From NCBI GenBank assembly GCA_944384265.1, contig CALWSR010000014.1, positions 1 through 64,000 on the forward strand: a stretch of 64,000 bases of DNA. The letters run 5' to 3'. Below the pieces are notes generated by a model. That model was given only the letters and a program-made list of their open reading frames with translations, was not told where the DNA came from and made no database searches. The DNA comes from an uncultured Clostridia bacterium (lineage in GTDB: Bacteria; Bacillota; Clostridia; Lachnospirales; Anaerotignaceae). Made by a program: the position numbers and the translations under genes. Positions 1 through 64,000 of this stretch are shown here, piece by piece (positions within the stretch are counted from its first letter, which is position 1; the number at the start of each line of letters is the position of its first letter).

Positions 1-617
1 ACTCCTGACAATCCCTTTCTTTTCCATCCCCAAAGCTCTTCTCAGCTCTCTTGCCTTTTTCTCATTACACATTTCAAAAACCCCTTTTTATTCCCTTTTT
101 CGTTCCATCCATCCCCTTATTTTTTCGCAGGTTACCATACCAAAAATCTACTGCATTTTTATTTCAAATCTATTTCACAATACATTCCTGCAAAAAAATC
201 CATCCCTCCCATATTTTCCCTCCTAAAATCACTCCTGACAATCCCTTTCTTTTCCATCCTCAAAACGCCTCTCCCTTTTTTCTCCATCAGCTTCTGTCAC
301 TTTCATAAAAAATAGAAAGCCATGAAATGTTGATTTCACAACCAAAATCCGTTTTCTGCATTTCCTTACTTTATCCATTTCTGAAACACCCATGTCTTTC
401 ATCAAACCATCCAAAAATATAAAAAAATAAGCATAACAAACTTTTTTCTAAAATCAAAAACACATCTTTATATCATCATCCATTTTATAGGCTTACCATA
501 TTTTTTGCAATGTCATGTTTTTCCATATACTGCCTCAGCAGCCATTTATACAACAAGCCTTTCCCATGCTCCAGCCACTAAAAAACATAATTTTTTATGT
601 CACATCATTTAGAACGC
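1..617. other. Non-coding A+T-rich stretch with repeats, left edge of window
   Basis: No convincing gene is seen; the open frames here are T-rich shadows without ribosome binding sites. Two direct copies of a 29-base sequence (1-29 and 231-259, beginning actcctgacaatcc) lie 230 bases apart. From 291 a copy of the dispersed intergenic element described at 17385 begins (ATAGAAAGCCATGAAAT at about 312-328). The stretch lies downstream of the V-ATPase operon terminator and probably belongs to the next intergenic region. Confidence 0.6.
291..366 (+). repeat. Dispersed intergenic element, copy a (leading part)
   Basis: Matches the leading part of the family seen at 10806, 17140, 17385, 53795 (reverse) and 55118: a CTGTCACTTTCAT lead, then AAATAGAAAGCCATGAA, an ATTGATTT-like stretch, CCAAAATCC and TTCTGCATTT. 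Sequence agreement between copies is partial (judged by eye), as expected for old, decaying repeats. Confidence 0.6.
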
Positions 618-660
618 AAAAAAAAGAGGCTTATGAAACAATCCATAAACCTCTTTTTTA
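618..660 (-). terminator. Rho-independent terminator of the V-ATPase operon
   Basis: Inverted repeat AAAAAGAGG...CCTCTTTTTT around 621-658 with a T-run on the minus-strand exit side. It sits 60 bases past the ntpD stop codon and nothing coding follows on that strand, so it closes the nine-gene operon. The A/T flanks are symmetrical, so it could also stop transcripts arriving from the left. Confidence 0.8.
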
Positions 661-718
661 TGCTATTTTTTAAAGTACTTTCATTTTCATAAAAAACAAA
701 TTTTCAAAATATGATTTT

Positions 719-1408
719 TTATGCAACAGGCACCTTTTGCTGCACCTTTTCATCCTGCTGCCGTCTTTCTTCAATGGCTTTTTTGGCAATCATATCCTTC
801 ACCTTCATCAGCCTTGTGGTGCTTGCTCTATCATTTTCCTCCAGCTTCATGGTGATATATTTTATGGTTTCTTCATAATTTGGAATCATGACATTTTCAA
901 GCGCATTTACTCTTCTTCTTGTTTTTTCAATCTCTTGCGCCAAAAGTTGTGCTGTTTTTTCACTTTCTGCCAGCCGCAGCAAAGGCTCCATAGCAGCAGA
1001 GAAGGATTCCATGGCACTGTCCAGCTCTCCGGAGGTAAATGCCAAGCCATAAGGATAAATGTCTGATTGATTTTCTTCTGTTTTAAAATCAAAAACAGGA
1101 ACATTTACACTCATAATATTTTTGATAGAAACATCCACAGCCACAGATTGCTTTGGCATCATCAATGCCTCTCCCAAAAATTCTTGGCTTAATACAGCTC
1201 TTGCGATAATAAAGTTTTGATAAGCGCTGTCCAATGCTTTTTCAGCTTCCTCTCTCAAACGCTTATTTTCTCTTACAATCTCCAAAAACTGTTTCATCAA
1301 TTCATCCAATTTGTCTTTCAAAAGCTTATGCCCTCTTACAGCCGTTTTCAGCTGTCTTTTCAGACGGGTCATTTCCATACGGGTTGGATTTACATTTAAT
1401 TTTGCCAC
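719..1408 (-). CDS. ntpD: V-type ATPase subunit D (central stalk)
   Basis: Subunit D of the V/A-type ATPase, the coiled-coil rotor shaft inside the A3B3 head that couples ATP hydrolysis to c-ring rotation. The 229-residue length and the start (MAKLNVNPTRMEMTRLKRQL) are characteristic of the family. Long helices at both ends (about residues 10-70 and 150-215) surround a short central domain, and the C-terminal helix carries RRRVNALENVMIP, a family signature. It is the last gene of the operon: it starts 6 bases after the ntpB stop and is followed by the terminator at 618-660. No ntpH/ntpJ genes follow, unlike the Enterococcus hirae operon. Confidence 0.95.
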   Translation of the reverse strand: MAKLNVNPTRMEMTRLKRQLKTAVRGHKLLKDKLDELMKQFLEIVRENKRLREEAEKALDSAYQNFIIARAVLSQEFLGEALMMPKQSVAVDVSIKNIMSVNVPVFDFKTEENQSDIYPYGLAFTSGELDSAMESFSAAMEPLLRLAESEKTAQLLAQEIEKTRRRVNALENVMIPNYEETIKYITMKLEENDRASTTRLMKVKDMIAKKAIEERRQQDEKVQQKVPVA

Positions 1409-1414
1409 AGTGCA

Positions 1415-2791
1415 TCACTCTCCCTCTGGCAAATATTTCTCCAAATATTCATCCCGAATACGCTTAAGCTCGCTTTTAGGCAGCATACGCAGCAGCTTCC
1501 AGCCCACTTCCAGTGTCTGCTCTATGGTTCTGTCTGTTTTAAAGCCTTGAGAAACATATTCATTTTCAAATTCTGTTGCAAATTTTGCATATATCAAATC
1601 TGTTTCAGAAAGTGCAGATTCACCCAAAATCGCCATCAGTTCCTTTGCATCCTTTCCTCTGGAATAGGCTGCAAAAAGCTGGTTCATGGTATCTGCATGG
1701 TCCTCTCTTGTTTTTCCTTTTCCAATTCCTTTGTCCTTCAAACGGGAAAGAGAAGGCATAACATCCACAGGAGGTTCAATACCTTTTTTGTACAATTCTC
1801 TTGTCAAAATAATCTGTCCTTCTGTAATATATCCTGTCAAGTCAGGAATAGGATGTGTTTTGTCCTCTTCAGGCATTGTCAATATAGGAATCATGGTAAT
1901 AGAGCCGTCCTTGCCCTTCATTCTTCCTGCTCTTTCATACATGGTTGCCAGGTCTGTATACAAATATCCCGGGTAGCCTCTTCGTCCTGGCACTTCCTTT
2001 TTGGCTGCAGAAACCTCACGCAATGCCTCTGCATAGTTGGTGATGTCTGTAATAATAACCAATACGTGCATACCTTGTTCAAATGCCAAATATTCTGCCG
2101 CTGTCAATGCCATACGAGGGGTAGAAATACGTTCTACGGCAGGGTCGTTTGCCAAGTTTACAAACACCACAGAACGGTCAATGGCCCCTGTTGCCCTAAA
2201 GTCGTTGATAAAGAATTCCGCATCTTCAAATGTGATACCAACTGCCGCAAACACAACGGCAAATTTAGAATCTGTACCACGCACCTTTGCCTGTCTTGCA
2301 ATCTGTACTGCCAAATTTGCATGGGGCAAACCGGAAGCAGAAAAAATAGGCAGCTTTTGTCCTCTAACCAGTGTGTTCAATCCGTCAATGGCAGAAACGC
2401 CTGTCTGTATAAATTCCGCAGGATATTCTCTTGCCGCCGGATTAATGGGCGCACCATTGATATCCAAACGCTTTTCCGGAATAATTTCAGGACCGCCGTC
2501 AATGGGTTTTCCCATACCGCTAAATACACGGCCCAAAATATCAGGAGAAACGCCAAAATCCAAGCTTTTTCCCAAAAAGCGCACTTTGCTTTCCGCCAGG
2601 TTAATGCCTGTTGCACTTTCAAAAAGCTGTACCAATGCATTGTCGCCGTTTACCTCCAGCACCTTGCATCTTCTGATTTCACCGTTTGATAATTCGATTT
2701 CACCCAGCTCATCATATTTTACATTTTCAACGCCAGTAACAACCATAAGGGGGCCTGCTACTTCTTGAATACTTTTATATTCCTTTATCAT
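1415..2791 (-). CDS. ntpB: V-type ATPase subunit B (non-catalytic head subunit)
   Basis: Regulatory nucleotide-site subunit of the A3B3 hexamer; 458 residues, the usual family length. It starts with the beta-barrel region ([20 protein letters not shown]). The P-loop position reads [11 protein letters not shown] instead of GxxxxGK[TS], as in all B subunits. The family signature [22 protein letters not shown] is present (about residues 268-290; the arginine-rich part contacts the neighbouring catalytic site). The ATG overlaps the ntpA stop by four bases (ATGA), so translation is coupled to subunit A, with which it assembles one to one. Confidence 0.96.
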
Positions 2792-4563
2792 ATTTCCTCA
2801 GCCCCTTTCTGAATCAAGTCATCTATTTCTTGTTGAATGTCTTTTTCAATTTCGTCATATGCTTTATCCACATTTTCTTCTTCTACATATTTTGCACGAC
2901 CGATTCTTTCAATCACTGGCAATTTTGTAATTTTGTTAATGGAAATGCCTTGCGCAATGGCTTCTCCTGCAATTCTGTAAAACTCCAGTATCAGTCTTAA
3001 CATTCTGTATTGCTTGTGCAATGATGTATAAGTATCCACTTCATGGAAGGAGTTTTGATGCAAAAAGTCCTCACGGATAGAGCGGGAAATTTCCAGTATC
3101 AATCTATCGCTGTGAGAAAGAGAATCCACACCAACCAGCTGTACAATTTCCTGCAGCTCCGCTTCTGTCTGAAGCAGCTTCATGGCCTCTTGTCTTTGCC
3201 TTGCAAAATTTTCATCTACATGTTCGTTGCTCCAAACATCCACCTTGTCTTGATATAATGAATAACTGGTCAGCCAGTTGATTGCAGGGAAGTGACGTTT
3301 GTATGCCAAGGAAGCATCCAATCCCCAGAACACCTTTACAATTCTAAGTGTAGCCTGAGAAACCGGCTCAGATGTGTCACCGCCCGGAGGAGATACGGCG
3401 CCAATGGCTGTCAGTGTGCCCATTCTGCCATCCTCGCCCAAACAAATCACTCTTCCGGCTCTTTCATAAAACTGTGCCAAACGGCTTCCTAAGTATGCCG
3501 GATAGCCTTCCTCACCGGGCATTTCTTCCAAACGTCCGGACATTTCACGCAATGCCTCTGCCCAACGGGATGTGGAGTCTGCCATCAGTGCCACGCTATA
3601 TCCCATATCTCTGAAAAATTCTGCAATAGTAATACCTGTGTATATGGAAGCCTCACGAGCTGCCACAGGCATATCGGATGTGTTTGCAATCAAAACCGTT
3701 CTCTGCATCAGCGATTCTCCTGTGCGAGGGTCCTTCAATTCAGGAAATTCGTTCAAAACGTCTGTCATTTCGTTTCCACGTTCTCCGCAGCCAATGTATA
3801 CCACAATATCTGCATCTGCCCATTTTGCCAGCTGATGCTGTGTGACTGTTTTTCCGCTTCCGAAAGGTCCTGGGATGGCTGCAACACCGCCCTTTGTAAT
3901 TGGGAAAAATGTATCAATCACTCTTTGTCCTGTTATCAAAAGAGAATCCGGAGATTGTTTTTCTTTGTAAGGTCTTTCTTTACGAACAGGCCACTTTTGC
4001 ATCATTGTCACAGGAATGTCCTCTCCCTTTTCATTTGTAATGATACAAACCGTTTCCTCCACTGTAAAATCTCCCATATAAATCTCTTTGATGGTGCCTG
4101 AAACGCCATAAGGCACCATGATTTTACAGCTTACAACGGCTGTTTCCTGCACAGCACCTATAATATCTCCTGCTCTGACATTGTCGCCGTTGTTTTTAAT
4201 AGGCTCAAATTTCCATTTCTTTTCTCTGTCCAAAGAGGCAGCTTCCACACCTCTTTGGATATTTGTGCCTGATGCTGCATAAAGCTTTTCCAATGGTCTT
4301 TGTATTCCGTCATAAATGGTGGAAATCAGTCCCGGACCCAGCTCCACGCTCATGGGCATACCCAAAGAGATAACCTCTTCTCCCGGTCCCAGTCCTGATG
4401 TTTCTTCATATACCTGTATGGAGGCTTTATCTCCATGCATTTCAATAATCTCGCCAATCAAATGTTTTTGCGAAACACGAACCACGTCAAACATATTGGC
4501 ATCTCTCATACCCTCTGCTATGACAAGAGGGCCTGACACTTTCACTACTGTGCCTGTTTTCAT
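2788..4563 (-). CDS. ntpA: V-type ATPase subunit A (catalytic subunit)
   Basis: Catalytic ATPase subunit, 591 residues from the start chosen here. Visible motifs: N-terminal barrel ([18 protein letters not shown]), the bulge domain of V/A-type A subunits, Walker A GPFGSGKT (about residue 235), the GERGNEM motif with the catalytic glutamate, and the ATP-synthase alpha/beta signature [22 protein letters not shown]. An in-frame ATG 18 bases upstream (4581) is possible, but the ATG at 4563 has a GGGTGA ribosome site at proper spacing and gives the N-terminus usual for the family. It follows ntpG after about 67 bases and overlaps ntpB by four. Confidence 0.96.
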
Positions 4564-4630
4564 ATTTCTATTCACCCGCATTCTTTTTATCTTTTATCAA
4601 AAGGCCTTTTGTCAAATAAAACAACTATGC

Positions 4631-4948
4631 TTAATCGCTAAAAAGAATATCTGCACCAATGGCCCGCTTTGCAGACTCCCGTACTTCGTTCATACCAAGT
4701 CCCATGCTTCCGCCAATGCCGGGAATGACAATGATAGCCGGCATTTTATTATCTTTGTATCGTGCAATATATTCCTGCACCAAAAGGCTTGCCTGTTCTG
4801 TAATGTATATAATGGCATATTCCTTTTCTGCCAAATCTCTTATTGTTTTTTTGATTTCGTCTGCTTCATAAGCAGGAAAAATATCAATGCCAAGTGCAAG
4901 AAAGCCCATAACACTGTCTTTGTCGCCTATAATACCAACTTTATACAT
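4631..4948 (-). CDS. ntpG: V-type ATPase subunit F
   Basis: Small Rossmann-like subunit F (named NtpG in Enterococcus) that binds subunit D in the central stalk. It has 105 residues from MYKVGIIGDKDSV; the GDKDSVxGFxALG motif and the late PGIGG motif are diagnostic. The start at 4948 is preferred over an upstream in-frame codon because a GGGAGA ribosome site precedes it and the extra N-terminal residues are not family-like. Its start codon overlaps the stop of ntpC (ATGTATAA), consistent with coupled translation. Confidence 0.93.
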   Translation of the reverse strand: MYKVGIIGDKDSVMGFLALGIDIFPAYEADEIKKTIRDLAEKEYAIIYITEQASLLVQEYIARYKDNKMPAIIVIPGIGGSMGLGMNEVRESAKRAIGADILFSD

Positions 4949-5918
4949 ATGTCTCCCGCACCCTTTCTTTAATAATTTCACTGCTTATATGATTGAGCTT
5001 GCTTGTCAGTATAATTCTGACTGTTTTGATTTCTGCTTCCTTTGCATACAAATATGCAATCAAAGGCTCCAATGTCAATGCTATATATTTTGCCGATTTT
5101 ACATATTCCATCAAGAAATCATCGCAAAGCTTTTCAAATTCTGTAAAGCCCTTTTCATAGCCGTCTTCAAAAATCTGGCTGTAATCTGTTGCTTTAAAAT
5201 GCTCTGAAGGGTTATCTGTACCATATGCGCCAAAAAATACACTGGAGGAAATGCTGCCTCCTTCTGCAAATACATTCATAAATGCGGCAAAATCCTTATT
5301 CATATGACGCATTCTCAAAAAGCTTTTTAAATTTGTCAAGTCACATACCCTTGCAGTATATCCTATGGCAAACGGATTGTTGGATTTTTTTGCCGCCTCT
5401 GTCATCTGACGAAAAGCCCCTCTGTCCAGTGCAATGTCAATCATTTGTCCGCTCTGTGTTTTGCTGTAAAGCTCCAATGCTTCTGCAATGGCCTCTGCCA
5501 TAATTTCAGGCAGGTCAATGTAGTTTCTTTCCAATATGGCTTTTTTCAGCTTTTCAACAGGCTGTGTGCCTCCTTGGACAATGTATTTGCTTCCGTCTGT
5601 TTTAGAAACCTCTTCCTTAAGCAGTACCTTCAAATTTTGATAATCATTTTTATATAAAAATATGTTGATAAAATTTTCTTCCGGCACCAGCTCTCGGATC
5701 ACTGCATAAGTTTTGTTCAGCTCGGCAGAAAGCACCTTTTCAAACTCTCTGACATTTCCCTCCGGAACACTTTCATATCCATATTCTGTGAGCGTACGCA
5801 GACAGCTTTCTACTTCCTTTTCATCTGCCATTTGATTGAGTGTATGTTTGCTCAGAAGGTTTTTTTCCAACACACGAATTCGTGCCACAGCATAAGGATA
5901 AATCTTTTGTTGTGCCAT
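4941..5918 (-). CDS. ntpC: V-type ATPase subunit C/d (c-ring adaptor)
   Basis: The 325-residue subunit (subunit d of eukaryotic V-ATPases) that plugs the central stalk onto the membrane c-ring. It is all-helical, with no transmembrane segment. The start (YPYAVARIRVLEKNLLS), the repeated Y/NDYQNLKVLLKEE-type motif and LTNLKSFLRMR in the second repeat match the family's internally duplicated helical architecture. It lies between ntpE (12-base gap) and ntpG (8-base overlap), the standard order of the operon. Confidence 0.93.
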   Translation of the reverse strand: MAQQKIYPYAVARIRVLEKNLLSKHTLNQMADEKEVESCLRTLTEYGYESVPEGNVREFEKVLSAELNKTYAVIRELVPEENFINIFLYKNDYQNLKVLLKEEVSKTDGSKYIVQGGTQPVEKLKKAILERNYIDLPEIMAEAIAEALELYSKTQSGQMIDIALDRGAFRQMTEAAKKSNNPFAIGYTARVCDLTNLKSFLRMRHMNKDFAAFMNVFAEGGSISSSVFFGAYGTDNPSEHFKATDYSQIFEDGYEKGFTEFEKLCDDFLMEYVKSAKYIALTLEPLIAYLYAKEAEIKTVRIILTSKLNHISSEIIKERVRETYV

Positions 5919-5930
5919 TTTACCGCCTCC

Positions 5931-6494
5931 TTATGCAAATAATACTTCTGCTGCAATTTGCTCTATATTTTCTCTTTCCACTGACAATATGGCTTCAAAA
6001 GAATAGTTGTATTCGATTTCTCCTTTTTTTACAATAAAACCACCCTGCAAATCCCTGTTTTCAGAGGATACTGCAATGTTTTTTTCATGAAGCTTTTCCA
6101 TCAATGCAGCATTTTGTTTATCCTTTTGAGAAAATACAACTTCCTCTCCCTTTTCCGCCTTTTCCAGCATAGAAACAATCATTTGTGCATATTCCTGCTC
6201 CGAAAGGGCAAAAAGCTTTTCTCTCACTCTTTCCAGCACCATTTTCACACATTCCTGTTTTTTGGACAAAATCATTTTTTTGGCCTGCATTTCTGCCGCA
6301 GAAATCTCCTTGTCCCTTGCCTTTTGTGCCTGTGCGTCAGAGAGAACATTTTCATTTTCCATAAATTTTGCAGCTTGCTCTTTGGCTTTATGGATGATGC
6401 TGTCAGCCTGCTTTTTTGCTTCCTCCAATATCCGGGCTTTTTCAGCCACAGCATCTGCTACAATTTTATCTGTAATCTTTTTTTCACTACTCAT
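5931..6494 (-). CDS. ntpE: V-type ATPase subunit E (peripheral stalk)
   Basis: Peripheral-stalk subunit E, 187 residues. The first 110 residues form a long alanine/glutamate/lysine-rich coiled coil (VADAVAEKARILEEAKKQAD...) and the rest a small globular domain that binds the head, as in the family; the GGFIVKKGEIEYNYSFEAIL segment near the C-terminus is typical. The start at 6494 (MSSEKKITDKI) is chosen because AGGAGG lies upstream; the in-frame ATG at 6518 has no ribosome site. It pairs with the ntpF product as the EG stator. Confidence 0.9.
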   Translation of the reverse strand: MSSEKKITDKIVADAVAEKARILEEAKKQADSIIHKAKEQAAKFMENENVLSDAQAQKARDKEISAAEMQAKKMILSKKQECVKMVLERVREKLFALSEQEYAQMIVSMLEKAEKGEEVVFSQKDKQNAALMEKLHEKNIAVSSENRDLQGGFIVKKGEIEYNYSFEAILSVERENIEQIAAEVLFA

Positions 6495-6533
6495 AGGAGT
6501 GCTTCCTCCTTCTACCATTTTTATTTTCTCTCA

Positions 6534-7028
<495 letters not shown>

Positions 7029-7076
7029 TTACATCTCCTTTTTTTGTGTAATGTTTCGTTTATTTCTATATTTGTT

Positions 7077-9002
7077 TTAATCCTGTTCTGAAGAAACTGC
7101 CGTATATTTTGTTTTTCTTTTAAAAGGCATAAAAGGACTGCCGCCGCCTTCAAAGAATTTTCCAAAAAACTCAACATACTGCAGTCTGCTTGTGTGTACA
7201 TAGGCACCCAGGGCATTGATTAAAAGATTTGCCGTATGCCCAATCACACCGATAAAAATAGCCGGTATTGGTCCTGCAATCTCTCCCAAAAGATTGATTA
7301 CCTGACCAATGACTCCCGTAGAAAGACACAGTGCCATCAAACGGGAATAGGAAAGAATGTCTGCAAAATAGCTTGTAATGCCATAAAGACTGGAAACGCC
7401 TTTAAAGCCCTTCATCAAAATGCCTCTGAAGCTTCTTCCCTGTGTCAATATCAATCCAACTGCTCCAATGATGGAAAGATATTTTCCAACCTCTGACCAT
7501 ACTCCAATAGGACCTGCCACAACAGGAATCACCAATAAGCAAATGCCTGTTACAAACACATACCATAGTCCTACATCAAAAAGAGCATCCAATGCTTTAT
7601 TGCTGCGAATGAGCATATATCCCTTTATGCCCAGCCCCACATAAATGTGTATGATACCAAAAAGCAGTGATAATCCCATCAGCACCATAACATCCTCCAA
7701 AGGATTGATTAGTGCCGGTATTGCAATCAAATCACCAAATACACCGCCAAATATACAGCCCCATACAACAGTGGAAATACCGCACCAGCCAAGCAGCTTA
7801 AACAAATTGCCCTCTCCTTTTTTCATTTTTGCCTTTTTGACAATAAAAAAGGAAACCAGTGCAATGATAATGCCATATCCGGCGTCACTGAGCATCATAC
7901 CAAAAAATATAATATAGAAAAATGACATAATACTGTTTGGGTCAATGTCCTTTGTGCTTGGACAGCTGTACATATTTGTAATGCTTTCAAAGGGTGTCAC
8001 AAGGCTGTTGTTTTCCAGCAGTATGGGATAGCCTTCTTCCTTATCGCCCTGCTGTGTTTCTACAACACAAAGAAATGCACTTGTCAATTCTTCCTTCAAA
8101 GCATCTGCTTTTTTGGAGGGAAGCCAGCCGCTCAAACAAAATGTGTTTTCTGTTTTTACCAACTTTTCATAAGCCTTTCTCTGTTCTCTTTCTATTGTAT
8201 AATAGTCATAGAGATTTTCCAGTGCCGGAATCATATCCTGAAAGGCTTTGATATCCTCCTCCAGCTGCTGCTGCTCCTTTTTTCTTTTTTCAATCAAATT
8301 TTCAAATTCTTTTATCCCTTGCTGAGCAGTTCCCTGCACCTTGGGCAGTGCAGCAGGCACAAAGCCAAATTCCTTCAGCACCTCTGTGGCATTGTCATAT
8401 ACCTCCTTGTGGGCAATGACATAACAATAATCAAATTGTTTATCAGATTTTACCACATTTACAACACTTTCCAGTGCCACCTCCTCCAGCTTGGCACGAA
8501 CCTGCTCCAGCTTCATTGTGGTTGGAAACGTGCCCAAAAGCATTTTGCTGTGCTTTGTTTCCAGCTTATGCAGCTCCACATCCAATGAAGCCCATGGCTG
8601 CAGCATTTCTTTTTTCAGCATTGCTGCATTTTCTTCATTTTTTGCAGATTCCAAATCTCTGTGAAACATATTGATGTTGACTGCTGTTTCAAAAATTTTG
8701 TCTTCCTCTGCTTCGTTTTCTATGGGCTGGTATTTTCTTTTCGGTGCAAGCATAGGCTTTTTGACTGTCACATACTTTTGTATGCTCTCTAAGCATTGCC
8801 CTATCAAAGAAATTTTTTGTTCAAACTGCAGCACCTCTGATTCTGCACTGTCTCTTTGCAATGTTTGTCCATATTCCTCTTCCAGCAGGTAAGCACTGTC
8901 ATCAATTTGTACCAGCCCACGCTCAATCAGCAAGTTCAGCATATGGGCCTTATCTGCATTTAAGCCCACAATAGAAAGCTTGCTCATTTCTACCATTGCC
9001 AT
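7077..9002 (-). CDS. ntpI: V-type ATPase subunit I (membrane stator, a-subunit)
   Basis: The 642-residue a-type subunit that forms the ion half-channels beside the K ring and anchors the peripheral stalks. The N-terminal 330 residues are cytoplasmic and partly coiled coil; the C-terminal half carries about seven or eight membrane helices, beginning near IMSFFYIIFFGMMLSDAGYG, a family signature. The essential arginine-containing helix is recognisable as DILSYSRLMALCLSTG. The ATG at 9002 is preferred over an upstream in-frame TTG (9023) because it gives the typical MVEMSKLSIVGL start; it lies one base after the ntpF stop. Confidence 0.94.
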   Translation of the reverse strand: MAMVEMSKLSIVGLNADKAHMLNLLIERGLVQIDDSAYLLEEEYGQTLQRDSAESEVLQFEQKISLIGQCLESIQKYVTVKKPMLAPKRKYQPIENEAEEDKIFETAVNINMFHRDLESAKNEENAAMLKKEMLQPWASLDVELHKLETKHSKMLLGTFPTTMKLEQVRAKLEEVALESVVNVVKSDKQFDYCYVIAHKEVYDNATEVLKEFGFVPAALPKVQGTAQQGIKEFENLIEKRKKEQQQLEEDIKAFQDMIPALENLYDYYTIEREQRKAYEKLVKTENTFCLSGWLPSKKADALKEELTSAFLCVVETQQGDKEEGYPILLENNSLVTPFESITNMYSCPSTKDIDPNSIMSFFYIIFFGMMLSDAGYGIIIALVSFFIVKKAKMKKGEGNLFKLLGWCGISTVVWGCIFGGVFGDLIAIPALINPLEDVMVLMGLSLLFGIIHIYVGLGIKGYMLIRSNKALDALFDVGLWYVFVTGICLLVIPVVAGPIGVWSEVGKYLSIIGAVGLILTQGRSFRGILMKGFKGVSSLYGITSYFADILSYSRLMALCLSTGVIGQVINLLGEIAGPIPAIFIGVIGHTANLLINALGAYVHTSRLQYVEFFGKFFEGGGSPFMPFKRKTKYTAVSSEQD

Positions 9003-9003
9003 A

Positions 9004-9315
9004 TTACCCCACAACCTTTCCAATCACTGCTTGCACTGCCGTTTCCAAACGAGACTGCGCATCAGTTTGAATTTGCTGGCAGTGTTCTGCCGCCTGTGCC
9101 AAAATTTCAGCTTTTATTGGCTGACTGTCTGCAATCGCTTTTTCAATTTTTTGCTGGCTTGCTTTTTTTGCTTCTTTTTTGGCTTCAGATAATATTGCGT
9201 TGCTTTTTTGGACTGCTTCTGTCCTCATGGTTTCTCTTTCAACAGAGGCCTGCTTCAAAATTTCTTCTGCACGCTGCTCTGCCTCCAGAATTTCTTTCAT
9301 AATTTCAAACGCCAC
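9004..9315 (-). CDS. ntpF: V-type ATPase subunit G/H (peripheral stalk)
   Basis: First gene of the operon. It encodes a 103-residue, almost entirely helical and highly charged protein (EILEAEQRAEEILKQ...) that pairs with subunit E in the peripheral stalks. The start is taken at the GTG at 9315 with a GGGGGAAG ribosome site; the open frame continues further upstream without another good site. The length fits the 100-110 residues usual for this family. Its stop is followed after one base by the ntpI start. Small coiled coils are weakly conserved, so identification rests on operon position as well as composition. Confidence 0.85.
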   Translation of the reverse strand: MAFEIMKEILEAEQRAEEILKQASVERETMRTEAVQKSNAILSEAKKEAKKASQQKIEKAIADSQPIKAEILAQAAEHCQQIQTDAQSRLETAVQAVIGKVVG

Positions 9316-9965
9316 ATGACTTCCCCCCTTTGCTTGTTTTATTAATATATAGTAACCAAACAATACAAAAAATGTTCAGATATTTTCTATTTCATTGCTT
9401 TTGTTTGTTAAAATAATAACTTTTTCCTTTTTTGAAATACATCTATTCTTCGCCAAAAAGCTTTTTTTGATTGATGTGATTTTTATTTTTATTGTTTTTG
9501 ATTCTTTTTACAGCCCTTTGCTGTATCTATATCAAAACATAATTTCTTACATAATAAATTACTACCCATCATTTGTCAACATTTACTTATATTATACCTG
9601 CTGTTGCTACAATTCCTTTCCTGCTTTGATTGATTGTTAAATCAACATCAAACTATTGGTTGTATTTCATTTATTTTATGTTGATTTTTCAATCATTTTA
9701 TCATCTGTTTATACAGTAAAATCCATTTTTTACAATATTTTATGTGAATAAAGCTACAATTTCTTTAGCCATGTTCATTTTATTTTTGATGCTTTGAAGT
9801 ATTCTTGCACTCTTTTTTTGAAAAAAATATCAAAAAATTATTTATATTGCCCAAAAAAATACTAAAAAAATTCTGACGGCTTTTTTAATAAAATTTACTT
9901 TATTAACAAAATATTATTTTTTTATAAAAAGTTTTATCAGAAGCAAATCATTTTCCCTTATCCTG
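9316..9965. other. Long A+T-rich intergenic region upstream of the V-ATPase operon
   Basis: About 650 bases with no supportable gene. It must contain the promoter of the ntp operon, but none matches the consensus well enough to place. Long T and A runs (for example 9820-9930) dominate. Confidence 0.5.
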
Positions 9966-9998
9966 TAAAAAAATAGATAAGACAAAAGACTTATCTTT
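9966..9998 (-). terminator. Terminator after the decayed zinc-ribbon gene
   Basis: AGATAAG / CTTATCT stem at about 9974-9996 followed, in minus-strand direction, by a run of seven T's. It sits just after the stop of the relic at 10003-10250, suggesting that the relic was once an expressed single-gene unit. Confidence 0.7.
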
Positions 9999-10002
9999 AA
10001 AA

Positions 10003-10250
10003 TATCAAAATCTTTCTTTTTTTAGTATGGTGTGCCACACATTCTGGACAAACAGCATTTACACAGCCTTCCATATACTCAGCTTTTTTTTATTTGTGCC
10101 GCTGCACAGTATTGACAAACACACCATTGTTTTTCAACCTATTTTTTTAGACAATGTGATAGTAAATTTCCATTGTCTGCATTTTTTACTGCCACAACAA
10201 TGTATAGTAACAAATGTTTTTCACTCATTTCATATCTGTTTACTTGCATT
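10003..10250 (-). pseudogene. Probable relic of a small zinc-ribbon protein
   Basis: In two minus-strand frames a cysteine-pair pattern is readable: CVCQYC followed, after a shift of one base in a run of eight A's, by EGCVNAVCPECVAHHTK and a stop. The arrangement CxxC...CxxC looks like a zinc ribbon. Further upstream the reading continues only with in-frame stops, so the gene appears inactivated by several lesions rather than by a single sequencing error. A terminator follows. Function unknown; the strand and frame reading are my own by-eye translation. Confidence 0.4.
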
Positions 10251-10328
10251 ATTGATATAATGATACCACAATCAACCATTTGTTACAATAGAATTATAAC
10301 AGTCCTATAACATTAAAAATACAAAATT

Positions 10329-10775
10329 CTATTTGCTGCTGTTTTTTTGCTTTTCCCACTCCATTTCCAAAAAAGCCTGTTTAAAATCTCTTTTCATCCA
10401 GCTTGGAATATCATATCCTTCCATCTGCTCCAATGTCAGCCAATAATATCCGTCATGCTCCGGACTTAATTTCACGTCACCCTTTTCATATAAACAAATA
10501 TATGTAAAAATACAAAGATGGATATGAGGCTTTATCACATCAAACAAACGCAGCGGCTTTATGATTTTCACAGTTAAATTGGTTTCTTCTTTGATTTCTC
10601 TCAAAAGTCCTTCTGAAGAATGCTCAAAATAGTGGATTCCCCCTCCGGGCAAATCCCATTTTTCTTTTTTGTTCATGTAGCTGCTTTCCATTTCTTGGGG
10701 AGAACGATGCAGAAGCAATGTTTTTTCTTCCCATATGATAATTGCCTTTACAGCCACCGCAAAATCCCGCTTCAT
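10329..10775 (-). CDS. Nudix hydrolase
   Basis: 148-residue Nudix-fold pyrophosphohydrolase. The Nudix box is GGIHYFEHSSEGLLREIKEE without the first residue counted: G-x5-E-x7-REIKEE, followed by T-N-L where most members have xGU. This is the loop-helix that binds Mg2+ and the diphosphate. The protein starts MKRDFAVAVKAIIIWEE with a ribosome site in the GGGGG/GGAG-like stretch upstream. The substrate cannot be told from the sequence; small stand-alone members often clean up nucleotide or sugar diphosphates. It is monocistronic between the zinc-ribbon relic and a repeat copy. Confidence 0.88.
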   Translation of the reverse strand: MKRDFAVAVKAIIIWEEKTLLLHRSPQEMESSYMNKKEKWDLPGGGIHYFEHSSEGLLREIKEETNLTVKIIKPLRLFDVIKPHIHLCIFTYICLYEKGDVKLSPEHDGYYWLTLEQMEGYDIPSWMKRDFKQAFLEMEWEKQKNSSK

Positions 10776-10805
10776 TTGTTCTCCCCCCTTTTTTCTGTTT
10801 TAAAT

Positions 10806-11028
10806 TTTGTTGCTTTTATTAGGAAATAGAAAGCCATGAAATATTGATTTTACAATCAAAATCAGCCCTCTGCACTTTCCCCCTTCATAGACTGCAAAAG
10901 AAAAAGTATGAATACCCCTTTAAATGGTTTGGTTCCTTTCTTTAAAAATCGCATCAATCTTAATTGTTATATTTTCAAAATCTATATTTACAATACCATA
11001 TCCCTTTTCATATTTCATATCATACAGC
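10806..11028 (+). repeat. Dispersed intergenic element, copy b
   Basis: Begins with AGGAAATAGAAAGCCATGAA (10821-10840), continues ATATTGATTTTACAA and CAAAATC, and ends near 11000 with the family's tail (TATATTTACAATACCATAT, then TTTCATATT). About 200 bases between the Nudix gene and hslO, nearly filling that intergenic space. No coding capacity is evident. Confidence 0.6.
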
Positions 11029-11029
11029 A

Positions 11030-11914
11030 TTATTTTGTTTTGGCACTTTCCAGCAGCTCTTGCAGCTGCTCCATTTGAAAATGATATTCTTTATTGCAAA
11101 AATGGCAATGCAGTGTTGCCTGTTTATCCTCTGTTATCATTTTTTCCAATTCCTCTGCGCCAATGCTGATAAGGGCTTTTTCCACCCTTTGCCGGCTGCA
11201 GCTGCAATGAAAGCAAAGAGGCCTGCTGTCTGTTATTTGAGGCTGCAATCCCTCCAAAAGCATATTCAATATTTGCTCAGGTGTTTTTCCCATATCATAC
11301 AAATCTGTAATATAAGGCATTTTTGCTATATTTTCCTCCAGTCTTTCTGCCGTCTCCTCCCCTGCATCCGGCATAAGCTGTACCATAAATCCCCCTGCCT
11401 GCTTTACAGAGGTGTCTGTATCTATCAGCACACCCAATGCCACAGCAGAAGGAATTTGCTCTGACTGTGCAAAATAATAGGTCAAATCCTCTGCAATCTC
11501 TCCTGTCACCAGCTGAATCTCTCCGCTGTAAGGTTCTCTCATGCCAATGTCTTTTATGATTCTAAGCACGCCTTGTCCTATGGCTTTGCCTACATCCAGC
11601 TTTCCCGGATATTTGTCAGGCACATCTGCATTTGGCTGAAATACATAGCCCTTTGCCCTTCCTTTGCTGTCTGCTGTCACCACAATCCCCTGCAAGGGGC
11701 CATCTCCTTTGATTTGAAGGGTAATCAAATCCCTTTCTCCTTTTAATGTAGAACCCATCATACAGCCTGCTGTCAGCAGTCGGCCCAGTGCCGCCGTTGC
11801 CACAGGAGAGGTGTGGTGCAGTGTTCTGGCATTTTGCACCATATTTTTTGTTTCTGCCACAAATGCCCTGATGGCTCCGTTTGCTCCTATGGCACGCAGT
11901 AATTTATCTTCCAT
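11030..11914 (-). CDS. hslO: Hsp33 redox-regulated chaperone
   Basis: Hsp33, a cytoplasmic holdase activated by oxidative unfolding. It has 294 residues: an N-terminal dimerisation/substrate domain (MEDKLLRAIGANGAIRAF...), then the zinc-binding redox switch near the C-terminus with the conserved C-x-C and C-x-x-C pairs (CSC and CHFC). The start at 11914 has an excellent GGAGG site; an upstream in-frame ATG would extend the N-terminus by nine residues without a site. The first 11 bases overlap the end of the methyltransferase gene, so the two are co-transcribed and probably coupled. Confidence 0.95.
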   Translation of the reverse strand: MEDKLLRAIGANGAIRAFVAETKNMVQNARTLHHTSPVATAALGRLLTAGCMMGSTLKGERDLITLQIKGDGPLQGIVVTADSKGRAKGYVFQPNADVPDKYPGKLDVGKAIGQGVLRIIKDIGMREPYSGEIQLVTGEIAEDLTYYFAQSEQIPSAVALGVLIDTDTSVKQAGGFMVQLMPDAGEETAERLEENIAKMPYITDLYDMGKTPEQILNMLLEGLQPQITDSRPLCFHCSCSRQRVEKALISIGAEELEKMITEDKQATLHCHFCNKEYHFQMEQLQELLESAKTK

Positions 11915-12701
11915 GGTTTCTTTCCTCCTGTAATACATCACAGTATTGTGTTTTCTGTACTTCCTTTGCTACCACATAAATTCTTTGGCTGTCAGCCCTT
12001 GGCGGCTCAAATGTGTATGCATCATACACAGCAGACAACTGCAAGCCGCTTTTTTGCAAAAGCCTTTCAATGGTTTGTATATCATATGCCTTTTCATAGT
12101 GATATTCTTCTTTTCTGCTGTAACTTCCATTTTCCTCTTTAATAAAAAAATTCATATAAAATTCATTTATTTTTTCTGTTTCGTCATAATAATTCTCCCA
12201 TGTATAGGCAGCAGCTTCATTTGTCTGGGCAAAAGAATTTTGAGCCAGTATTTCTTTGAATTTATATTCCGTATTCAAATCAAATATAAACAATCCCTTA
12301 GGGTGCAAATAGTTGTTGACCAAACAAAATACATTCAAAAGCTCTTTTTCTTCTGTAATATAATTTAAGCTGTCGTACAGACTGATGATGCAGTTTACAG
12401 TGCCATACAGCTCAAATTCTCTCATATCCTGCAAAAGATACAATATATCCAAATTTTGAGCCTCTGCCTTTTTTTTGGCTTCTGCCAGCATATCCTCAGA
12501 AAAATCAATGCCTATCATATCATATCCTTCTTTTGCCAAAAGCTGTGTCACATTTCCTGTGCCACAGCCTAAATCTGCAATCAGCTTTGGATGGCAGTTT
12601 TCTTTTTGCCAAATTTTTTTGATATACTCCACCCACATGGCATAATCCGTTTCCTCCATAAACATATCATAAACTGCTGCAAAGCCTTCATATGCCTCCA
12701 T
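11904..12701 (-). CDS. Class I SAM-dependent methyltransferase
   Basis: 265-residue Rossmann-fold methyltransferase. Motif I is IADLGCGTGN (about residues 41-50), the acidic loop MIGIDFSEDML follows, and motif III/IV lies around CIISLYDSLNY. The start YEGFAAVYDMFMEETDY is common in a small-molecule/protein methyltransferase family frequent in Clostridia. The substrate is unknown. A GGAGTG ribosome site precedes the ATG. The 3' end contains the ribosome site of hslO, so it forms a two-gene unit with the chaperone. Confidence 0.88.
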   Translation of the reverse strand: MEAYEGFAAVYDMFMEETDYAMWVEYIKKIWQKENCHPKLIADLGCGTGNVTQLLAKEGYDMIGIDFSEDMLAEAKKKAEAQNLDILYLLQDMREFELYGTVNCIISLYDSLNYITEEKELLNVFCLVNNYLHPKGLFIFDLNTEYKFKEILAQNSFAQTNEAAAYTWENYYDETEKINEFYMNFFIKEENGSYSRKEEYHYEKAYDIQTIERLLQKSGLQLSAVYDAYTFEPPRADSQRIYVVAKEVQKTQYCDVLQEERNHGR

Positions 12702-12817
12702 ACTGCCACTCCTTCATAATTTGCCTGCAAAAAACAAATGAAATATTGTCATTTTATTACTTTTTTTATTATATAACTTTTATAAAATGATTGCAATATG
12801 GATTAAAGTACACTTTT

Positions 12818-13015
12818 TTATGTTTCCTGCTGTGTTTTTTGCTGCTGTCTTTTTCTTTTTCCCATAATCCCGCCGATTTTACCGCTTTCCTTGCTGGTCA
12901 GTCCCTTCCAGCCCACCTTTTGCACCTTTTCCAAAAGTCCCAGCTCCTCTGCAATTTCATATTTCATTGCCAAAGCCTTCTTTTGCTCCAAAGTCATTTC
13001 CTTTTTCTTTTGCAT
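12818..13015 (-). CDS. Small acid-soluble spore protein, alpha/beta type
   Basis: 65-residue DNA-binding protein of the spore core. The family pattern is clear: a first helix with KYEIAEELG, which contains the EIA.E-type site cut by the germination protease GPR, then VGWKGLTSKESGKIGGIMGKR, the conserved second half that binds A-form spore DNA. The N-terminus is lysine-rich. The GGGAG ribosome site at correct spacing supports the ATG at 13015. In the known family these proteins are made in the forespore under SigG; I could not place a SigG promoter by eye. It is direct evidence that the organism or a recent ancestor sporulates. Confidence 0.9.
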   Translation of the reverse strand: MQKKKEMTLEQKKALAMKYEIAEELGLLEKVQKVGWKGLTSKESGKIGGIMGKRKRQQQKTQQET

Positions 13016-13109
13016 TTTTGTTTCTCCCTTCTTTGTATCCTTGTTTCATTTTTATTTTGCACCATATTGCTCCAACTATGTAAATTTACAAATTTTTTAT
13101 GAAAAACCT

Positions 13110-13138
13110 TTGACACAATACCACTTTCGTGCTAGACT
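13110..13138 (+). promoter_or_regulatory. SigA-type promoter of the asd leader
   Basis: TTGACA (13110-13115), 17-base spacer, TAGACT (13133-13138), placed about 20 bases before the lysine riboswitch. The -35 is a perfect match and the -10 differs at one or two positions. Confidence 0.8.
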
Positions 13139-13159
13139 AATAACTAACTTAATATTTTA

Positions 13160-13330
13160 AAAGTAGAGGTGCATATTTCAAAAGTACACAAGCCAATGCT
13201 ATAAGGAGCAGAAGAAGTTTGTCCAAAGGGGAATGTGCCGAAGAGGGGACTTGCCTTATCATGTTTCTTCTGGTTGTGCAGTTAACAGCTGTATGACTGT
13301 CATCTTTTTAAAAAGATGGAGCGCTACAAA
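13160..13330 (+). promoter_or_regulatory. Lysine riboswitch (L box)
   Basis: The conserved L-box blocks appear in order: GTAGAGGTGC at the 5' side of P1, an AAAGTA motif, AAAGGGGAATGTGCCGAAG (about 13223-13241), the CTGG/AACAGCTGT loop region (13270-13291), and GGAGCGCTAC closing P1. It lies between a promoter and an intrinsic terminator (13367-13401) upstream of asd, the classical arrangement in which lysine binding favours termination. Confidence 0.92.
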
Positions 13331-13366
13331 CAATCGGTTTTTTTATTGGGTATTATACTCGGTATG

Positions 13367-13401
13367 GCTGATTCTTTCCGGCGCAAGTCGGCTTTTTTTT
13401 T
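13367..13401 (+). terminator. Riboswitch-controlled terminator ahead of asd
   Basis: GCTGATT (13367-13373) pairs with AGTCGGC (13386-13392, with G-U pairs), followed by nine T's. It lies 45 bases before the asd start, so transcription is decided before the gene, as expected for a lysine-responsive switch. Confidence 0.8.
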
Positions 13402-13444
13402 ATCAAAATCATACAAAAGTTTAAAATTCAGGAGTGAGTGTCAA

Positions 13445-14440
13445 ATGAAAAAAGTAAACTTAGCGGTAGTGGGCGCAACGGGCATGGTTGGCAGAACATT
13501 TTTAAAGGTGCTGGAGGAAAGACAGCTTCCCATAGAAAACTTTTATGTTATGGCTTCCAGCCGTTCTGCCGGTTCCACACTGGCATTCAACGGCAAAGAA
13601 TATGTGGTGGAGGAATTAAATGAGCATTCCTTTGACAAGCCCATTGACATTGCACTATTTTCTGCCGGCGGTGCCACCAGCGCAAAATATGCGCCCATTG
13701 CGGCAGAGCATGGCTGTGTTGTCATAGATAACAGCTCGCAATGGAGAATGGACCCCAATGTGCCTTTGATTGTGCCGGAGGTCAATCCCGAGGATATCAG
13801 CTGGCACAAAAACATCATTGCCAATCCAAACTGCTCCACCATTCAGGCAATGGTTGCCTTAAAGCCATTGGACGACCAATTTAAAATCAAACGGGTGGTA
13901 TATTCTACATATCAAGCGGTTTCCGGCGCCGGTGTTGCCGGCTGGAAGGATTTGGAAGAGGGGCTGAAAGGCGCAGAGCCAAAAAAATTCCCTCATCCCA
14001 TTGCAAACAACTGTCTGCCTCATATTGATGTTTTTTTAGAAAACGGCTATACCAAAGAAGAAGAAAAAATGATTCAGGAAACCAGAAAAATACTGCATCA
14101 TCCCGATTTAAAAGTCACTGCAACCACTGTGCGTGTGCCTGTGTTTGACAGCCACAGCGAATCCATAAACATTGAGTTTGAAAAGCCCTTTGAAATGGCA
14201 CAAATATTTGAAGCACTCAAAAATGCCCCAGGCCTTATTTTGGAGGATGACCCCCAAAACAATGTATATCCTCTTGCTGTCAATGCCGCAGGACATGACG
14301 AGGTTTATGTGGGCAGAATCCGCCGGGATGAAAGCGTAGAAAACGGCATCAACATTTGGGTGGTTGCCGATAACATCAGAAAAGGAGCCGCAACCAATGC
14401 AGTGCAGATTGCACAGCTTCTGATTGAAAAGGGAAAATAA
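13445..14440 (+). CDS. asd: Aspartate-semialdehyde dehydrogenase
   Basis: Makes L-aspartate-4-semialdehyde from aspartyl phosphate with NADPH, the branch point to lysine/diaminopimelate, threonine and methionine. It has 331 residues from MKKVNLAVVGATGMVG, which holds the nucleotide-binding GxTGxVG. The catalytic cysteine is in NPNCSTIQ (about residue 130), and the C-terminal domain carries the substrate histidine in the NAAGHDEV/HSES region. An in-frame upstream ATG (13316) lies inside the riboswitch and is not used; GGAGTG precedes 13445. Controlled by the lysine riboswitch and followed by dapA and dapB. Confidence 0.96.
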   Translation: MKKVNLAVVGATGMVGRTFLKVLEERQLPIENFYVMASSRSAGSTLAFNGKEYVVEELNEHSFDKPIDIALFSAGGATSAKYAPIAAEHGCVVIDNSSQWRMDPNVPLIVPEVNPEDISWHKNIIANPNCSTIQAMVALKPLDDQFKIKRVVYSTYQAVSGAGVAGWKDLEEGLKGAEPKKFPHPIANNCLPHIDVFLENGYTKEEEKMIQETRKILHHPDLKVTATTVRVPVFDSHSESINIEFEKPFEMAQIFEALKNAPGLILEDDPQNNVYPLAVNAAGHDEVYVGRIRRDESVENGINIWVVADNIRKGAATNAVQIAQLLIEKGK

Positions 14441-14487
14441 GCTTTATTAAAAAAGCTTCAGGATATGAAAAAAATCCACGCCCTGTC

Positions 14488-14634
14488 GTCAAAGGCTCAT
14501 TTCATGCAAGCCTTTGACAAGTAGACAGAAGTATAAAGCAGAAGCTTCATGGGCTGTTTTTGCTTTTCCCCGCCAAAAATAAATTTCCACCGGGGATTTC
14601 AGTTGGAAACTCCTTCGTTTTCCAACCGCTTCTG
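14488..14634 (+). other. Branched, RNA-like secondary structure between asd and dapA
   Basis: Perfect hairpin GTCAAAGGCT / AGCCTTTGAC (14488-14497 with 14509-14518) followed by a three-way junction: outer stem CAGAAGC (14539-14545) with GCTTCTG (14628-14634) enclosing CCCCG/CGGGG (14568-14572, 14591-14595) and GTTGGAAA/TTTCCAAC (14602-14609, 14619-14626). No T-run follows closely, so it is not simply a terminator. I do not recognise the class; it could be a leader RNA, a processed small RNA or a palindromic repeat. Confidence 0.45.
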
Positions 14635-14738
14635 TACCCTTGAAAAAATATAAAATCTAGTTTTTATACAGTCTGAAACTTTGTTAAAAAAGTTTTTTAT
14701 ATCAAAAAATATATTATTATTTTTCGGAGGTGTTTTTT

Positions 14739-15623
14739 ATGTCTTTATTTACAGGTTCCGGTGTTGCCATTGTCACACCTATGCATGAGGACGGCAGTGT
14801 AAACTATCCCGTATTAAAGCAGCTGATTGAATTTCAGCTGGAAAACGGCACAGATGCCATTATCATTTGTGGTACAACAGGCGAAGCATCTACCATGACA
14901 GATGAAGAGCAAATCGAAGCGGTTCGTTTTACAGTAGAAACCGTTGCAAAACGTGCTGTTGTGCTTGCCGGCGCCGGCAGCAATGATACTGCCCATGCCA
15001 TTGAGCTGGCAAAGGGCTGTGAGGCCGCAGGGGTAGACGGTGTACTGCTTGTAACACCATATTATAACAAAACAACACAAAAGGGTTTAATCAAGCATTA
15101 TACAGCCATTGCAGAGAGCATCAGCATTCCTATACTGCTTTATAATGTGCCGGGACGCACAGGATTGTCCATTTCTCCAAAAACCTGCTATGAACTGTCC
15201 AAGGTAAAAAATATTGTGGGTATCAAAGAAGCCAGCGGAAACTTCTCAAACATTGCAGAAATTGCCGCAATCTGCGGACCTGACTTTGATTTATACTCCG
15301 GAAATGATGACCAAAATGTGCCTATCCTTTCATTGGGCGGAAAAGGTGTGATTTCTGTATTGGCAAATGTGGCACCAAAACAAACTCATGATATGGTAGA
15401 AAAATTCCTTTCCGGCGATACACAAGGGGCTGCCAAATTACAGCTGGAATCCATTGAGCTTATCAATGCGTTGTTCTGTGAAGTAAATCCAATTCCTGTA
15501 AAAGCCGCATTAAATATGATGGGCTTTGATGTAGGACCCTGCAAAGCGCCTCTTTGCGAAATGGAGCCGGAACACATGGAACAGCTGAAAACAGCAATGA
15601 AAAACTATGGTTTATTAAAATAA
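14739..15623 (+). CDS. dapA: 4-hydroxy-tetrahydrodipicolinate synthase
   Basis: Condenses aspartate semialdehyde with pyruvate in the first committed step of diaminopimelate/lysine synthesis. A 294-residue TIM barrel. The Schiff-base lysine lies in GIKEASG, the catalytic tyrosine in LYNVPGRTG, and the GTTGE motif binds the pyruvate carboxylate; all are intact. The ATG at 14739 has a CGGAGG site eight bases before it; an in-frame GTG nine bases earlier overlaps the ribosome site. The gene is followed by its own terminator before dapB. Besides lysine, the pathway supplies peptidoglycan and spore dipicolinate. Confidence 0.96.
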   Translation: MSLFTGSGVAIVTPMHEDGSVNYPVLKQLIEFQLENGTDAIIICGTTGEASTMTDEEQIEAVRFTVETVAKRAVVLAGAGSNDTAHAIELAKGCEAAGVDGVLLVTPYYNKTTQKGLIKHYTAIAESISIPILLYNVPGRTGLSISPKTCYELSKVKNIVGIKEASGNFSNIAEIAAICGPDFDLYSGNDDQNVPILSLGGKGVISVLANVAPKQTHDMVEKFLSGDTQGAAKLQLESIELINALFCEVNPIPVKAALNMMGFDVGPCKAPLCEMEPEHMEQLKTAMKNYGLLK

Positions 15624-15629
15624 TTTTTG

Positions 15630-15662
15630 TAAAAGGTGCAGTTGATTTTCTGCACCTTTTTT
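15630..15662 (+). terminator. Hairpin terminator between dapA and dapB
   Basis: AAAAGGTGCAG / CTGCACCTTTTTT stem with an eight-base loop and T-run, 8-40 bases past the dapA stop and just before the dapB ribosome site. Some read-through must reach dapB unless it has an unseen promoter; the hairpin may lower dapB expression relative to dapA. Confidence 0.8.
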
Positions 15663-15678
15663 GAAAGGAGTTTAAAAA

Positions 15679-16431
15679 ATGGTAAATATTATCATTCACG
15701 GCTGTGGAGGCCACATGGGCAAAGTGGTGGCAGCCGTGGCAGAAAAGGACCCTCACTGTCAGGTTGTGGCAGGCATTGACCCAAGGGATGTACAGGCAGA
15801 TTTTCCCACATTCAAAAGCCTTTCTGAGTGCAATGCTGCCGCAGATGTCATCATTGATTTTTCCACAGCTTCTGCCATTTCTTCTCTTTTGGCATTTGCA
15901 AAGGAAAAACAAATTCCCGCTGTGATATGCACCACAGGGCTTTCTGAAGAGGATACCAAGCAAATACAGCAAACAAGCCAATCTGTGGCCATTTTAAAAT
16001 CTGCAAATATGTCTGTGGGCGTCAATCTTTTAATCAACATTGTACAAAAAGTGGCCCAAACACTTTCTGAGGCCGGTTTTGACATTGAAATACTGGAAAA
16101 ACACCACAATCAAAAAATTGATGCGCCCAGCGGCACGGCACTTGCCATTGCAGACGCCATAAAAGCCTCTCTTTCCGAGGAACACCACTATGTATTTGAC
16201 CGTTCTCAAAAGAGGGAAAAAAGAGAAAAAACAGAAATCGGCATCCATGCCATCAGAGGCGGTACCATTGTGGGAGAGCATGACGTTATATTTGCCGGCA
16301 GGGATGAAGTCATAGAGTTGAACCACAAAGCCATGTCAAAAGATATTTTTGCAGTGGGTGCTGTAAAAGCCGCAAAATTTTTGGCAAATCAAAAAGCAGG
16401 CCTCTATACCATGAAAGATGTTATGGACTGA
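15679..16431 (+). CDS. dapB: 4-hydroxy-tetrahydrodipicolinate reductase
   Basis: Reduces the DapA product with NAD(P)H; 250 residues. The N-terminal Rossmann motif is IHGCGGHMGK, and the substrate/catalytic motif EKHHNQKIDAPSGTA (about residues 140-154) contains the catalytic histidine and lysine; the C-terminal GxxTVGEHDVIF region is also typical. A GAAAGGAG site precedes the ATG. It is the last gene of the asd-dapA-dapB cluster and is closed by the terminator at 16439-16470. Confidence 0.96.
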   Translation: MVNIIIHGCGGHMGKVVAAVAEKDPHCQVVAGIDPRDVQADFPTFKSLSECNAAADVIIDFSTASAISSLLAFAKEKQIPAVICTTGLSEEDTKQIQQTSQSVAILKSANMSVGVNLLINIVQKVAQTLSEAGFDIEILEKHHNQKIDAPSGTALAIADAIKASLSEEHHYVFDRSQKREKREKTEIGIHAIRGGTIVGEHDVIFAGRDEVIELNHKAMSKDIFAVGAVKAAKFLANQKAGLYTMKDVMD

Positions 16432-16438
16432 TTTCAAA

Positions 16439-16470
16439 AAAAAGAGTAGATATTCTACTCTTTTTTTACT
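16439..16470. terminator. Bidirectional terminator between dapB and the convergent gene
   Basis: AAAAAAGAGTAGA / TCTACTCTTTTTTT perfect stem with a three-base loop; A-run on one side and T-run on the other, so it can serve dapB on the plus strand and the convergent membrane-protein gene, whose stop codon lies inside it. Confidence 0.85.
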
Positions 16471-16949
16471 CTTTTCCATATTTCTGTCATCAAAACATAA
16501 AGCAGATAAATAGGCGACAGCCAGTTTGCAGGCAAATTTGCCCAGTCAATGCTTTTATGAACAAAGGAATACGGAACATTGACCACTTGTCCGTTTTCTA
16601 TGTTTGCTTCAAACTTTTCAAAATGATTTTCAATGGTTATGGTATCCCCTTCCTCCACATTCTCCCGAACAAATTTTATGTTATATTTTAATGTGAAAAA
16701 ACCCCTTTCCAAATGATACAAACACATTTGATTCTGATTTGTTTTTGCCAATAACAACACAGACCCTTTTGTCACCACTTTGTCCTCTACCGCCGTCACA
16801 GCAGAATCTATATTTTCCTGCACATCTGAAAGTGTTTTGGGATAATCTACCGTATAATTTTTGGTATCATACAACTGATATACAATATGAAAACAACCCA
16901 CCATTGCCGCAGCAATCACTATAATCCATATCTTTTTTGCTGTTGTCAT
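16455..16949 (-). CDS. Uncharacterised membrane-anchored protein
   Basis: 164 residues, not recognised. An N-terminal membrane segment (about residues 7-24, IWIIVIAAAMVGCFHIVYQL) is followed by an acidic extracellular region rich in beta-forming stretches, and a second hydrophobic segment near residues 140-155 (LSPIYLLYVLM) precedes a basic C-terminus (KRVKKE). The topology would be an external domain held by two helices. Monocistronic and convergent with dapB. A small signal-less sensor or scaffold is possible, but nothing specific supports it. Confidence 0.65.
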   Translation of the reverse strand: MTTAKKIWIIVIAAAMVGCFHIVYQLYDTKNYTVDYPKTLSDVQENIDSAVTAVEDKVVTKGSVLLLAKTNQNQMCLYHLERGFFTLKYNIKFVRENVEEGDTITIENHFEKFEANIENGQVVNVPYSFVHKSIDWANLPANWLSPIYLLYVLMTEIWKRVKKE

Positions 16950-16974
16950 AGATTTGCCTCATTTCTATACACAC

Positions 16975-17384
16975 AACATTGTTTTTTCATTGATATGATA
17001 TCATATTTTTTTAGATACTACAACGATATGGCAATAGAGTGCTTTTAAAATTGTATATTTTCATAAAATACCCTTTTTTTGTCTATCTGCATTGAAGCAA
17101 TCACAAAACCATGCTTCTATAAAACAAACAAAAAGCTTTGCTTTCATATGAAATATGCAACTAAAATCCGTTCTCTGCATCTCTTCTCTGCCATAGCATA
17201 GCCATGGCATGAATGAAAAAAAGGGAAAAAACAATGCTTTGCAGGAAATTTAGAGGCGATGTCTTCCATTTCTTTTGCTGCTTCCCTTCAAAAGCAGTCA
17301 TACCAATTCCTTTGCTCTGCTTTAAAACATTATATTTACAATACCATATTATTTTTCCTATTCATGTAACACATCCAACAAAAA
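16975..17384 (+). repeat. Intergenic region with dispersed element, copy c
   Basis: No gene is supportable here. From about 17140 (CATATGAAATATGCAACTAAAATCCG and TTCTCTGCAT) the sequence follows the dispersed element, and it ends at 17335-17384 with the family tail (ATATTTACAATACCATATTA, then CCTATTCATGTAAC). It abuts the next copy directly. Confidence 0.5.
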
Positions 17385-17605
17385 GATTCTGTTACTTTCA
17401 TAGGAAATAGAAAGCTATGAAACATTGACTTTGCGGCTAAAACCGACTCCTTACATTTTTGTAAATCCAAAGCAAGGGACTTTGCAGCAGCTCCAAGCCC
17501 TTTGGTTACTTTCTTTTCATAAAGCAATGTCAATCTCATTGTTCTATTTTTAAAATTCATATCATACATATTATTTTTCCTATTCATATAACACCCCCAA
17601 CAAAA
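17385..17605 (+). repeat. Dispersed intergenic element, copy d (best example)
   Basis: Starts GATTCTGTTACTTTCATAGG, then AAATAGAAAGCTATGAAA, a variable middle, and the tail CATATCATACATATTATT and CCTATTCATATAAC near 17560-17592. With copy c it forms a head-to-tail pair of about 220-245 bases per unit. The minus-strand frame spells short peptide-like pieces (FHSFLFPMKVTES) also partly readable in copy a, but stops and gaps make coding unlikely. Confidence 0.6.
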
Positions 17606-17623
17606 AAGCAGGGAGGCAGAACC

Positions 17624-17790
17624 ATGAAAAAATCAACCGGATTTTAAACATTCTAATGGGCAGCTTTCCAGGCATTTTCATTGGGTATCAATTTTGGAAT
17701 TTTCATACACACCTTGATTTCTGCGCTATGCAGTCTGCTCCTTGGTATATCAATATTTTAACAAGGGCTTTATTTCCTTTTGCTGTGTGA
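17624..17790 (+). pseudogene. Relic of a small membrane protein gene
   Basis: A GGGAGG ribosome site and ATG (17624) lead into MKK and then a stop after a one-base loss in an A-run. In the next frame the reading KINRILNILMGSFPG..., then HTHLDFCAMQSAPWY, runs to a stop at 17788. The pattern resembles a small clostridial membrane protein that I recall from memory. The downstream half is missing. Probably a recent frameshift followed by truncation; the product, if restored, would be a short hydrophobic protein of unknown role. Confidence 0.55.
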
Positions 17791-17865
17791 GCAATATGTA
17801 TGATACTAAAAAGTATTTTCTCAAAAAATAATATTTTCTATGCAGACATTTATAAAAGCCCTTTT

Positions 17866-18681
17866 TCATCCCCAAACATTTCCTCCTGCCCCCTTTTTCA
17901 AAAGCAATTCCATCACTTCCCTTTGGCTTTTCCATTCCACTTTCCCCTCTGTCATGGAGCAATACCAAAAATAGGTGTCAAAGCTCATGGCTGCCACCAA
18001 TTCTCCCAGCGTCACATCTCTTTTGGTATAAACCTGCTGTACCAGCTTCATATGTCTTTGTTCTGCCAGCAATGCCCGATAGGTTTGATATGTAATGTGC
18101 AAATATTCCTTTTTGTTGCTGTATACAATATAACAGCCTATGAGCAAAAGTGAAATGTTAAAGGGATAAAATATCACCTGCAAAAGGCCTGCCAGCATCA
18201 AAAAATAGCCAAATCCCCTGCTGACCTTTACCAATATGCCTGCTGCATTTAATATGCCATATTTTCTGCCTGCCCAATGAAGCAATATATTGCCTCCATC
18301 CAATGGCAAAAAGGGCATGAGATTAAAACCACACAGCAGCAAATTGAAGCTAGCAAAAAATGTCATGGTTTCTCCCTTTGAAAACAATATCAAAAGCAGC
18401 CCCAATAGAAGGCTTACTGCCGAGCCGGCACAAAACACAATTTGTCTTTTGAAAAAAGAAATGTTTTCTAGTCCCTTTATCACTGCCCTTTCTCCAATGG
18501 GTGTAAACCAAATTTGCTTCACATTTGCCCCAAACAAAAGAGCGGTTACACAATGCCCCAGCTCATGAAGTGTAACAAAAAAAAACATGGCTAAAAACAA
18601 AAAGCATTGCCCTTGTAATATGTATAATAAACACAATGGCAAAAGCAGGGGATGTATTTTCATTTTTGGAAATTTTTTCAT
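17866..18681 (-). CDS. SpoIVFB-like site-2 intramembrane metalloprotease (M50)
   Basis: 271-residue polytopic membrane protease. The zinc-binding HExxH is HELGH (about residues 39-43) within the first hydrophobic helices, and the third ligand lies in NLMPFLPLDGGN, the NxPxxxxDG motif of the family. The C-terminal ~90 residues form a cytoplasmic tail. In Bacillus SpoIVFB matures pro-SigK in the mother cell and is held inactive by SpoIVFA. Here it overlaps the upstream M23-domain gene by four bases (ATGA), the same pairing as spoIVFA-spoIVFB. The role in sporulation is inferred from that context. Confidence 0.85.
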   Translation of the reverse strand: MKKFPKMKIHPLLLPLCLLYILQGQCFLFLAMFFFVTLHELGHCVTALLFGANVKQIWFTPIGERAVIKGLENISFFKRQIVFCAGSAVSLLLGLLLILFSKGETMTFFASFNLLLCGFNLMPFLPLDGGNILLHWAGRKYGILNAAGILVKVSRGFGYFLMLAGLLQVIFYPFNISLLLIGCYIVYSNKKEYLHITYQTYRALLAEQRHMKLVQQVYTKRDVTLGELVAAMSFDTYFWYCSMTEGKVEWKSQREVMELLLKKGAGGNVWG

Positions 18682-19187
18682 GGCAGCTGTACTCCTCTTG
18701 CTAAATATTCTGTTTTCACATCATCTGTGTATGCTAAATCTACAAACTGCATAGGATTAATGAGCATATCTCCCCTCCAAATACTATAATGAATGTGAGG
18801 ACCTGTGGAAAGTCCTGTATTGCCTGTTTTTGCTATCACCTGTCCCTGCTGTACTGCTTGCCCCTCTTTTACCAATATTTCATTTAAATGGGCATACATA
18901 ATGGTATAGCCATCCTTTGTTTCATATTCCACCACATTGCCCAATGTTTGGGAGGTTCTCACATCTGTCACCACCCCGCTTTTGACAGCCAGTGCATCTG
19001 TATTTTCTGCCACTGCAATGTCTAATCCATTATGATATTCCATTTTTTTCAAAATGGGATTTTCTCTTGTGCCGCAGGAGGATGTGATAATGCCCTGTAC
19101 CGGTTCAATCCATTGTTCTTGCTTTGTTTGTGTGGTGATATCCTCCTTTGATAAAATTTCTCTAGGGAATTTCTCCGCTTTTTTCAT
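18678..19187 (-). CDS. SpoIVFA-like M23 peptidase-fold domain (C-terminal part of a split gene)
   Basis: 169 residues holding a LytM/M23 domain: HNGLDIA (HxxxD zinc motif) and GPHIHYSIW (HxH) are both present, so the metal site may be intact. SpoIVFA proteins consist of a membrane anchor followed by such a domain; here the anchor is encoded by the overlapping upstream frame (19162-19560). The apparent ATG lies inside the end of that frame and lacks a ribosome site. Removing one A from the six-A run at the junction would fuse both into one ~290-residue protein. Either a frameshift mutation, a sequencing error or slippage explains this. Confidence 0.75.
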   Translation of the reverse strand: MKKAEKFPREILSKEDITTQTKQEQWIEPVQGIITSSCGTRENPILKKMEYHNGLDIAVAENTDALAVKSGVVTDVRTSQTLGNVVEYETKDGYTIMYAHLNEILVKEGQAVQQGQVIAKTGNTGLSTGPHIHYSIWRGDMLINPMQFVDLAYTDDVKTEYLARGVQLP

Positions 19188-19560
19188 TCAAATCCGGCTG
19201 AAAACCATTTGTTTTGTTTTGCTGTGTTGTCTGCTCAGCAGGAGGAGCTGTTGTATTTTCTTTTTTTTCCACTGTTTGTTCAAACACAGTCACGGCCTTT
19301 TCCTTCCACTGCTGCAACGTATCCAATGATATTTCATAGGCAATGGCTTCCTTGAGGCTGTCTGTAATGGCCCTTGTTGTTTCCGTAGAAAAAAAAGAAA
19401 GTACAATGGCTGTTGCCACCAATATCATTGTCATATAAATGCGAAATAAAAAAAATTGTTTTCCGCTTGTCATTTGGCTCTGTCTTCTGTAAGCACTTGT
19501 TTTTTGCCTTCTTGCCCTTTGGAGCAGCTCCCTTCGCATACGGAGTCTTTCTTCGTCCAT
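19162..19560 (-). CDS. SpoIVFA-like membrane anchor (N-terminal part of a split gene)
   Basis: 132 residues. The basic N-terminus (RMRRELLQRARRQK) is cytoplasmic, followed by one membrane helix (about residues 37-58, FRIYMTMILVATAIVLSFF) and an external linker rich in Glu, Thr, Pro and Gln ending in a stop. This is the anchor-plus-linker half expected of SpoIVFA; the M23 domain follows in the +1 frame with a 26-base overlap. The short segment ETTRAITDSLKEAI after the helix fits the membrane-proximal region of the family. Function is inferred from architecture and from the neighbouring SpoIVFB. Confidence 0.65.
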   Translation of the reverse strand: MDEERLRMRRELLQRARRQKTSAYRRQSQMTSGKQFFLFRIYMTMILVATAIVLSFFSTETTRAITDSLKEAIAYEISLDTLQQWKEKAVTVFEQTVEKKENTTAPPAEQTTQQNKTNGFQPDLNEKSGEIP

Positions 19561-19616
19561 AGTTCGTCCTCCCTTCCTATTAACATCAATATATGCGGCA
19601 AATGTGTTTTTTAGAA

Positions 19617-19664
19617 CAAAAAAAACAGAAGCTGTAAAATGGTTTTACACTTCTGTTTTTTGGT
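19617..19664 (-). terminator. Terminator of the efflux/two-component operon
   Basis: AAAACAGAAG...CTTCTGTTTT with an inner TGTAAAA/TTTTACA stem, T-rich on the minus exit side, 14 bases past the stop of the TolC-like gene. Confidence 0.8.
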
Positions 19665-19677
19665 ATGATATTTTGTA

Positions 19678-20829
19678 TTACAACAAATAAGAATATTCAA
19701 ATTGCTCTAACAAAAGCATATGCTCATACATTTGTCCTATAATTTCACTTTCCTTTTGTGCAACACTTTGTTTTGCCTGCAATACCTCCAGCTCTGTGCA
19801 TTGCTCCAATTCATATTGTTTTTGAGAAATGGTCAGCTGTTTTTTCAAATTCTCCAACTCTGTCAAATTGTTGTTGTAGCTACTTTCCAGCTGTACAATG
19901 CTGTCATAGCAGTTTTGCAGCTGTGTTCTCAGGCTGGATTTTTGGTCAGAAAGCGTCAGCTCCGCCTTTGCCACACTGTTGTCTGCCTCTTGGTCTGCCG
20001 TGGCAGACTCCGGCACACTGGCATGGGTAAATTTTGCTTCTGATGTGGCAGTATCCAAATTGATTTGCTGTTGTTTGATATTGGGGTCTGTGTTGATTTT
20101 ACTTGTAATATAGGTATCCAATGTAACAGACAATGTGAGAGGCTCATACACCGGCTCCAGTGTAAGCTGATAATTTTCATCCACATCCATACCAATCAGC
20201 TCTGCCAAAGAACGATAGGCATTTTGCACTGCAATTTCCTCCTGCTCTACACTTGCCAATGCTTTTTGATAGCTCAGCTCTTGGTTTTGCAGCTCCTGCT
20301 CCGAAATAAGCCCCAATTTTTGTTTTGTTCTGGCAATGAGCAATTCCTTCTCATCCAGCTGCAAGCTCATTTTGGTCAGTGCAATTTCTCTTTCTTTGTT
20401 TATGATTTCTATATAAACCTGTTTTAAAGAAAACTTCACAGCTTCCTCTGTCACCTGCTGGCTCAGCTTGGATGTGGTATAGCTGGCATTTTGCTTGATG
20501 TATGCCAAAAGCTGTTCAAATGTATGTCCTCCTGCAATGCTGTTTTCTTCATCCTCCAATTTTTCTGCACTGATTTTCAAATCCATGTTGCTTGTTTTTA
20601 ATGCAGTGCTGCGGCTGAGGGCCTTTTGTGTGGCCTCCTCCAATGTCAGTTTAATGGCATTTTCTTTTTTTGGTATTTGCAGTATGGTCAAAAAATCCAG
20701 TGCAGTATCAGCCTCTTGTGCAATATCTTCAGAAGCAATGGATTGCTCTGTCAAATCCTCTGCAAAAACATCTGCACTGTTTGCTGTCACTGCTGCAATG
20801 AGCAAAAATGCCGCTATACTTTTTTTCAT
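19678..20829 (-). CDS. TolC-like (outer membrane efflux protein fold) protein
   Basis: 383 residues with a signal peptide (MKKSIAAFLLIAAVTANSADVFA) and two long-helix repeats of the TolC type; LTLEEATQKALSRS at the start of the mature part is the classic OEP motif, repeated more weakly in the second half. A Firmicute of this kind has no expected outer membrane, so the protein probably acts as an extracytoplasmic coiled-coil partner of the adjacent MacA-like protein and ABC transporter rather than as a pore. It is last in the operon; its ATG overlaps the kinase stop by four bases. Confidence 0.8.
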   Translation of the reverse strand: MKKSIAAFLLIAAVTANSADVFAEDLTEQSIASEDIAQEADTALDFLTILQIPKKENAIKLTLEEATQKALSRSTALKTSNMDLKISAEKLEDEENSIAGGHTFEQLLAYIKQNASYTTSKLSQQVTEEAVKFSLKQVYIEIINKEREIALTKMSLQLDEKELLIARTKQKLGLISEQELQNQELSYQKALASVEQEEIAVQNAYRSLAELIGMDVDENYQLTLEPVYEPLTLSVTLDTYITSKINTDPNIKQQQINLDTATSEAKFTHASVPESATADQEADNSVAKAELTLSDQKSSLRTQLQNCYDSIVQLESSYNNNLTELENLKKQLTISQKQYELEQCTELEVLQAKQSVAQKESEIIGQMYEHMLLLEQFEYSYLL

Positions 20830-22358
20830 GCTGTTCCTTCCTTTCCCTTTTTATATGTTTTCTTTTCCAAAGGAAATTGGTTTGTAAATGTGGTACCCTT
20901 TCCCAGCTGGCTTTTTACTGTAATCCTTCCCTCATTGCTTTGTGCAATCCATTTTGCAATGGAAAGTCCCAGCCCTGTTCCGGGGATTTCCTTGTTTCTG
21001 GATTTGTCGGCTCTGTAAAAACGGTCAAATATTCTTTCCACATCTTCCTTTGCCATACCCTGTCCGTCATCCTGCACATCTACATATCCATACTCTTTGT
21101 CTTTATAAATGGCAAATGTAATCACACCGCCTTCTTTTGTGTATTTCATGGCATTTTCACAATGTATCCACAAAAGCTGTTTTACCATGCTGCTGTCTGC
21201 ATAAATTGCAACCTCTTCTTTTTCCTTCAGCACCACTTGTTTTTTTGCCTGTGTCACATCCATTTCTTTTATAATCTCCTTTACCAGCTCATTGAGTGAA
21301 AATTTCTCCTTTTGCAAAGGAATACGGTTTTGGTCGCTTTTTGCCAAAAAAAGCAGCTTTTTAATGAGCTGGCTCATATGCTCCGTTTCTGCCAGTATGG
21401 ATTGTATGGCTTCCTCCAAAACAGCCGTATCGCTTTTGCCCCATCTGTTTATCAAATTTGCATAGCCCTGTATGACAGAAATGGGGGTTCTCAGTTCATG
21501 GGAAGCATCTGAAACAAATTGATTTTGTTTTTGAAAAGAGCTTTCCAAACGGGAAATCATGGAATTGAATGTTTCTGCCAGCTCCTTCATTTCATCGTCG
21601 GGTCCTTCTGTATCAATTCTGCGGCTCAAATCCTCTATGCTGATTCTTTCTGCTGTCTGCTGTATTTCTTCCACAGGCTTCAGCATTTTTTTGCTGATAT
21701 AACGTCCTATCAAAAAGGATAAAAAAATGCCCAGCACATCTATCAAAAGCAATCTCAAGCCAAAGGATTGAAAATAATAATGATTGTTGGGAAGCATTTT
21801 AAATGCCTGCACGAGATAATGATTGTCATCAGAATAAATTTTCTTTTCTATCATTACAAATTCAGAGCCATCTCTGCTGGTAATGAAATATTCTTTATTA
21901 TCTACATTAAAAATCCTTTCCATATTCACTTTAAAACCCTTTTTTTCCAAATCCTCCGGCCGGGAGCTTAAGTCTATCTCCCACTGCCAAGATTGTTTAT
22001 CCATGTTTTGCTCCGGTGCAGGCTGGGGCTGTCTGATAAAAGAGGGAACCTCTCCCACAGAGTTTTTATATACCTTGTGGTTTTTTCCATCAATGATGCT
22101 GACCTCTACATATTTGTTTTCCAAAAGGGTTTCCAATGCTTCTTCAGACAGTGCATTTCCCTGCTGTATATAATCATCAATATTTTCTACTGTTTTAATC
22201 AGTTCTTCTTTTACATTACTTTGCTCTATAGCTGTCACATTCAGCAGCACAAAAAAACTGATTGCCAAAAGAGATAATGAAAAAATCCCTCCATAAAGTA
22301 TTGTAATTTTTCGGGCAATGGTCATACTGGAAAAAAAGGCTTTACTCCTCTTTGACAT
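20826..22358 (-). CDS. Sensor histidine kinase
   Basis: 510-residue membrane sensor. First helix ITILYGGIFSLSLLAISFFVLL (about 15-40), an external sensing region of roughly 130 residues, a second helix LLLIDVLGIFLSFLIG, a HAMP linker, then the phospho-acceptor SHELRTPISVIQGYANL and the ATPase domain with N, DDGQGM and GTGLGLSIAKW boxes. It overlaps the response-regulator gene by 17 bases and belongs to the same transcript as the efflux system. It probably senses the exported compound or the resulting envelope stress; the ligand cannot be told. Confidence 0.93.
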   Translation of the reverse strand: MSKRSKAFFSSMTIARKITILYGGIFSLSLLAISFFVLLNVTAIEQSNVKEELIKTVENIDDYIQQGNALSEEALETLLENKYVEVSIIDGKNHKVYKNSVGEVPSFIRQPQPAPEQNMDKQSWQWEIDLSSRPEDLEKKGFKVNMERIFNVDNKEYFITSRDGSEFVMIEKKIYSDDNHYLVQAFKMLPNNHYYFQSFGLRLLLIDVLGIFLSFLIGRYISKKMLKPVEEIQQTAERISIEDLSRRIDTEGPDDEMKELAETFNSMISRLESSFQKQNQFVSDASHELRTPISVIQGYANLINRWGKSDTAVLEEAIQSILAETEHMSQLIKKLLFLAKSDQNRIPLQKEKFSLNELVKEIIKEMDVTQAKKQVVLKEKEEVAIYADSSMVKQLLWIHCENAMKYTKEGGVITFAIYKDKEYGYVDVQDDGQGMAKEDVERIFDRFYRADKSRNKEIPGTGLGLSIAKWIAQSNEGRITVKSQLGKGTTFTNQFPLEKKTYKKGKEGTA

Positions 22359-23028
22359 AGTATCCTACTCCTCGTATTGTGTGTATAAACTTTTCTCCAA
22401 ATGCCTCATCTATTTTAGAACGCAGATAACGAATGTACACATCCACCACGTTTGTTTCGCCAATGTAGCTGTATCCCCAAACCTGGTTTAATATTTGTTC
22501 TCTTGTCAGCACAATGTTTTTGTTTTGTACCAAATATAAAAGCAGTTCAAATTCCTTTTTGGTCAGCTCCACCTCTGTATCGTTGACAGTGACCATACGC
22601 TTTTCTGTATCAATGACCAAATTGCTCACTGCCAGCAGCTTCTTTTTTGCACTGTTTTGGCTGCTGCAATGTTTAAAGGCCACACGCATTCTGGCAAGCA
22701 GCTCTTCAATGGCAAAGGGCTTTGTCAAATAATCGTCTGCTCCGCTGTCCAAGCCTGCCACCTTGTCCATAATTTCATCCTTTGCCGTCAGCATAATAAT
22801 AGGGATAGAAGAATTTTTTCGTATTCTTCTGCAAATTTCAATGCCGCTGAGTCCGGGAAGCATCAAATCCAGCAATATCATATCAAAATCCCCGTTTAAA
22901 AATGTTTCCAGCCCTTCTCTGCCGTCATGCACCACAGTAATGTCATATCCTTCATATTTCAGCTCCAATTCTACAAATCTTGCTAATTTCACTTCATCCT
23001 CTATCAAAAGTATTTTTTTCCCTTCCAT
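22342..23028 (-). CDS. OmpR-family response regulator
   Basis: 228 residues. The receiver domain has the acidic pair EDE (IEDEVKLARF), the phospho-accepting Asp in MILLDLMLPG and the lysine in YLTKPF; the C-terminal winged helix ends with the OmpR signature TNVVDVYIRYLRSKID and RGVGYYV. The start at 23028 (MEGKKILLIEDE) follows a GGGAGGGG site; the upstream ten in-frame codons are not family-like. It is the partner of the kinase encoded next. It probably controls its own operon; an imperfect inverted repeat (ATACTGTGAGCATAGTAT, 26625-26642) upstream of the first gene is a candidate site. Confidence 0.94.
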   Translation of the reverse strand: MEGKKILLIEDEVKLARFVELELKYEGYDITVVHDGREGLETFLNGDFDMILLDLMLPGLSGIEICRRIRKNSSIPIIMLTAKDEIMDKVAGLDSGADDYLTKPFAIEELLARMRVAFKHCSSQNSAKKKLLAVSNLVIDTEKRMVTVNDTEVELTKKEFELLLYLVQNKNIVLTREQILNQVWGYSYIGETNVVDVYIRYLRSKIDEAFGEKFIHTIRGVGYYVKEE

Positions 23029-23054
23029 TGTAAAACACCCCTCCCAACTGTTTG

Positions 23055-24272
23055 TCATTCAAATCGCAATGCTTCAATGGGGTCCAGCTTTGCTGCCTTG
23101 TTGGCCGGCGTCACACCAAAAATGATGCCAATGCCTGTGGAAATGCCCACTGCCATTGCCACAGCGCCCACAGACAATACTGGTGTAATGCCTGCAAAAT
23201 GTCCTATGACCATGGCAAATGCCACACCAATGACCAAGCCTGCCAAGCCGCCCATACCTGTCAATATCACTGCTTCTGTCATAAATTGTATTTTAATGTC
23301 TTTGTTTTTGGCACCAATGGATTTTCTGATGCCGATTTCTCTTGTTCTTTCTGTCACAGTCACCATCATAATGTTCATTACGCCAATGCCCCCCACCAAA
23401 AGGGATATGCCTGCCACAAAGCTGATAAACAGCGTTACATAGGACAATATGGAGTTGATGGAATCCACCATTTCAGAGGAATCCTGTATATAATATTTAT
23501 CCTCATTGCCATGAAACTCCTCCAATGCCGCCACAATACGCTCTTTCATACTATCTGTTTGGTCCAAATCCTCTATCAGTATGGAAAATCCATTTAAATT
23601 TTTATTGTTATACAAACGCATTGCCGTAGAAATAGGCAGTATCACTGTTTCCGGAAATTCATCGCTGTATTGGGTTTCCGCAGAGGCATTTGTATTTTCC
23701 ATAATGCCTATGACAGTATATTTTCCTGTACCCTTCCATGTTTTTAATTTTATTTTTTCTCCAATGACAGCCTCATCACAGCGGCCAAACACCTTCAATG
23801 CCGTAGTATCGTTGATGACTGCCACATTTGTTCTCATATCCACATCATTTTGAGAAATATATCTGCCATAAAGCATGGTGGGATTATCAATGTATTTTGC
23901 ATCAGCCGTTACCCCCGACACAGAGGCAGACTTTGTTTCCTGAGGGTCCAAAAGCTTTATGTATGTGCTTTGTCCGCTGTATGTGGGATTGACATAGGAA
24001 ACGCCTTCTATCTCCTTTAGCATATCATAATCCTCCATTGTGAGCAAATCCCTTGTTTCAATGTCATTATAACCGCTTAAGCTCACTGTCAGACTGCCTG
24101 TTCCAAAGGATTCAAATTCCTTTTCGATGGCGGCCTGACTGCCATTTCCAATGGAAACAATGGCAATGACAGAGCTGATGCCTATGATGATGCCAAGCAT
24201 AGTCAAAAATGTTCTCATTTTGTTTGAAAAAACATTGCGGAAGGCAGATTTGGCACATTCTCCAAAATTCAT
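23055..24272 (-). CDS. MacB-type ABC transporter permease
   Basis: 405 residues. N-terminal helix (KMRTFLTMLGIIIGISSVIAIVSIG), an extracytoplasmic MacB/FtsX domain of about 230 residues, then three C-terminal helices beginning LFISFVAGISLLVGGIGVMNIMMVTVTERTREIGIRK without the full run quoted: the GIGVMNIM and TREIGIRKSIGA motifs are the mechanotransmission hallmarks of this superfamily. It works with the ATPase whose stop overlaps its start by four bases and with the MacA-like adaptor. Such systems export peptides, macrolides or lipids; the substrate is unknown. Confidence 0.93.
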   Translation of the reverse strand: MNFGECAKSAFRNVFSNKMRTFLTMLGIIIGISSVIAIVSIGNGSQAAIEKEFESFGTGSLTVSLSGYNDIETRDLLTMEDYDMLKEIEGVSYVNPTYSGQSTYIKLLDPQETKSASVSGVTADAKYIDNPTMLYGRYISQNDVDMRTNVAVINDTTALKVFGRCDEAVIGEKIKLKTWKGTGKYTVIGIMENTNASAETQYSDEFPETVILPISTAMRLYNNKNLNGFSILIEDLDQTDSMKERIVAALEEFHGNEDKYYIQDSSEMVDSINSILSYVTLFISFVAGISLLVGGIGVMNIMMVTVTERTREIGIRKSIGAKNKDIKIQFMTEAVILTGMGGLAGLVIGVAFAMVIGHFAGITPVLSVGAVAMAVGISTGIGIIFGVTPANKAAKLDPIEALRFE

Positions 24273-24982
24273 ATGCTGCCACCTCCTGCCAGTGTTCTGT
24301 TTTCCACCGGTTCATCTTTTATAATATGCCCATCCTTAAAAAGGGCAATTCTTTTTGTATACTGGGCCACATCCGGCTCATGGGTCACCATCACAATGGT
24401 CGTGCCGTCATCGTTTAAGCCTTGAAAAATCTCCATAATCTCTACCGTAGAGCGGCTGTCTAAATTTCCTGTTGGCTCATCGGCCATCAATATAGCCGGT
24501 TCATTCACCAATGCCCTTGCAATGGCCACCCTTTGTCTTTGTCCTCCGGAAAGCTCGTTTGGTCTGTGCTTGAGACGTTTGCCAAGCCCCACCCTTTCCA
24601 ATGCGGCAATGGCTCTTTCCTGCCGTATTTTTTTTGGCACACCTGCATAAACCATGGGCAGCTCTACATTTTCCAAAGAGGAAAGCTTTGGCAGCAAATT
24701 AAAGGACTGAAATACAAATCCAATTTTTTTGTTTCTGATTTCTGCCAGCTGTTCATCTTTAAATTTTGCTACATTTTCTCCATCCAAATAATAAGCCCCG
24801 CTGGTTGGGCTGTCCAAGCAGCCCAATATATTCAGCATGGTGGACTTTCCTGAGCCACTTGTACCCATAATAGATAAAAACTCTCCATCCTCCACACTCA
24901 AATTGATATCATCCAATGCCATAACAGACAATTCATTTTGGTTATATTCCTTTTTCAAATGCTCCAAACGCAGTAATTCCAT
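24269..24982 (-). CDS. MacB/LolD-type ABC transporter ATP-binding protein
   Basis: 237 residues. Walker A GTSGSGKS, the family-typical FQSFNLLPKLSSLENVELP stretch around the Q-loop, signature LSGGQRQRVAIARAL, Walker B ILMADEPTGNLD, and the H-loop THE are all intact. It belongs to the MacB/LolD/FtsE group that powers mechanotransmission rather than simple transport. The ATPase and the permease are separate proteins here, whereas Gram-negative MacB fuses them. Confidence 0.95.
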   Translation of the reverse strand: MELLRLEHLKKEYNQNELSVMALDDINLSVEDGEFLSIMGTSGSGKSTMLNILGCLDSPTSGAYYLDGENVAKFKDEQLAEIRNKKIGFVFQSFNLLPKLSSLENVELPMVYAGVPKKIRQERAIAALERVGLGKRLKHRPNELSGGQRQRVAIARALVNEPAILMADEPTGNLDSRSTVEIMEIFQGLNDDGTTIVMVTHEPDVAQYTKRIALFKDGHIIKDEPVENRTLAGGGSI

Positions 24983-24994
24983 GACATTCCCTCC

Positions 24995-26596
24995 TTATCT
25001 TGGTCTGCCCATAGGCATTCCGCCTCTTTGTCCTCCTGAAGGCATTCCACCGCCTGATGGCATTCCGCCTCCTGTCATGCCATCCAGCACAGAGCTGCTT
25101 TCTTCCGGCTGTGTCTGCTCTGTTACCGTTGTGGCAAATGCGGATAAATCTGCGCCGTCTGTCATTTCTTCCGTAGGACTTGTTACAACACGGTCCCCCA
25201 CAGCAACACCGCTTTCTATCACTGCACTGGTATCATTTGTACTGCCCAATGTTACAGTTGTTTTTTCCAGTATATCATTCTCATTGACTTTATAAACATA
25301 ATAGCTGCCGTTCTCTTCTTTTCCCACTGCGGAAAGAGGCACATATACTGCATCGGACAAATCCTCTACAATAATCTCCAAATCCAGTGAAAATCCGGGC
25401 TTCATCAGCTCATCCGGGTTATCCATGTGTACGACAATGGGTACAACGGTTTCACTGCCGCTCATGGTGCTTTGGGTGGATGCTGTCGGCTCAATTTTTG
25501 TGACAGTGCCTGTATATACCTTTCCTTCAATGCCATCGCTGGTCATTTCTACTTTTTGTCCCACCTGAATTTGAGCTATGTCATATTCTGAAACATACGC
25601 CTCCACATCCAAATTGCTCAAATCTGCAATTTTCATCATCACGGTGCTGTCTGTAAGCATCTGCCCCTCCACTGCGTTGGACTCTATGACTGTGCCACTG
25701 ATGGGACTGTATGTAGCCGCTGTCAGCTTGCTGATGTCATATTGTATGCTGGAAACACTTCTTTGCGCTGTTTCCAATGTATTTTGCTGTTTTTTAACAG
25801 AATTGAGTGTTGTCGTATCATTTTTATTTTTTCCGTTTTCCAAATTTAATTGGGCTTTTTCCAATGCCAGCTCTGCCGTCTGCAATGACAATTCCTTTGC
25901 TGTTTTATTGCTTTGTGTTTGTGTCAATGTGTCCAAAGCCTTTTGATAAGCATTTTCTGCATCATCATATTCCTGCTGGCTGACACCGCCTACCAAAAGC
26001 AGCTCTGCATAATTGTCCATTGTTTTTTTTGCATTGTCTGCATCTGTCTGGGCCTGTGAAATTTGTATTTCATAATTGGCAATTTCCATTTTGGTATCTT
26101 CAATGGTTTTTTCTGCACTGACTACCTGGCTTTCCAGCTCCAAAAGCTCTGCTCCTTCTGCCGGTGTAGTCAGTTCATTGAGGGCAATTTGTGCATTTTC
26201 CACTGTCACATTGGCATCAGCCAATTTGTCGCTTAGCTCTCTTTGGGTATCGGCTATGTCGTATGTCACAAGCAAATCCCCTTCCTGCACTTTATCCCCT
26301 ACCTCTGCAAAAACCTCCTCCACCTCTTGAGAAAGCTCTATAAATATGGAAACAGGGTCTGCGGCAACTGTGGTGCCGGAGGCAGTCACTCTTTTGGACA
26401 AATCTCCCTGTTCCACTACAGAAACGTCAGGCATTCTTACGGTTTCATCACTGCTGCTGCCAAAAAGCCCCTTTGCATAAACACCGCTGGCACCTGCCGC
26501 CAACACAATGACAGCACCCAGCATAATCATTTTTTTCTTTGTGGGTATGTTTGTAATTTTTTGTAATTTTTCTCTCCATATCTGATTGCATCCCAT
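24995..26596 (-). CDS. MacA/HlyD-like efflux adaptor (membrane fusion protein)
   Basis: 533 residues from the ATG at 26596, which has a GGAGGG site within the preceding codons; an in-frame ATG 15 bases earlier is possible. One N-terminal membrane anchor (MIMLGAVIVLAAGASGVYA), a split lipoyl domain, a long coiled-coil hairpin (about 130-290, rich in Ala/Glu/Gln), beta-barrel and membrane-proximal domains, and a glycine/methionine/proline-rich tail (GGGMPSGGGMPSGG). The hairpin is the part that docks TolC-like proteins in Gram-negative systems, matching the TolC-like gene in this operon. First gene of the operon. Confidence 0.9.
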   Translation of the reverse strand: MGCNQIWREKLQKITNIPTKKKMIMLGAVIVLAAGASGVYAKGLFGSSSDETVRMPDVSVVEQGDLSKRVTASGTTVAADPVSIFIELSQEVEEVFAEVGDKVQEGDLLVTYDIADTQRELSDKLADANVTVENAQIALNELTTPAEGAELLELESQVVSAEKTIEDTKMEIANYEIQISQAQTDADNAKKTMDNYAELLLVGGVSQQEYDDAENAYQKALDTLTQTQSNKTAKELSLQTAELALEKAQLNLENGKNKNDTTTLNSVKKQQNTLETAQRSVSSIQYDISKLTAATYSPISGTVIESNAVEGQMLTDSTVMMKIADLSNLDVEAYVSEYDIAQIQVGQKVEMTSDGIEGKVYTGTVTKIEPTASTQSTMSGSETVVPIVVHMDNPDELMKPGFSLDLEIIVEDLSDAVYVPLSAVGKEENGSYYVYKVNENDILEKTTVTLGSTNDTSAVIESGVAVGDRVVTSPTEEMTDGADLSAFATTVTEQTQPEESSSVLDGMTGGGMPSGGGMPSGGQRGGMPMGRPR

Positions 26597-26819
26597 ATGT
26601 TTTCCCTCCATACGCTATCCTTTTGTGTGATACTATGCTCACAGTATAAAAAACACCTATTAAAAGGAAATTTACCACTCATTAAAACTATATTAAAATT
26701 TCAGTACTTTTTTCTTATGGACATATTCCTTTAAAAAAAAATACCTTGCTACTCCTTTCATTTTTGGCTATAATAAAAATAAAAACCATCTACTGTAAAT
26801 ATAGAAAGGATTTTGTTTT

Positions 26820-27860
26820 ATGAAAAAGCTGTTTTTTCTTTTTGCATCTATGACAGTGCTTTTTTGCAGCGGATTTTTTCTCACAGGCTGCAACAGCAAC
26901 ACAACAGGTTCACAAACCGCTTCCCAGCAGGAAACGGCAGACCGCACTGTAAAATTAGATAAATGCGGCTTGCAGTACCAAGCACCTCAGGCATGGATAG
27001 CTTATGAGCAGACAAATATGCTTCCCATTACAAACACCACAACAGAAGGCGACATTTATGCCCAAGTACAATACAACTATGTTACAGATGAAGGTATGCA
27101 GTCACTATCCACATTTTCTGATCTTTCTGATACAGGAAACATACTTTTCCCTTTTGGAGAAATACTCGTTTTTAAAGAGGAAAATCTCAATTCCGGTGCT
27201 GTACAGTCAGAATTTTCAAAATATGCCCACAAAGAACAAATTGCCTCTCAACAAGGCTATGTTTATTATATATTGGAGCAATATCAAGGAGATACCTCTT
27301 CTTTTTCCGAAGAGGACAAAAAAGCCTATGAAATATTGTCAAACAGTATGGAGGATTTAAAAGCAACGGTTTCCACATATGCCTTTGATGAAACGGCAGT
27401 TAAGCAGGCCATTGAGCAAATCAGAAAAACACTTTCCTTTTCTGCCCAAACTTTGGAAGGGCAGCCAATAGACAGCTCTCTGTTTGCCAATGCAGACTAT
27501 ACTGTTGTGAATTTTTGGGCCTCCTATTGCTATCCCAATATCAATGAAACTGCCGTATTGGAACAGCTGGATACCACATTGCAGCAAAAATATCCAAATG
27601 TACAATTTGTGCAAGTCATCATTGATACCCCTGCAACAAATGCAGAAGCAGTTGCAAAACAAGCTAAAGCAGAAGCAAATGCAGATTTTATCAGCATTAT
27701 GCCTGATGAAACCTTGATAAACTGGATACTGCAAAACCTAGAGGGACTGCCTACAACAGTCATTGTCAACCAACAGGGACAAGTTATAACAGAGCAGATA
27801 CAGGGTGTGCGGACACTTGAGGCCTATATACAAGCGGTGGAAGATGTATTATCCCAATAA
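26820..27860 (+). CDS. Lipoprotein with thioredoxin-like (TlpA/ResA) domain, altered active site
   Basis: 346 residues. Signal peptide with a lipobox LTGC gives a lipidated Cys24. Residues ~45-200 form an uncharacterised domain (possibly beta-rich, with a QAWIAYEQ start); residues ~205-346 form a thioredoxin fold of the TlpA/ResA type, with VVNFWASYCYPNINE and the cis-proline region EGLPTTVIVN. The usual CxxC is reduced to C-Y-P-N, so only one active-site cysteine remains; ordinary disulfide reduction is unlikely, and a monothiol, peroxide-sensing or structural role is possible. Monocistronic with its own terminator. Confidence 0.8.
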   Translation: MKKLFFLFASMTVLFCSGFFLTGCNSNTTGSQTASQQETADRTVKLDKCGLQYQAPQAWIAYEQTNMLPITNTTTEGDIYAQVQYNYVTDEGMQSLSTFSDLSDTGNILFPFGEILVFKEENLNSGAVQSEFSKYAHKEQIASQQGYVYYILEQYQGDTSSFSEEDKKAYEILSNSMEDLKATVSTYAFDETAVKQAIEQIRKTLSFSAQTLEGQPIDSSLFANADYTVVNFWASYCYPNINETAVLEQLDTTLQQKYPNVQFVQVIIDTPATNAEAVAKQAKAEANADFISIMPDETLINWILQNLEGLPTTVIVNQQGQVITEQIQGVRTLEAYIQAVEDVLSQ

Positions 27861-27867
27861 TATATTT

Positions 27868-27904
27868 TTAAAACAGCCTGTCTGAAAGGACAGGCTGTTT
27901 TATG
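27868..27904 (+). terminator. Terminator of the lipoprotein gene
   Basis: AAACAGCCTGTC / GACAGGCTGTTTT perfect 12-base stem with a six-base loop and T-run immediately after the gene's stop. Confidence 0.9.
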
Positions 27905-27963
27905 ATAAGCAATATGGTTTTTGCGGCATGGCATTTCAAATACAGTGCTCAGCCAAAATGATA

Positions 27964-28103
27964 GGCTTGCAAAATAGCTCTCTAAAATAATAATATACAA
28001 AAACCGGCTGTTTTTTGAGTAAATTCCACTCAAAAAACAGCCGGTTTTTTATTATTTGCAAAATTTTTTTGTGCAAGCTGCTGTCTTTCATTTTCCAACA
28101 GGC
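27964..28103 (-). mobile_element. 140-bp MITE-like palindromic element, copy 1
   Basis: One of three 140-base copies (also 30631-30770 and 39074-39213). This copy is in reverse orientation: its outer ends read GCCTGTTGgaAAATGAAA and, on the other side, AGCTATTTTGCAAGCC. It contains the best-preserved central palindrome of the family, AAACCGGCTGTTTTTTGAGT with its exact complement (27999-28050). No coding capacity; the palindrome would also end transcripts in either direction. Confidence 0.75.
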
Positions 28104-28251
28104 TTTGTCAATTCCCTTTGGCTGCCTCCTCCAAATGACAGACTTATTTTTTCACCAAAAAAGGAATTCCTATTTTAAACCAAAACAGACACAAAAATAT
28201 ATTTATTTTTTTAAATCATCATAGCTTTTTCCCAAAAAATCTTTTTGGGCT

Positions 28252-28410
28252 TCATAAACAATGAAAATTTTTGATAAAGCAAACAGCCGTGTCAGCCAAA
28301 GCAGCACTTTTTTTCTGTTGCTTTTTGAGCAGTATACTGCTTTCTATCACAGCAATGACCATTGCAATCCATATGAAATGCTTTTTTGCCATAGCTTTCT
28401 TTTCATTCAT
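28252..28410 (-). CDS. Possible small membrane protein or gene relic after alr
   Basis: 52-codon frame whose ATG overlaps the last codons of alr by eight bases. It encodes MNEKKAMAKKH followed by one hydrophobic helix (FIWIAMVIAVIESSILL) and a basic tail. There is no clear ribosome site, and past its stop another frame continues with coding-looking residues (YEAQKDFLGKSYDDLKK), so this may be the start of a longer protein that has suffered a frameshift. Not recognised. Confidence 0.3.
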   Translation of the reverse strand: MNEKKAMAKKHFIWIAMVIAVIESSILLKKQQKKSAALADTAVCFIKNFHCL

Positions 28411-29596
28411 AGCGGTGCATTACATGGTTTACCACACCCACTACTTTTCCCCCTTGATAATATACTCTTGGCACTCTTTTTGTAATCACACATGGTATTT
28501 CATAGTTGATTGTATTCAAAATACCTGCCAATTCCTCTACGGGCAGTACAGCATCGCCTTGTTTGCCAAATACAACCACTTCATCCCCCATTTTTACATC
28601 CGGAATATCTGTTACATCAATCATGGTTTGGTCCATGCAAACACGTCCCACCACAGGAGCAAATTTTCCCTTTACAAGCATTCTGGCTTTGTTGGAAAGA
28701 TTTCTGTTGTATCCATCGGCATAACCAATGGGTACTGTGGCAATGATTCTGTCTGTTTGAGCTGTGTAGGTTCTGCCATAGCTGATTTGGGAGCCGGCTT
28801 TTACCTTTTTTACCAATGCAATGTTTGTTTTCAATGTCATAAGTGGCTTCAAATCAATTTTTCCCACACATTCCTCAGAAGGCAAAAGACCATATGTAAT
28901 GATACCGGAGCGAACCATATCCAACTGTTTTTCAGCATGACCAATGGTGGTGGCACTGTTTGCACAGTGGCAAATGCCCATGTCCAATCCCTTTTGCCGG
29001 CAGGCCTTTATCATTTTTTGGAAACGGTCAAACTGCATTTGTGTAAATTGAGGGCAATCTCCACTATAAGTATCTGCCACTGCATGATGTGTAAAAGTAC
29101 CTTTCACAGCAATGTTTTTGAATGAAAATACTTTGTGTATGCTTTCCAAAGAAGCTTCAAAGTTTTCTTCATCACACTGAAAGCCAACTCTTGTCATGCC
29201 TGTGTCCAGTTTGATATGTCCTTCTATTACAACACCGGCTTTTTCTGCCTCTGCATGCAAAGCCTCTGCATATTCCAACGAAAGAATGGCTTGTGTTATT
29301 TTTTCATCAAAAAGCATTTTTGCACATTCTGCCGGCGTATATCCAAGCACCAGTATGGGCTGTGTAATGCCCTGACGACGGAGGCTGATGCCCTCTTCAA
29401 TATTGGAAACACCAAACCAGGAAAAACCATTTTGGGCCAGTTTTTTGGCAATCATACCATCTCCGTGGCCATAGGCATCGGCTTTTACAACACCCATCAA
29501 AATCTGCTCTCCTTTTAAAGAAGCCTTAATATTTTTGATATTGTACTCCAATGCATCTAAATCAATTTCTGCCCATGTTCTTTTTACAAAATCCAT
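28403..29596 (-). CDS. alr: Alanine racemase
   Basis: PLP enzyme interconverting L- and D-alanine for peptidoglycan; 397 residues. The cofactor lysine is in VVKADAYGHG (about residue 37), the second catalytic base (tyrosine) in SYGRTYTA of the C-terminal beta domain, and GGxGxR-like phosphate contacts lie near MTRVGF and RSGIITYG. The start at 29596 (MDFVKRTWAEIDL) matches the family; a TTG seven codons upstream is less likely. The genome may also need D-alanine handling in alanine fermentation, but that is inference. Confidence 0.96.
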   Translation of the reverse strand: MDFVKRTWAEIDLDALEYNIKNIKASLKGEQILMGVVKADAYGHGDGMIAKKLAQNGFSWFGVSNIEEGISLRRQGITQPILVLGYTPAECAKMLFDEKITQAILSLEYAEALHAEAEKAGVVIEGHIKLDTGMTRVGFQCDEENFEASLESIHKVFSFKNIAVKGTFTHHAVADTYSGDCPQFTQMQFDRFQKMIKACRQKGLDMGICHCANSATTIGHAEKQLDMVRSGIITYGLLPSEECVGKIDLKPLMTLKTNIALVKKVKAGSQISYGRTYTAQTDRIIATVPIGYADGYNRNLSNKARMLVKGKFAPVVGRVCMDQTMIDVTDIPDVKMGDEVVVFGKQGDAVLPVEELAGILNTINYEIPCVITKRVPRVYYQGGKVVGVVNHVMHRYE

Positions 29597-29809
29597 TCTT
29601 TTTCCGCTTCCTTTCAAACGTTAATTTTTTATTGTCATCTGTGGTACATACTGTATAATATTTTATTCTTTTAATATGGTTTTTAGTATATCATACAAAA
29701 ATATGAAATGCAATATACTCATAAAAAAATAAATCATACAATGATTATATTGTTTTTTGCAGCATTTTCTCCAAATCCCATAGTAATTTGTAACGGTTTT
29801 GCACCGATA

Positions 29810-29838
29810 TTGCAAAATTACTGACATTATGCTAAACT
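29810..29838 (+). promoter_or_regulatory. Probable promoter of the DUF4234-DUF2752 pair
   Basis: TTGCAA (29810-29815), 17-base spacer, TAAACT (29833-29838), about 35 bases before the ATG at 29873. Confidence 0.6.
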
Positions 29839-29872
29839 GAATAAAAATTTTACAAATACGGAGGATATGGTC

Positions 29873-30220
29873 ATGAAACAGCGAAATATTGCACTTTGTA
29901 TTCTTTTTTCTATTCTTACCTGTGGTATTTACAGCATATATTGGTTTGTGGTTTTGACAGATGAATTGAACGCTGCTGCCCAAAGCCATTCTAATACCGA
30001 CGGAGGCCTTGCACTCTTATTTTCTATTATCACCTGCGGTATTTATACATTTTATTGGATGTATAAAATGGGCAAAAACGTGGAAATAATTCATAACCGC
30101 CATAATCTGCCAAATACCAATGCTCCTATCATTTATGTTGTGCTTTCTATATTTGGTTTAAGCATCGTTTCTTTTGCATTGATGCAAAATGAACTCAATG
30201 AATATGGAAACTATGTATAA
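29873..30220 (+). CDS. DUF4234 family small membrane protein
   Basis: 115 residues with two related hydrophobic repeats, each containing the motif SI(L/I)TCGIY-x-x-YW (residues ~13-25 and ~51-63), and a third helix near the C-terminus. This duplicated TCGIYxxYW pattern is typical of DUF4234 proteins, whose function is unknown. The ATG at 29873 is eight bases after GGAGG; the ATG at 29867 is too close to it. The gene overlaps the next one by eight bases, so the two are translationally coupled. Confidence 0.8.
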   Translation: MKQRNIALCILFSILTCGIYSIYWFVVLTDELNAAAQSHSNTDGGLALLFSIITCGIYTFYWMYKMGKNVEIIHNRHNLPNTNAPIIYVVLSIFGLSIVSFALMQNELNEYGNYV

Positions 30221-30620
30221 AAGAGCTTTATTTCTTTGTAAAAAACTGGTTCTGTTTTTGTCCGTTGGATTGGTATATGGCTTTTTTTCCATACAAATTG
30301 GTTTTCCTCTGCTTCCCTGTCCTTTTTACACATTCACAGGATTTTATTGTCCTAGCTGCGGCGTCAGCCGTATGTGTATTGCTCTTTTGCACTTGGATTT
30401 CAAGGGAGCATTTTTTTATAACAGAGCCATTTTTTTACTTTCTCCCATACTATTTTTGTTGCTTCTGCAATTATGTATACAATACATCAAAACGGGAAAT
30501 ACCACCCTCAGCAAAAAACAAAAGATTGTTGTATATGGCATGATATTTTTTTTAATACTTTTTGGTATTCTTCGCAATATACCTATTTTTTCTTTTTTGC
30601 AGCCAACTTCTGTTTCATAA
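30213..30620 (+). CDS. DUF2752 family membrane protein
   Basis: About 135 residues with three membrane helices. The family motif is CPFYTFTGFYCPSCGVSR, followed by a small-residue/histidine stretch ALLHLDFKGAFFYN; the paired cysteines (CPxC-type) suggest metal or disulfide chemistry but the family is uncharacterised. The start is uncertain: ATG at 30213 gives MYKRALFLCKK, while an upstream in-frame ATG at 30189 is possible. It frequently accompanies small TM proteins such as DUF4234, as here. Confidence 0.8.
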   Translation: MYKRALFLCKKLVLFLSVGLVYGFFSIQIGFPLLPCPFYTFTGFYCPSCGVSRMCIALLHLDFKGAFFYNRAIFLLSPILFLLLLQLCIQYIKTGNTTLSKKQKIVVYGMIFFLILFGILRNIPIFSFLQPTSVS

Positions 30621-30630
30621 ATCATCAAAA

Positions 30631-30770
30631 GGAGCTGTTGCAAAATAAAATGACAGTAGCAACTTCATAAAGAATTTTTGAAAATAATAGAAAACCGGCT
30701 GTTTTCTGAGTAGAATTTCCTCAAAAAGCAACCGGTTTTTATACAATATTATTTCAAGAGGGCTATTTTC
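30631..30770 (+). mobile_element. 140-bp MITE-like palindromic element, copy 2
   Basis: Starts GGAGCTGTTGCAAAATAAAATG, contains the central hairpin AAAACCGGCTGTTTTCTGAGT...AAGCAACCGGTTTTT (about 30691-30740) with some mismatches, and ends in ATTTCAAGAGGGCT. It lies between the convergent DUF2752 gene and pct and is the only terminator-like structure for both. Confidence 0.75.
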
Positions 30771-30783
30771 GCTTTTATATTAC

Positions 30784-32343
30784 TTATTCTGCTTCCTTCA
30801 AGCCCATCAAAGCATCTGCAAAGATACGAGCATCCATTACTTTTGGTTCTCCATCAATAATTGGTTTAAATTCCATTTGGTCCAAAATTTGTGTTTGAAT
30901 ATCAATGCCAGGAGCAACCTCTGTCAAATGCAATCCATCTGCTTTTAATTCAAACACACATCTTTCTGTAATGTACATTACCTGCTGTTTGTTTTCCAGA
31001 GCCACATCTCCATTAAATGTTATCTGACCAACCTGTTTGATGAATTTTTTCTGTTTTCCTTCTTGTGCAATCACCACTTTGCCGTCTTCTACTTTTACCT
31101 TCAGACCGCCTGCTGTAAAAGTACCGCAGAAAAATACTTTTGGTGTGTTTTGTGTAATGTTGATAAATCCGCCGCAGCCTGCAATTTTAGGGCCAAATCT
31201 GGAAACATTGATATTTCCCTTTTCGTCACATTCTGCCAAGCCTAAATATGCCAAGTCCAATCCGCCGCCGTCATAAAAATCAAATTGATAAGCCTGTTCC
31301 AGCAATGCATCGGCATTTCTTGTAGAACCAAATTGGGCACCGCCTTGAGGAACGCCGCCAATGGCACCACTTTCTGCTGTCAATGTCATATAGTCGCCAA
31401 TGCCTTCCTCGCTTGCCACAGATGCAACATATTCCGGTGCGCCTACACCCAGATTTACAACAACATCTTTTTCCAATTCTAAAACACCACGTCTGCCAAT
31501 GATTTTCTTTGCACTCATTGGCAATGGGTCAGATGCCGTGTCAGGTGCTCTCAATTCTCCGGAAAGTGTTGGGTCATATTCACAATCCAATGATTGCTGA
31601 TGGTCAGCAGGGTCTGCCACCACAACATAATCCACATAAATTCCGGGTATTTTTACAAGACGAGGGTCCAATGCTCCTGTTTTTGCTACTTTTTCTACCT
31701 GCACCACTACAATACCGCCTGTATTTTTTGTAGCCTGTGCCACAGAAGTTGCTTCCAATGGTGCCACTTCTTTTTCCAATGTAATGTTTCCGCTTTCATC
31801 TGCATAAGTACCTCTGATGAATGCTACATTGATAGGGAATGATTTGTAGAAAAGATAGTCTTCTCCCTGGAAATTGACCAATTCAATGATATCTTCCTTT
31901 GTAATATCGTTTACTTTGCCGCCGCCGTTTCTTGGGTCTATAAATGTTCCCATACCAATTTTTGTCAAAATACCGGGTCTGTGTCCTGCAATTTCTCTAA
32001 ACAGCTGCACCAATGCCCCCTGAGAAACATTGTATGCTTCCATTTCATTGTTCATTGCCATTTCTCCCAGCTTAGGCACCGTTGCCCAGTGTCCGGCAAT
32101 GTATCTTTTCAACAAGCCTTTGTGGGCATAGTGTTCAGCACCTCTGCCATCTCTGTTGCCTTGAGAACCGGCGTAAATATATGTAATGTTGTTTGGATGT
32201 CCTGTTTCCAAGAATCTTTTTTCAACAGCCTTGTTCAATGCCTCTGGAATAGCACTGCCTACAAATCCGCTTGTGGTTAATGTGTCGCCGTCTTTAATCA
32301 GTTCAGCTGCCTGTTCAGCTGTGATAATTTTTACTTGTCTCAT
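30784..32343 (-). CDS. pct: Propionate CoA-transferase
   Basis: 519-residue class I CoA-transferase that moves CoA from propionyl-CoA (or acetyl-CoA) to lactate, giving lactoyl-CoA for the dehydratase. Recognised from close similarity to the Clostridium propionicum enzyme as I remember it (long identical stretches such as GFVGxAIPEAL, GSQGNRDGRGAEH, GTFIDPRNGGGKVNDITKED). The glutamate that forms the CoA thioester is in LTAESGAIGG (about residue 325). The N- and C-terminal halves correspond to the fused alpha and beta subunits. Last gene of the lcd operon, but separated from lcdB by a strong terminator-like hairpin. Confidence 0.95.
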   Translation of the reverse strand: MRQVKIITAEQAAELIKDGDTLTTSGFVGSAIPEALNKAVEKRFLETGHPNNITYIYAGSQGNRDGRGAEHYAHKGLLKRYIAGHWATVPKLGEMAMNNEMEAYNVSQGALVQLFREIAGHRPGILTKIGMGTFIDPRNGGGKVNDITKEDIIELVNFQGEDYLFYKSFPINVAFIRGTYADESGNITLEKEVAPLEATSVAQATKNTGGIVVVQVEKVAKTGALDPRLVKIPGIYVDYVVVADPADHQQSLDCEYDPTLSGELRAPDTASDPLPMSAKKIIGRRGVLELEKDVVVNLGVGAPEYVASVASEEGIGDYMTLTAESGAIGGVPQGGAQFGSTRNADALLEQAYQFDFYDGGGLDLAYLGLAECDEKGNINVSRFGPKIAGCGGFINITQNTPKVFFCGTFTAGGLKVKVEDGKVVIAQEGKQKKFIKQVGQITFNGDVALENKQQVMYITERCVFELKADGLHLTEVAPGIDIQTQILDQMEFKPIIDGEPKVMDARIFADALMGLKEAE

Positions 32344-32410
32344 AATGAAAAGCCTCCTGTATTCTTTTTCCTTTTTTTTACAGAATTACACCCTCATTTT
32401 AGGTCCCTTT

Positions 32411-32451
32411 TTTTTAAAAAAGGGGGACGCCGCTTTTTAGCAGCGCCCCCT
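32411..32451 (-). terminator. Terminator-like hairpin between lcdB and pct
   Basis: Stem GGGGGCGCTGC / GCGGCGTCCCCC (32422-32450) with a TAAAAA loop, followed on the minus strand by six T's. It is GC-rich in a very A+T-rich setting and lies inside the presumed operon, so it should reduce transcription reaching pct unless read through or bypassed by a second promoter. Confidence 0.8.
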
Positions 32452-32472
32452 AAAAAGTCATACCTTTTGCAA

Positions 32473-33594
32473 TTACATATTTTCTACAAAGCTTTGTACT
32501 CTTGTTCTTACTTGTTCAAAAGCAGTTGCCTCTTGGTCAATTTCAATCATGAGGTTTTTGATGCCTTTTTCTTCAAATTGTCTGTAATATACTGGATAAT
32601 CCCATTCTTCTGGGTCACAGAATTTCATCATACAAACGATAACTGCATCTGCTCCTGTTTGAGAAACCATATCCATGAGCATTTTTCCGCGGATTTTCTT
32701 TGTATCTGTGGCAACTGAACAGCCATAGAACTGCTGCCATTGTTTTGCCATTCTGTAAAGAGGGCCTTCTTCTCCGTCAATCACATCCACACGAATTTGT
32801 CTGGATTCCTGAGCCAAGTCATCTGCAACAATTGCAAGGCCAAATTCTTTAAATATGTCAAGCAATTCGTTTGGCTCTGCCAAAATACCTGTCAAAATCA
32901 CTTTCTTGCCATCCCAAGGCTGTACTGGAGATGCCTTGATTTCGTCAATCAATTCTCTAACCAATGCTGTGTGTTTGGATTTTTCCATAAACATTCTGGA
33001 TTTGAATACAGCATGACGTGCAACGGGGTCAATCACTTGAGGATAATCAGCCGCTACTTTTACAAATTCTCTCATCACTGCTCTATTTTCGTTATAAACC
33101 TTGATGGATTCCTCAATGGCTGCATTTGTAATGGTTGCGCCAACAATTTTTTCCAGCTTTGTTTTGATGATTTTGTATTCTTCTACTAAAAATTTATTTG
33201 CAGATTCCAAAGGTCTGTTTTGTGGATGTGTAAATACAATGGTAGGAGAAGTGCCTTTCCATTTTTGGCTTAAGCATTTTAATGTATCACAAGGTACAGA
33301 AATCAAAACTGCCGCCAAATCATCATAAGCACCTTCACATTGTAATTCCATAATCTGCTGCATAATAGAACAAGCAAATGCAGGAAGATATGTACGAGCC
33401 TTTGCAATTTGTTTTTGTCCGCCCCAGATACCCATTGGAAGATATCCTGTTGCATGAACCAATTCTTCCGGTGCATATAAAGGCATGATACCAATAGCAC
33501 CCTTTCCTGTTTCTGCTTTATAGTCGTCCATTGCTTTTTTAGGATTTGCTGCAACATCTGCCAACTGTTTTAAAATCGCTTCTACTTTACTCAT
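32473..33594 (-). CDS. lcdB: Lactoyl-CoA dehydratase, beta subunit
   Basis: 373 residues, the smaller subunit of the [4Fe-4S] component D that eliminates water from (R)-lactoyl-CoA to acryloyl-CoA through a ketyl radical. Near-identical in my recollection to C. propionicum LcdB (DVAANPKKAMDDYKAETGKGA, GAYDDLxAVxxSVPCDTLK, FCDPEEWDYP). Cysteines that can ligate the cluster are C75 (FACSIMQQ), C102 in SVPCDTL and C330-331 area in MKFCDPEE. It pairs with LcdA. The gene follows lcdA by 14 bases. Confidence 0.94.
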   Translation of the reverse strand: MSKVEAILKQLADVAANPKKAMDDYKAETGKGAIGIMPLYAPEELVHATGYLPMGIWGGQKQIAKARTYLPAFACSIMQQIMELQCEGAYDDLAAVLISVPCDTLKCLSQKWKGTSPTIVFTHPQNRPLESANKFLVEEYKIIKTKLEKIVGATITNAAIEESIKVYNENRAVMREFVKVAADYPQVIDPVARHAVFKSRMFMEKSKHTALVRELIDEIKASPVQPWDGKKVILTGILAEPNELLDIFKEFGLAIVADDLAQESRQIRVDVIDGEEGPLYRMAKQWQQFYGCSVATDTKKIRGKMLMDMVSQTGADAVIVCMMKFCDPEEWDYPVYYRQFEEKGIKNLMIEIDQEATAFEQVRTRVQSFVENM

Positions 33595-33608
33595 TATTTT
33601 TCTCCCCC

Positions 33609-34880
33609 TTATTCTGCTGCTGCCAAATTAGCTTCCATCATTTCAGACAATGCCTGAACACGTGTATCGAACTGTGCTGGTGCAAAGTTACGAGGGTCTG
33701 TCTGGTCGCCGTCAAAGCTTACATAAGGCAAGCCTGTTTTTTCTTTGATGATTTCTGCTGTTTCTACATTCAGGAAACTCATCAGCTTACAGCTTCTGTT
33801 CAGGTGATAAACAACGCCGTCGCATTTACCGTTGTTTACAATGTTTAACAACACATTTACTTTGTTTTCAAGGCAAGTGTTGATGTAAATTCTTGTGTAT
33901 GCTTCTGCCATGGAATGCAAGGATTCATCATGAGCATCGTAGTGCAAATCCCAAAGGCCTGGATATGCAGAGCCTGTCATAATGCTTCCCAATGCTTTCA
34001 AGGATTTAAATGTGTGTCCCAAGTAAGGCCATACTGCAATACCTTCCCATGTTACACGGGTTTTTTCAGCACCCTTAAATGCATAAATGCCTGCTGCCAG
34101 GTTTTCTTCCAGCTCATCGGCAAATTTTTTAAATGTAATTTCAGCATAGTCAAGACTTCTGCAGGCAACAATCAACGCCATATAGTTAAACAAATCAAAG
34201 CAGTTTAATGGGGATGGCTTATAGGAAGACATTCTTGCAATTCTGTTCCATTGTGCCACAGAACGCTGTGTCTGGTCTTTTACTTCTTGGAATTTCTTGT
34301 AGTCAAAAGGTCTGCCGCAAATCACTTCCAGCTGAGAAATGGCATTTCTAAACTGGTCGGCAATGTATGCCTTTGCATATTCAGGAATAGGCATTGTGTG
34401 GTTAAAAGGTACGTCGATTACAATACAAGGAATGTCTAATTCCACTGCAAGGTTTTCATACCATTTTAAAAGTGTGTTGCAGATGTTGTTGCAAGTGATT
34501 ACCAAATCTGGCAGTGGCACCTTTGCTGCCGGAGAGTTAGCGAGTACTTCTGGTGTTACGCCGGTCATAGCCTGCTCTTTTAACAGCTCCATATAGCCCA
34601 TGTTAACACGGCCATAGGAACAGCAGTCAATGGAATAGCCTTTTCTGTCTGCAACCTCCAGCATATCCAATGCGCCTTTTTTTGCTCCGATGCCGGCTGC
34701 GTGTGTTTCAGGATAAACCATGGCAATGCCCATTGTTACACAAAATTCTGGAGGAGCCACAGAAGCAGACCAACAAACCAAGTCGCCTCTTGCCTTTGCA
34801 TCTCTTGCATCCTGATCAGCCTTTGCCTGATAGTATGCCAACAATTCTTTTGCTTTCATGCCTTGTGTTGTTATACTCAT
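33609..34880 (-). CDS. lcdA: Lactoyl-CoA dehydratase, alpha subunit
   Basis: 423 residues, the larger dehydratase subunit. Hallmarks: GDLVCWSASVAPPEFC near the N-terminus, DCCSYGRVNMGY, ITCNNICNTLLKWYENLA and HLNRSCKLMSF, which hold conserved cysteines for the iron-sulfur cluster and the CoA/substrate pocket. The family covers 2-hydroxyglutaryl-, 2-hydroxyisocaproyl- and lactoyl-CoA dehydratases; pairing with pct and the close match to C. propionicum LcdA select lactoyl-CoA. Its start overlaps the activator gene's stop by four bases. Confidence 0.94.
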   Translation of the reverse strand: MSITTQGMKAKELLAYYQAKADQDARDAKARGDLVCWSASVAPPEFCVTMGIAMVYPETHAAGIGAKKGALDMLEVADRKGYSIDCCSYGRVNMGYMELLKEQAMTGVTPEVLANSPAAKVPLPDLVITCNNICNTLLKWYENLAVELDIPCIVIDVPFNHTMPIPEYAKAYIADQFRNAISQLEVICGRPFDYKKFQEVKDQTQRSVAQWNRIARMSSYKPSPLNCFDLFNYMALIVACRSLDYAEITFKKFADELEENLAAGIYAFKGAEKTRVTWEGIAVWPYLGHTFKSLKALGSIMTGSAYPGLWDLHYDAHDESLHSMAEAYTRIYINTCLENKVNVLLNIVNNGKCDGVVYHLNRSCKLMSFLNVETAEIIKEKTGLPYVSFDGDQTDPRNFAPAQFDTRVQALSEMMEANLAAAE

Positions 34881-35674
34881 TCTAATCCCTCTTTCTTCAT
34901 TTTTTTTGCTTCTTCGTATGCGAACAATGCCGCACCGAGAGCGCCTGTTGTCTGTGGGTTTGGTGCCACAATAACTTTCTTTTTCAGTTCTCTTTCCACT
35001 GCCCGTACCACACCTGCATTTTTTGCAACGCCGCCGGTCATCACAATGTCTTCCTCCAGACCGCCTCTGTAAGCAAGTCCGCAGGCTTTGCTCGCAACAG
35101 ACTGATGTACGCCTTTGATGATGCTGTTTTTGTCAACACCCTTTGATAATTGGGAAATTACCTCAGATTCTGCAAATACGGTGCAGGTACTGCTGATAGA
35201 AGCTGCCTGCTCTGCCTTTGCATCGCACTCAGCCATATCATCCAATGTTGTTTCCAGAACCCTTGCCATAACGTCAAGGAATCTGCCCGTGCCTGCTGCA
35301 CATTTATCATTCATAAAAAACTGCTTTACGCCGCCTCTGTTATCTAAGCGGATTGCTTTTGCATCCTGCCCTCCGATATCAATAATGGTGCGTGCAGTAG
35401 GTACCAAATGAAATATGCCCTTTGCATGACAGCTGATTTCACTGATTTGCTTGTCAGCATCCTCAAATGCAAAGCGGCCATAGCCGGTTGCTACCAGTTT
35501 TGTAATGTCGGCTCTTTTTAAACCGCTTTTTTCATAAGCCAGCTCCAAAGCCCTTTGTGGTCCGGAAGAGCCTGTTCCAACCTGAACAACCTCTGCGGCA
35601 ACGATGTGCTGCCCATCCTCCAAAATCACCACTTTAGAAGATGCAGAGCCCACGTCAATGCCCATTGTATACAT
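34877..35674 (-). CDS. 2-Hydroxyacyl-CoA dehydratase activator (component A, LcdC/HgdC type)
   Basis: 265-residue ASKHA-fold ATPase with one [4Fe-4S] cluster bridging a homodimer. It injects one high-energy electron into the dehydratase at the cost of ATP. Motifs: phosphate-1 GIDVGSASSKVVIL, cysteine ligands in NDKCAAGTGRFLDVM and SSTCTVFAESEV, phosphate-2 IDIGGQDAKAI, adenosine region MTGGVAKNAGV. It is oxygen sensitive in known members. It is the first gene of the operon, ahead of lcdA, with a -35/-10 pair about 190 bases upstream. Confidence 0.93.
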   Translation of the reverse strand: MYTMGIDVGSASSKVVILEDGQHIVAAEVVQVGTGSSGPQRALELAYEKSGLKRADITKLVATGYGRFAFEDADKQISEISCHAKGIFHLVPTARTIIDIGGQDAKAIRLDNRGGVKQFFMNDKCAAGTGRFLDVMARVLETTLDDMAECDAKAEQAASISSTCTVFAESEVISQLSKGVDKNSIIKGVHQSVASKACGLAYRGGLEEDIVMTGGVAKNAGVVRAVERELKKKVIVAPNPQTTGALGAALFAYEEAKKMKKEGLE

Positions 35675-35789
35675 GGAAAAACCTCCTTAAAACTGCTTTT
35701 TGATTCTCTTTTGTAAAAGTCATTTCATATCATTTACTAAAATAAAATTTGTATGAAGCTTTTATTCTAATAAAATACAACAGAAAACG

Positions 35790-35811
35790 CTTATATTTTT
35801 CAATATAAGCA
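35790..35811 (-). promoter_or_regulatory. Leader hairpin of the lcd operon
   Basis: GCTTATAT / ATATAAGC perfect 8-base stem with a six-base loop in the 5' untranslated region, about 120 bases before the activator start. No T-run follows. It may stabilise the mRNA or bind a regulator. Confidence 0.4.
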
Positions 35812-35866
35812 CACTAAATTCACAAAGAATAAAGTGTTTTTTCTCTTTGCTTTATTATTTTTGTTT

Positions 35867-35895
35867 ATTATACCATTTTTAAGAAATGATTGCAA
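35867..35895 (-). promoter_or_regulatory. Promoter of the lcd-pct operon
   Basis: On the minus strand TTGCAA (35895-35890), 17-base spacer ending ATGG, then TATAAT (35872-35867). The -10 is perfect. It implies a leader of about 185 bases before lcdC. Confidence 0.75.
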
Positions 35896-35899
35896 CTAA

Positions 35900-36250
35900 T
35901 ATTGTTAAAAATTTATTTTAATTTTGCAAATTTTTTTACCATATTTCCTACTGTTTCTCTATTATTTTTTTGTTATCCAAAGGATTGTTCAAAAACTTGT
36001 TTTTTCATTTTATTGGCATATTTTGCATAATTTGTTTATATTGTATTTTTTTAAAACAAAAAGGATTCTTTGTTTTAGCTAATATGTATTTTTGTTTTTT
36101 CTTCCACAGTATTTTCTGTCTGCTTTTATTGTAAAAATGCTTTTTTATCAAAAAATACTTCTTTTTCATTCCATTTGTTAATAAATTTACAAAAATAAAA
36201 GGAGCAAATTGCCTTTTATACAATCTCTCCTTTCAATTGTCTGAAAAATA
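35900..36250. other. A+T-rich intergenic region
   Basis: About 350 bases without a convincing gene. A 72-codon minus-strand frame here is composed largely of Lys, Asn, Phe and Ile from A/T runs and has no ribosome site. It also has to hold whatever terminates map on the minus strand, but no clear hairpin with a T-run is seen. Confidence 0.5.
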
Positions 36251-36258
36251 TCAAAAAT

Positions 36259-37128
36259 TTATTTTGTTATAATTTCTGCCCCATTTTCTGTAATGGCAAC
36301 GGTATATTCCCATTGTGCAGACAATGCCCCATCCTCTGTATAAATGGTCCAGCCGTTTTTTGCATCCTGGTATACTTCTGCTGTGCCTGCATTTATCATA
36401 GGCTCCACTGTAATCACCATTCCCGGCACCAAAAGCATACCTGTGTTTGGCTTTCCTATATGGCATACATAAGGCTCCTCATGAAATGCCAATCCAACAC
36501 CATGGCCTCCAATGTTTTCCACCACAGCATATCCGTTTTTTACTGCAATACTGTTGACAGCATATCCAATGTCCCCCAAAAATCCCCAAGGCTTCACTGC
36601 GGCCACACCGGCGTCAAGGCATTGCTTTGTCACCTCCACAAGCCTTTTTGCCTCAGGAGATACTTCTCCAATGCAAAACATACGAGAAGCGTCTGCATAG
36701 TATCCATCTAATATGGTGGTTACATCTACATTGATAATATCTCCCTTTTGCAATACTCTGTTTTTGTCCGGTATGCCGTGGCAAACCTCCTCATTGATGG
36801 ATGTGCAGACACTTTTTGGAAATCCTTTATAATGCAGCGGAGCAGGTATGCCTCCGTGGGATATGGTATACTCATGTACCAATGTGTTAATTTCTTCTGT
36901 GGTCATGCCTTCTTTTATGTTTTCCGCCACAAAATCCAGCACTGCAGTGTTGAGCCTTCCGCTTTTTCGTATGCCCTCCATCTGCTCAGGTGTTTTAATA
37001 ATTTTGTGAGGCGGCGTCAATATTCCCTTTTGTTTCATTTCCTCCAATTTTTCATCAAATGCCAAATGGCAGGATTTATATTTTTTATGGCTTCCGCACC
37101 AGCAAATGTCATTTCTGCCTAATTTCAT
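36259..37128 (-). CDS. map: Methionine aminopeptidase, type I, with N-terminal SEC-C motif
   Basis: 289 residues. The first 25 residues are a zinc-binding SEC-C motif (GRNDICWCGSHKKYKSCH), as in the longer MAP type Ib-like variants and SecA tails; the rest is the pita-bread aminopeptidase that removes initiator methionine. The five metal ligands are visible: Asp in NVDVT, Asp in YYADASRMF, His in GGHGVG, Glu in TVEPM and Glu in QWEYT; the substrate-gating His is in HYKGFPKS. Not next to ribosomal genes, so it is probably an additional copy alongside a housekeeping map elsewhere (inference). Confidence 0.93.
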   Translation of the reverse strand: MKLGRNDICWCGSHKKYKSCHLAFDEKLEEMKQKGILTPPHKIIKTPEQMEGIRKSGRLNTAVLDFVAENIKEGMTTEEINTLVHEYTISHGGIPAPLHYKGFPKSVCTSINEEVCHGIPDKNRVLQKGDIINVDVTTILDGYYADASRMFCIGEVSPEAKRLVEVTKQCLDAGVAAVKPWGFLGDIGYAVNSIAVKNGYAVVENIGGHGVGLAFHEEPYVCHIGKPNTGMLLVPGMVITVEPMINAGTAEVYQDAKNGWTIYTEDGALSAQWEYTVAITENGAEIITK

Positions 37129-37361
37129 ATTTTTTATCCACTCCTTTCATTTCTTTTCTATGATACCACAGCCGCACTGACTTGTTAAGCAAAACAAAAA
37201 AATTTTACCAAATACTAAAATTATGCTATACTATAAAAAAGAAAACATGGTTTTATGGTTTTTTTCATATGATATAATATTATCATATTTGCTTTGTTTT
37301 CTCATTTCAAATAATAGATATGAAATTTTCTATCTTTTTTTACAAAAAGGAGTGAAGCTCT

Positions 37362-37970
37362 ATGAAAAAAAATTTTGTCATTACCATCGGCAGACAATAT
37401 GGCAGCGGCGGCAGAAACATTGGCCAAAAGCTGGCTCAGGCTCTTCAAATTCCTTGCTATGATAAAGAGCTGCTTACCATTGCAGCAAAAGAAAGCGGCT
37501 TTTCAGAAGAAATTTTGCGTACCATGGATGAAAAACCCACAGGCAGCTTTTTATATTCTCTGGTGGCCGGTACATATGGAGGCAGTCAGCTTCCTCTCAA
37601 CCATAAGCTTTTCCTTGCTCAGTTTGAAGCAATCCGTAATATTGCATCCAAAAATTCCTGTGTCATCATTGGTCGCTGTGCAGATTATGCTTTAGAGGAT
37701 TATGATGTAAACTGTATCAGTGTATTCATTCATGGAGATTTGAAAAAAAGGGTAGAATATGCTGTGAAGGAATATGGCATTGCAGCAGAAAAAGCCGAAG
37801 ATACTGTTTGTAAAACAGATAAACAGCGTGCCAGCTATTACGGTTTTTATGCCGGCAAAAAATGGGGTGCCATTGACCACTATGACATTGCATTAGATAG
37901 CAGCAGGCTGGGCATTGATACAACGGTGGAGCTGATTAAGCAGTGTGTTTGTCTGATGAATTATCAATAA
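37362..37970 (+). CDS. Cytidylate kinase-like family protein
   Basis: 202 residues. P-loop kinase fold with ITIGRQYGSGGRNIGQKLA at the N-terminus in the style of the Cytidylate_kin2 family, where the GKGT-type Walker A is relaxed to GSGGRNIG. VIIGRCADYAL (about 105-115) and the ERxxxR-like HGDLKKRVEYAV helix match the nucleotide-binding part. The substrate is not established for this family; it should not be assumed to be the essential Cmk. A GGAG ribosome site precedes the ATG and a terminator follows directly. Confidence 0.85.
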   Translation: MKKNFVITIGRQYGSGGRNIGQKLAQALQIPCYDKELLTIAAKESGFSEEILRTMDEKPTGSFLYSLVAGTYGGSQLPLNHKLFLAQFEAIRNIASKNSCVIIGRCADYALEDYDVNCISVFIHGDLKKRVEYAVKEYGIAAEKAEDTVCKTDKQRASYYGFYAGKKWGAIDHYDIALDSSRLGIDTTVELIKQCVCLMNYQ

Positions 37971-37977
37971 TGGTTTT

Positions 37978-38011
37978 AGAACTTGTAGCTTTTGTTACAA
38001 GTTCTTTTTTG
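37978..38011 (+). terminator. Terminator of the cytidylate kinase-like gene
   Basis: AGAACTTGTA / TACAAGTTCT stem with an eight-base loop followed by TTTTT, ten bases past the stop codon. Confidence 0.9.
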
Positions 38012-38547
38012 TATCAATCAAATCACACATAAAACACATCCCCCGGCTTTTTCATATAATGCCATAGGCTCTTGGTTTCTGCCCCCATCTGCCCACTGGG
38101 CTTCTGTCACCTGCTGCCCTTATATGATGCCAGTGTTCCTTATTCCTCCGGTTGGTATTGTTTCATTGATTTGCTATATACTTTTCTATGCTTTGCTGCT
38201 GTATCTCCCATCCTATTTTCACCACGCCATATCTAAATATTGCAAAACTGCTCCTATTCCCTACTGCTGCGCATCTCATAAAAACAGATATGCTTATTTT
38301 TCATCAGTATATGTATCACAGACATACTTCCTTACTTTTTCTACCCATACAACCTTTTTACCCCCTCTTTATATTGTGGCAATAAAATATTTTTTGGGCG
38401 ATACACCACTTTGTATGCCATAAACGATGTATCTACCTTATTAACACATAGCAAGCTTTTCTTTGCTATACTTTTGGAACTGTTTTTTGATAGTCAAAAG
38501 GTATTTTTGCTTCTGCCTCAAAACCAAAAGGCCTTCTTTATAGCTGA
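38012..38547. other. Non-coding or decayed region before the IS200 pair
   Basis: No intact gene. Several frames of the plus and minus strands have moderately protein-like stretches (for example EAQWADGGRNQEPMALYEK on the minus strand near 38060-38120), interrupted by stops, which may be an old gene relic. I cannot assign it. Confidence 0.35.
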
Positions 38548-39225
38548 CTTTTCCTATGGAGATATAGACCTCTCTTCCTTGCATAATGCATAAAACCTTT
38601 GCCTGCTACCCATTGGTTATTTTAGTATGAATTGTTTCCCTAATTTATTTTCCTTTCATTGTTTTCCTCAATTTGGCTCTCGTTTTTTTATTGTACCTAC
38701 ATCATATTCCCTGTACCGGAACGCTCCATTTCTGTATTTGCTCCTACAACATTGCTGCACTTCCTCCCATAAGGTTTGATATGCTCAACTTTGGCAGTAC
38801 TTCTGGCAGCATATGGTATGCCTTAAGCACACTTGTGCTTCTATTATATTTATTTTCTTCATATTTTTACTGCTTCTTTCTTTTTATTTTTGTAAAATAT
38901 CCTTCTGCCATCTTTGTAGACAAACACAATATGATATTTGCCATTTCTGCTGCTCTGTGATAACCTATGTATATCATTCAGACTCATTTTGAATGACCTT
39001 CGATTTTTCTATGCAGTTGGCAGTTATAATCCAAAGGAGTTTTTTCTCTCTCCCATCGCCAGAAGACTTTTCTGGGAGCTGTTGCAAAATGAAATTGCAG
39101 TAGCGGCTTGCACAAAAAATTTTTGAAAATAATAGAAAACCGGCTGTTTTCTGAGTGGAATTTTCTCAAAAATCAACCGTTTTTTGTATACTGTTATTTC
39201 ATACAACAGCCCCTTCTCCATACAA
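38548..39225 (-). mobile_element. Decayed IS200-type element, copy 1 (interrupted by a MITE)
   Basis: Parallels copy 2 from TTTTCCTATG to TTCTCCATACAA: shared landmarks include CTTGCRTAATGCRTAAAAC, CTGCTACCC, GCACACTTGTGCTTCTAT (minus-strand part of the transposase), ACACAATATGRTATTTGC, TGTGATAACCTAT and TTGGCAGT. Many substitutions and deletions leave no open transposase frame. The right-end hairpin has been replaced by the 140-bp MITE at 39074-39213, after which the IS right-end bases TTCTCCATACAA remain. Confidence 0.75.
39074..39213 (+). mobile_element. 140-bp MITE-like palindromic element, copy 3, inside IS200 copy 1
   Basis: GGGAGCTGTTGCAAAATGAAAT at the left and ATTTCATACAACAGCCCC at the right form inverted ends of about 18 bases. 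The central hairpin AAAACCGGCTGTTTTCTGAGT...AAAAATCAACCGTTTTTT is slightly degenerate. Its position within the right end of the degraded IS gives clear boundaries. Confidence 0.8.
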
Positions 39226-39924
39226 GTAAGCAACCACCAGACAATCTGGTGGTTTTTCCTATGCGGGCATAGCCCTCTGTTCCTTGCGTAATGCGTAAAA
39301 CGCATAACAACTGCCTGCCAACTGCATAAAACCTCTACCTGCTACCCGTTCAACGGGTTATTTTAATGTTAATTGTTCTCCTAATATATCTTCCTCTAGT
39401 TGTTTCCTGATATATTCCGCAATTCGGCTCTCATTTTTTCCTACCGTATCTACATAATATCCCCTGCACCAGAATTCTCTATTTCATATTTTAATTCGCC
39501 GAATTGCTCATACAGCATCGTTGCACTTTTGCCTTTTAAGTATCCCATAAAACTTGATTCACTTAATTTTGGTGGTATCTCTAATAACATATGGATATGA
39601 TCGGGACACACTTGTGCTTCTATGATATTTACCCCTTTCCATTCACATAATTTCCTTAGTATTTTCTCTACTTCTTCTTTTTTATTTTTATAAAATACCA
39701 TTCTTCTATATTTTGGTGCAAACACAATATGGTATTTGCAATTCCAGCTAGTATGTGATAACCTATTTATATCATTAAGACCCATTCTTAATGACCTCCT
39801 TTCGATTTCTCTGTGCAGTTGGCAGACCGCACTTTTATTATAATCGAAAGGAGTTTTTCTGTCTGCCTCATCGCCGGAAGGCTTTTTTGAACCACGCAAC
39901 TATTGCGTGGTTTTCTCCATACAA
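39226..39924 (-). mobile_element. IS200/IS605-type element, copy 2
   Basis: About 700 bases holding a single tnpA. Subterminal hairpins have identical geometry: AACCACCAGA/TCTGGTGGTT with a CAA loop at the left (39232-39254) and AACCACGCAA/TTGCGTGGTT with a CTA loop at the right (39890-39912), as expected for single-strand HUH transposition. The right edge TTCTCCATACAA also ends copy 1 at 39214-39225, so copy 2 sits directly behind copy 1. No tnpB is present. Confidence 0.8.
39365..39785 (-). pseudogene. tnpA: IS200-type Y1 transposase tnpA, frameshifted
   Basis: Starts MGLNDINRLSHTSWNCKYHIVFAPKYRR at 39785 (first 20 residues given in part) with an AGGAGG site. The HUH metal motif is intact (DHIHMLLEIPP). 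After KYEIE the frame runs into an early stop, but the next frame continues NREFWCRGYYVDTVGKNE, which holds the catalytic tyrosine, and on to GEQLTLK-stop at about 39365. A single missing base near 39465 (a G in the TATGAAATAG stretch) accounts for the break. As it stands the transposase lacks its nucleophile. Confidence 0.85.
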
Positions 39925-39956
39925 AAAGGCAGTCTTAAAATAAGACTGCCTTTTGA
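39922..39956 (-). terminator. Terminator of the acd-etfBA operon
   Basis: AAAAGGCAGTCTTA / TAAGACTGCCTTTTT with a short loop, T-rich on the minus exit side, about 50 bases past the etfA stop and immediately next to the IS right end. Confidence 0.88.
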
Positions 39957-40004
39957 TGTTACACCGTTTGGACACAATTTCTATTTTTAAAATACTGTTT
40001 TAAA

Positions 40005-41057
40005 TTATTGAGCAGCTTTTTCAGCTTTTGCTTTTCTGATAGCATCTGCCAATTTAGGAAGGATAACTTTTACATCCCCAACAATACCTAAATCGGAAAC
40101 ATCAAATATCGCTGCTGTATCATTTTTGTTGATGGAAATAACAAGCTCAGAGCCTTCCATACCGGCAACGTGCTGAATTGCACCGGAGATACCGCAAGCA
40201 AGATACAGGTCAGGTCTAACTGTTTTACCTGTCTGACCAACCTGACGGTCTTTTTCAATCCAGCCGGCGTCAACGCAGGCTCTGGAAGAACCAACCTCTG
40301 CACCAAGTGCGTCAGCTACATCTCTTACCAAATCGAAGCCTTCTGGGCCGCCAATACCACGACCGCCGGAAACAATGAGTTTTGCTTCTGTCAAGTCGAT
40401 AGATTTCTTTTCCGCTTTTACAACTTCCAAAATTTCAACATTCATATCTGCTTCTGTAAAAGCAATGTCCATTTTGATTACTTCGCCTGTTCTGGATTCG
40501 TCTTTTGCGATTCTCTTCATAACGCCGGGACGAACAGTTGCCATTTGAGGTTTTGTTCTTGGGCACATCAATGTAGCCATCAGATTACCGCCAAATGCAG
40601 GACGTGTCATAAGCAATGCTCTTGTTGGGTCTTCGCAGCCCATGGATTTTTCTTTTTCAAATTCTTCTTCAGTTTTAGCCATTCTTAAACCTGTGCAGTC
40701 AGCCACAAGACCTGTTCTCACACGGCTTGCAAGTCTGGGAGCAACGTCACGGCCAATGGAAGATGCACCAAAGAGCATAATTTCAGGTTCATATTTTTTT
40801 ACAACCTCTGTAAGTGCTTTTGTATATGGCTCTGTTACATATTCTTTCAAATAAGGATGTTGGATTAAAATAACTTTATCAGCACCAAAGTGGAACAATT
40901 TGTTTACTTCGCCTTCCACACCGTCGCCAAGCAATACAGCAACTACGTCGTCTTTCAAATCTTCTTTCAGTCTTGTAGCCTCGCCAATCAGCTCAAGTCC
41001 AACGTTTTGTACTTTTCCGCTTCTTTGTTCAACTACTACATATATACCTTTACTCAT
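40005..41057 (-). CDS. etfA: Electron transfer flavoprotein, alpha subunit
   Basis: 350 residues. The C-terminal FAD-binding domain is unmistakable: GGRGIGGPEGFDLV, then SRACVDAGWIEKDRQVGQTGKTV and PDLYLACGISGAIQH. The N-terminal half is the adenine-nucleotide-like domain. With EtfB it passes electrons from NADH to the acyl-CoA dehydrogenase encoded upstream. In C. propionicum the Etf is a tight part of acryloyl-CoA reductase; whether this one bifurcates electrons to ferredoxin cannot be decided here. Last gene of a three-gene operon. Confidence 0.95.
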   Translation of the reverse strand: MSKGIYVVVEQRSGKVQNVGLELIGEATRLKEDLKDDVVAVLLGDGVEGEVNKLFHFGADKVILIQHPYLKEYVTEPYTKALTEVVKKYEPEIMLFGASSIGRDVAPRLASRVRTGLVADCTGLRMAKTEEEFEKEKSMGCEDPTRALLMTRPAFGGNLMATLMCPRTKPQMATVRPGVMKRIAKDESRTGEVIKMDIAFTEADMNVEILEVVKAEKKSIDLTEAKLIVSGGRGIGGPEGFDLVRDVADALGAEVGSSRACVDAGWIEKDRQVGQTGKTVRPDLYLACGISGAIQHVAGMEGSELVISINKNDTAAIFDVSDLGIVGDVKVILPKLADAIRKAKAEKAAQ

Positions 41058-41105
41058 TGTAGGGTTCTCCTCCTTATACTAATTCTAACGATTTTCGTTT
41101 CTGGA

Positions 41106-41900
41106 TTAAATAATGAATTTTTCTTCCAATTTGTCAACAATTGCTTTTACAGCCTGTTCAGCAGACAAATCTTTGAGGATTGTACCAGCGCCCTTTACTT
41201 CTTTTGTGAAGGACTGGTAAACGTTTGTTGGTGAACCCTTCAAGCCAATCATATCAAGCTCAAGGTTATCTTTCAAATCTTCAAATCCAAGAATTTTGAT
41301 TTCTTTTTCATATGCTTCTACAACGCCTTTAACGCTCATGTATCTTGGCTGAGCCAATTCAGCGATTGCTGTCAAAAGGCAAGGAGTTTTGATTTTGATG
41401 ATGTGGTATCCATCTTCAAACTGTCTTTTTACAACAACATGGTCTTCTGCCACTTCACGGATTTCTTCCACATAAGAAACCTGAGGAACACCGATTTTTT
41501 CACCAATCTGTGGACCAACCTGTGCTGTGTCACCATCAATAGCCTGACGTCCTGTGATGATGATGTCATATTCTAATGTATTTAATGCTGCTGCCAAAAT
41601 ACCGGATGTAGCATATGTATCAGAACCACCAAATTCTCTGCCAGAAACAAGTATTGCTTCGTCACAACCCATAGCCAGTGCTTCTCTCAAAGCAACGTCT
41701 GCCTGTGGAGGTCCCATGGATACAACAGTTACTGTGCTGCCAGCCATTTTTTCTTTTAATTGCAGTGCAGCTTCAATGCCTGTTTTGTCATCTGGGTTGA
41801 TGATGCTAGGAACGCCATCTCTAATCAGAGTGCCTGTTTTTGGGTCGATTTTTACTTCAACTGTGTCTGGTACTTGTTTAATACATACAACGATTTTCAT
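41106..41900 (-). CDS. etfB: Electron transfer flavoprotein, beta subunit
   Basis: 264 residues from MKIVVCIKQVPDT, a family-typical start, with a GGAGA site; the open frame extends 19 codons further without a site. The nucleotide-binding motifs TVVSMGPPQADVALREALAMGCD and ITGRQAIDGDTAQVGPQIGE are intact. The second site in EtfB of bifurcating enzymes is a further FAD, which cannot be judged from primary sequence by eye. Between acd and etfA in the operon. Confidence 0.95.
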   Translation of the reverse strand: MKIVVCIKQVPDTVEVKIDPKTGTLIRDGVPSIINPDDKTGIEAALQLKEKMAGSTVTVVSMGPPQADVALREALAMGCDEAILVSGREFGGSDTYATSGILAAALNTLEYDIIITGRQAIDGDTAQVGPQIGEKIGVPQVSYVEEIREVAEDHVVVKRQFEDGYHIIKIKTPCLLTAIAELAQPRYMSVKGVVEAYEKEIKILGFEDLKDNLELDMIGLKGSPTNVYQSFTKEVKGAGTILKDLSAEQAVKAIVDKLEEKFII

Positions 41901-41953
41901 TATAGTTCTCCTTCCGAATTTTTCATATTTCGTTTCTGACTGACGATTGTCTA

Positions 41954-43093
41954 TCAAACCTTCATTGAGCCGGAGATAATCATCTTCATAGCTTCAGAAG
42001 TACCTTCATAGATTTCTGTAATTTTAGCATCTCTCATTGCTCTTTCTACTGGATATTCACGGCAATATCCGTAACCGCCAAGAAGCTGTACGCAAACTCT
42101 TGTCACTTCGTTTGCCACTTCAGAAGCAAACAATTTGCACATTGCTGCCAATGGAGCATAGTTTTCATGGTTGTCTTTTGCAGTTGCTGCTCTCCAAACC
42201 ATCAATCTGGCAGCATCTACCTTTGTTTGGCATTCAGCCAGCTTAAACTGTGTGTTCTGATATTTGTTGATTGTTCTGCCGCCTTGTTTTCTTTCTTTTA
42301 CATATTTGAGTGCTTCATCAATGGCACCCTGTGCAATACCCACAGATTGCGCACCAATACCAATACGTCCGCCGCCCAAAGCTGTCATGGCAATTTTGTA
42401 GCCCTGTCCTTCTTTTCCAAGGAGTCTGTTTGCAGGCACTTTTACGTTTTCATATGTAACAGCACAGTTAGAAGCGGCTCTGATACCCATACGCTCAATG
42501 TTGTCGCTTACAGAAAGTCCTGGCATATCTCTGTCCAGTATAAATGCAGACATACCTCTTGAGCCTTTGGATTTGTCTGTCAGTGCAAATACAATAAATG
42601 TATCAGCAAAGCCGGAGTTTGTTGTAAACATTTTTGAACCATTGATAATGTAGTAGTCGCCTTCTTTATCAGCTGTTGTCTGTACACCAGAAGCATCTGT
42701 ACCAGCGTTTGGCTCTGTTAAACCAAAGCAGCCAACCTTTCTGCCATCGATTAATGGTCTTAAAAATTCCTGTTTCTGTTCTTCTGTACCAAATTCATTG
42801 ATACATGGGCAGCAAAGGGATGTATGCACAGAAAGTGTGATACCTGTGGAAGCGTCTATTTTGGACATTTCTTCCATTGCCAATGTATATGTCAATACAT
42901 CAGCACCCTGTCCGCCGTACTCTCTGGAGTAAGGAATACCGAAAGCACCGATTTTCTGAAGCTTTGCAACTAATTCCTGTGAATATTCCTCAGCTTCGTC
43001 CATATCCTTTGCGATTGGTTTAATTTCTGTTTCAGCGAAGTTTCTGAACAATTCTTGCTGTAACAACTGTGCTTTTGTTAATTTGAAATCCAT
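41954..43093 (-). CDS. Acyl-CoA dehydrogenase, probable acryloyl-CoA reductase subunit
   Basis: 379-residue FAD acyl-CoA dehydrogenase. Signatures: FGLTEPNAGTDASG, and near the C-terminus QLLGGYGYCREYPVERAMRDAKI then TEIYEGTSE, whose glutamate is the catalytic base of short-chain enzymes. Physically linked to etfBA. The family also includes butyryl-CoA dehydrogenases; the nearby lactoyl-CoA dehydratase/pct genes favour acryloyl-CoA to propionyl-CoA. Expression starts from a good promoter about 160 bases upstream (43255-43284). Confidence 0.9.
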   Translation of the reverse strand: MDFKLTKAQLLQQELFRNFAETEIKPIAKDMDEAEEYSQELVAKLQKIGAFGIPYSREYGGQGADVLTYTLAMEEMSKIDASTGITLSVHTSLCCPCINEFGTEEQKQEFLRPLIDGRKVGCFGLTEPNAGTDASGVQTTADKEGDYYIINGSKMFTTNSGFADTFIVFALTDKSKGSRGMSAFILDRDMPGLSVSDNIERMGIRAASNCAVTYENVKVPANRLLGKEGQGYKIAMTALGGGRIGIGAQSVGIAQGAIDEALKYVKERKQGGRTINKYQNTQFKLAECQTKVDAARLMVWRAATAKDNHENYAPLAAMCKLFASEVANEVTRVCVQLLGGYGYCREYPVERAMRDAKITEIYEGTSEAMKMIISGSMKV

Positions 43094-43123
43094 TTAATAT
43101 TCCTCCTATATGTTTAATAAATT

Positions 43124-43156
43124 TTAAATAACAGGCTTGCTGTCCGCCGGCTATTT
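43124..43156 (-). promoter_or_regulatory. Hairpin in the acd leader
   Basis: AAATAGCCGGC pairs with GCCTGTTATTT (one mismatch, one G-U) just before the ribosome site of the acyl-CoA dehydrogenase gene. No T-run follows, so it is not an intrinsic terminator; it may affect translation or mRNA stability. Confidence 0.4.
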
Positions 43157-43254
43157 AACTAAAACTGACCTGATTGCTTTGGCATACGCCTCAAAAAAAA
43201 GAGGTCTTTGACAATGGTTCTTTTTTATGAAAGAAATACAGTGTCCTTACAAAG

Positions 43255-43284
43255 ACTATACCATGTTTGTTTAAATTTTGTCAA
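43255..43284 (-). promoter_or_regulatory. Promoter of the acd-etfBA operon
   Basis: Minus-strand TTGACA (43284-43279), 18-base spacer ending ATGG, TATAGT (43260-43255). Confidence 0.75.
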
Positions 43285-43738
43285 CATATTTATCAACAAA
43301 CATACCATAAAAAACCCTGATATTTCATCACAATGACACAAAATACACAACATTGTTTGTGACATATTTCTTTTTGTCTATTGTTTCAAAAAAAGCCTCT
43401 TTTTTTTCAAAAAACACCTCTGCTGACAAAATCTCTTTTATAAAAGCAACTTTTTTCAACTGTTTTCACAAAAAAAATTCTATCTGTTCTCACAAAAATA
43501 ACTTTGCATGATTTCTAAATTGTGCTTTCAAAAAAATGCAAAATATTTTGTATGCGAACTATTAGGGATAAAAACAACACACAATTTTTTTTAATTTTGT
43601 GTGCATATTGTTTTTTTCTTACACTCCTACTTTACACCATTGTCATTTATCTGTCAATATATTTATGAAAAATTCCTTTCTTTTGTATGTTTTTACTTCC
43701 ATATTTTGTAAAAATTCTGCCTTCCTTCCTTTTTTTCT
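43285..43738. other. A+T-rich intergenic region between acd and clpX
   Basis: About 450 bases without a gene. A hairpin at 43574-43612 (ACACACAATTTT...AATTTTGTGTG followed by TTGTTTTTTT) could stop plus-strand transcription, but no gene leads into it. Confidence 0.5.
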
Positions 43739-43779
43739 AAAAAAATAACCTCCAAAATCCATTTGAAGGTTATTTTTAC
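43739..43779 (-). terminator. Terminator of the clp operon
   Basis: AAAATAACCT / AGGTTATTTTT stem with a 15-base loop and T-run on the minus side, just past the clpX stop. Confidence 0.85.
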
Positions 43780-43783
43780 CATT

Positions 43784-45067
43784 TTATGAAATGCTTTCCT
43801 TTTGCTGTTTTTGTTTTCTGATTCTCTGTATAGGCTCTCTGTTATAGTTATATACATACTCTGCCGGTTTATGGTGCAGCACCACATCTTCTGTAATCAC
43901 ACATTTTTCAATGTTTGGCTCTGTGGGAATTTCATACATAATCCCGCTCATAAATGCTTCCATAATAGAGCGCAGGCCTCTTGCACCGGTTTCCCTTTCC
44001 ATGGCTTGCTTTGCCACAGCTTTTAATGCCTCTTGTTTAAATTCCAAATAAACATTATCCAGCTCAAAAAGGTATTCATATTGTTTTGTCAAAGCATTTT
44101 TTGGTTCTGTCAAAATACGCACCAAGGCCTCTTCGTCCAAATTATCCAATGTGACAATCACAGGCAAACGCCCTATAAACTCCGGTATCAATCCAAATTT
44201 CAGCAAATCCTGAGGCATCAAGTGCTTCAAAAGCTCTCCTGTTTTCTTTTCTGATTTGCTTTGTACTGCGGCACCAAATCCAATGACCTTTTCGTTGAGT
44301 CTGCTTTGCAGTATTTTTTCAATGCCGCCAAAAGCACCGCCGCAAATAAAGAGTATGTTTGTAGTATCAATTTGTATAAATTCCTGATGGGGATGTTTTC
44401 TGCCTCCCTGAGGGGGAACACTGGCAACGGTGCCTTCCAATATTTTCAGCAGTGCCTGCTGCACCCCTTCCCCGCTCACATCTCTTGTAATGGATGGATT
44501 TTCAGATTTTCTTGTAATTTTGTCAATCTCATCAATGTATATAATGCCTCTTTCTGCCCTTTCAATGTCATAATCTGCCGCCTGTATCAGCTTCAGCAGT
44601 ATGTTTTCCACATCCTCCCCCACATATCCTGCTTCTGTCAAAGAAGTGGCATCGGCAATGGCAAAAGGTACATTCAGCAGTCTTGCCAGGGTTTGGGCAA
44701 GCAATGTCTTTCCTGTTCCCGTAGGTCCCACCATCAGCACATTACTTTTTTGCAGCTCCACATCGTCTGCCTTTTCATCTGTCAGTATTCTTTTGTAATG
44801 GTTGTATACTGCAACAGAAAGCACCTTTTTGGCCTCATCCTGCCCCACTACATATTCATCCAGTATGGCTTTTATTTCCTTTGGCTTTGGCATTTCCATA
44901 TGCTCAGGACGGTTTGCCAAAACATCATACTCCTCTGCCACAATATCGGTACAAAGCCCAACACACTCATCACATATATATACATTTGGTCCGGCAATCA
45001 GCTTGCGCACTTGGTCCTGTGGTTTGCCGCAGAAGGAGCATCTCAGTTGCTTTTTTTCTTCTGACAT
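43784..45067 (-). CDS. clpX: ATP-dependent Clp protease ATP-binding subunit ClpX
   Basis: 427-residue AAA+ unfoldase that recognises substrates and feeds ClpP. N-terminal zinc domain with CSFCGK and CDEC (residues ~10-38), Walker A GPTGTGKT, Walker [10 protein letters not shown], the pore loop YVGEDVE, the IGF loop VIGFGA that docks ClpP, and sensor-2 GARGLR. It follows clpP by 13 bases in the conserved tig-clpP-clpX order. Confidence 0.97.
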
Positions 45068-45080
45068 GGTTTCATCTCCT

Positions 45081-45668
45081 TTATTTCTGTGGTTTTGTAA
45101 TCACTTCATCAATCAAACCGTAAGCCTTTGCCTCTTGTGCAGACATAAAATTGTCCCGTTCTGTATCACGTTCGATTTCTTCCACGGTTCTTCCTGTGTT
45201 TTGCGCCAAAATTTCATTGAGCTTTCTTTTGGTTTTTAATATATTTTCTGCATGGATGCGAATTTCTGTTGCCTGTCCTCTTGCTCCGCCGGAGGGCTGG
45301 TGTATCATCACCTCTGCATTGGGCAGCGCAAAGCGTTTTCCCTTTGTGCCTCCTGCCAGCAAAAAAGCACCCATGCTGGCCGCCATGCCAATGCAAATGG
45401 TAGAAACATCTGCATGGATATACTGCATGGTATCATAAATAGCCATTCCGGCTGTGATGACGCCGCCGGGACTGTTTATGTAAAGATTGATATCTTTATC
45501 CGGGTCCTCTGCATCCAAAAACAAAAGCTGTGCCACCACAAGGCTTGCTGTTGTATCATTTACCTCTTCGCCTAAAAATATAATTCTGTCTTTTAACAGT
45601 CTGGAATAAATATCATAGGAGCGTTCTCCTCTGCTGGACTGTTCTACTACCATTGGGACTAAACTCAT
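45081..45668 (-). CDS. clpP: ATP-dependent Clp protease proteolytic subunit
   Basis: 195-residue serine peptidase forming the tetradecameric chamber. Catalytic Ser lies in [11 protein letters not shown], His in VMIHQPSGG, and the Asp in the RDNFMS region; the N-terminal processing stretch is [16 protein letters not shown]. The start at 45668 has GGAGG at good spacing, better than an in-frame codon 21 bases upstream. Paired with clpX downstream; tig lies upstream. Confidence 0.97.
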
Positions 45669-45825
45669 TCTAAGACCTCCAAAAATCAAATTTTACAAAT
45701 AAAGTACAAAGGTATGAAGTGCCAAATCACCACCCCACACCCTTGTATGCCCTCTATTTTTTCAAAATTATTTTTATACCAAAATCATTTTGCTTAGAGA
45801 GAATCCCTGCCGGATAAAGCAATGA

Positions 45826-47121
45826 TTATGCTTTTTCTATTTCCTCGGCACTGTCTTCAATCAGCTTCAGTGCTTCTTTTACAAGCATATCCTCCTTCAG
45901 TGCTTCTTTATCCTCTTGACGGAACATCTCAATCATTTTTTGTGCATCAATGCCATAGCTTTCTCCAAATTTTCCGATTTCTTCTGTCAATGCTTCTTCA
46001 GAAACGGTCAGATTTTCTTCCTTTACAATCTGCTCCAGCATCAATCTTGCTCTGACACTCTTTTCGGATGTTTCTCTAAAGTTTTCTCTCACAGCCTCTT
46101 TTGTTGTACCCATATATTTGCAGTAAATATCCATTGTCAAGCCCTGTCTTGTGATGTTTTCTTCAAATTCACGCATCATCTGCTCAATTTTGTTATCATA
46201 CATCACCTGAGGCACATCCATTGTGCAGTTTGCAATGGCGGCATCTAAAAGCTTGTCGCTTTGGATTTGTTTTGCTTTTTCTTCTTTTTCCTTTTTCAGT
46301 TTATCCTGAATGCTTGTCTTATATTCATCCAATGTGGAAAATTCAGAAACATCCTCTGCAAATTCATCATTCAGCTCAGGCAGCTCTCTTTTGCTCAGAC
46401 CTTTTAACTCCACAGCAAACACAGCAGCCTTTCCGGAAAGCTCAGGCGCATGGTAAGCCTCTGGGAATGTTACATTTACATCAAACTTGTCCCCTACATT
46501 GTGGCCCACAATCTGTTCTTCAAAGCCTTCTATAAATGTGTGGGAGCCCAGTGTCAAATCATGGCTGTCAGACTGTCCCCCTTCAAAAGCCACACCATCC
46601 ACTGTGCCAAGATAGCTGATTTTTGCCACATCGCCTTCTTCAGCGGCTCTGTCTGTCACCTCCACCAATCTGGCATTTTTTTCCTGAATGGATTTCAATT
46701 CCTGTTCCACTTCTTCCTCTGTCACTTCCACAGGCTCTTTTTCTACCTTCAGACCCTTGTACTGTCCCAATGTCACATTTGGCTTTACAGTCACTTCCAC
46801 AATAAATTTGATGCCTGTTTCTTTGTCAATGTTTTCCACATCAATGGTGGGGCGGCTTACAACATCCAGCTTCAGCTCATCAATGGCTTGTTCATATACA
46901 TCAGGAAAAATATGGTTAATTGCCTCTTCATAAAAGAAATTTGCACCATATTGTGCTTCAATGAGCTTTCTGGGTGCTTTTCCTCTTCTAAATCCGGGCA
47001 GAGAAATTTTATTTTTGTTTTGATTATAAGCATAGGCCAGGCCTTTTTCAAATACTGCGCCGTCTACCTCTAGTGTAAATTTCACTACATTGTTTGTTTT
47101 TTCCACAAATGTTGCGTTCAT
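45826..47121 (-). CDS. tig: Trigger factor
   Basis: 431-residue ribosome-associated chaperone and prolyl isomerase. The ribosome-docking loop is GFRRGKAPR (about residues 43-51), the FKBP-type PPIase domain starts at GDVAKISYLGTVDGVAFEGG and includes GFEEQIVGHNVGD, and the long helical C-terminal domain follows. AAGGAGGAG precedes the ATG. Clustering with clpP and clpX is typical of Firmicutes. An extended -10 (TGTTATAAT, minus strand at 47235-47230) lies about 110 bases upstream. Confidence 0.97.
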   Translation of the reverse strand: MNATFVEKTNNVVKFTLEVDGAVFEKGLAYAYNQNKNKISLPGFRRGKAPRKLIEAQYGANFFYEEAINHIFPDVYEQAIDELKLDVVSRPTIDVENIDKETGIKFIVEVTVKPNVTLGQYKGLKVEKEPVEVTEEEVEQELKSIQEKNARLVEVTDRAAEEGDVAKISYLGTVDGVAFEGGQSDSHDLTLGSHTFIEGFEEQIVGHNVGDKFDVNVTFPEAYHAPELSGKAAVFAVELKGLSKRELPELNDEFAEDVSEFSTLDEYKTSIQDKLKKEKEEKAKQIQSDKLLDAAIANCTMDVPQVMYDNKIEQMMREFEENITRQGLTMDIYCKYMGTTKEAVRENFRETSEKSVRARLMLEQIVKEENLTVSEEALTEEIGKFGESYGIDAQKMIEMFRQEDKEALKEDMLVKEALKLIEDSAEEIEKA

Positions 47122-47345
47122 ACTGTTGCTCCTCCTTAAAAATTTTCAGCTATGTCAGAGGTGTCAAAACAAACCTCTCAAACATTCTGTATCCTATGTG
47201 CCAAAAGAATTTCTGCACAATTATCGACTATTATAACACACCCATGTCATAAAATCTACTATAAATTATACAGAAATTGTAGTTTTTTCTTTCTTTTGGA
47301 ACAAATCTGCATTTGCTTTGCAGCATACTGGCATGGACCAATTTT

Positions 47346-48893
47346 TTACCACTCTGCCCCTACGGGTATAAATTGATAATAAAATGTATATTCTATTTCT
47401 TCCCCTTTTTTTATTTCTTCCTCTGCTCCCAGCACAATGTGGTAATATCCGGCCTCCAGCACAGGCAGCAGCAAATACATTCCCTTTTTGCCATCCTCCA
47501 TGTCTACAAATTTGCCCAGTGTTTCCACCTTTCCATACAGGTCCTCTGCCAGTGCCGCCATTTGGTCAAAATTTTCTGCATCGGAATAGCAGTATAATTC
47601 CAATACCCCTGCCGAACCGCAAAATACATAATAATTGTCCAATCCGTCTGCTTCCATAACGCCCATCACACTGTCCCCATTTTGCAAAAACTGGGAGGTT
47701 TCAAACAAATCATTGGGCTCCTGCTCCTGAATCACATTTTCAAAGGGCTTTGGCCTTTCGTAATAGGCCTGCATGGTATATTCCTCCACGAGCTGAACAA
47801 AGCTGTATGTGCTGTCTGTATCCAAAGTAGACACTGCATTGATGGGAATGGCAAAATTTAAATTTTGTCCTGCCACAAGCCCTGCCGAAGTAATGCCTAC
47901 CACCTGTCCTCTTTCATTCAAAAGTGCGCCTCCGCTGCTGCCATGGGAAATGGAGGCTGTAATTTGTATATAGGGAATATCGTCCAATGTTCTGTTGATA
48001 CCGGAAACAATGCCCTCTGATATGGTGTTGGATAATCCCATAGGACTGCTTATGGTATATATTTTTTCACCGCTTGTCACCTCGTCAGAATCCCCCAATG
48101 ACAAATAGGCAAAGCCGCTGCCATCTATCTGAAGTATTGCCAAATCCCCCTTCATGTCATACCCCAATATATTTTTTACAGAAAAACGGTTGCCGTCGGC
48201 CGTTGTGATTTTGGCACTGTAGCTTTCCTGAAGCACATGAAAATTTGTCACTGCCCTGCCGGTGCTGTCTAAAAAGAAACCACTGCCGGTGCTTAAAACA
48301 TCTCCGTCAATGTCATATGTTTCAATGTAAAAAACAGCGTCACTGCATCTGTCATAAATTTCCTTTGCTGTCAATATCCTTTCTGTCTGCTCTCCCTGCC
48401 CTGTTTGAATGTCAATGGTATTTGTTTTGCCGTTCCATACTACGGAAATGTTAAAAATGTTTGTGATATCTCTCAGTTTAAAATAGGTGTTGCCTTCAAT
48501 ATTATATCCTTGTACTTTTACAGTTTGTCCGTCTACTAAAATGGTGGAAGCTGTGATGCTGGCAGAACGAGGTACATTTTCCACAGGCTCCATTTCGTTT
48601 CCTATGGGGACATAGCTTTCTCCTGATGTAAGCACCACCATTCTTTTTTCATTGTCCCATTTTACACTAAATTCTCTGTTTGTGCCGTTTAAGGCATATG
48701 CCAAATCCCGCAGTTTAAAATAATTGTTTCCATTGATGTAATATGCGGCACATTGTTTTTCTTCTCCGTTGACATATATTTTTGAAGTCGTCGGCTTTGC
48801 CTGCATGGCTGCCTGCGCTGCTGCAGTAAATGTCACAAAAGCGCACATAAAAGCAATTACCGACATAACATATCTTTTTTTACTATTTTTCAT
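47346..48893 (-). CDS. Secreted HtrA/DegP-like serine protease with stalk domain
   Basis: 515 residues. Signal peptide (VMSVIAFMCAFVTFTAAAQA), then a copper-amine-oxidase-N-like stalk domain (YVNGEEKQCAAYYINGNNYFKLRDLAYAL, in part; a second half around TYFKLRDITNIF), then a trypsin-fold domain with His in TNFHVL, Asp in KGDLAILQ and Ser in SHGSSGGALL (residues ~215, 245, 320). There is no PDZ domain; instead a C-terminal PPC-like beta domain (EQEPNDLFETSQFL...) follows. An extracellular, surface-held housekeeping or quality-control protease is likely. Confidence 0.88.
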   Translation of the reverse strand: MKNSKKRYVMSVIAFMCAFVTFTAAAQAAMQAKPTTSKIYVNGEEKQCAAYYINGNNYFKLRDLAYALNGTNREFSVKWDNEKRMVVLTSGESYVPIGNEMEPVENVPRSASITASTILVDGQTVKVQGYNIEGNTYFKLRDITNIFNISVVWNGKTNTIDIQTGQGEQTERILTAKEIYDRCSDAVFYIETYDIDGDVLSTGSGFFLDSTGRAVTNFHVLQESYSAKITTADGNRFSVKNILGYDMKGDLAILQIDGSGFAYLSLGDSDEVTSGEKIYTISSPMGLSNTISEGIVSGINRTLDDIPYIQITASISHGSSGGALLNERGQVVGITSAGLVAGQNLNFAIPINAVSTLDTDSTYSFVQLVEEYTMQAYYERPKPFENVIQEQEPNDLFETSQFLQNGDSVMGVMEADGLDNYYVFCGSAGVLELYCYSDAENFDQMAALAEDLYGKVETLGKFVDMEDGKKGMYLLLPVLEAGYYHIVLGAEEEIKKGEEIEYTFYYQFIPVGAEW

Positions 48894-49574
48894 GCTTTTC
48901 CGCCTCTTTTCTCAGAGATTTTTGATGTTGCTGCTGCTATTTTTCTATTGTACCTTTTTTTTAATGTAAAATCAAATTTTTTCGGAATTCTTAATCAATA
49001 TTTCAAAATATTTCAATAAAACCATAATAAAACAGCAGCACAGCTTTTCCTTTTTATTTTTCATTTTTATGGATAAGAAAGAACATTTTTTTATACCATA
49101 TTTCTGCAAAAATAAACAAAATACTGCAAAAACGCCCTTTCATGCCATATTCTAAAATAACAGCATACTTATGATGAAAATTTCCCATTTTCTGCCTGTT
49201 TTCTCAAATAAAATCCTGCAAAGCCCATGCTGCTGAAAGCTCTTTTTTATTTTCAATTTTTAATATTGCTGCCCTGTGATTTGTTTCATAAGCCATTTCA
49301 TTTTCTTTTTTGTCATCATCCGTTCTTTGACGATGGTTTTATTTACAACAGCAAAATATAAATGGATTTTATGTAATACAAATACTGCTTTTCCCTTTTT
49401 ACAGCCATTTTATATTTTCCATAGCACAATCATTCCCATTGGCATTTATAGTACTGCCATTGCTTTCGCCCAAGCATATGGTAATGGTGTGCTTACAAGC
49501 TTTCCTATCTGTACTTGCCTCTCCCCCCCTTAGCATAACATTGCTATAAAAAAGCCCCTCTGTCTGAAGCATAG
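48894..49574. other. Intergenic region, nothing supportable
   Basis: About 680 A+T-rich bases upstream of the protease gene and before the tandem repeat. Open frames are short, T-rich and lack ribosome sites. The promoter of the protease gene should be near 48900-48990 but no clear match is seen. Confidence 0.5.
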
Positions 49575-50095
49575 ACCATTTTTCAATCTAAAATCTCCTC
49601 TTACCTTTCCTTTTCCAAAGAATACCATGTTCTTCTGCTGTTATATCTGCCATTCATACTATTTTTACAATCAAAAGGCTTTCCTATCTCTTTAACTCAG
49701 TCATTCACAAATAGAATTTGAAACACTTTTATAAAAAAACTTTCTTTCACACATTGTTTTCAAAAAACGCAAACCATTTTTCAATCTAAAATATCCTATT
49801 GCTTTTCATCCCTTTTCCAAAGAATACCATGTTCTTCTGCTGTTATACCTGCCATTCATACTATTTTTATAATCAAAAAGCTTTCCTATCTCTTTAACTC
49901 AGTCATTCACAAATAGAATTTGAAACACTTTTATAAAAAAACGCTCCTTCACACATTGTTTTCAAAAAACACAAACCATTTTTCAATCTAAAAATGTCCT
50001 TTTGCTGTTCATCCCTTTTTCAAAGGATACCATGTTCTTTTGCTGTTATGTCTGCTTTCTATATACTTTTACAGCCAATATCCATTTCATTTCTT
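49575..50095 (+). repeat. Tandem repeat, period about 200 bp, 2.5 copies
   Basis: Units begin ACCATTTTTCAATCTAAAA at 49575, 49773 and 49975. Each holds AAAGAATACCATGTTCTTCTG (third copy AAAGGATACC), GCTTTCCTATCTC, CACAAATAGAATTTGAAAC and an ACATTGTTTTCAAAAAAC end; the third is cut short near 50095. Copies 1 and 2 are nearly identical, so the array is fairly young. No coding frame runs through it. Confidence 0.85.
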
Positions 50096-50288
50096 TATCC
50101 TATATTTGTCATACTTCATGTCACGATCTATATTGGGTATAAATTCTTGTATCACTCAAAATAGTATACAAACCCATCTATGTCCTATTAAAATTTTTAT
50201 AAACACCATGGAACATACCTTTTCATTTGCTGCAAACAATATGCTTTCATTTTATTTTCCATGATTTTTGTCTAAATAAATCAAACAA

Positions 50289-50327
50289 TGAAAAAAAGCC
50301 ATGTTTATTTTCAACATGACTTTTTTA
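50289..50327 (-). terminator. Terminator of the tRNA operon
   Basis: AAAGTCATGTT / AACATGGCTTT (read on the minus strand) with an eight-base loop and a following T-run, directly after tRNA-Gly. Confidence 0.88.
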
Positions 50328-50399
50328 AGCGCGAAACGAGATTCGAACTCGCGACCCTCGCCTTGGCAAGGCGATGCTCTACCACTGAGCCATTCGCGC
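50328..50399 (-). tRNA. tRNA-Gly (anticodon GCC)
   Basis: 72-nt cloverleaf. Acceptor GCGCGAA/TTCGCGC, D-loop with AGTGGTAGA, anticodon stem TCGCC/GGCGA around TTGCCAA, T-arm GCGAGTTCGAATCTCGT. No CCA is encoded: the discriminator T is followed by TAA. Last of three tRNAs. Confidence 0.97.
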
Positions 50400-50413
50400 A
50401 TATATCATAGAAA

Positions 50414-50486
<73 letters not shown>

Positions 50487-50506
50487 AGATAAAATTACTG
50501 AAAAGC

Positions 50507-50590
50507 TGCCCGAGACCGGAATCGAACCGGTACGGGTGTTACCCCGCAGGATTTTAAGTCCTGTGCGTCTGCCAGTTCCGCCACTCGGGC
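50507..50590 (-). tRNA. tRNA-Leu (anticodon TAA)
   Basis: 84-nt class II tRNA with a long variable arm. Acceptor GCCCGAG/CTCGGGC, discriminator A, anticodon stem CAGGA/TCCTG around CTTAAAA, variable arm GCGGGGTAACACCCGT, T-arm CGGTTCGATTCCG. No encoded CCA. First in the cluster. Confidence 0.97.
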
Positions 50591-50630
50591 TTGTTTGCTT
50601 TTTCCTTTTCAGTCACCTGACTGCTTGTCT

Positions 50631-50659
50631 ATCATACCAAAGTTTTTATGCAATGTCAA
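50631..50659 (-). promoter_or_regulatory. Near-consensus promoter of the tRNA operon
   Basis: TTGACA (50659-50654), 17-base spacer, TATGAT (50636-50631) on the minus strand, about 40 bases ahead of tRNA-Leu. It lies between the CPBP gene stop and the tRNAs. Confidence 0.9.
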
Positions 50660-50695
50660 CAGCTTTTTTTAAAAATTTTTTTAAAAAACATTTGC

Positions 50696-51619
50696 TCAAA
50701 AGGGTGTCACACTTTTTATTGTAGAAAACAGAAAATAGGCAATCACCAGCAGTACAACAGGCGTTGTAAAAAACCATTTTAAAGCCGGCCTTTTTTCCTC
50801 TTCTCCCTTGAAAAAAGCTTTTATGGTTTCTCTTTTTTTCCATAATATAAATATGCTTGCAAACATACAAAAATATAAAAACAACACATCCACTACCCAT
50901 ACACCAGTGTAATGCTCTGACAAAATGCTTACTATTTCCACTGAGGCATTGTTTAACATATGCAGTCCCACTGCCGCTTTGAGAGAATATTTTTGAGCCA
51001 CATATCCAAACAGCACGCCTATGAGCATTGTCACAGGAAACTGCACAATGTTTTGGTGCAAAAGCCCAAAGAACATGGCAGAAATCAATATGGCAAATGT
51101 CCTTCCATATTGCTCCAGCTTTTTTACAATAATGCCTCTGCAAAGTATTTCTTCTGCCGCTGGTGCCACTGCCACAGAATAGAAAAAGGAAGAAAACAGT
51201 ACAGAAGCATCGCTTGCTGTGGCAGTGGCCTCTTTAAAGCTATATCCCCACCACTGGGCCAAAAACTCTAAAGGAATCAAAATATAATGCCCCAAAAGCT
51301 GCAATGCCTGTATAAGCATATAAAAAAGGAATATTGTTTTCATATCCATACCATGCTTTTTTTCAAAAGAAGGTGCTTCTCTTATAATCAATCCTACAAC
51401 AATCACACCTAAAATAGTTCCTATGCTCAAACCGATACCGCTGTGATATACAACTTCTGTTGCCTGCTCCCATTGCATTCCTTCAAAAATCAAAAGCAAT
51501 GCACTGATTTCCATTAAATCTATTCCAAACACCACAAAGCTGAATAAAAAATTGTATGCTATCAAAGCCCCTGCCAATATGCTGAATGTTCTTTTGGCCT
51601 GTTTTTTTTCCCATTGCAC
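50696..51619 (-). CDS. CPBP family intramembrane glutamic-type protease
   Basis: About 307 residues with roughly eight membrane helices. The CPBP (CAAX protease/bacteriocin-processing) motifs are in place: EEILCRG (EExxxR), FGLLHQN (FxxxH) and HMLNN (HxxxN). The GTG at 51619 with AAGGGGAG six bases upstream is the likely start (MQWEKKQAKR); the open frame extends ten more codons upstream to a TTG. In bacteria these enzymes process peptides or give bacteriocin immunity; no bacteriocin gene is visible here, so the substrate is unknown. Confidence 0.88.
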   Translation of the reverse strand: MQWEKKQAKRTFSILAGALIAYNFLFSFVVFGIDLMEISALLLIFEGMQWEQATEVVYHSGIGLSIGTILGVIVVGLIIREAPSFEKKHGMDMKTIFLFYMLIQALQLLGHYILIPLEFLAQWWGYSFKEATATASDASVLFSSFFYSVAVAPAAEEILCRGIIVKKLEQYGRTFAILISAMFFGLLHQNIVQFPVTMLIGVLFGYVAQKYSLKAAVGLHMLNNASVEIVSILSEHYTGVWVVDVLFLYFCMFASIFILWKKRETIKAFFKGEEEKRPALKWFFTTPVVLLVIAYFLFSTIKSVTPF

Positions 51620-51649
51620 AGCTATCTCCCCTTTTTGCCGTTTTGACAA

Positions 51650-52188
51650 CAGCGTTTCTTTTTTTGTATTCTATGACAAAAAACAGCATTGATTTAAAAA
51701 CATGTTTCTATTTTATAATAAGTATTATAATAGGTCAATAACAGAGCGCATTTTAAATAAAAAGTATTTGATCCAAACAAATCCATTTCTCTTTCCAAAT
51801 GGGTGCCAAAAGCAGCCTGGCAAAAACAGCACAGGCTCTGGCAAAGAACCATATTTTTTCTATTGCTTTCATCTGAAGGCTTCCTCATAAAAATTTTATC
51901 ATCTAAAAATCCTGTTTTTTTGTACAAAGACGCCATGTTTCAAAATTTCATTTCCTCCTATTTTAAAATACATTATCATAAACAGAGTATATCCAAGCCT
52001 TCAGCAGTTTTTTCATATCCCCTCTGCCAGATACGGCAGATTGCCTTCTTTTTGCACCACTTATTCTATGCTGTGATTTTAAAAATGTAATAGCCGATTT
52101 TTTGGTACAAAAGCCTGCAAAGCATTGCAATGGCACTTTGTATACTGCTAAAAATTTATTTTAAAAAACTTTTTTTAAAAAGCGTATC
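51650..52188. other. Intergenic region with no supportable gene
   Basis: An 80-codon minus-strand frame (51694-51936, starting MASLYKKTGFLDDKIF) has a possible AGGAGG site 20 bases upstream but no recognisable motif. Otherwise A+T-rich, with no clear repeat or hairpin terminator. Confidence 0.4.
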
Positions 52189-52217
52189 TTGCCCATGCCC
52201 TTTTGCATACATATAAT
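52189..52217 (+). promoter_or_regulatory. Promoter of the 52246 gene
   Basis: TTGCCC (52189-52194), 17-base spacer, TATAAT (52212-52217), 28 bases before the start codon. Confidence 0.7.
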
Positions 52218-52245
52218 TAAACAAATCAAATAGGAGTTTCTATCT

Positions 52246-52854
52246 ATGTATTATAACAATAAATTACAATCCAAAAAAATCTCTGCCAGACAGTCCCCCA
52301 GCATGACCGGCATGACTGGCACAACAGGCTGCAGCTGCGGCAATGTGGAGGAAAACACCCCCTCTGCCACCTCCCGTTATTTGGGTGTGCAGGGCATTGT
52401 CACAAACATTTCAGACCTAAATGATGATGGCTGTACAAAATTATTTGAGCTTCGTGACCAAAACGGACGCATCACAAATTTTGTCATCACTCCCTCCACT
52501 TATTTTATCAATCAAGCCAACATTGCAAGGGGTATGTCCATCACCGTTTTTTATGATGCAGACGCTCCTGCTGTACTGATTTATCCTCCCAGATTTCAGG
52601 CAGTTGTGGTGGCACCCAATACATTAAACAAAAATGTAAAAGTGGATTATTTTGACAGCAATCTTTTGAGCCAGGACAAAGCCCTTCAGCTGAATATTGG
52701 TCCGGATACAGAGATTTTGCTGGAAAACGGTCAGACATTTACGGCCAGTCCGGCAAATCATTATCTGGTTGTAATCTATACCACATCCACCAGAAGCATT
52801 CCTGCTCAAACAACACCGGAAAAAATCATTGTGCTTTGTCAAAGCACCTGTTAA
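52246..52854 (+). CDS. Uncharacterised protein with Gly/Met/Thr-rich N-terminus
   Basis: 202 residues, not assigned to a named family. After a basic start (YYNNKLQSKKISARQ) comes a short collagen-like or coat-like stretch MTGMTGTTGCSCGN, then a beta-rich domain (LGVQGIVTNI..., FELRDQNGRITNFVITPSTYF, GMSITVFYDADAPAVLIYPPRF) and a second half ending IPAQTTPEKIIVLCQSTC. The hydrophobic-polar alternation suggests an OB-like or beta-sandwich fold repeated twice. No signal peptide. A spore-coat or surface protein is possible from composition alone. TAGGAG precedes the ATG; own promoter and terminator. Confidence 0.75.
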   Translation: MYYNNKLQSKKISARQSPSMTGMTGTTGCSCGNVEENTPSATSRYLGVQGIVTNISDLNDDGCTKLFELRDQNGRITNFVITPSTYFINQANIARGMSITVFYDADAPAVLIYPPRFQAVVVAPNTLNKNVKVDYFDSNLLSQDKALQLNIGPDTEILLENGQTFTASPANHYLVVIYTTSTRSIPAQTTPEKIIVLCQSTC

Positions 52855-52921
52855 AAACAAAATCACAATATGGTCCGCCATTGAAATAAAAACAGTACGG
52901 TTCATAGCAAAAGCAGCAGTA

Positions 52922-52972
52922 CAAACAGGGGGTTTTGCAGTCATAAATGGCTTGCCCCCTGTTTTGTTATCA
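52922..52972 (+). terminator. Terminator of the 52246 gene
   Basis: AACAGGGGG / CCCCCTGTT with a 22-base loop and following T's, about 70 bases after the stop. Confidence 0.75.
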
Positions 52973-53794
52973 AAATTATATAAACTGAAATGGTGTAAAG
53001 GCTGCTTTCTCCATGTTGGCTTGAAACAGCTTTTTTCATATTTTCCCCTTCCTATGGCTCTATACTCCATTTTTTATGGATATTTACACCATTTGCAAAA
53101 ACTATTTTGGTACCCACTTTTTATATTGATTTTGTGTTTTCATATAAAATATCCATTTTTCCGCCAAAAACCCATTTTTTCCCATACTCTTTTCATAAAA
53201 GCTCGGACAAGCATTATTTTGAAAATAAAACTGTAATTTTGTATCAAACCGTCAATGACAAAAAGCAGCTAAAGCCTCCTTATTTTTTTCACAAAGCAGG
53301 CTGGCTCCATGTATATTACAGATATCATATGTTTTTGGTCCCATAATTTTTTATATGCCATTTCTATATTGATGATACATTTTTTCTGCTGCAAATCCCA
53401 TGCACCATATTTGTTTTGCCATATCTTTTTTTACCATATCACTTCATAAAATATATTCATATTATACCATTCTTTTCTCATCAAAATAAAATTTCTTTTG
53501 CTTTGTTTTCTGTTTGATATTGTTTTATGACACAGCTTCCTATTGCTGCATACAAAATACAGACAATCTGTTTTCCATGGTATGTGTCCTATTGATTGAA
53601 AATATGTAAAAATTATACTATACTTTTATAAAATCATAGGGATGTGTTAGGTTAATATGAAAAATGATATGGCATTGAAAATGTAAATTTTAAAAACGTA
53701 CCAAAGAAATGGACGCTGCTTTTAAAAAAAAGCAAACAAAAAGATTGGGGCATTGCAGCAGTTTTCTGCAAAGGCTCTTTTGACAGGCTGTAAA
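52973..53794. other. Intergenic region, nothing supportable
   Basis: About 820 A+T-rich bases. A TTGAAA - 17 - TATACT pair (53596-53601, 53619-53624) may start a transcript with a long leader into the SUKH-like gene. No intact gene or clear repeat otherwise. Confidence 0.4.
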
Positions 53795-53870
53795 AGGGGA
53801 GAAAAGCAGAGAGGTGGATTTTGTTTCATAGCATTCTATTTCATATTCAAGTAACAAAATCAATCATAGC
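53795..53870 (-). repeat. Dispersed intergenic element, partial copy e (reverse orientation)
   Basis: Read on the minus strand it gives GATTTTGTTACTTGAATATG, AAATAGAATGCTATGAAAC and AAAATCCACCTCTCTGC, matching the lead of copies a-d and f with an internal deletion. It sits directly before the ribosome site of the SUKH-like gene. Confidence 0.5.
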
Positions 53871-53886
53871 ATTAGGAGGGAAAGCA

Positions 53887-54549
53887 ATGAAAGAATATTT
53901 TGAAATCATAAAAAAGCTTTATGGTATTGATACATTAAAAGGCTATGCAAAAGAAGAGATGGCTATTTTAAAACAAAAATTTCACCCCTTGCCCCATGTG
54001 CTGGAGGAATACTATCATACTGCCGCTCAAACTGCTGCCTCTCATTTTGTGCAGGATAACTGGATTTCTCCCCATGAGCTGACACAGCCTTATCTGGATA
54101 AACTATCAAATATATTGCCATTGCTTTATGAAAATCAAGGCATTTGTTACGCTGGTATTTTAAAAAAAGATTTATGCCTTTCCAATCCTCCTGTATACAC
54201 TTTTTATGATGATAAAACATGGGAGCTTTGCACTCCTAAATTAAATGAGTTTATACTGGCTGCATTGTTATATGAGTCTTGTTTTACATTTGAACATTGT
54301 GCAGAGGACTTTTTTTCTCTGACACAGGAGGAATTGAAAACCATACAAGCACAGCTTACAAAATATCCCTTTCAAATACAAAGCTGGATAGACCATATAA
54401 ACATTTCTTTTTATCACAATGCTTGTGATAATCTGGCTGTTGTTTTCACTTTTCAAAATGGAGATTTGCAGCTTGTTTATGGGGCCGCCAGCTTGGATTC
54501 TTACAAAGCATTGCTTTGTGTTTTAAAAAACATTGGAGAGCCTTTATAA
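53887..54549 (+). CDS. SUKH (SMI1/KNR4)-like domain protein
   Basis: 220 residues. The arrangement LKQKFHPLPHVLEEYYHTA, then LPLLYENQGICYAGILKKDL and DPPVY-like NPPVYTFYDDKTWELC, followed by EFILAALLYESCF, resembles the SUKH superfamily, found in immunity proteins against polymorphic toxins and in regulators. The start at 53887 has GGAGGG; an upstream in-frame ATG lies in the repeat. No toxin gene is adjacent, so an orphan immunity protein is one possibility. The assignment is by pattern memory and moderate. Confidence 0.5.
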   Translation: MKEYFEIIKKLYGIDTLKGYAKEEMAILKQKFHPLPHVLEEYYHTAAQTAASHFVQDNWISPHELTQPYLDKLSNILPLLYENQGICYAGILKKDLCLSNPPVYTFYDDKTWELCTPKLNEFILAALLYESCFTFEHCAEDFFSLTQEELKTIQAQLTKYPFQIQSWIDHINISFYHNACDNLAVVFTFQNGDLQLVYGAASLDSYKALLCVLKNIGEPL

Positions 54550-54567
54550 TCCCTGCTCTCCAATGCT
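54531..54567. terminator. Bidirectional terminator between the SUKH-like gene and apt
   Basis: CATTGGAGAGC / GCTCTCCAATG stem around the end of the SUKH-like gene, whose last codons lie in its left arm; T-run after it on the plus strand and A's on the other side. Confidence 0.75.
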
Positions 54568-54581
54568 TTTATCCATTCCTT

Positions 54582-55094
54582 TTAATATTTTACAACAGAC
54601 TCCACAAAATATCCTTCCAATGCCTTTCTGCCCTGAAGAGCCTCCAGCTCTATCAAAAAGTCCAAGGCCACCACTTCTGCACCCATTTCCTCCACCATCT
54701 CCACAATGGCCTTTGCTGTACCTCCCGTAGCCAGCAAATCATCCACAATCACAACCCGCTGTCCCTTTTCAATGGCATCCTCATGTATTTCAATGGTGCT
54801 TGTGCCATATTCCAGTGCATATTCTTTACTGACTGTTTTGGCAGGCAGCTTTCCCTTTTTTCTGACAGGAACAAAGCCCTTTTTTTGGTTATAAGCAATG
54901 GGCATACCAAACAAAAACCCTCTGGATTCCGGCCCCAGCACAATATCGTACTCCAGTCCCTCCAGTTTTTTCTCCATTTGTTCAATGGCTTGGTGCATAC
55001 CCTCTGCCTCTTTGAGCAATGTGGTAATATCTCTGAAAATAATCCCCTTTTGAGGAAAATCTGCAATAGAACGTATTTTACTTTTCAAATCCAT
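54582..55094 (-). CDS. apt: Adenine phosphoribosyltransferase
   Basis: Salvages adenine to AMP with PRPP; 170 residues. The PRPP motif VVIVDDLLATGGT (about residues 117-129), the purine-binding GPESRGFLFG and the hood start (IRSIADFPQKGIIFRDITTLL) are all intact. AAGGAGAG precedes the ATG. It follows recJ on the same strand after a 447-base region filled by a repeat copy, so a separate promoter is likely. Confidence 0.96.
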   Translation of the reverse strand: MDLKSKIRSIADFPQKGIIFRDITTLLKEAEGMHQAIEQMEKKLEGLEYDIVLGPESRGFLFGMPIAYNQKKGFVPVRKKGKLPAKTVSKEYALEYGTSTIEIHEDAIEKGQRVVIVDDLLATGGTAKAIVEMVEEMGAEVVALDFLIELEALQGRKALEGYFVESVVKY

Positions 55095-55110
55095 TTTTTT
55101 CTCTCCTTAT

Positions 55111-55541
55111 CCATTGACTGATTCTCTTGCTTTAAATATGAAATAAAAAGCCATGCAGCATTCATTTTACAGCCAAAACCAGTTCTTTGCATTTTTCTCT
55201 GCTCTAAGCAATCAAATTTTGAAAGTGCCTCTTTTCAGATTCGTGAATTTAGAAACATCTGCAATATCCCTAATTTCTTTGGCCGCCTTTTTTTTAAACT
55301 GTAATGCCAATTTCTTTGTACTGTTTTGGCATATTTCACAATGCCACATCATTTTTCATATTTATGTAACCCATCCCATTGGCTGATTCTGTTGCTTTTT
55401 GAGCTGCCATGTATTGATTATGCTGTTTTTTCAATCTCCTTTGCCCTCTATTTCAAATAGAACATGAAAGACACACATATTTTTTCATAGCAATGACAAA
55501 AGCATACTGCTTTTTTCGGCTTTTTATATTGTTTGATACCC
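55111..55541 (+). repeat. Dispersed intergenic element, copies f and g
   Basis: Copy f starts CCATTGACTGATTCTCTTGC (55111) with AATAAAAAGCCATGCAGCATTCATTTTACAG in pieces, and ends TTTTTCATATTTATGTAACCC (about 55350-55372). The lead repeats as CCATTGGCTGATTCTGTTGC at 55376, starting a truncated copy g (GCTGCCATGTATTGATTA). The unit length is about 265 bases. No gene is seen in this interval. Confidence 0.6.
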
Positions 55542-57317
55542 CTACCGGCTTATGCGAAAATCCTTTAAAACCAACTGGACAGAGGATTCTCCTGCAAATG
55601 TATTGATATCTACATGATAAACAAAATCCAAATTTTTTTCAAAAAAACTTGTTTTTAATACAGCATCACAATTTTGCTCTCCATACAATTGTTTTAGAAT
55701 GCTCTTCCATAGCTCCAGGCCGTCAAAGGATATGGCAGAAAGCTTCACGCCCCCCTGCCGCAATATCATACGCAGTATGTTTTTTTCTTTTCCAATGATA
55801 GAAAAACGCTCCACAGCCACATTTTTAGAGCCAAACAAAGGCACATGGTTTCCCTTTCCAAAGGGTGCCAGTGTTTTTAATTCCATTGCCAAATTCATGT
55901 CAATTTCTAAAAAAGAAAGCTCCTTTTCTATTGTCAGCACAGGCATAAGCTGCTGCTGTGTCAGCTTGCAGTTGTCATTCAATCTTTTTCTGAGGGCTTC
56001 AATGTTTTCATAGGGTATGGAAAGCCCTGCCGCCATGGGATGTCCTCCAAATTTTGAAAACAAATCCTTGCAGGCATACAGCTCCTCAAACATATTGTAG
56101 CCTTCAATGCTTCTGCCGGAGCCTTTTGCCATGTTTTCCGCCTTTGTGATGACAATGGCAGGCTTATAAAACCTTTCTTTCACACGTCCTGCCACAATGC
56201 CTGCAATGCTTTCATGTATGCTTTGTTCAAATACCACCAAAACATTTTCTTTTCCCCATTGTTCTTTTTGTGCTTCTTCAATGAGCTTTTGAGCAGCTTT
56301 TTTTGTCATTTCTTTTCTTTCATTGTTTTGTTCTGTCAATATACGGGCATATTCCCTTGCTTTTTCCATATTATCCTCACAAAACAATGCCACAGCAGTT
56401 TTTGCTGTTTCCAGCCTGCCTGCGGCATTGACGCAGGGTCCTATGACAAATCCCATATGATATTCGGTCAGCGTTTTTCCCAAAAGCCCTGTTTCATTTA
56501 AAAGTGCCTGCAACCCTATGTTGCTTGTCTGAGCCATTGTTTTCAATCCTTTTTTGACAATGGTTCTGTTTTCCTCCATCAAATCCACAATGTCACAAAC
56601 CGTTGCCAATGCCGCCAAATGAAGACATTCCTCCTCCAGCGCCTTATGGCAAACCCCCATTTTTTTCAGCAAAAGCATGGCCAGCTTATAGCTGAGTCCT
56701 CCTGCGCAAAGCATTTTAAAAGGGTAGGCACAATCCCTTTGCTTTGGGTCCACAATGGCGTCTGCCGCAGGGAGTATATCCTTTCTATTCTCTCCTTCTT
56801 TTTCAAATGCCGGTTCGTGGTGGTCTGCAATGATGACCTCCATTTGCAGCTGCTTGGCTATTTTTACCTCCTCCAGTGCGGCAATGCCGTTGTCACAGGT
56901 CAAAAGCACTTCAATGCCCTTTTTATGCAGTTCCTCCACAGCCTCCACATTCAGTCCATAGCCTTCCTTTTGTCTGTGAGGGATATAATAAATCACATTG
57001 CCTTTGCAGGCTTTTATGGTTTTGTACCATATAGATGTACTTGTTACACCGTCCACATCATAATCTCCGTAAACGGCAATTTTTTTCCCCTTCAAAATGG
57101 CTTCTTCCAGCAGTGCTATGGCTTTTTTTGCGTCCTTCATCTGCCCCAATGTATCATAAAAAGGGGCCTGCTCTGCTTTTAAAAACGCCATGGCCTGCTG
57201 CCTTGTGGCAATGCCTCTGTTTGCCAGCACTGCGGCAGTGGCCTCTGTAATCCCCAGCACCTGCTGCATTTTTTGCAAATCTGCTTTTGTTTGTTTTATC
57301 ATCCATCTGTTTTTCAA
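55542..57317 (-). CDS. recJ: Single-stranded-DNA-specific exonuclease RecJ
   Basis: 591-residue DHH-family 5'-3' exonuclease. Motifs: VYGDYDVDGVTS (I), LTCDNGI (II), IIADHHEP (III), and in the second domain a GMGFVIGP-like VIGPCVNAAGRLE and GGHPMAAGLS (DHHA1). The frame opens at a TTG (57317) with an AAGTGA-like site; the first ATG (57302) has no site of its own, so the TTG start is kept with reservation. Downstream of secF on the same strand, as in other Clostridia. Confidence 0.93.
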   Translation of the reverse strand: MKNRWMIKQTKADLQKMQQVLGITEATAAVLANRGIATRQQAMAFLKAEQAPFYDTLGQMKDAKKAIALLEEAILKGKKIAVYGDYDVDGVTSTSIWYKTIKACKGNVIYYIPHRQKEGYGLNVEAVEELHKKGIEVLLTCDNGIAALEEVKIAKQLQMEVIIADHHEPAFEKEGENRKDILPAADAIVDPKQRDCAYPFKMLCAGGLSYKLAMLLLKKMGVCHKALEEECLHLAALATVCDIVDLMEENRTIVKKGLKTMAQTSNIGLQALLNETGLLGKTLTEYHMGFVIGPCVNAAGRLETAKTAVALFCEDNMEKAREYARILTEQNNERKEMTKKAAQKLIEEAQKEQWGKENVLVVFEQSIHESIAGIVAGRVKERFYKPAIVITKAENMAKGSGRSIEGYNMFEELYACKDLFSKFGGHPMAAGLSIPYENIEALRKRLNDNCKLTQQQLMPVLTIEKELSFLEIDMNLAMELKTLAPFGKGNHVPLFGSKNVAVERFSIIGKEKNILRMILRQGGVKLSAISFDGLELWKSILKQLYGEQNCDAVLKTSFFEKNLDFVYHVDINTFAGESSVQLVLKDFRISR

Positions 57318-57380
57318 AAAAATATCACTTCTTTCTCATGGGCAAAAAACAGACGACATACCGCCTGTTTTTTAAAATCA

Positions 57381-58259
57381 TCATTGCTTTTCATTTTTTG
57401 GCAAAAGCATATACCATACAGAGCCGGAAATGAATATGGAGGAATAAGCTCCTGCAATGATACCCACCATCATAGGCAGTGAAAAATCCTTTATGGACTG
57501 CACGCCCAAAATATAAATGGCGCCAATGGTAAACAATGTGGTCAGTGTGGTGTTGACAGAACGCCCCAATGTTTGGCTGATGCTTTTGTTGATTTTTTCT
57601 GCTGTTTGGTTTTTTCTAAATTTGGGGCCATTTTCTCTGATTCTGTCAAATATGACAATGGTGGAATTGATGGAATAGCCCAGTATGGTCAAAAGCACTG
57701 CAATAAAAGCATTGTTGACAGGAATGCGAAAAACAGCATAGCAGGCAATGACAACCAGCACATCATGTATCAGTGCAATAATGGCGCTGCCTCCTGCCCT
57801 CACGTCCTGAAAGCGTATGGAAATATAAATCAGCATACAAACACAGGCAATCAAAACTGCTTTGACAGCCGTCAGCTGCATTTCTTTGCTGACTGTGGCA
57901 GACACATCCTGTATGGAATCAATGCTGGCATTGGGATATTGCTCCAATATGCCTTGAGAAAGGGCTGTTCTCATTTGTCCGTCAATGGACTGCATTTTTA
58001 CAGAAACGCTGTTTGTTCCCACAACTCTTTGTACCTGAGGACTTTTTTGTCCTGTTATATCTGTAATGATTTTTGAAATAGCATCATTTGAAAAATCCTC
58101 TCCCACATGGATGCTCATGGCCGTGCCGCCTGTAAATTCCACATCAAAATTGAAAATACCCTTTCCACTGCCTCCATTTATTACCATAAAAACCATGCCG
58201 GCTAAAATAATTACAATAGATGCCGCAAAAAATCGAAATCTGTTTTCTACGATTTTCAT
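57381..58259 (-). CDS. secF: Protein translocase subunit SecF
   Basis: 292 residues, six membrane helices. The first external loop holds FDVEFTGGTAMSI, and the helix 4-6 region GYSINSTIVIFDRIRE and SVNTTLTTL are the RND/SecF signatures. With SecD it uses the ion gradient to pull exported proteins outward; in a cell with a probable Na+ ATPase that gradient could be sodium (inference). Starts with a GGGAGG site 16 bases after secD. Confidence 0.96.
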   Translation of the reverse strand: MKIVENRFRFFAASIVIILAGMVFMVINGGSGKGIFNFDVEFTGGTAMSIHVGEDFSNDAISKIITDITGQKSPQVQRVVGTNSVSVKMQSIDGQMRTALSQGILEQYPNASIDSIQDVSATVSKEMQLTAVKAVLIACVCMLIYISIRFQDVRAGGSAIIALIHDVLVVIACYAVFRIPVNNAFIAVLLTILGYSINSTIVIFDRIRENGPKFRKNQTAEKINKSISQTLGRSVNTTLTTLFTIGAIYILGVQSIKDFSLPMMVGIIAGAYSSIFISGSVWYMLLPKNEKQ

Positions 58260-58274
58260 TATTTTTCGCCTCCC

Positions 58275-59513
58275 TTACTTTGTACGCAAGCCATAAAATT
58301 TTGGATTGTTTATGCCAATATAAATCATGCCCTTTAATATCATTCTGGTAATAAAAACGGCTGTAAACATGGAAATGATAATGCCAATCATCAGTGTCTG
58401 GGCAAAGCCTTTGACTGTGCCTGTGCCAAGCCAAAAAAGCACTCCTGCGGCAATCAGCGTTGTCACATTGCCGTCAATGATGGCCGGCAACGCCCTGGAA
58501 AAGCCATTGTGTACAGAAGCCCTCAAAGAATGCCCTGCCAAAAGCTCCTCTTTCATTCTTTCAAATATCACCACATTGGCATCCACCGCCATGCCCACAG
58601 AAAGCACAATGCCTGCAATGCCCGGCAATGTCAGCGTCACATCAAAAACACTCAGTGCCAAAAGCTCCAGCCCCACATATACAGCCAATGCCCAATCTGC
58701 TGCAAAACCCAGTGCCTTATAAACAATGAGCATAAACAATAACACCAGAAAAATGCCTGCCACACCGGCCTTCAGCCCCGTAGAAAGGGCATTTGCTCCC
58801 AGCCTGGCACCCACATTTTCCATTTTCAGCACATTCAAGTTAAATGGCAAAGAGCCGGCACGAATCAAAGAGGCTGTTCTTTCTGCCTCCTCCGGTGTAA
58901 AATTTCCTGTAATCATGGCATTGCCGTCTGTGATTTCTGCATTGACCACAGGGGCGCTCACCACTTCCTCATCCAACACAATGGCAATTTGTTTTCCTAT
59001 ATTTTCTTTTGTTGCCTGTGCAAAAAGCTGTCTGCCTTCTTCTGTAAATTCCAATGAAACATAGGGCTGTGAAACACTGTTTTGAGAAACCTGTCCCACC
59101 TGTTTTCTGGCATCCGCCACCATATCTCCTGTCAAAAGCACCTCTCCTGCTTCATTTACAAATGAAAGCTGTGCTGTTTGTCCAATTTCTGCAATGGCCT
59201 CTTCTGCATTTTCCACGCCGGGAATATCCACTCGCAGACGTTTTTCTCCTTCTCTTGCCACCTCTGCCTCTGTCCAGTTATTCCAGTCCAATCTGCCTTG
59301 TATCAGTGAAACAGCCGCCTGCATTTCCTCTTGTGTAACCGTTTCTTTGTCTGCTTCATACAATATCTGTACGCCGCCGCTCAAATCCAGCCCCTGTTTG
59401 ATATTCCAGACACTGCCCAGCCTTGCTTGTCCTATGCCCTGATAAGAAACAAACGCCAGCACGCCTACCAATACAATCATGGCAAAAAGCATCACGCCTC
59501 CCTTTGCCTTCAT
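58275..59513 (-). CDS. secD: Protein translocase subunit SecD
   Basis: 412 residues, six membrane helices with a large P1 domain after the first. The typical stretch GLDLSGGVQILYEAD follows helix 1, and later P1 parts include RLRVDIPGVENAEEA and TGNFTPEEAERTASLIRAG. The VGMAVDANVVIFERMKEE motif in the C-terminal half is diagnostic. AAGGAGG precedes the ATG. First of the secD-secF-recJ run, downstream of scfB. Confidence 0.96.
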   Translation of the reverse strand: MKAKGGVMLFAMIVLVGVLAFVSYQGIGQARLGSVWNIKQGLDLSGGVQILYEADKETVTQEEMQAAVSLIQGRLDWNNWTEAEVAREGEKRLRVDIPGVENAEEAIAEIGQTAQLSFVNEAGEVLLTGDMVADARKQVGQVSQNSVSQPYVSLEFTEEGRQLFAQATKENIGKQIAIVLDEEVVSAPVVNAEITDGNAMITGNFTPEEAERTASLIRAGSLPFNLNVLKMENVGARLGANALSTGLKAGVAGIFLVLLFMLIVYKALGFAADWALAVYVGLELLALSVFDVTLTLPGIAGIVLSVGMAVDANVVIFERMKEELLAGHSLRASVHNGFSRALPAIIDGNVTTLIAAGVLFWLGTGTVKGFAQTLMIGIIISMFTAVFITRMILKGMIYIGINNPKFYGLRTK

Positions 59514-59600
59514 ACAAAAAACCTCCTTGCCGCAAAATGATAAAAATCCCTTTCAAATCAAAGGTAATTATAGTACCGCCCTACTGCTGCCGTCAATCCT

Positions 59601-60956
59601 TTATTCCTCCAATAATTCCTTTGCTTTTATCATAATGGCGCACTCGATTCTTTTTTTCTGCATGGCACAGCCAATTTCATAAGGCTTCAAAATATCTTTG
59701 TTTTGCTCATAAGCATTTGCCGCACAGCCTCCGCTGCAATAAAATTTTGCCCAGCAGCCTTTACACTCTTCTTTTGCATAAACATTACACTTTGAAAAAA
59801 TTTCTCTTTTTGCTTCATTTGTAACACCTTCTTCCACAGTACCCATTTTAAACTCCTCCAAGCCCACAAATTGATGACAGGGGTACAATTCTCCCGAAGG
59901 CGTCACAGCCAGATATTCTGTACCGGAGCCGCAGCCTGCCAAACGCTTCATCACACAGGGGCCTCCGCTTAAATCAATGTTGAAATGGAAAAATTGGAAG
60001 TCCTCTCCGGATTTTTTTCTTTCATAAATTTCTTTTGCCAGCTTTTCATATTCTGCAAATATCTGTGGCAAATCCTCTTCTGTAATGGCATAGGGCATTT
60101 GTTTTTCTGCCACAACAGGCTCCACAGAAATCTGCTTGAAGCCTAAATCTGCAATATGCATAACATCCTTTGAAAAATCCAAATTATATTTTGTAAAAGT
60201 ACCTCTGATATAATAATTTGTTTGGTTTCTGCTTTCTGCTGCCTTTTGAAATTTTGGCACAATCACATCATAGCTGCCCTGTCCTCCGGCACGGGGACGC
60301 ATATTGTCATTGATTTCTTTTCTGCCGTCCAGACTCAGCACCAAATTGTGCATATGCTCATTGATAAAATCCAGCTTCTCTTCATCCAGCAGCATACCAT
60401 TTGTGGTGATGGTAAAACGAAACCTTTTATCATGCTGTTTTTCCAGTTCTCTGCCATATGCCACCAGCTTTTTTACCACCTCAAAATTCATAAGAGGCTC
60501 TCCTCCAAAAAAATCCACCTCCAGATTTTTGCGGGAGCCTGCATTTTTTATCAAAAAATCCAGTGCCTTTTTGCCCACCTCTTCACTCATCCATTCTCTT
60601 TTTCCATGATACTCCCCTTCCTGTGCAAAGCAATACTGACATTTTAAATTGCAGTCATGGGCCACATGCAGACAAAGGGCCTTCACCACAGGATTTCTTT
60701 TGTCCATCAAAGGCAATATTTGCTGATAATCGTCTTCTGTATAGAGCATACCTTCTTTTTCCAGCATCTGAAGCTCCTGCACCGCTTCGTCAATTTCCTC
60801 CATGCTGTAACATGGAAATTTCAGCTGCAAAGCATTTTTAGGCACTTGCTTCCATTGGTCTGCCAAATCATATACAATGTCATCCACCACATGAATTGCA
60901 CCGCTATTGACGTCCAATACAATATTTACACCATTTTGAGAAAATTTATGTATCAT
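59601..60956 (-). CDS. scfB: SCIFF peptide radical SAM maturase
   Basis: 451 residues. An N-terminal RRE-like peptide-binding region (about 1-85), then the radical SAM cluster motif CNLKCQYC (CxxxCxxC, about residue 104), SAM-binding FFGGEP, and a C-terminal SPASM domain with cysteines in GGPCVMK, GCGSG, LYPCHQF, CNVYAKEECKGCWAKFYCSGGC in part. In known members it forms a thioether (Cys to Thr) crosslink on the SCIFF peptide. The ATG at 60956 has AGGAGG. The precursor gene lies 268 bases upstream. Confidence 0.96.
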   Translation of the reverse strand: MIHKFSQNGVNIVLDVNSGAIHVVDDIVYDLADQWKQVPKNALQLKFPCYSMEEIDEAVQELQMLEKEGMLYTEDDYQQILPLMDKRNPVVKALCLHVAHDCNLKCQYCFAQEGEYHGKREWMSEEVGKKALDFLIKNAGSRKNLEVDFFGGEPLMNFEVVKKLVAYGRELEKQHDKRFRFTITTNGMLLDEEKLDFINEHMHNLVLSLDGRKEINDNMRPRAGGQGSYDVIVPKFQKAAESRNQTNYYIRGTFTKYNLDFSKDVMHIADLGFKQISVEPVVAEKQMPYAITEEDLPQIFAEYEKLAKEIYERKKSGEDFQFFHFNIDLSGGPCVMKRLAGCGSGTEYLAVTPSGELYPCHQFVGLEEFKMGTVEEGVTNEAKREIFSKCNVYAKEECKGCWAKFYCSGGCAANAYEQNKDILKPYEIGCAMQKKRIECAIMIKAKELLEE

Positions 60957-61103
60957 GCTTTTTCCTCCTAACATTCACTAGCTTTTGTTGCTTTTATATA
61001 AAAAATAGTATTGCTGCGGTCGCCTTTTTTCAAACGGCCTCTCCTTCCTTTTTCATAAGAGAATACCATAGATTTTACAAAATCATTTTTTCATTTCATA
61101 TAA

Positions 61104-61124
61104 AACCAACAGCTATTATACCAT
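61104..61124 (-). promoter_or_regulatory. Extended -10 promoter of scfB
   Basis: Minus-strand TGG-TATAAT (61124-61116) with no strong -35, about 160 bases before the scfB start and just after the scfA terminator. Confidence 0.5.
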
Positions 61125-61154
61125 AATATTACAATATTGATTTACTTTGTGAAA

Positions 61155-61198
61155 CAAAAAGAAAGGCCATTTTCTGCTTTGGAAAACAACCTTTCTGC
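61155..61198 (-). terminator. Terminator between scfA and scfB
   Basis: On the minus strand AGAAAGGTTGTTTTC pairs (with G-U pairs) with GAAAATGGCCTTTCT, followed by T's. It separates the abundant-peptide gene from its maturase gene. Confidence 0.8.
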
Positions 61199-61223
61199 AT
61201 CCCCTTTTTACAATACAAAACAA

Positions 61224-61364
61224 TTATCTTTGTTCACAGGATTGGTTTGCCACAGTGCAAGATGTTTTGCAGGCAGACTGACAAGATGTCTGGCATTCGC
61301 CGCAGCCACCTGTTGCCACTGTTTTTTTCAGCATTTTTGTATTCAGTGTTTTTATATGCTTCAT
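61224..61364 (-). CDS. scfA: SCIFF ribosomal peptide precursor (six cysteines in forty-five residues)
   Basis: 46-residue peptide, too short for ordinary gene calling. A basic leader MKHIKTLNTKMLKKTVATG is followed by a core with six cysteines: GGCGECQTSCQSACKTSC and VANQSCEQR. The pattern and the adjacent scfB identify SCIFF, nearly universal in Clostridia; its biological role is not established. AAGGAGG lies 9 bases before the ATG, and an extended -10 TGGTATAAT at 61412-61407 lies about 45 bases upstream. Confidence 0.97.
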   Translation of the reverse strand: MKHIKTLNTKMLKKTVATGGCGECQTSCQSACKTSCTVANQSCEQR

Positions 61365-61406
61365 TTGTATAGCCTCCTTAAAGTAAAAATATTGTAAATT
61401 CGGTTT

Positions 61407-61415
61407 ATTATACCA
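61407..61415 (-). promoter_or_regulatory. Extended -10 promoter of scfA
   Basis: TGG-TATAAT on the minus strand (61415-61407) between the TIGR04086 gene and scfA. The same TGG-TATAAT element precedes scfB. Confidence 0.55.
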
Positions 61416-61445
61416 TGAAATATCCTTTTTGAAAATAGATTATTA

Positions 61446-61892
61446 CTATTTTTTCATATTGATGCCCACAATGCCGCCAACACCGCCGCCTGCCGCTGCC
61501 AAAAGCAGCATCAGTGCCTTGGAGCCCATGACTGTAAAACCACTGCCTGCTATGCCATCCAGCAAAAATAATATAGCTCCATAACAAAGCCCTGCCAATA
61601 TGCCCCAAAAAATGCCCCTTGCCTTGGCACATCTTGCCCAGTCAAAGCCTGCAATGGCCGCCGATACCACAGTACAGCAAAGTGCTACAAGGGGTATTTT
61701 TTCTTCTGTCATATCTGTATAGGTTAAAACAATGCCATATGTAATAAATATAATGCAGGTGAGAGCATATGCCATCACCATGCCTTGCAGCATACAAAGA
61801 GCCTGATTTGTACCAGTCTCCTTTTTTGTTTTATTTTTTGCTGTATCTTTTCTTTTTGCAATTTGCTTTTTTTCTTTTTTATCCACTGCCAT
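61446..61892 (-). CDS. TIGR04086 family membrane protein
   Basis: 148 residues. A lysine-rich cytoplasmic N-terminus (VDKKEKKQIAKRKDTAKNKTKK) is followed by four hydrophobic helices: MVMAYALTCIIFITYGIVL, VALCCTVVSAAIAGF, GIFWGILAGLCYGAILFLL and ALMLLLAAAGGGVGGIVG. The small-residue-rich last helix and the neighbourhood upstream of scfA-scfB-secDF match TIGR04086, a clostridial family of unknown function that recurs beside SCIFF genes. Its role in that system is untested. Confidence 0.82.
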   Translation of the reverse strand: MAVDKKEKKQIAKRKDTAKNKTKKETGTNQALCMLQGMVMAYALTCIIFITYGIVLTYTDMTEEKIPLVALCCTVVSAAIAGFDWARCAKARGIFWGILAGLCYGAILFLLDGIAGSGFTVMGSKALMLLLAAAGGGVGGIVGINMKK

Positions 61893-62078
61893 GCCTCCTG
61901 TTTTTTATTTTATTCTATGACAACAAAAAAAGGAATATGACAGCTCGGCATTGTATTGAAAAAACCGTCAAAAAATGTTACACTTTTTACATTCTATATT
62001 TTTTCAAATCTGCTTATGCCATGGTGACTGCATATAAGCTGTATCAAAACCATTTTTTTGGAAAGGAAGGTGGCTGCA

Positions 62079-62941
62079 TTGCCTTATAAAACAGTGGATT
62101 TACATTGCCATTCCTATTATTCTGACGGCACCTTTTCTCCGGAGGCCCTTGTCATAGAGGCAAAAAAAAGAGGGCTTTGGGCATTGGCACTGACAGACCA
62201 TGACAGCATAGATGGCATTTCCCTTTTTCATCAGGCAGGAAAAAAGCATGGTTTTGAAACCATTACAGGCATTGAGCTTGCCGCCGAATACACTGCCTTT
62301 CAAAAACAGGAAATACACATAGTGGGGCTGGGGTTTTCTCCTTTTTCCCAAGCTATTGCAGAAATTTTGGAAAAGCGGCACTTTCCCGCAAAAAACGCAA
62401 TGAAGAAATGGTTTCTGCCCTCAATCAAATTGGTTTTGCCATTTCCTATGAGGAAATAGAGCAAAATGCAGGAGGCAATGTCATCACCAGGGCCCATTTT
62501 GCCAATGTTTTGATAAAAAAGGGGATTGTAAAAACAAAAAAAGAAGCATTTGCAAAATATCTCTCCAAGGGAAGGCCGGCCTATGTGGACAGAGCATTTT
62601 TAAGCCCTGCTCTTTGTGTGGAAGCCATCAAAAAAGCCAATGGTGCGGCTGTGCTGGCACACCCCACTCTGTATGCCATGGACGATACACAAATAGAGCA
62701 TATGGCAAAGGAGCTGAAAGCATATGGTCTGGATGGCATAGAAACAGACTATTCTACCTACTGCTCTGCCCAAAGACAGAAAATGACAGATATGGCAAAA
62801 CGGCTGCAGCTGCTTCCCTGCGGAGGAAGTGATTTTCATGGAAAAAATAAACCAGATATTCATTTGGGTGTGGGCAGAGGAAATTTGCACGTTCCCTATT
62901 GCTATTGGGAGGAGCTGAAAAAACGCTGTGCCATGCCCTAA
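62079..62941 (+). pseudogene. PHP-domain phosphoesterase (RNase AM/YciV type), frameshifted
   Basis: The 5' frame reads YKTVDLHCHSYYSDGTFSPE (HxH metal site), ALALTDHDSIDG and TGIELAAEY, as in PHP phosphoesterases acting on 3',5'-bisphosphates or RNA ends. Near 62390 the frame must change by one base: adding a T to the TTTCCC run restores SRKKRNEEMVSALNQIGF, after which VITRAHFA, AVLAHP and GGSDFHG complete the family to the stop at 62941. The start is probably TTG at 62079 (site AAGGAAGGTGG). Either a real inactivation or a sequencing error in a homopolymer. Confidence 0.85.
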
Positions 62942-63092
62942 CCCTCTTTGTATACATTGGCCAAAAAACACAGCAGTACCATTAAAAATACTTTTATAAA
63001 GGGACTGCAGCAACATGGGATATGCTCAGTGTTTTGATATGGGTCATTGTTTCAAGTCAATACATTTTTTATAAAAAGGAGTGTTTTGTATT

Positions 63093-63569
63093 ATGTCTAT
63101 TGAAAAAGTAAAAAATTATTTAAAAGAATTTGGAAGAGAGGATGTTTTAGAGTTTGAAACCTCCTCCGCCACTGTGGAATTGGCTGCCCAGGCTGCGGGG
63201 GTCATTCCTGCCCGTATTACAAAAACATTGGCATTTCAGTCCGAAGATGGCTGTATTGTGGTTGCTGTGGCAGGAGATGCCAAAATTGACAACAAAAAAT
63301 TTAAAGATACCTTTTCTATCAAAGCAAGAATGCTTTCTCCAGAGCAAACTCTTGCCTTCACAGGCCATGCTGTGGGAGGGGTATGTCCTTTTGCACTGCC
63401 TTCTACGGTAAAGGCCTATGCCGATGTTTCTTTAAAACGCTTTGAAACCGTATTTCCTGCTGCCGGCAGCAGCAATTCTGCTGTGGAAGTAACCTGCGAG
63501 GAGCTTTTTCAATACGGACGATGTGAAAAATGGGTGGATGTCTGCAAGGGCTGGGAGGAAAATGCGTAG
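63093..63569 (+). CDS. YbaK/EbsC-family aminoacyl-tRNA deacylase
   Basis: 158 residues of the YbaK/ProX fold, which hydrolyses mischarged aminoacyl-tRNA (often Cys- or Ala-tRNA-Pro). The conserved lysine is in ITKTLAFQ, and GGVCPFALP carries the GxxxPxG-like loop. The start at 63093 (MSIEKVKNYL) has GGAG upstream; an in-frame GTG four codons earlier overlaps that site. Which tRNA it edits is unknown. Confidence 0.88.
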   Translation: MSIEKVKNYLKEFGREDVLEFETSSATVELAAQAAGVIPARITKTLAFQSEDGCIVVAVAGDAKIDNKKFKDTFSIKARMLSPEQTLAFTGHAVGGVCPFALPSTVKAYADVSLKRFETVFPAAGSSNSAVEVTCEELFQYGRCEKWVDVCKGWEENA

Positions 63570-63603
63570 TCTCATAATGCCCACATTTTTAGTAGGATTT
63601 TTA

Positions 63604-63632
63604 TTGCGAAATAAAAAAAGATGTGCTACACT
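63604..63632 (+). promoter_or_regulatory. Promoter of the Rrf2-family gene
   Basis: TTGCGA (63604-63609), 17-base spacer, TACACT (63627-63632), about 50 bases before the ATG. Confidence 0.65.
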
Positions 63633-63681
63633 GTAAAAAAACAGTCAAGCCATATAACAACAATAGAAATGGTGGGATTTT

Positions 63682-64000
63682 ATGAAAATATCAACAAAAG
63701 GACGCTATGGTATTCGTCTTATGATTTGTTTGGCATTGCAGTATGAAAAAACAAGCCATATCCCTCTCAAAACCATTGCACAGCAGCAAGAGATTTCAGA
63801 AAAATATCTGGAGCAAATTATCAATCCCCTTACAAAAGCGGGATTGGTTAAAAGCTTTCGAGGCGCCCAGGGCGGCTACTCTTTGATAAAGGACCCTTCA
63901 GAAATCACAGTAGGCTCTATACTGCGTATTTTAGAAGGCTCTCTTTCCCCTGTGGACTGCTTGGAGCATAGCCCCTGCAAAAGGGCTGATGTATGCGCTT
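63682..64000 (+). CDS. Rrf2/IscR-family transcriptional regulator (partial, runs off window)
   Basis: First 106 codons of a winged-helix regulator: MKISTKGRYGIRLMICLALQ, recognition helix around ISEKYLEQIINPLTKAGLV in part, the wing FRGAQGGYSL, and SPVDCLEHSPCKRADVC with three cysteines spaced as in the [2Fe-2S] ligand region of IscR. Such proteins control iron-sulfur cluster assembly genes, which could lie just beyond the right edge. GGTGGG precedes the ATG. The C-terminus is not in the window. Confidence 0.88.
   Translation, partial: MKISTKGRYGIRLMICLALQYEKTSHIPLKTIAQQQEISEKYLEQIINPLTKAGLVKSFRGAQGGYSLIKDPSEITVGSILRILEGSLSPVDCLEHSPCKRADVCA

Follow-up and report, generated by a model that had tools for sequence, protein, structure and literature searches.

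SCIFF gene layout and a MITE-like scfB leader next to the Shine-Dalgarno sequence in an uncultured Clostridia bacterium

The SCIFF peptide locus

In the stretch of 64,000 nucleotides analysed here (the window), the gene of the SCIFF ranthipeptide precursor, scfA, and that of its maturase, scfB, are separated by a terminator, and the same extended -10 sequence is found 5' of both. Does this arrangement reflect separate control of peptide and enzyme that is common to SCIFF loci, or is part of it peculiar to this genome? The genes follow one another on the minus strand in the order TIGR04086, scfA, scfB, secD, secF, with these features:

61446..61892, minus strand: gene of a TIGR04086 family membrane protein, upstream of scfA (NCBIfam TIGR04086, 71.6 bits, cut-off 30)
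61407..61435, minus strand: scfA promoter, TTTTCA-17-TATAAT, with TGG preceding the -10 element
61224..61364, minus strand: scfA, SCIFF ranthipeptide precursor of 46 aa (TIGR03973, 86.8 bits, cut-off 50)
61150..61196, minus strand: intrinsic terminator 3' of scfA, a stem at 61196-61160 plus a T run
61115..61123, minus strand: extended -10 sequence TGGTATAAT 5' of scfB, adjoining the inserted element; no -35 element in the promoter scan
60981..61116, minus strand: scfB leader, apparently a degenerate copy of a MITE, with its gene-proximal (A) end at 60981 and its distal (B) end at about 61111-61116
60964..60968, minus strand: scfB Shine-Dalgarno sequence GGAGG, beginning at nt 13 past the A end of the MITE (most often nt 14 in the family)
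59601..60956, minus strand: scfB, radical SAM/SPASM SCIFF maturase (TIGR03974, 744.8 bits, cut-off 425)
58275..59513, minus strand: secD, downstream neighbour (TIGR01129)
57381..58259, minus strand: secF, downstream neighbour (TIGR00966)

The scfB product stayed below the cut-off of the not_ScfB model NF040492 (610.9 versus 855 bits). Its start was placed at the ATG at 60956, which is supported by the Shine-Dalgarno sequence; the mechanical open reading frame extends to 60974. As at the known ranthipeptide loci of the CteA-CteB and Tte1186a type, a TIGR03973 precursor accompanies a TIGR03974 maturase and the conserved Cys32-Lys-Thr34 region is present; unlike those loci, the window has a local promoter-like site and an apparent MITE leader in front of the maturase gene. 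Passages in the reviews PMC8326336 and PMC8102284 credit Chen et al. 2020 with a quorum-sensing role for SCIFF, so that the original prediction, which called the function of SCIFF unknown, is partly outdated on this point.

A passage in PMC8326336 also raises a discrepancy as to whether Thr34 or Thr37 is the thioether acceptor. Thr34 was found in all 75 aligned precursors (one of 76, which has no CGEC, was excluded), whereas position 37 is occupied by Thr in 63 of them, by Gly in 11 and by Ser in one. Since Thr34 is invariant and Thr37 variable, the alignment favours Thr34 as the probable general acceptor. One precursor (L042) carries Ser at both the Cys32 and the Thr37 positions.

Two other genes near the locus deserve mention. 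A PHP-domain phosphatase gene (62058-62941, plus strand) is split into overlapping frames, 62058-62459 and 62408-62941, each of which matches part of the same families. A gene for a CymR/IscR-type Rrf2 regulator (63682-63999, plus strand) begins at the edge of the window, near the locus of this cysteine-rich peptide.

Terminator and promoter-like sites across SCIFF loci

SCIFF was present in 52 of 60 genomes, with the genome of the window counted. From 98 loci gathered, the 76 distinct ones with usable scfA, gap and scfB start served as the comparison set. The median distance between scfA and scfB in this set is 109.5 nt; in the window it is 267 nt.

The intrinsic terminator that had been proposed to part the two genes is borne out. 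In the window it consists of a 15-pair stem (61196-61160, minus strand) followed by TTTTTGTTT, with a minimum free energy of -19.3 kcal/mol (z -2.1; equalled by 6 of 200 shuffles). A hairpin with a T run was found in the scfA-scfB gap of 67 of the 76 loci, as compared to 4.45 +- 1.9 in dinucleotide shuffles, and a terminator-like hairpin within 120 nt upstream of scfA in four.

The identity of the two extended -10 elements was also correctly noted, as TGGTATAAT is present at both 61407-61415 (scfA) and 61115-61123 (scfB) on the minus strand, but the likeness of the two sites ends with this 9-mer. The scfA site has a -35-like TTTTCA at a 17-nt spacing and agrees with the -35 and -10 consensus at 10 of 12 positions in all, while at the scfB site the promoter scan listed no -35 element, the best-spaced candidate by eye being AAATCA. 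TGGTATAAT occurs four times in the window against 0.51 expected, a count reached in none of 100 shuffles, which makes it appear to be a usual type of promoter in this genome.

Across loci the two sites part company. With an extended -10 element defined as TGN plus at least five of six hexamer positions, such elements were found upstream of scfA in 65 of 76 loci (6.3 +- 2.5 in shuffled sequences) and in the gap before scfB in four, which is the chance level (3.05 +- 1.8); perfect elements precede scfB in two loci, against 0.45 in shuffles. Scoring of σ70-type -35/-10 pairs gave the same picture. At a score of at least 9, 69 of the 76 loci had a hit upstream of scfA (22.5 in shuffles) and 12 in the gap, again the chance level (13.7). 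At a score of at least 10 the numbers were 66 versus 4.2 upstream of scfA and 6 versus 2.7 in the gap, where the shuffle maximum was 5; given this small excess, a promoter before scfB may exist in a few loci.

Does scfB then own a purposeful promoter, by which enzyme and peptide would be regulated separately? The site itself and the terminator in front of it are both present in the window, and two other loci have something comparable before scfB: the congener L034 a weaker TGTTATGAT, and L064 a perfect TGGTATAAT. Against this stand the chance-level count in the comparison set, the lack of a -35 element in the scan, and three congeners without an extended -10 element at this place (L009, and L011 and L014, whose gaps measure 92 and 88 nt). 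We consider such a dedicated promoter unlikely. The terminator between scfA and scfB and the strong scfA promoter are conserved features, and the promoter-like site before scfB that matches that of scfA is a local one rather than part of a conserved design; the site may nevertheless be a promoter in this genome. Of the deliberate uncoupling of peptide and enzyme levels suggested earlier, the part that stands is thus the conserved terminator and scfA promoter, and the part that does not is a matching scfB promoter.

Since the terminator and the scfA promoter are conserved and the scfB promoter is not, an excess of precursor would probably be secured by termination, with scfB transcribed mostly by read-through. 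The common layout, in which a strong promoter of the extended -10 type precedes scfA and an intrinsic terminator parts it from scfB, would accordingly make precursor mRNA abundant and enzyme mRNA scarce, the latter arising by read-through in most relatives. For SCIFF, the conserved parts (promoter of the precursor gene, terminator, enzyme) are now set apart from the local ones.

The TIGR04086 membrane protein next to scfA had been put forward as a partner of SCIFF. Its gene adjoins scfA in 29 of the 52 SCIFF-bearing genomes, and the two families occur together more often than expected (Fisher p 0.027; both figures from a hand count with the genome of the window included). TIGR04086 was found in 54 of the 60 genomes, however, that is in 49 of the 52 SCIFF-bearing ones and in five of the eight others, and the Bacillus subtilis control gave a TIGR04086 match and no SCIFF match. 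The case for a dedicated partner is weak, and the juxtaposition is better described as a conserved neighbourhood.

The scfB leader and the MITE family of this species

A search with the scfB leader retrieved many partial inverted-end matches from the same genome. The end motif derived from this family matched the genome 113 times and, as a reversed pattern, once; for the A-end motif the counts were 149 versus 12. Each of 39 other genomes had at most 11 matches to the end motif, and each of four congeners 5-11. The ends have the form GATTCTGTTACTTTAATATGAAA and GGATGTGTTRCGTTAATATGAAA, and in 34 copies they are paired less than 400 bp apart, with 124-257 bp between the end motifs.

It is a general trait of MITEs that the target is duplicated. 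In 62 two-ended copies the flanking 8-mers agree at 386 of 496 positions, as opposed to 181 +- 11 (maximum 215) in shuffled pairs, and in 21 copies the duplication is exact (8/8). With this agreement, which we read as target duplication, and with their terminal inverted repeats, the repeats are MITEs. Their interior is highly variable; the small open reading frame in the scfB leader and the frames leaving the A end were rejected as conserved coding sequence, being broken in many copies. When one copy was used as the blastn query, no match was obtained in plasmid and phage collections. Other bacterial MITEs are likewise non-autonomous and bounded by terminal inverted repeats; they differ from this family (MITEBth2 and MITEHarch3, named as IS6-family MITEs in a passage of PMC6807381, included) in that the present copies are numerous, confined to a single species and anchored at Shine-Dalgarno sites.

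Further copies are found within the window itself:

53640..53861, plus strand: second MITE copy, with an 8/8 target duplication, AATCATAG

Past its A end GGAGG begins at nt 14, in front of a gene whose ATG is at 53887. More copies lie at 17131-17407, where one end abuts another past the 8-bp duplication TTTTTGTT. An end pair 5352 bp apart on C5 was considered as an autonomous element and turned out to be a tandem duplication containing MITEs; in this region (L177, G000:C5:39500-55500) at least 7.4 kb are directly duplicated with 100% identity, which may be an artefact of assembly.

The scfB leader, from about 60981 to 61116, is by its sequence apparently a worn copy of this family. Its A end fits the degenerate motif without mismatch, it shares 83% identity over 45 nt with another copy (E 2e-5), and 124 bp separate its terminal motifs. 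The orientation scorer initially assigned this copy backwards. In an alignment with four congeners most of the leader stretch is missing from them; by eye, L034 shows TGTTATGAT and ATAGTGAA at the places taken in the window by TATAATAG and, past the element, TAGTGAAT. One might argue that the likeness is fortuitous, since the stretch is short and degenerate, its distal end is imperfect and no clear 8-bp duplication can be recognised. A chance origin is nonetheless very improbable in view of the perfect A-end motif with an inverted partner 107 bp off, the absence of most of the stretch from congeners, and a Shine-Dalgarno sequence that is only one nucleotide nearer than the family mode.

Taken as a MITE copy, the leader would separate the promoter-like site from the Shine-Dalgarno sequence of scfB in this species. 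Since the -10 hexamer (61120-61115) abuts the element, a transcript from this promoter, if it is used, would start inside the MITE, and transcripts that reach scfB would carry a largely MITE-derived leader. The ends of the copy can pair in RNA (z -1.8; 12 of 200 shuffles fold equally well), and in the predicted fold GGAGG stays outside the long stem. The MITE may affect the expression of scfB.

Related insertion sequences and the choice of target

The spacing seen at scfB recurs throughout the family. We collected 97 distinct gene-proximal (A) ends with at most two mismatches, which are most, not all, of the ends matched in the genome. In the flank of these ends G is found at nt 14 in 76%, at nt 15 in 84% and at nt 17 in 74%. 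The best match to AAGGAGG starts at nt 12 in 47 ends (at nt 11-13 in 60), at nt 7-10 in 20 and elsewhere in eight, and the motif is absent (fewer than five of seven positions) in nine. In 55 of the 97 one of the tetranucleotides GGAG and GGGG begins at exactly nt 14, against a background of 0.5% per position; 42 do not have it at this exact position, and four of these abut another MITE copy. These four abutting ends were not scored for a following open reading frame; in the others the tetranucleotide is at nt 14 in 49 of 70 ends preceding a frame and in six of 23 remaining ones. Among the 34 paired copies, a Shine-Dalgarno sequence with a start codon lies past the A end in 29 and past the B end in one, and this single case is the scfB copy that the scorer had reversed.

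Which transposase could have moved these elements? Two decayed insertion sequences (IS) in the genome share the MITE ends (L183, 853-2092, and L184, 866-1976), and a third transposase fragment is found on C50; the transposase search of this genome returned no intact autonomous copy. A stop-free piece of L183 matches DDE_Tnp_IS240 (PF13610, E 5e-16) and, more weakly though above the cut-off, PF03050 (IS66, E 1.3e-6), and a separate stop-free piece matches Zn_ribbon_InsA (PF03811, E 7.7e-7). No Mutator-type transposase was matched in Pfam at E <=0.1 by the stop-free IS pieces searched.

Related IS with open transposase frames measure 1226-1351 bp and are flanked by exact 8-bp duplications. Of 16 distinct insertions in which both ends and the duplication were resolved by script, some of them decayed, 13 have GGAG or GGGG at precisely nt 14 counted from the transposase-5' end, and none has it at the opposite end. 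Twelve of the 15 insertions outside the genome of the window fit, L229 being the one within it; the misses are L259, L260 and L263. In G637, a genome of three contigs with 11 copies of a 1226-bp element with open transposase frames, each of the 11 distinct insertions is flanked by exact duplications, with GGAG at nt 14; at the opposite end neither tetranucleotide was found in any of the 11, and one has GGGAA. With both sets pooled, the site is found at the transposase-5' end in 24 of 27 insertions and at the other end in none. At 25 further IS loci judged by eye at the 5' end only, 10 fit, one is a repeat, three misfit and 11 are unjudgeable; L246 and L249 (flank the same as L263) lack a Shine-Dalgarno site at nt 14 in this reading. 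As a control, short IS6 copies had the site at neither end in any of four cases (by eye; four of five loci resolved, three from one genome) and no recognisable duplication, in what is a small sample.

Passages in PMC6807381 describe a clostridial IS6 group with a zinc-finger extension, with transposases of 340-353 aa, lengths of 1226-1349 bp and, where recorded, 8-bp duplications; its members ISCpe7, ISClte3, ISCbo1, ISTps1 and ISNth1 form clade VII there and clade h (340-350 aa) in the corresponding part of PMC7986276. The elements studied here resemble them in the zinc-finger extension joined to an IS6/IS240-type DDE domain, in the length of about 1.2-1.35 kb and in the 8-bp duplications. 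The best explanation of these likenesses is that a zinc-finger IS6-like group resembling ISFinder clade VII/h either mobilised the MITE family or gave rise to it. In contrast to the present elements, which have a Shine-Dalgarno sequence at a preferred distance and in a preferred orientation, the clade VII/h passages state no target rule, and the word "Shine" does not occur in the main text of either paper. At the level of titles and beginnings of abstracts, with clade VII element names included, we found no description of Shine-Dalgarno-targeted transposition.

The MITEs and IS of this group share the spacing, the orientation preference and the 8-bp duplication. We propose that the IS6-like group picks its targets by a purine motif, usually the Shine-Dalgarno sequence itself, and that insertion would duplicate 8 bp and leave a given end of the element 8+5 nt ahead of GGAG. 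Since this end comes to lie 13 nt before GGAG, neither the ribosome-binding site nor the coding sequence is disrupted, which would limit harm to the host. GGAGG would presumably be recognised directly as DNA by the transposase, perhaps through the zinc-finger extension.

Insertion might instead be random, with only sites just upstream of a Shine-Dalgarno sequence being tolerated or useful. Insertions into coding sequence would be deleterious, 70 of the 97 MITE ends do precede a frame, and loss of in-gene insertions by selection inflates the counts in front of genes. Survivorship of this kind would not by itself produce a single orientation with so sharp a peak of spacing, other intergenic positions should be no less tolerable, the tetranucleotide also stands at nt 14 in the six ends noted above that have no frame behind them (though the frame filter may have missed some), and the G637 copies fit without exception and with exact duplications. 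We therefore hold it to be very unlikely as the explanation. Least probable of all is that the repeats are conserved 5'-UTR regulatory RNAs preceding Shine-Dalgarno sequences and no transposons: they do lie mostly in leaders, and in the scfB copy the ends can pair and the fold is slightly better than in shuffles, but their flanks carry 8-bp duplications that vary in sequence, their ends are those of IS copies around a very variable interior with unconserved frames, and Rfam gave no match at E up to 1 over 59000-64000 of the window. Besides transposing, the elements may also have a regulatory function.

Joined together, a common SCIFF layout, a MITE in the scfB leader and a zinc-finger IS6-like group addressed to Shine-Dalgarno sequences make up the account that we regard as quite likely. 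A broader version, in which the whole zinc-finger IS6-like clade is so addressed and mobile MITE leader cassettes supplied about 100 genes of this species, including scfB, with new leaders and changed their expression, is offered tentatively and appears doubtful to us. If Shine-Dalgarno targeting holds, insertion sites could be predicted from sequence, 5' leaders would be rewired by it, and the ribosome-binding-site address would be a safe-site strategy usable before many genes, comparable to that of promoter-targeting elements. TnGBS and ISLre2 elements, according to passages in PMC3942029, insert 15-17 bp upstream of the -35 element of σA promoters. Oriented insertion at a set distance is common to these elements and ours; TnGBS, ISLre2 and ISKra4 have Mutator-type transposases and a σA promoter target, whereas here the transposase belongs to another family and the target is the Shine-Dalgarno sequence.
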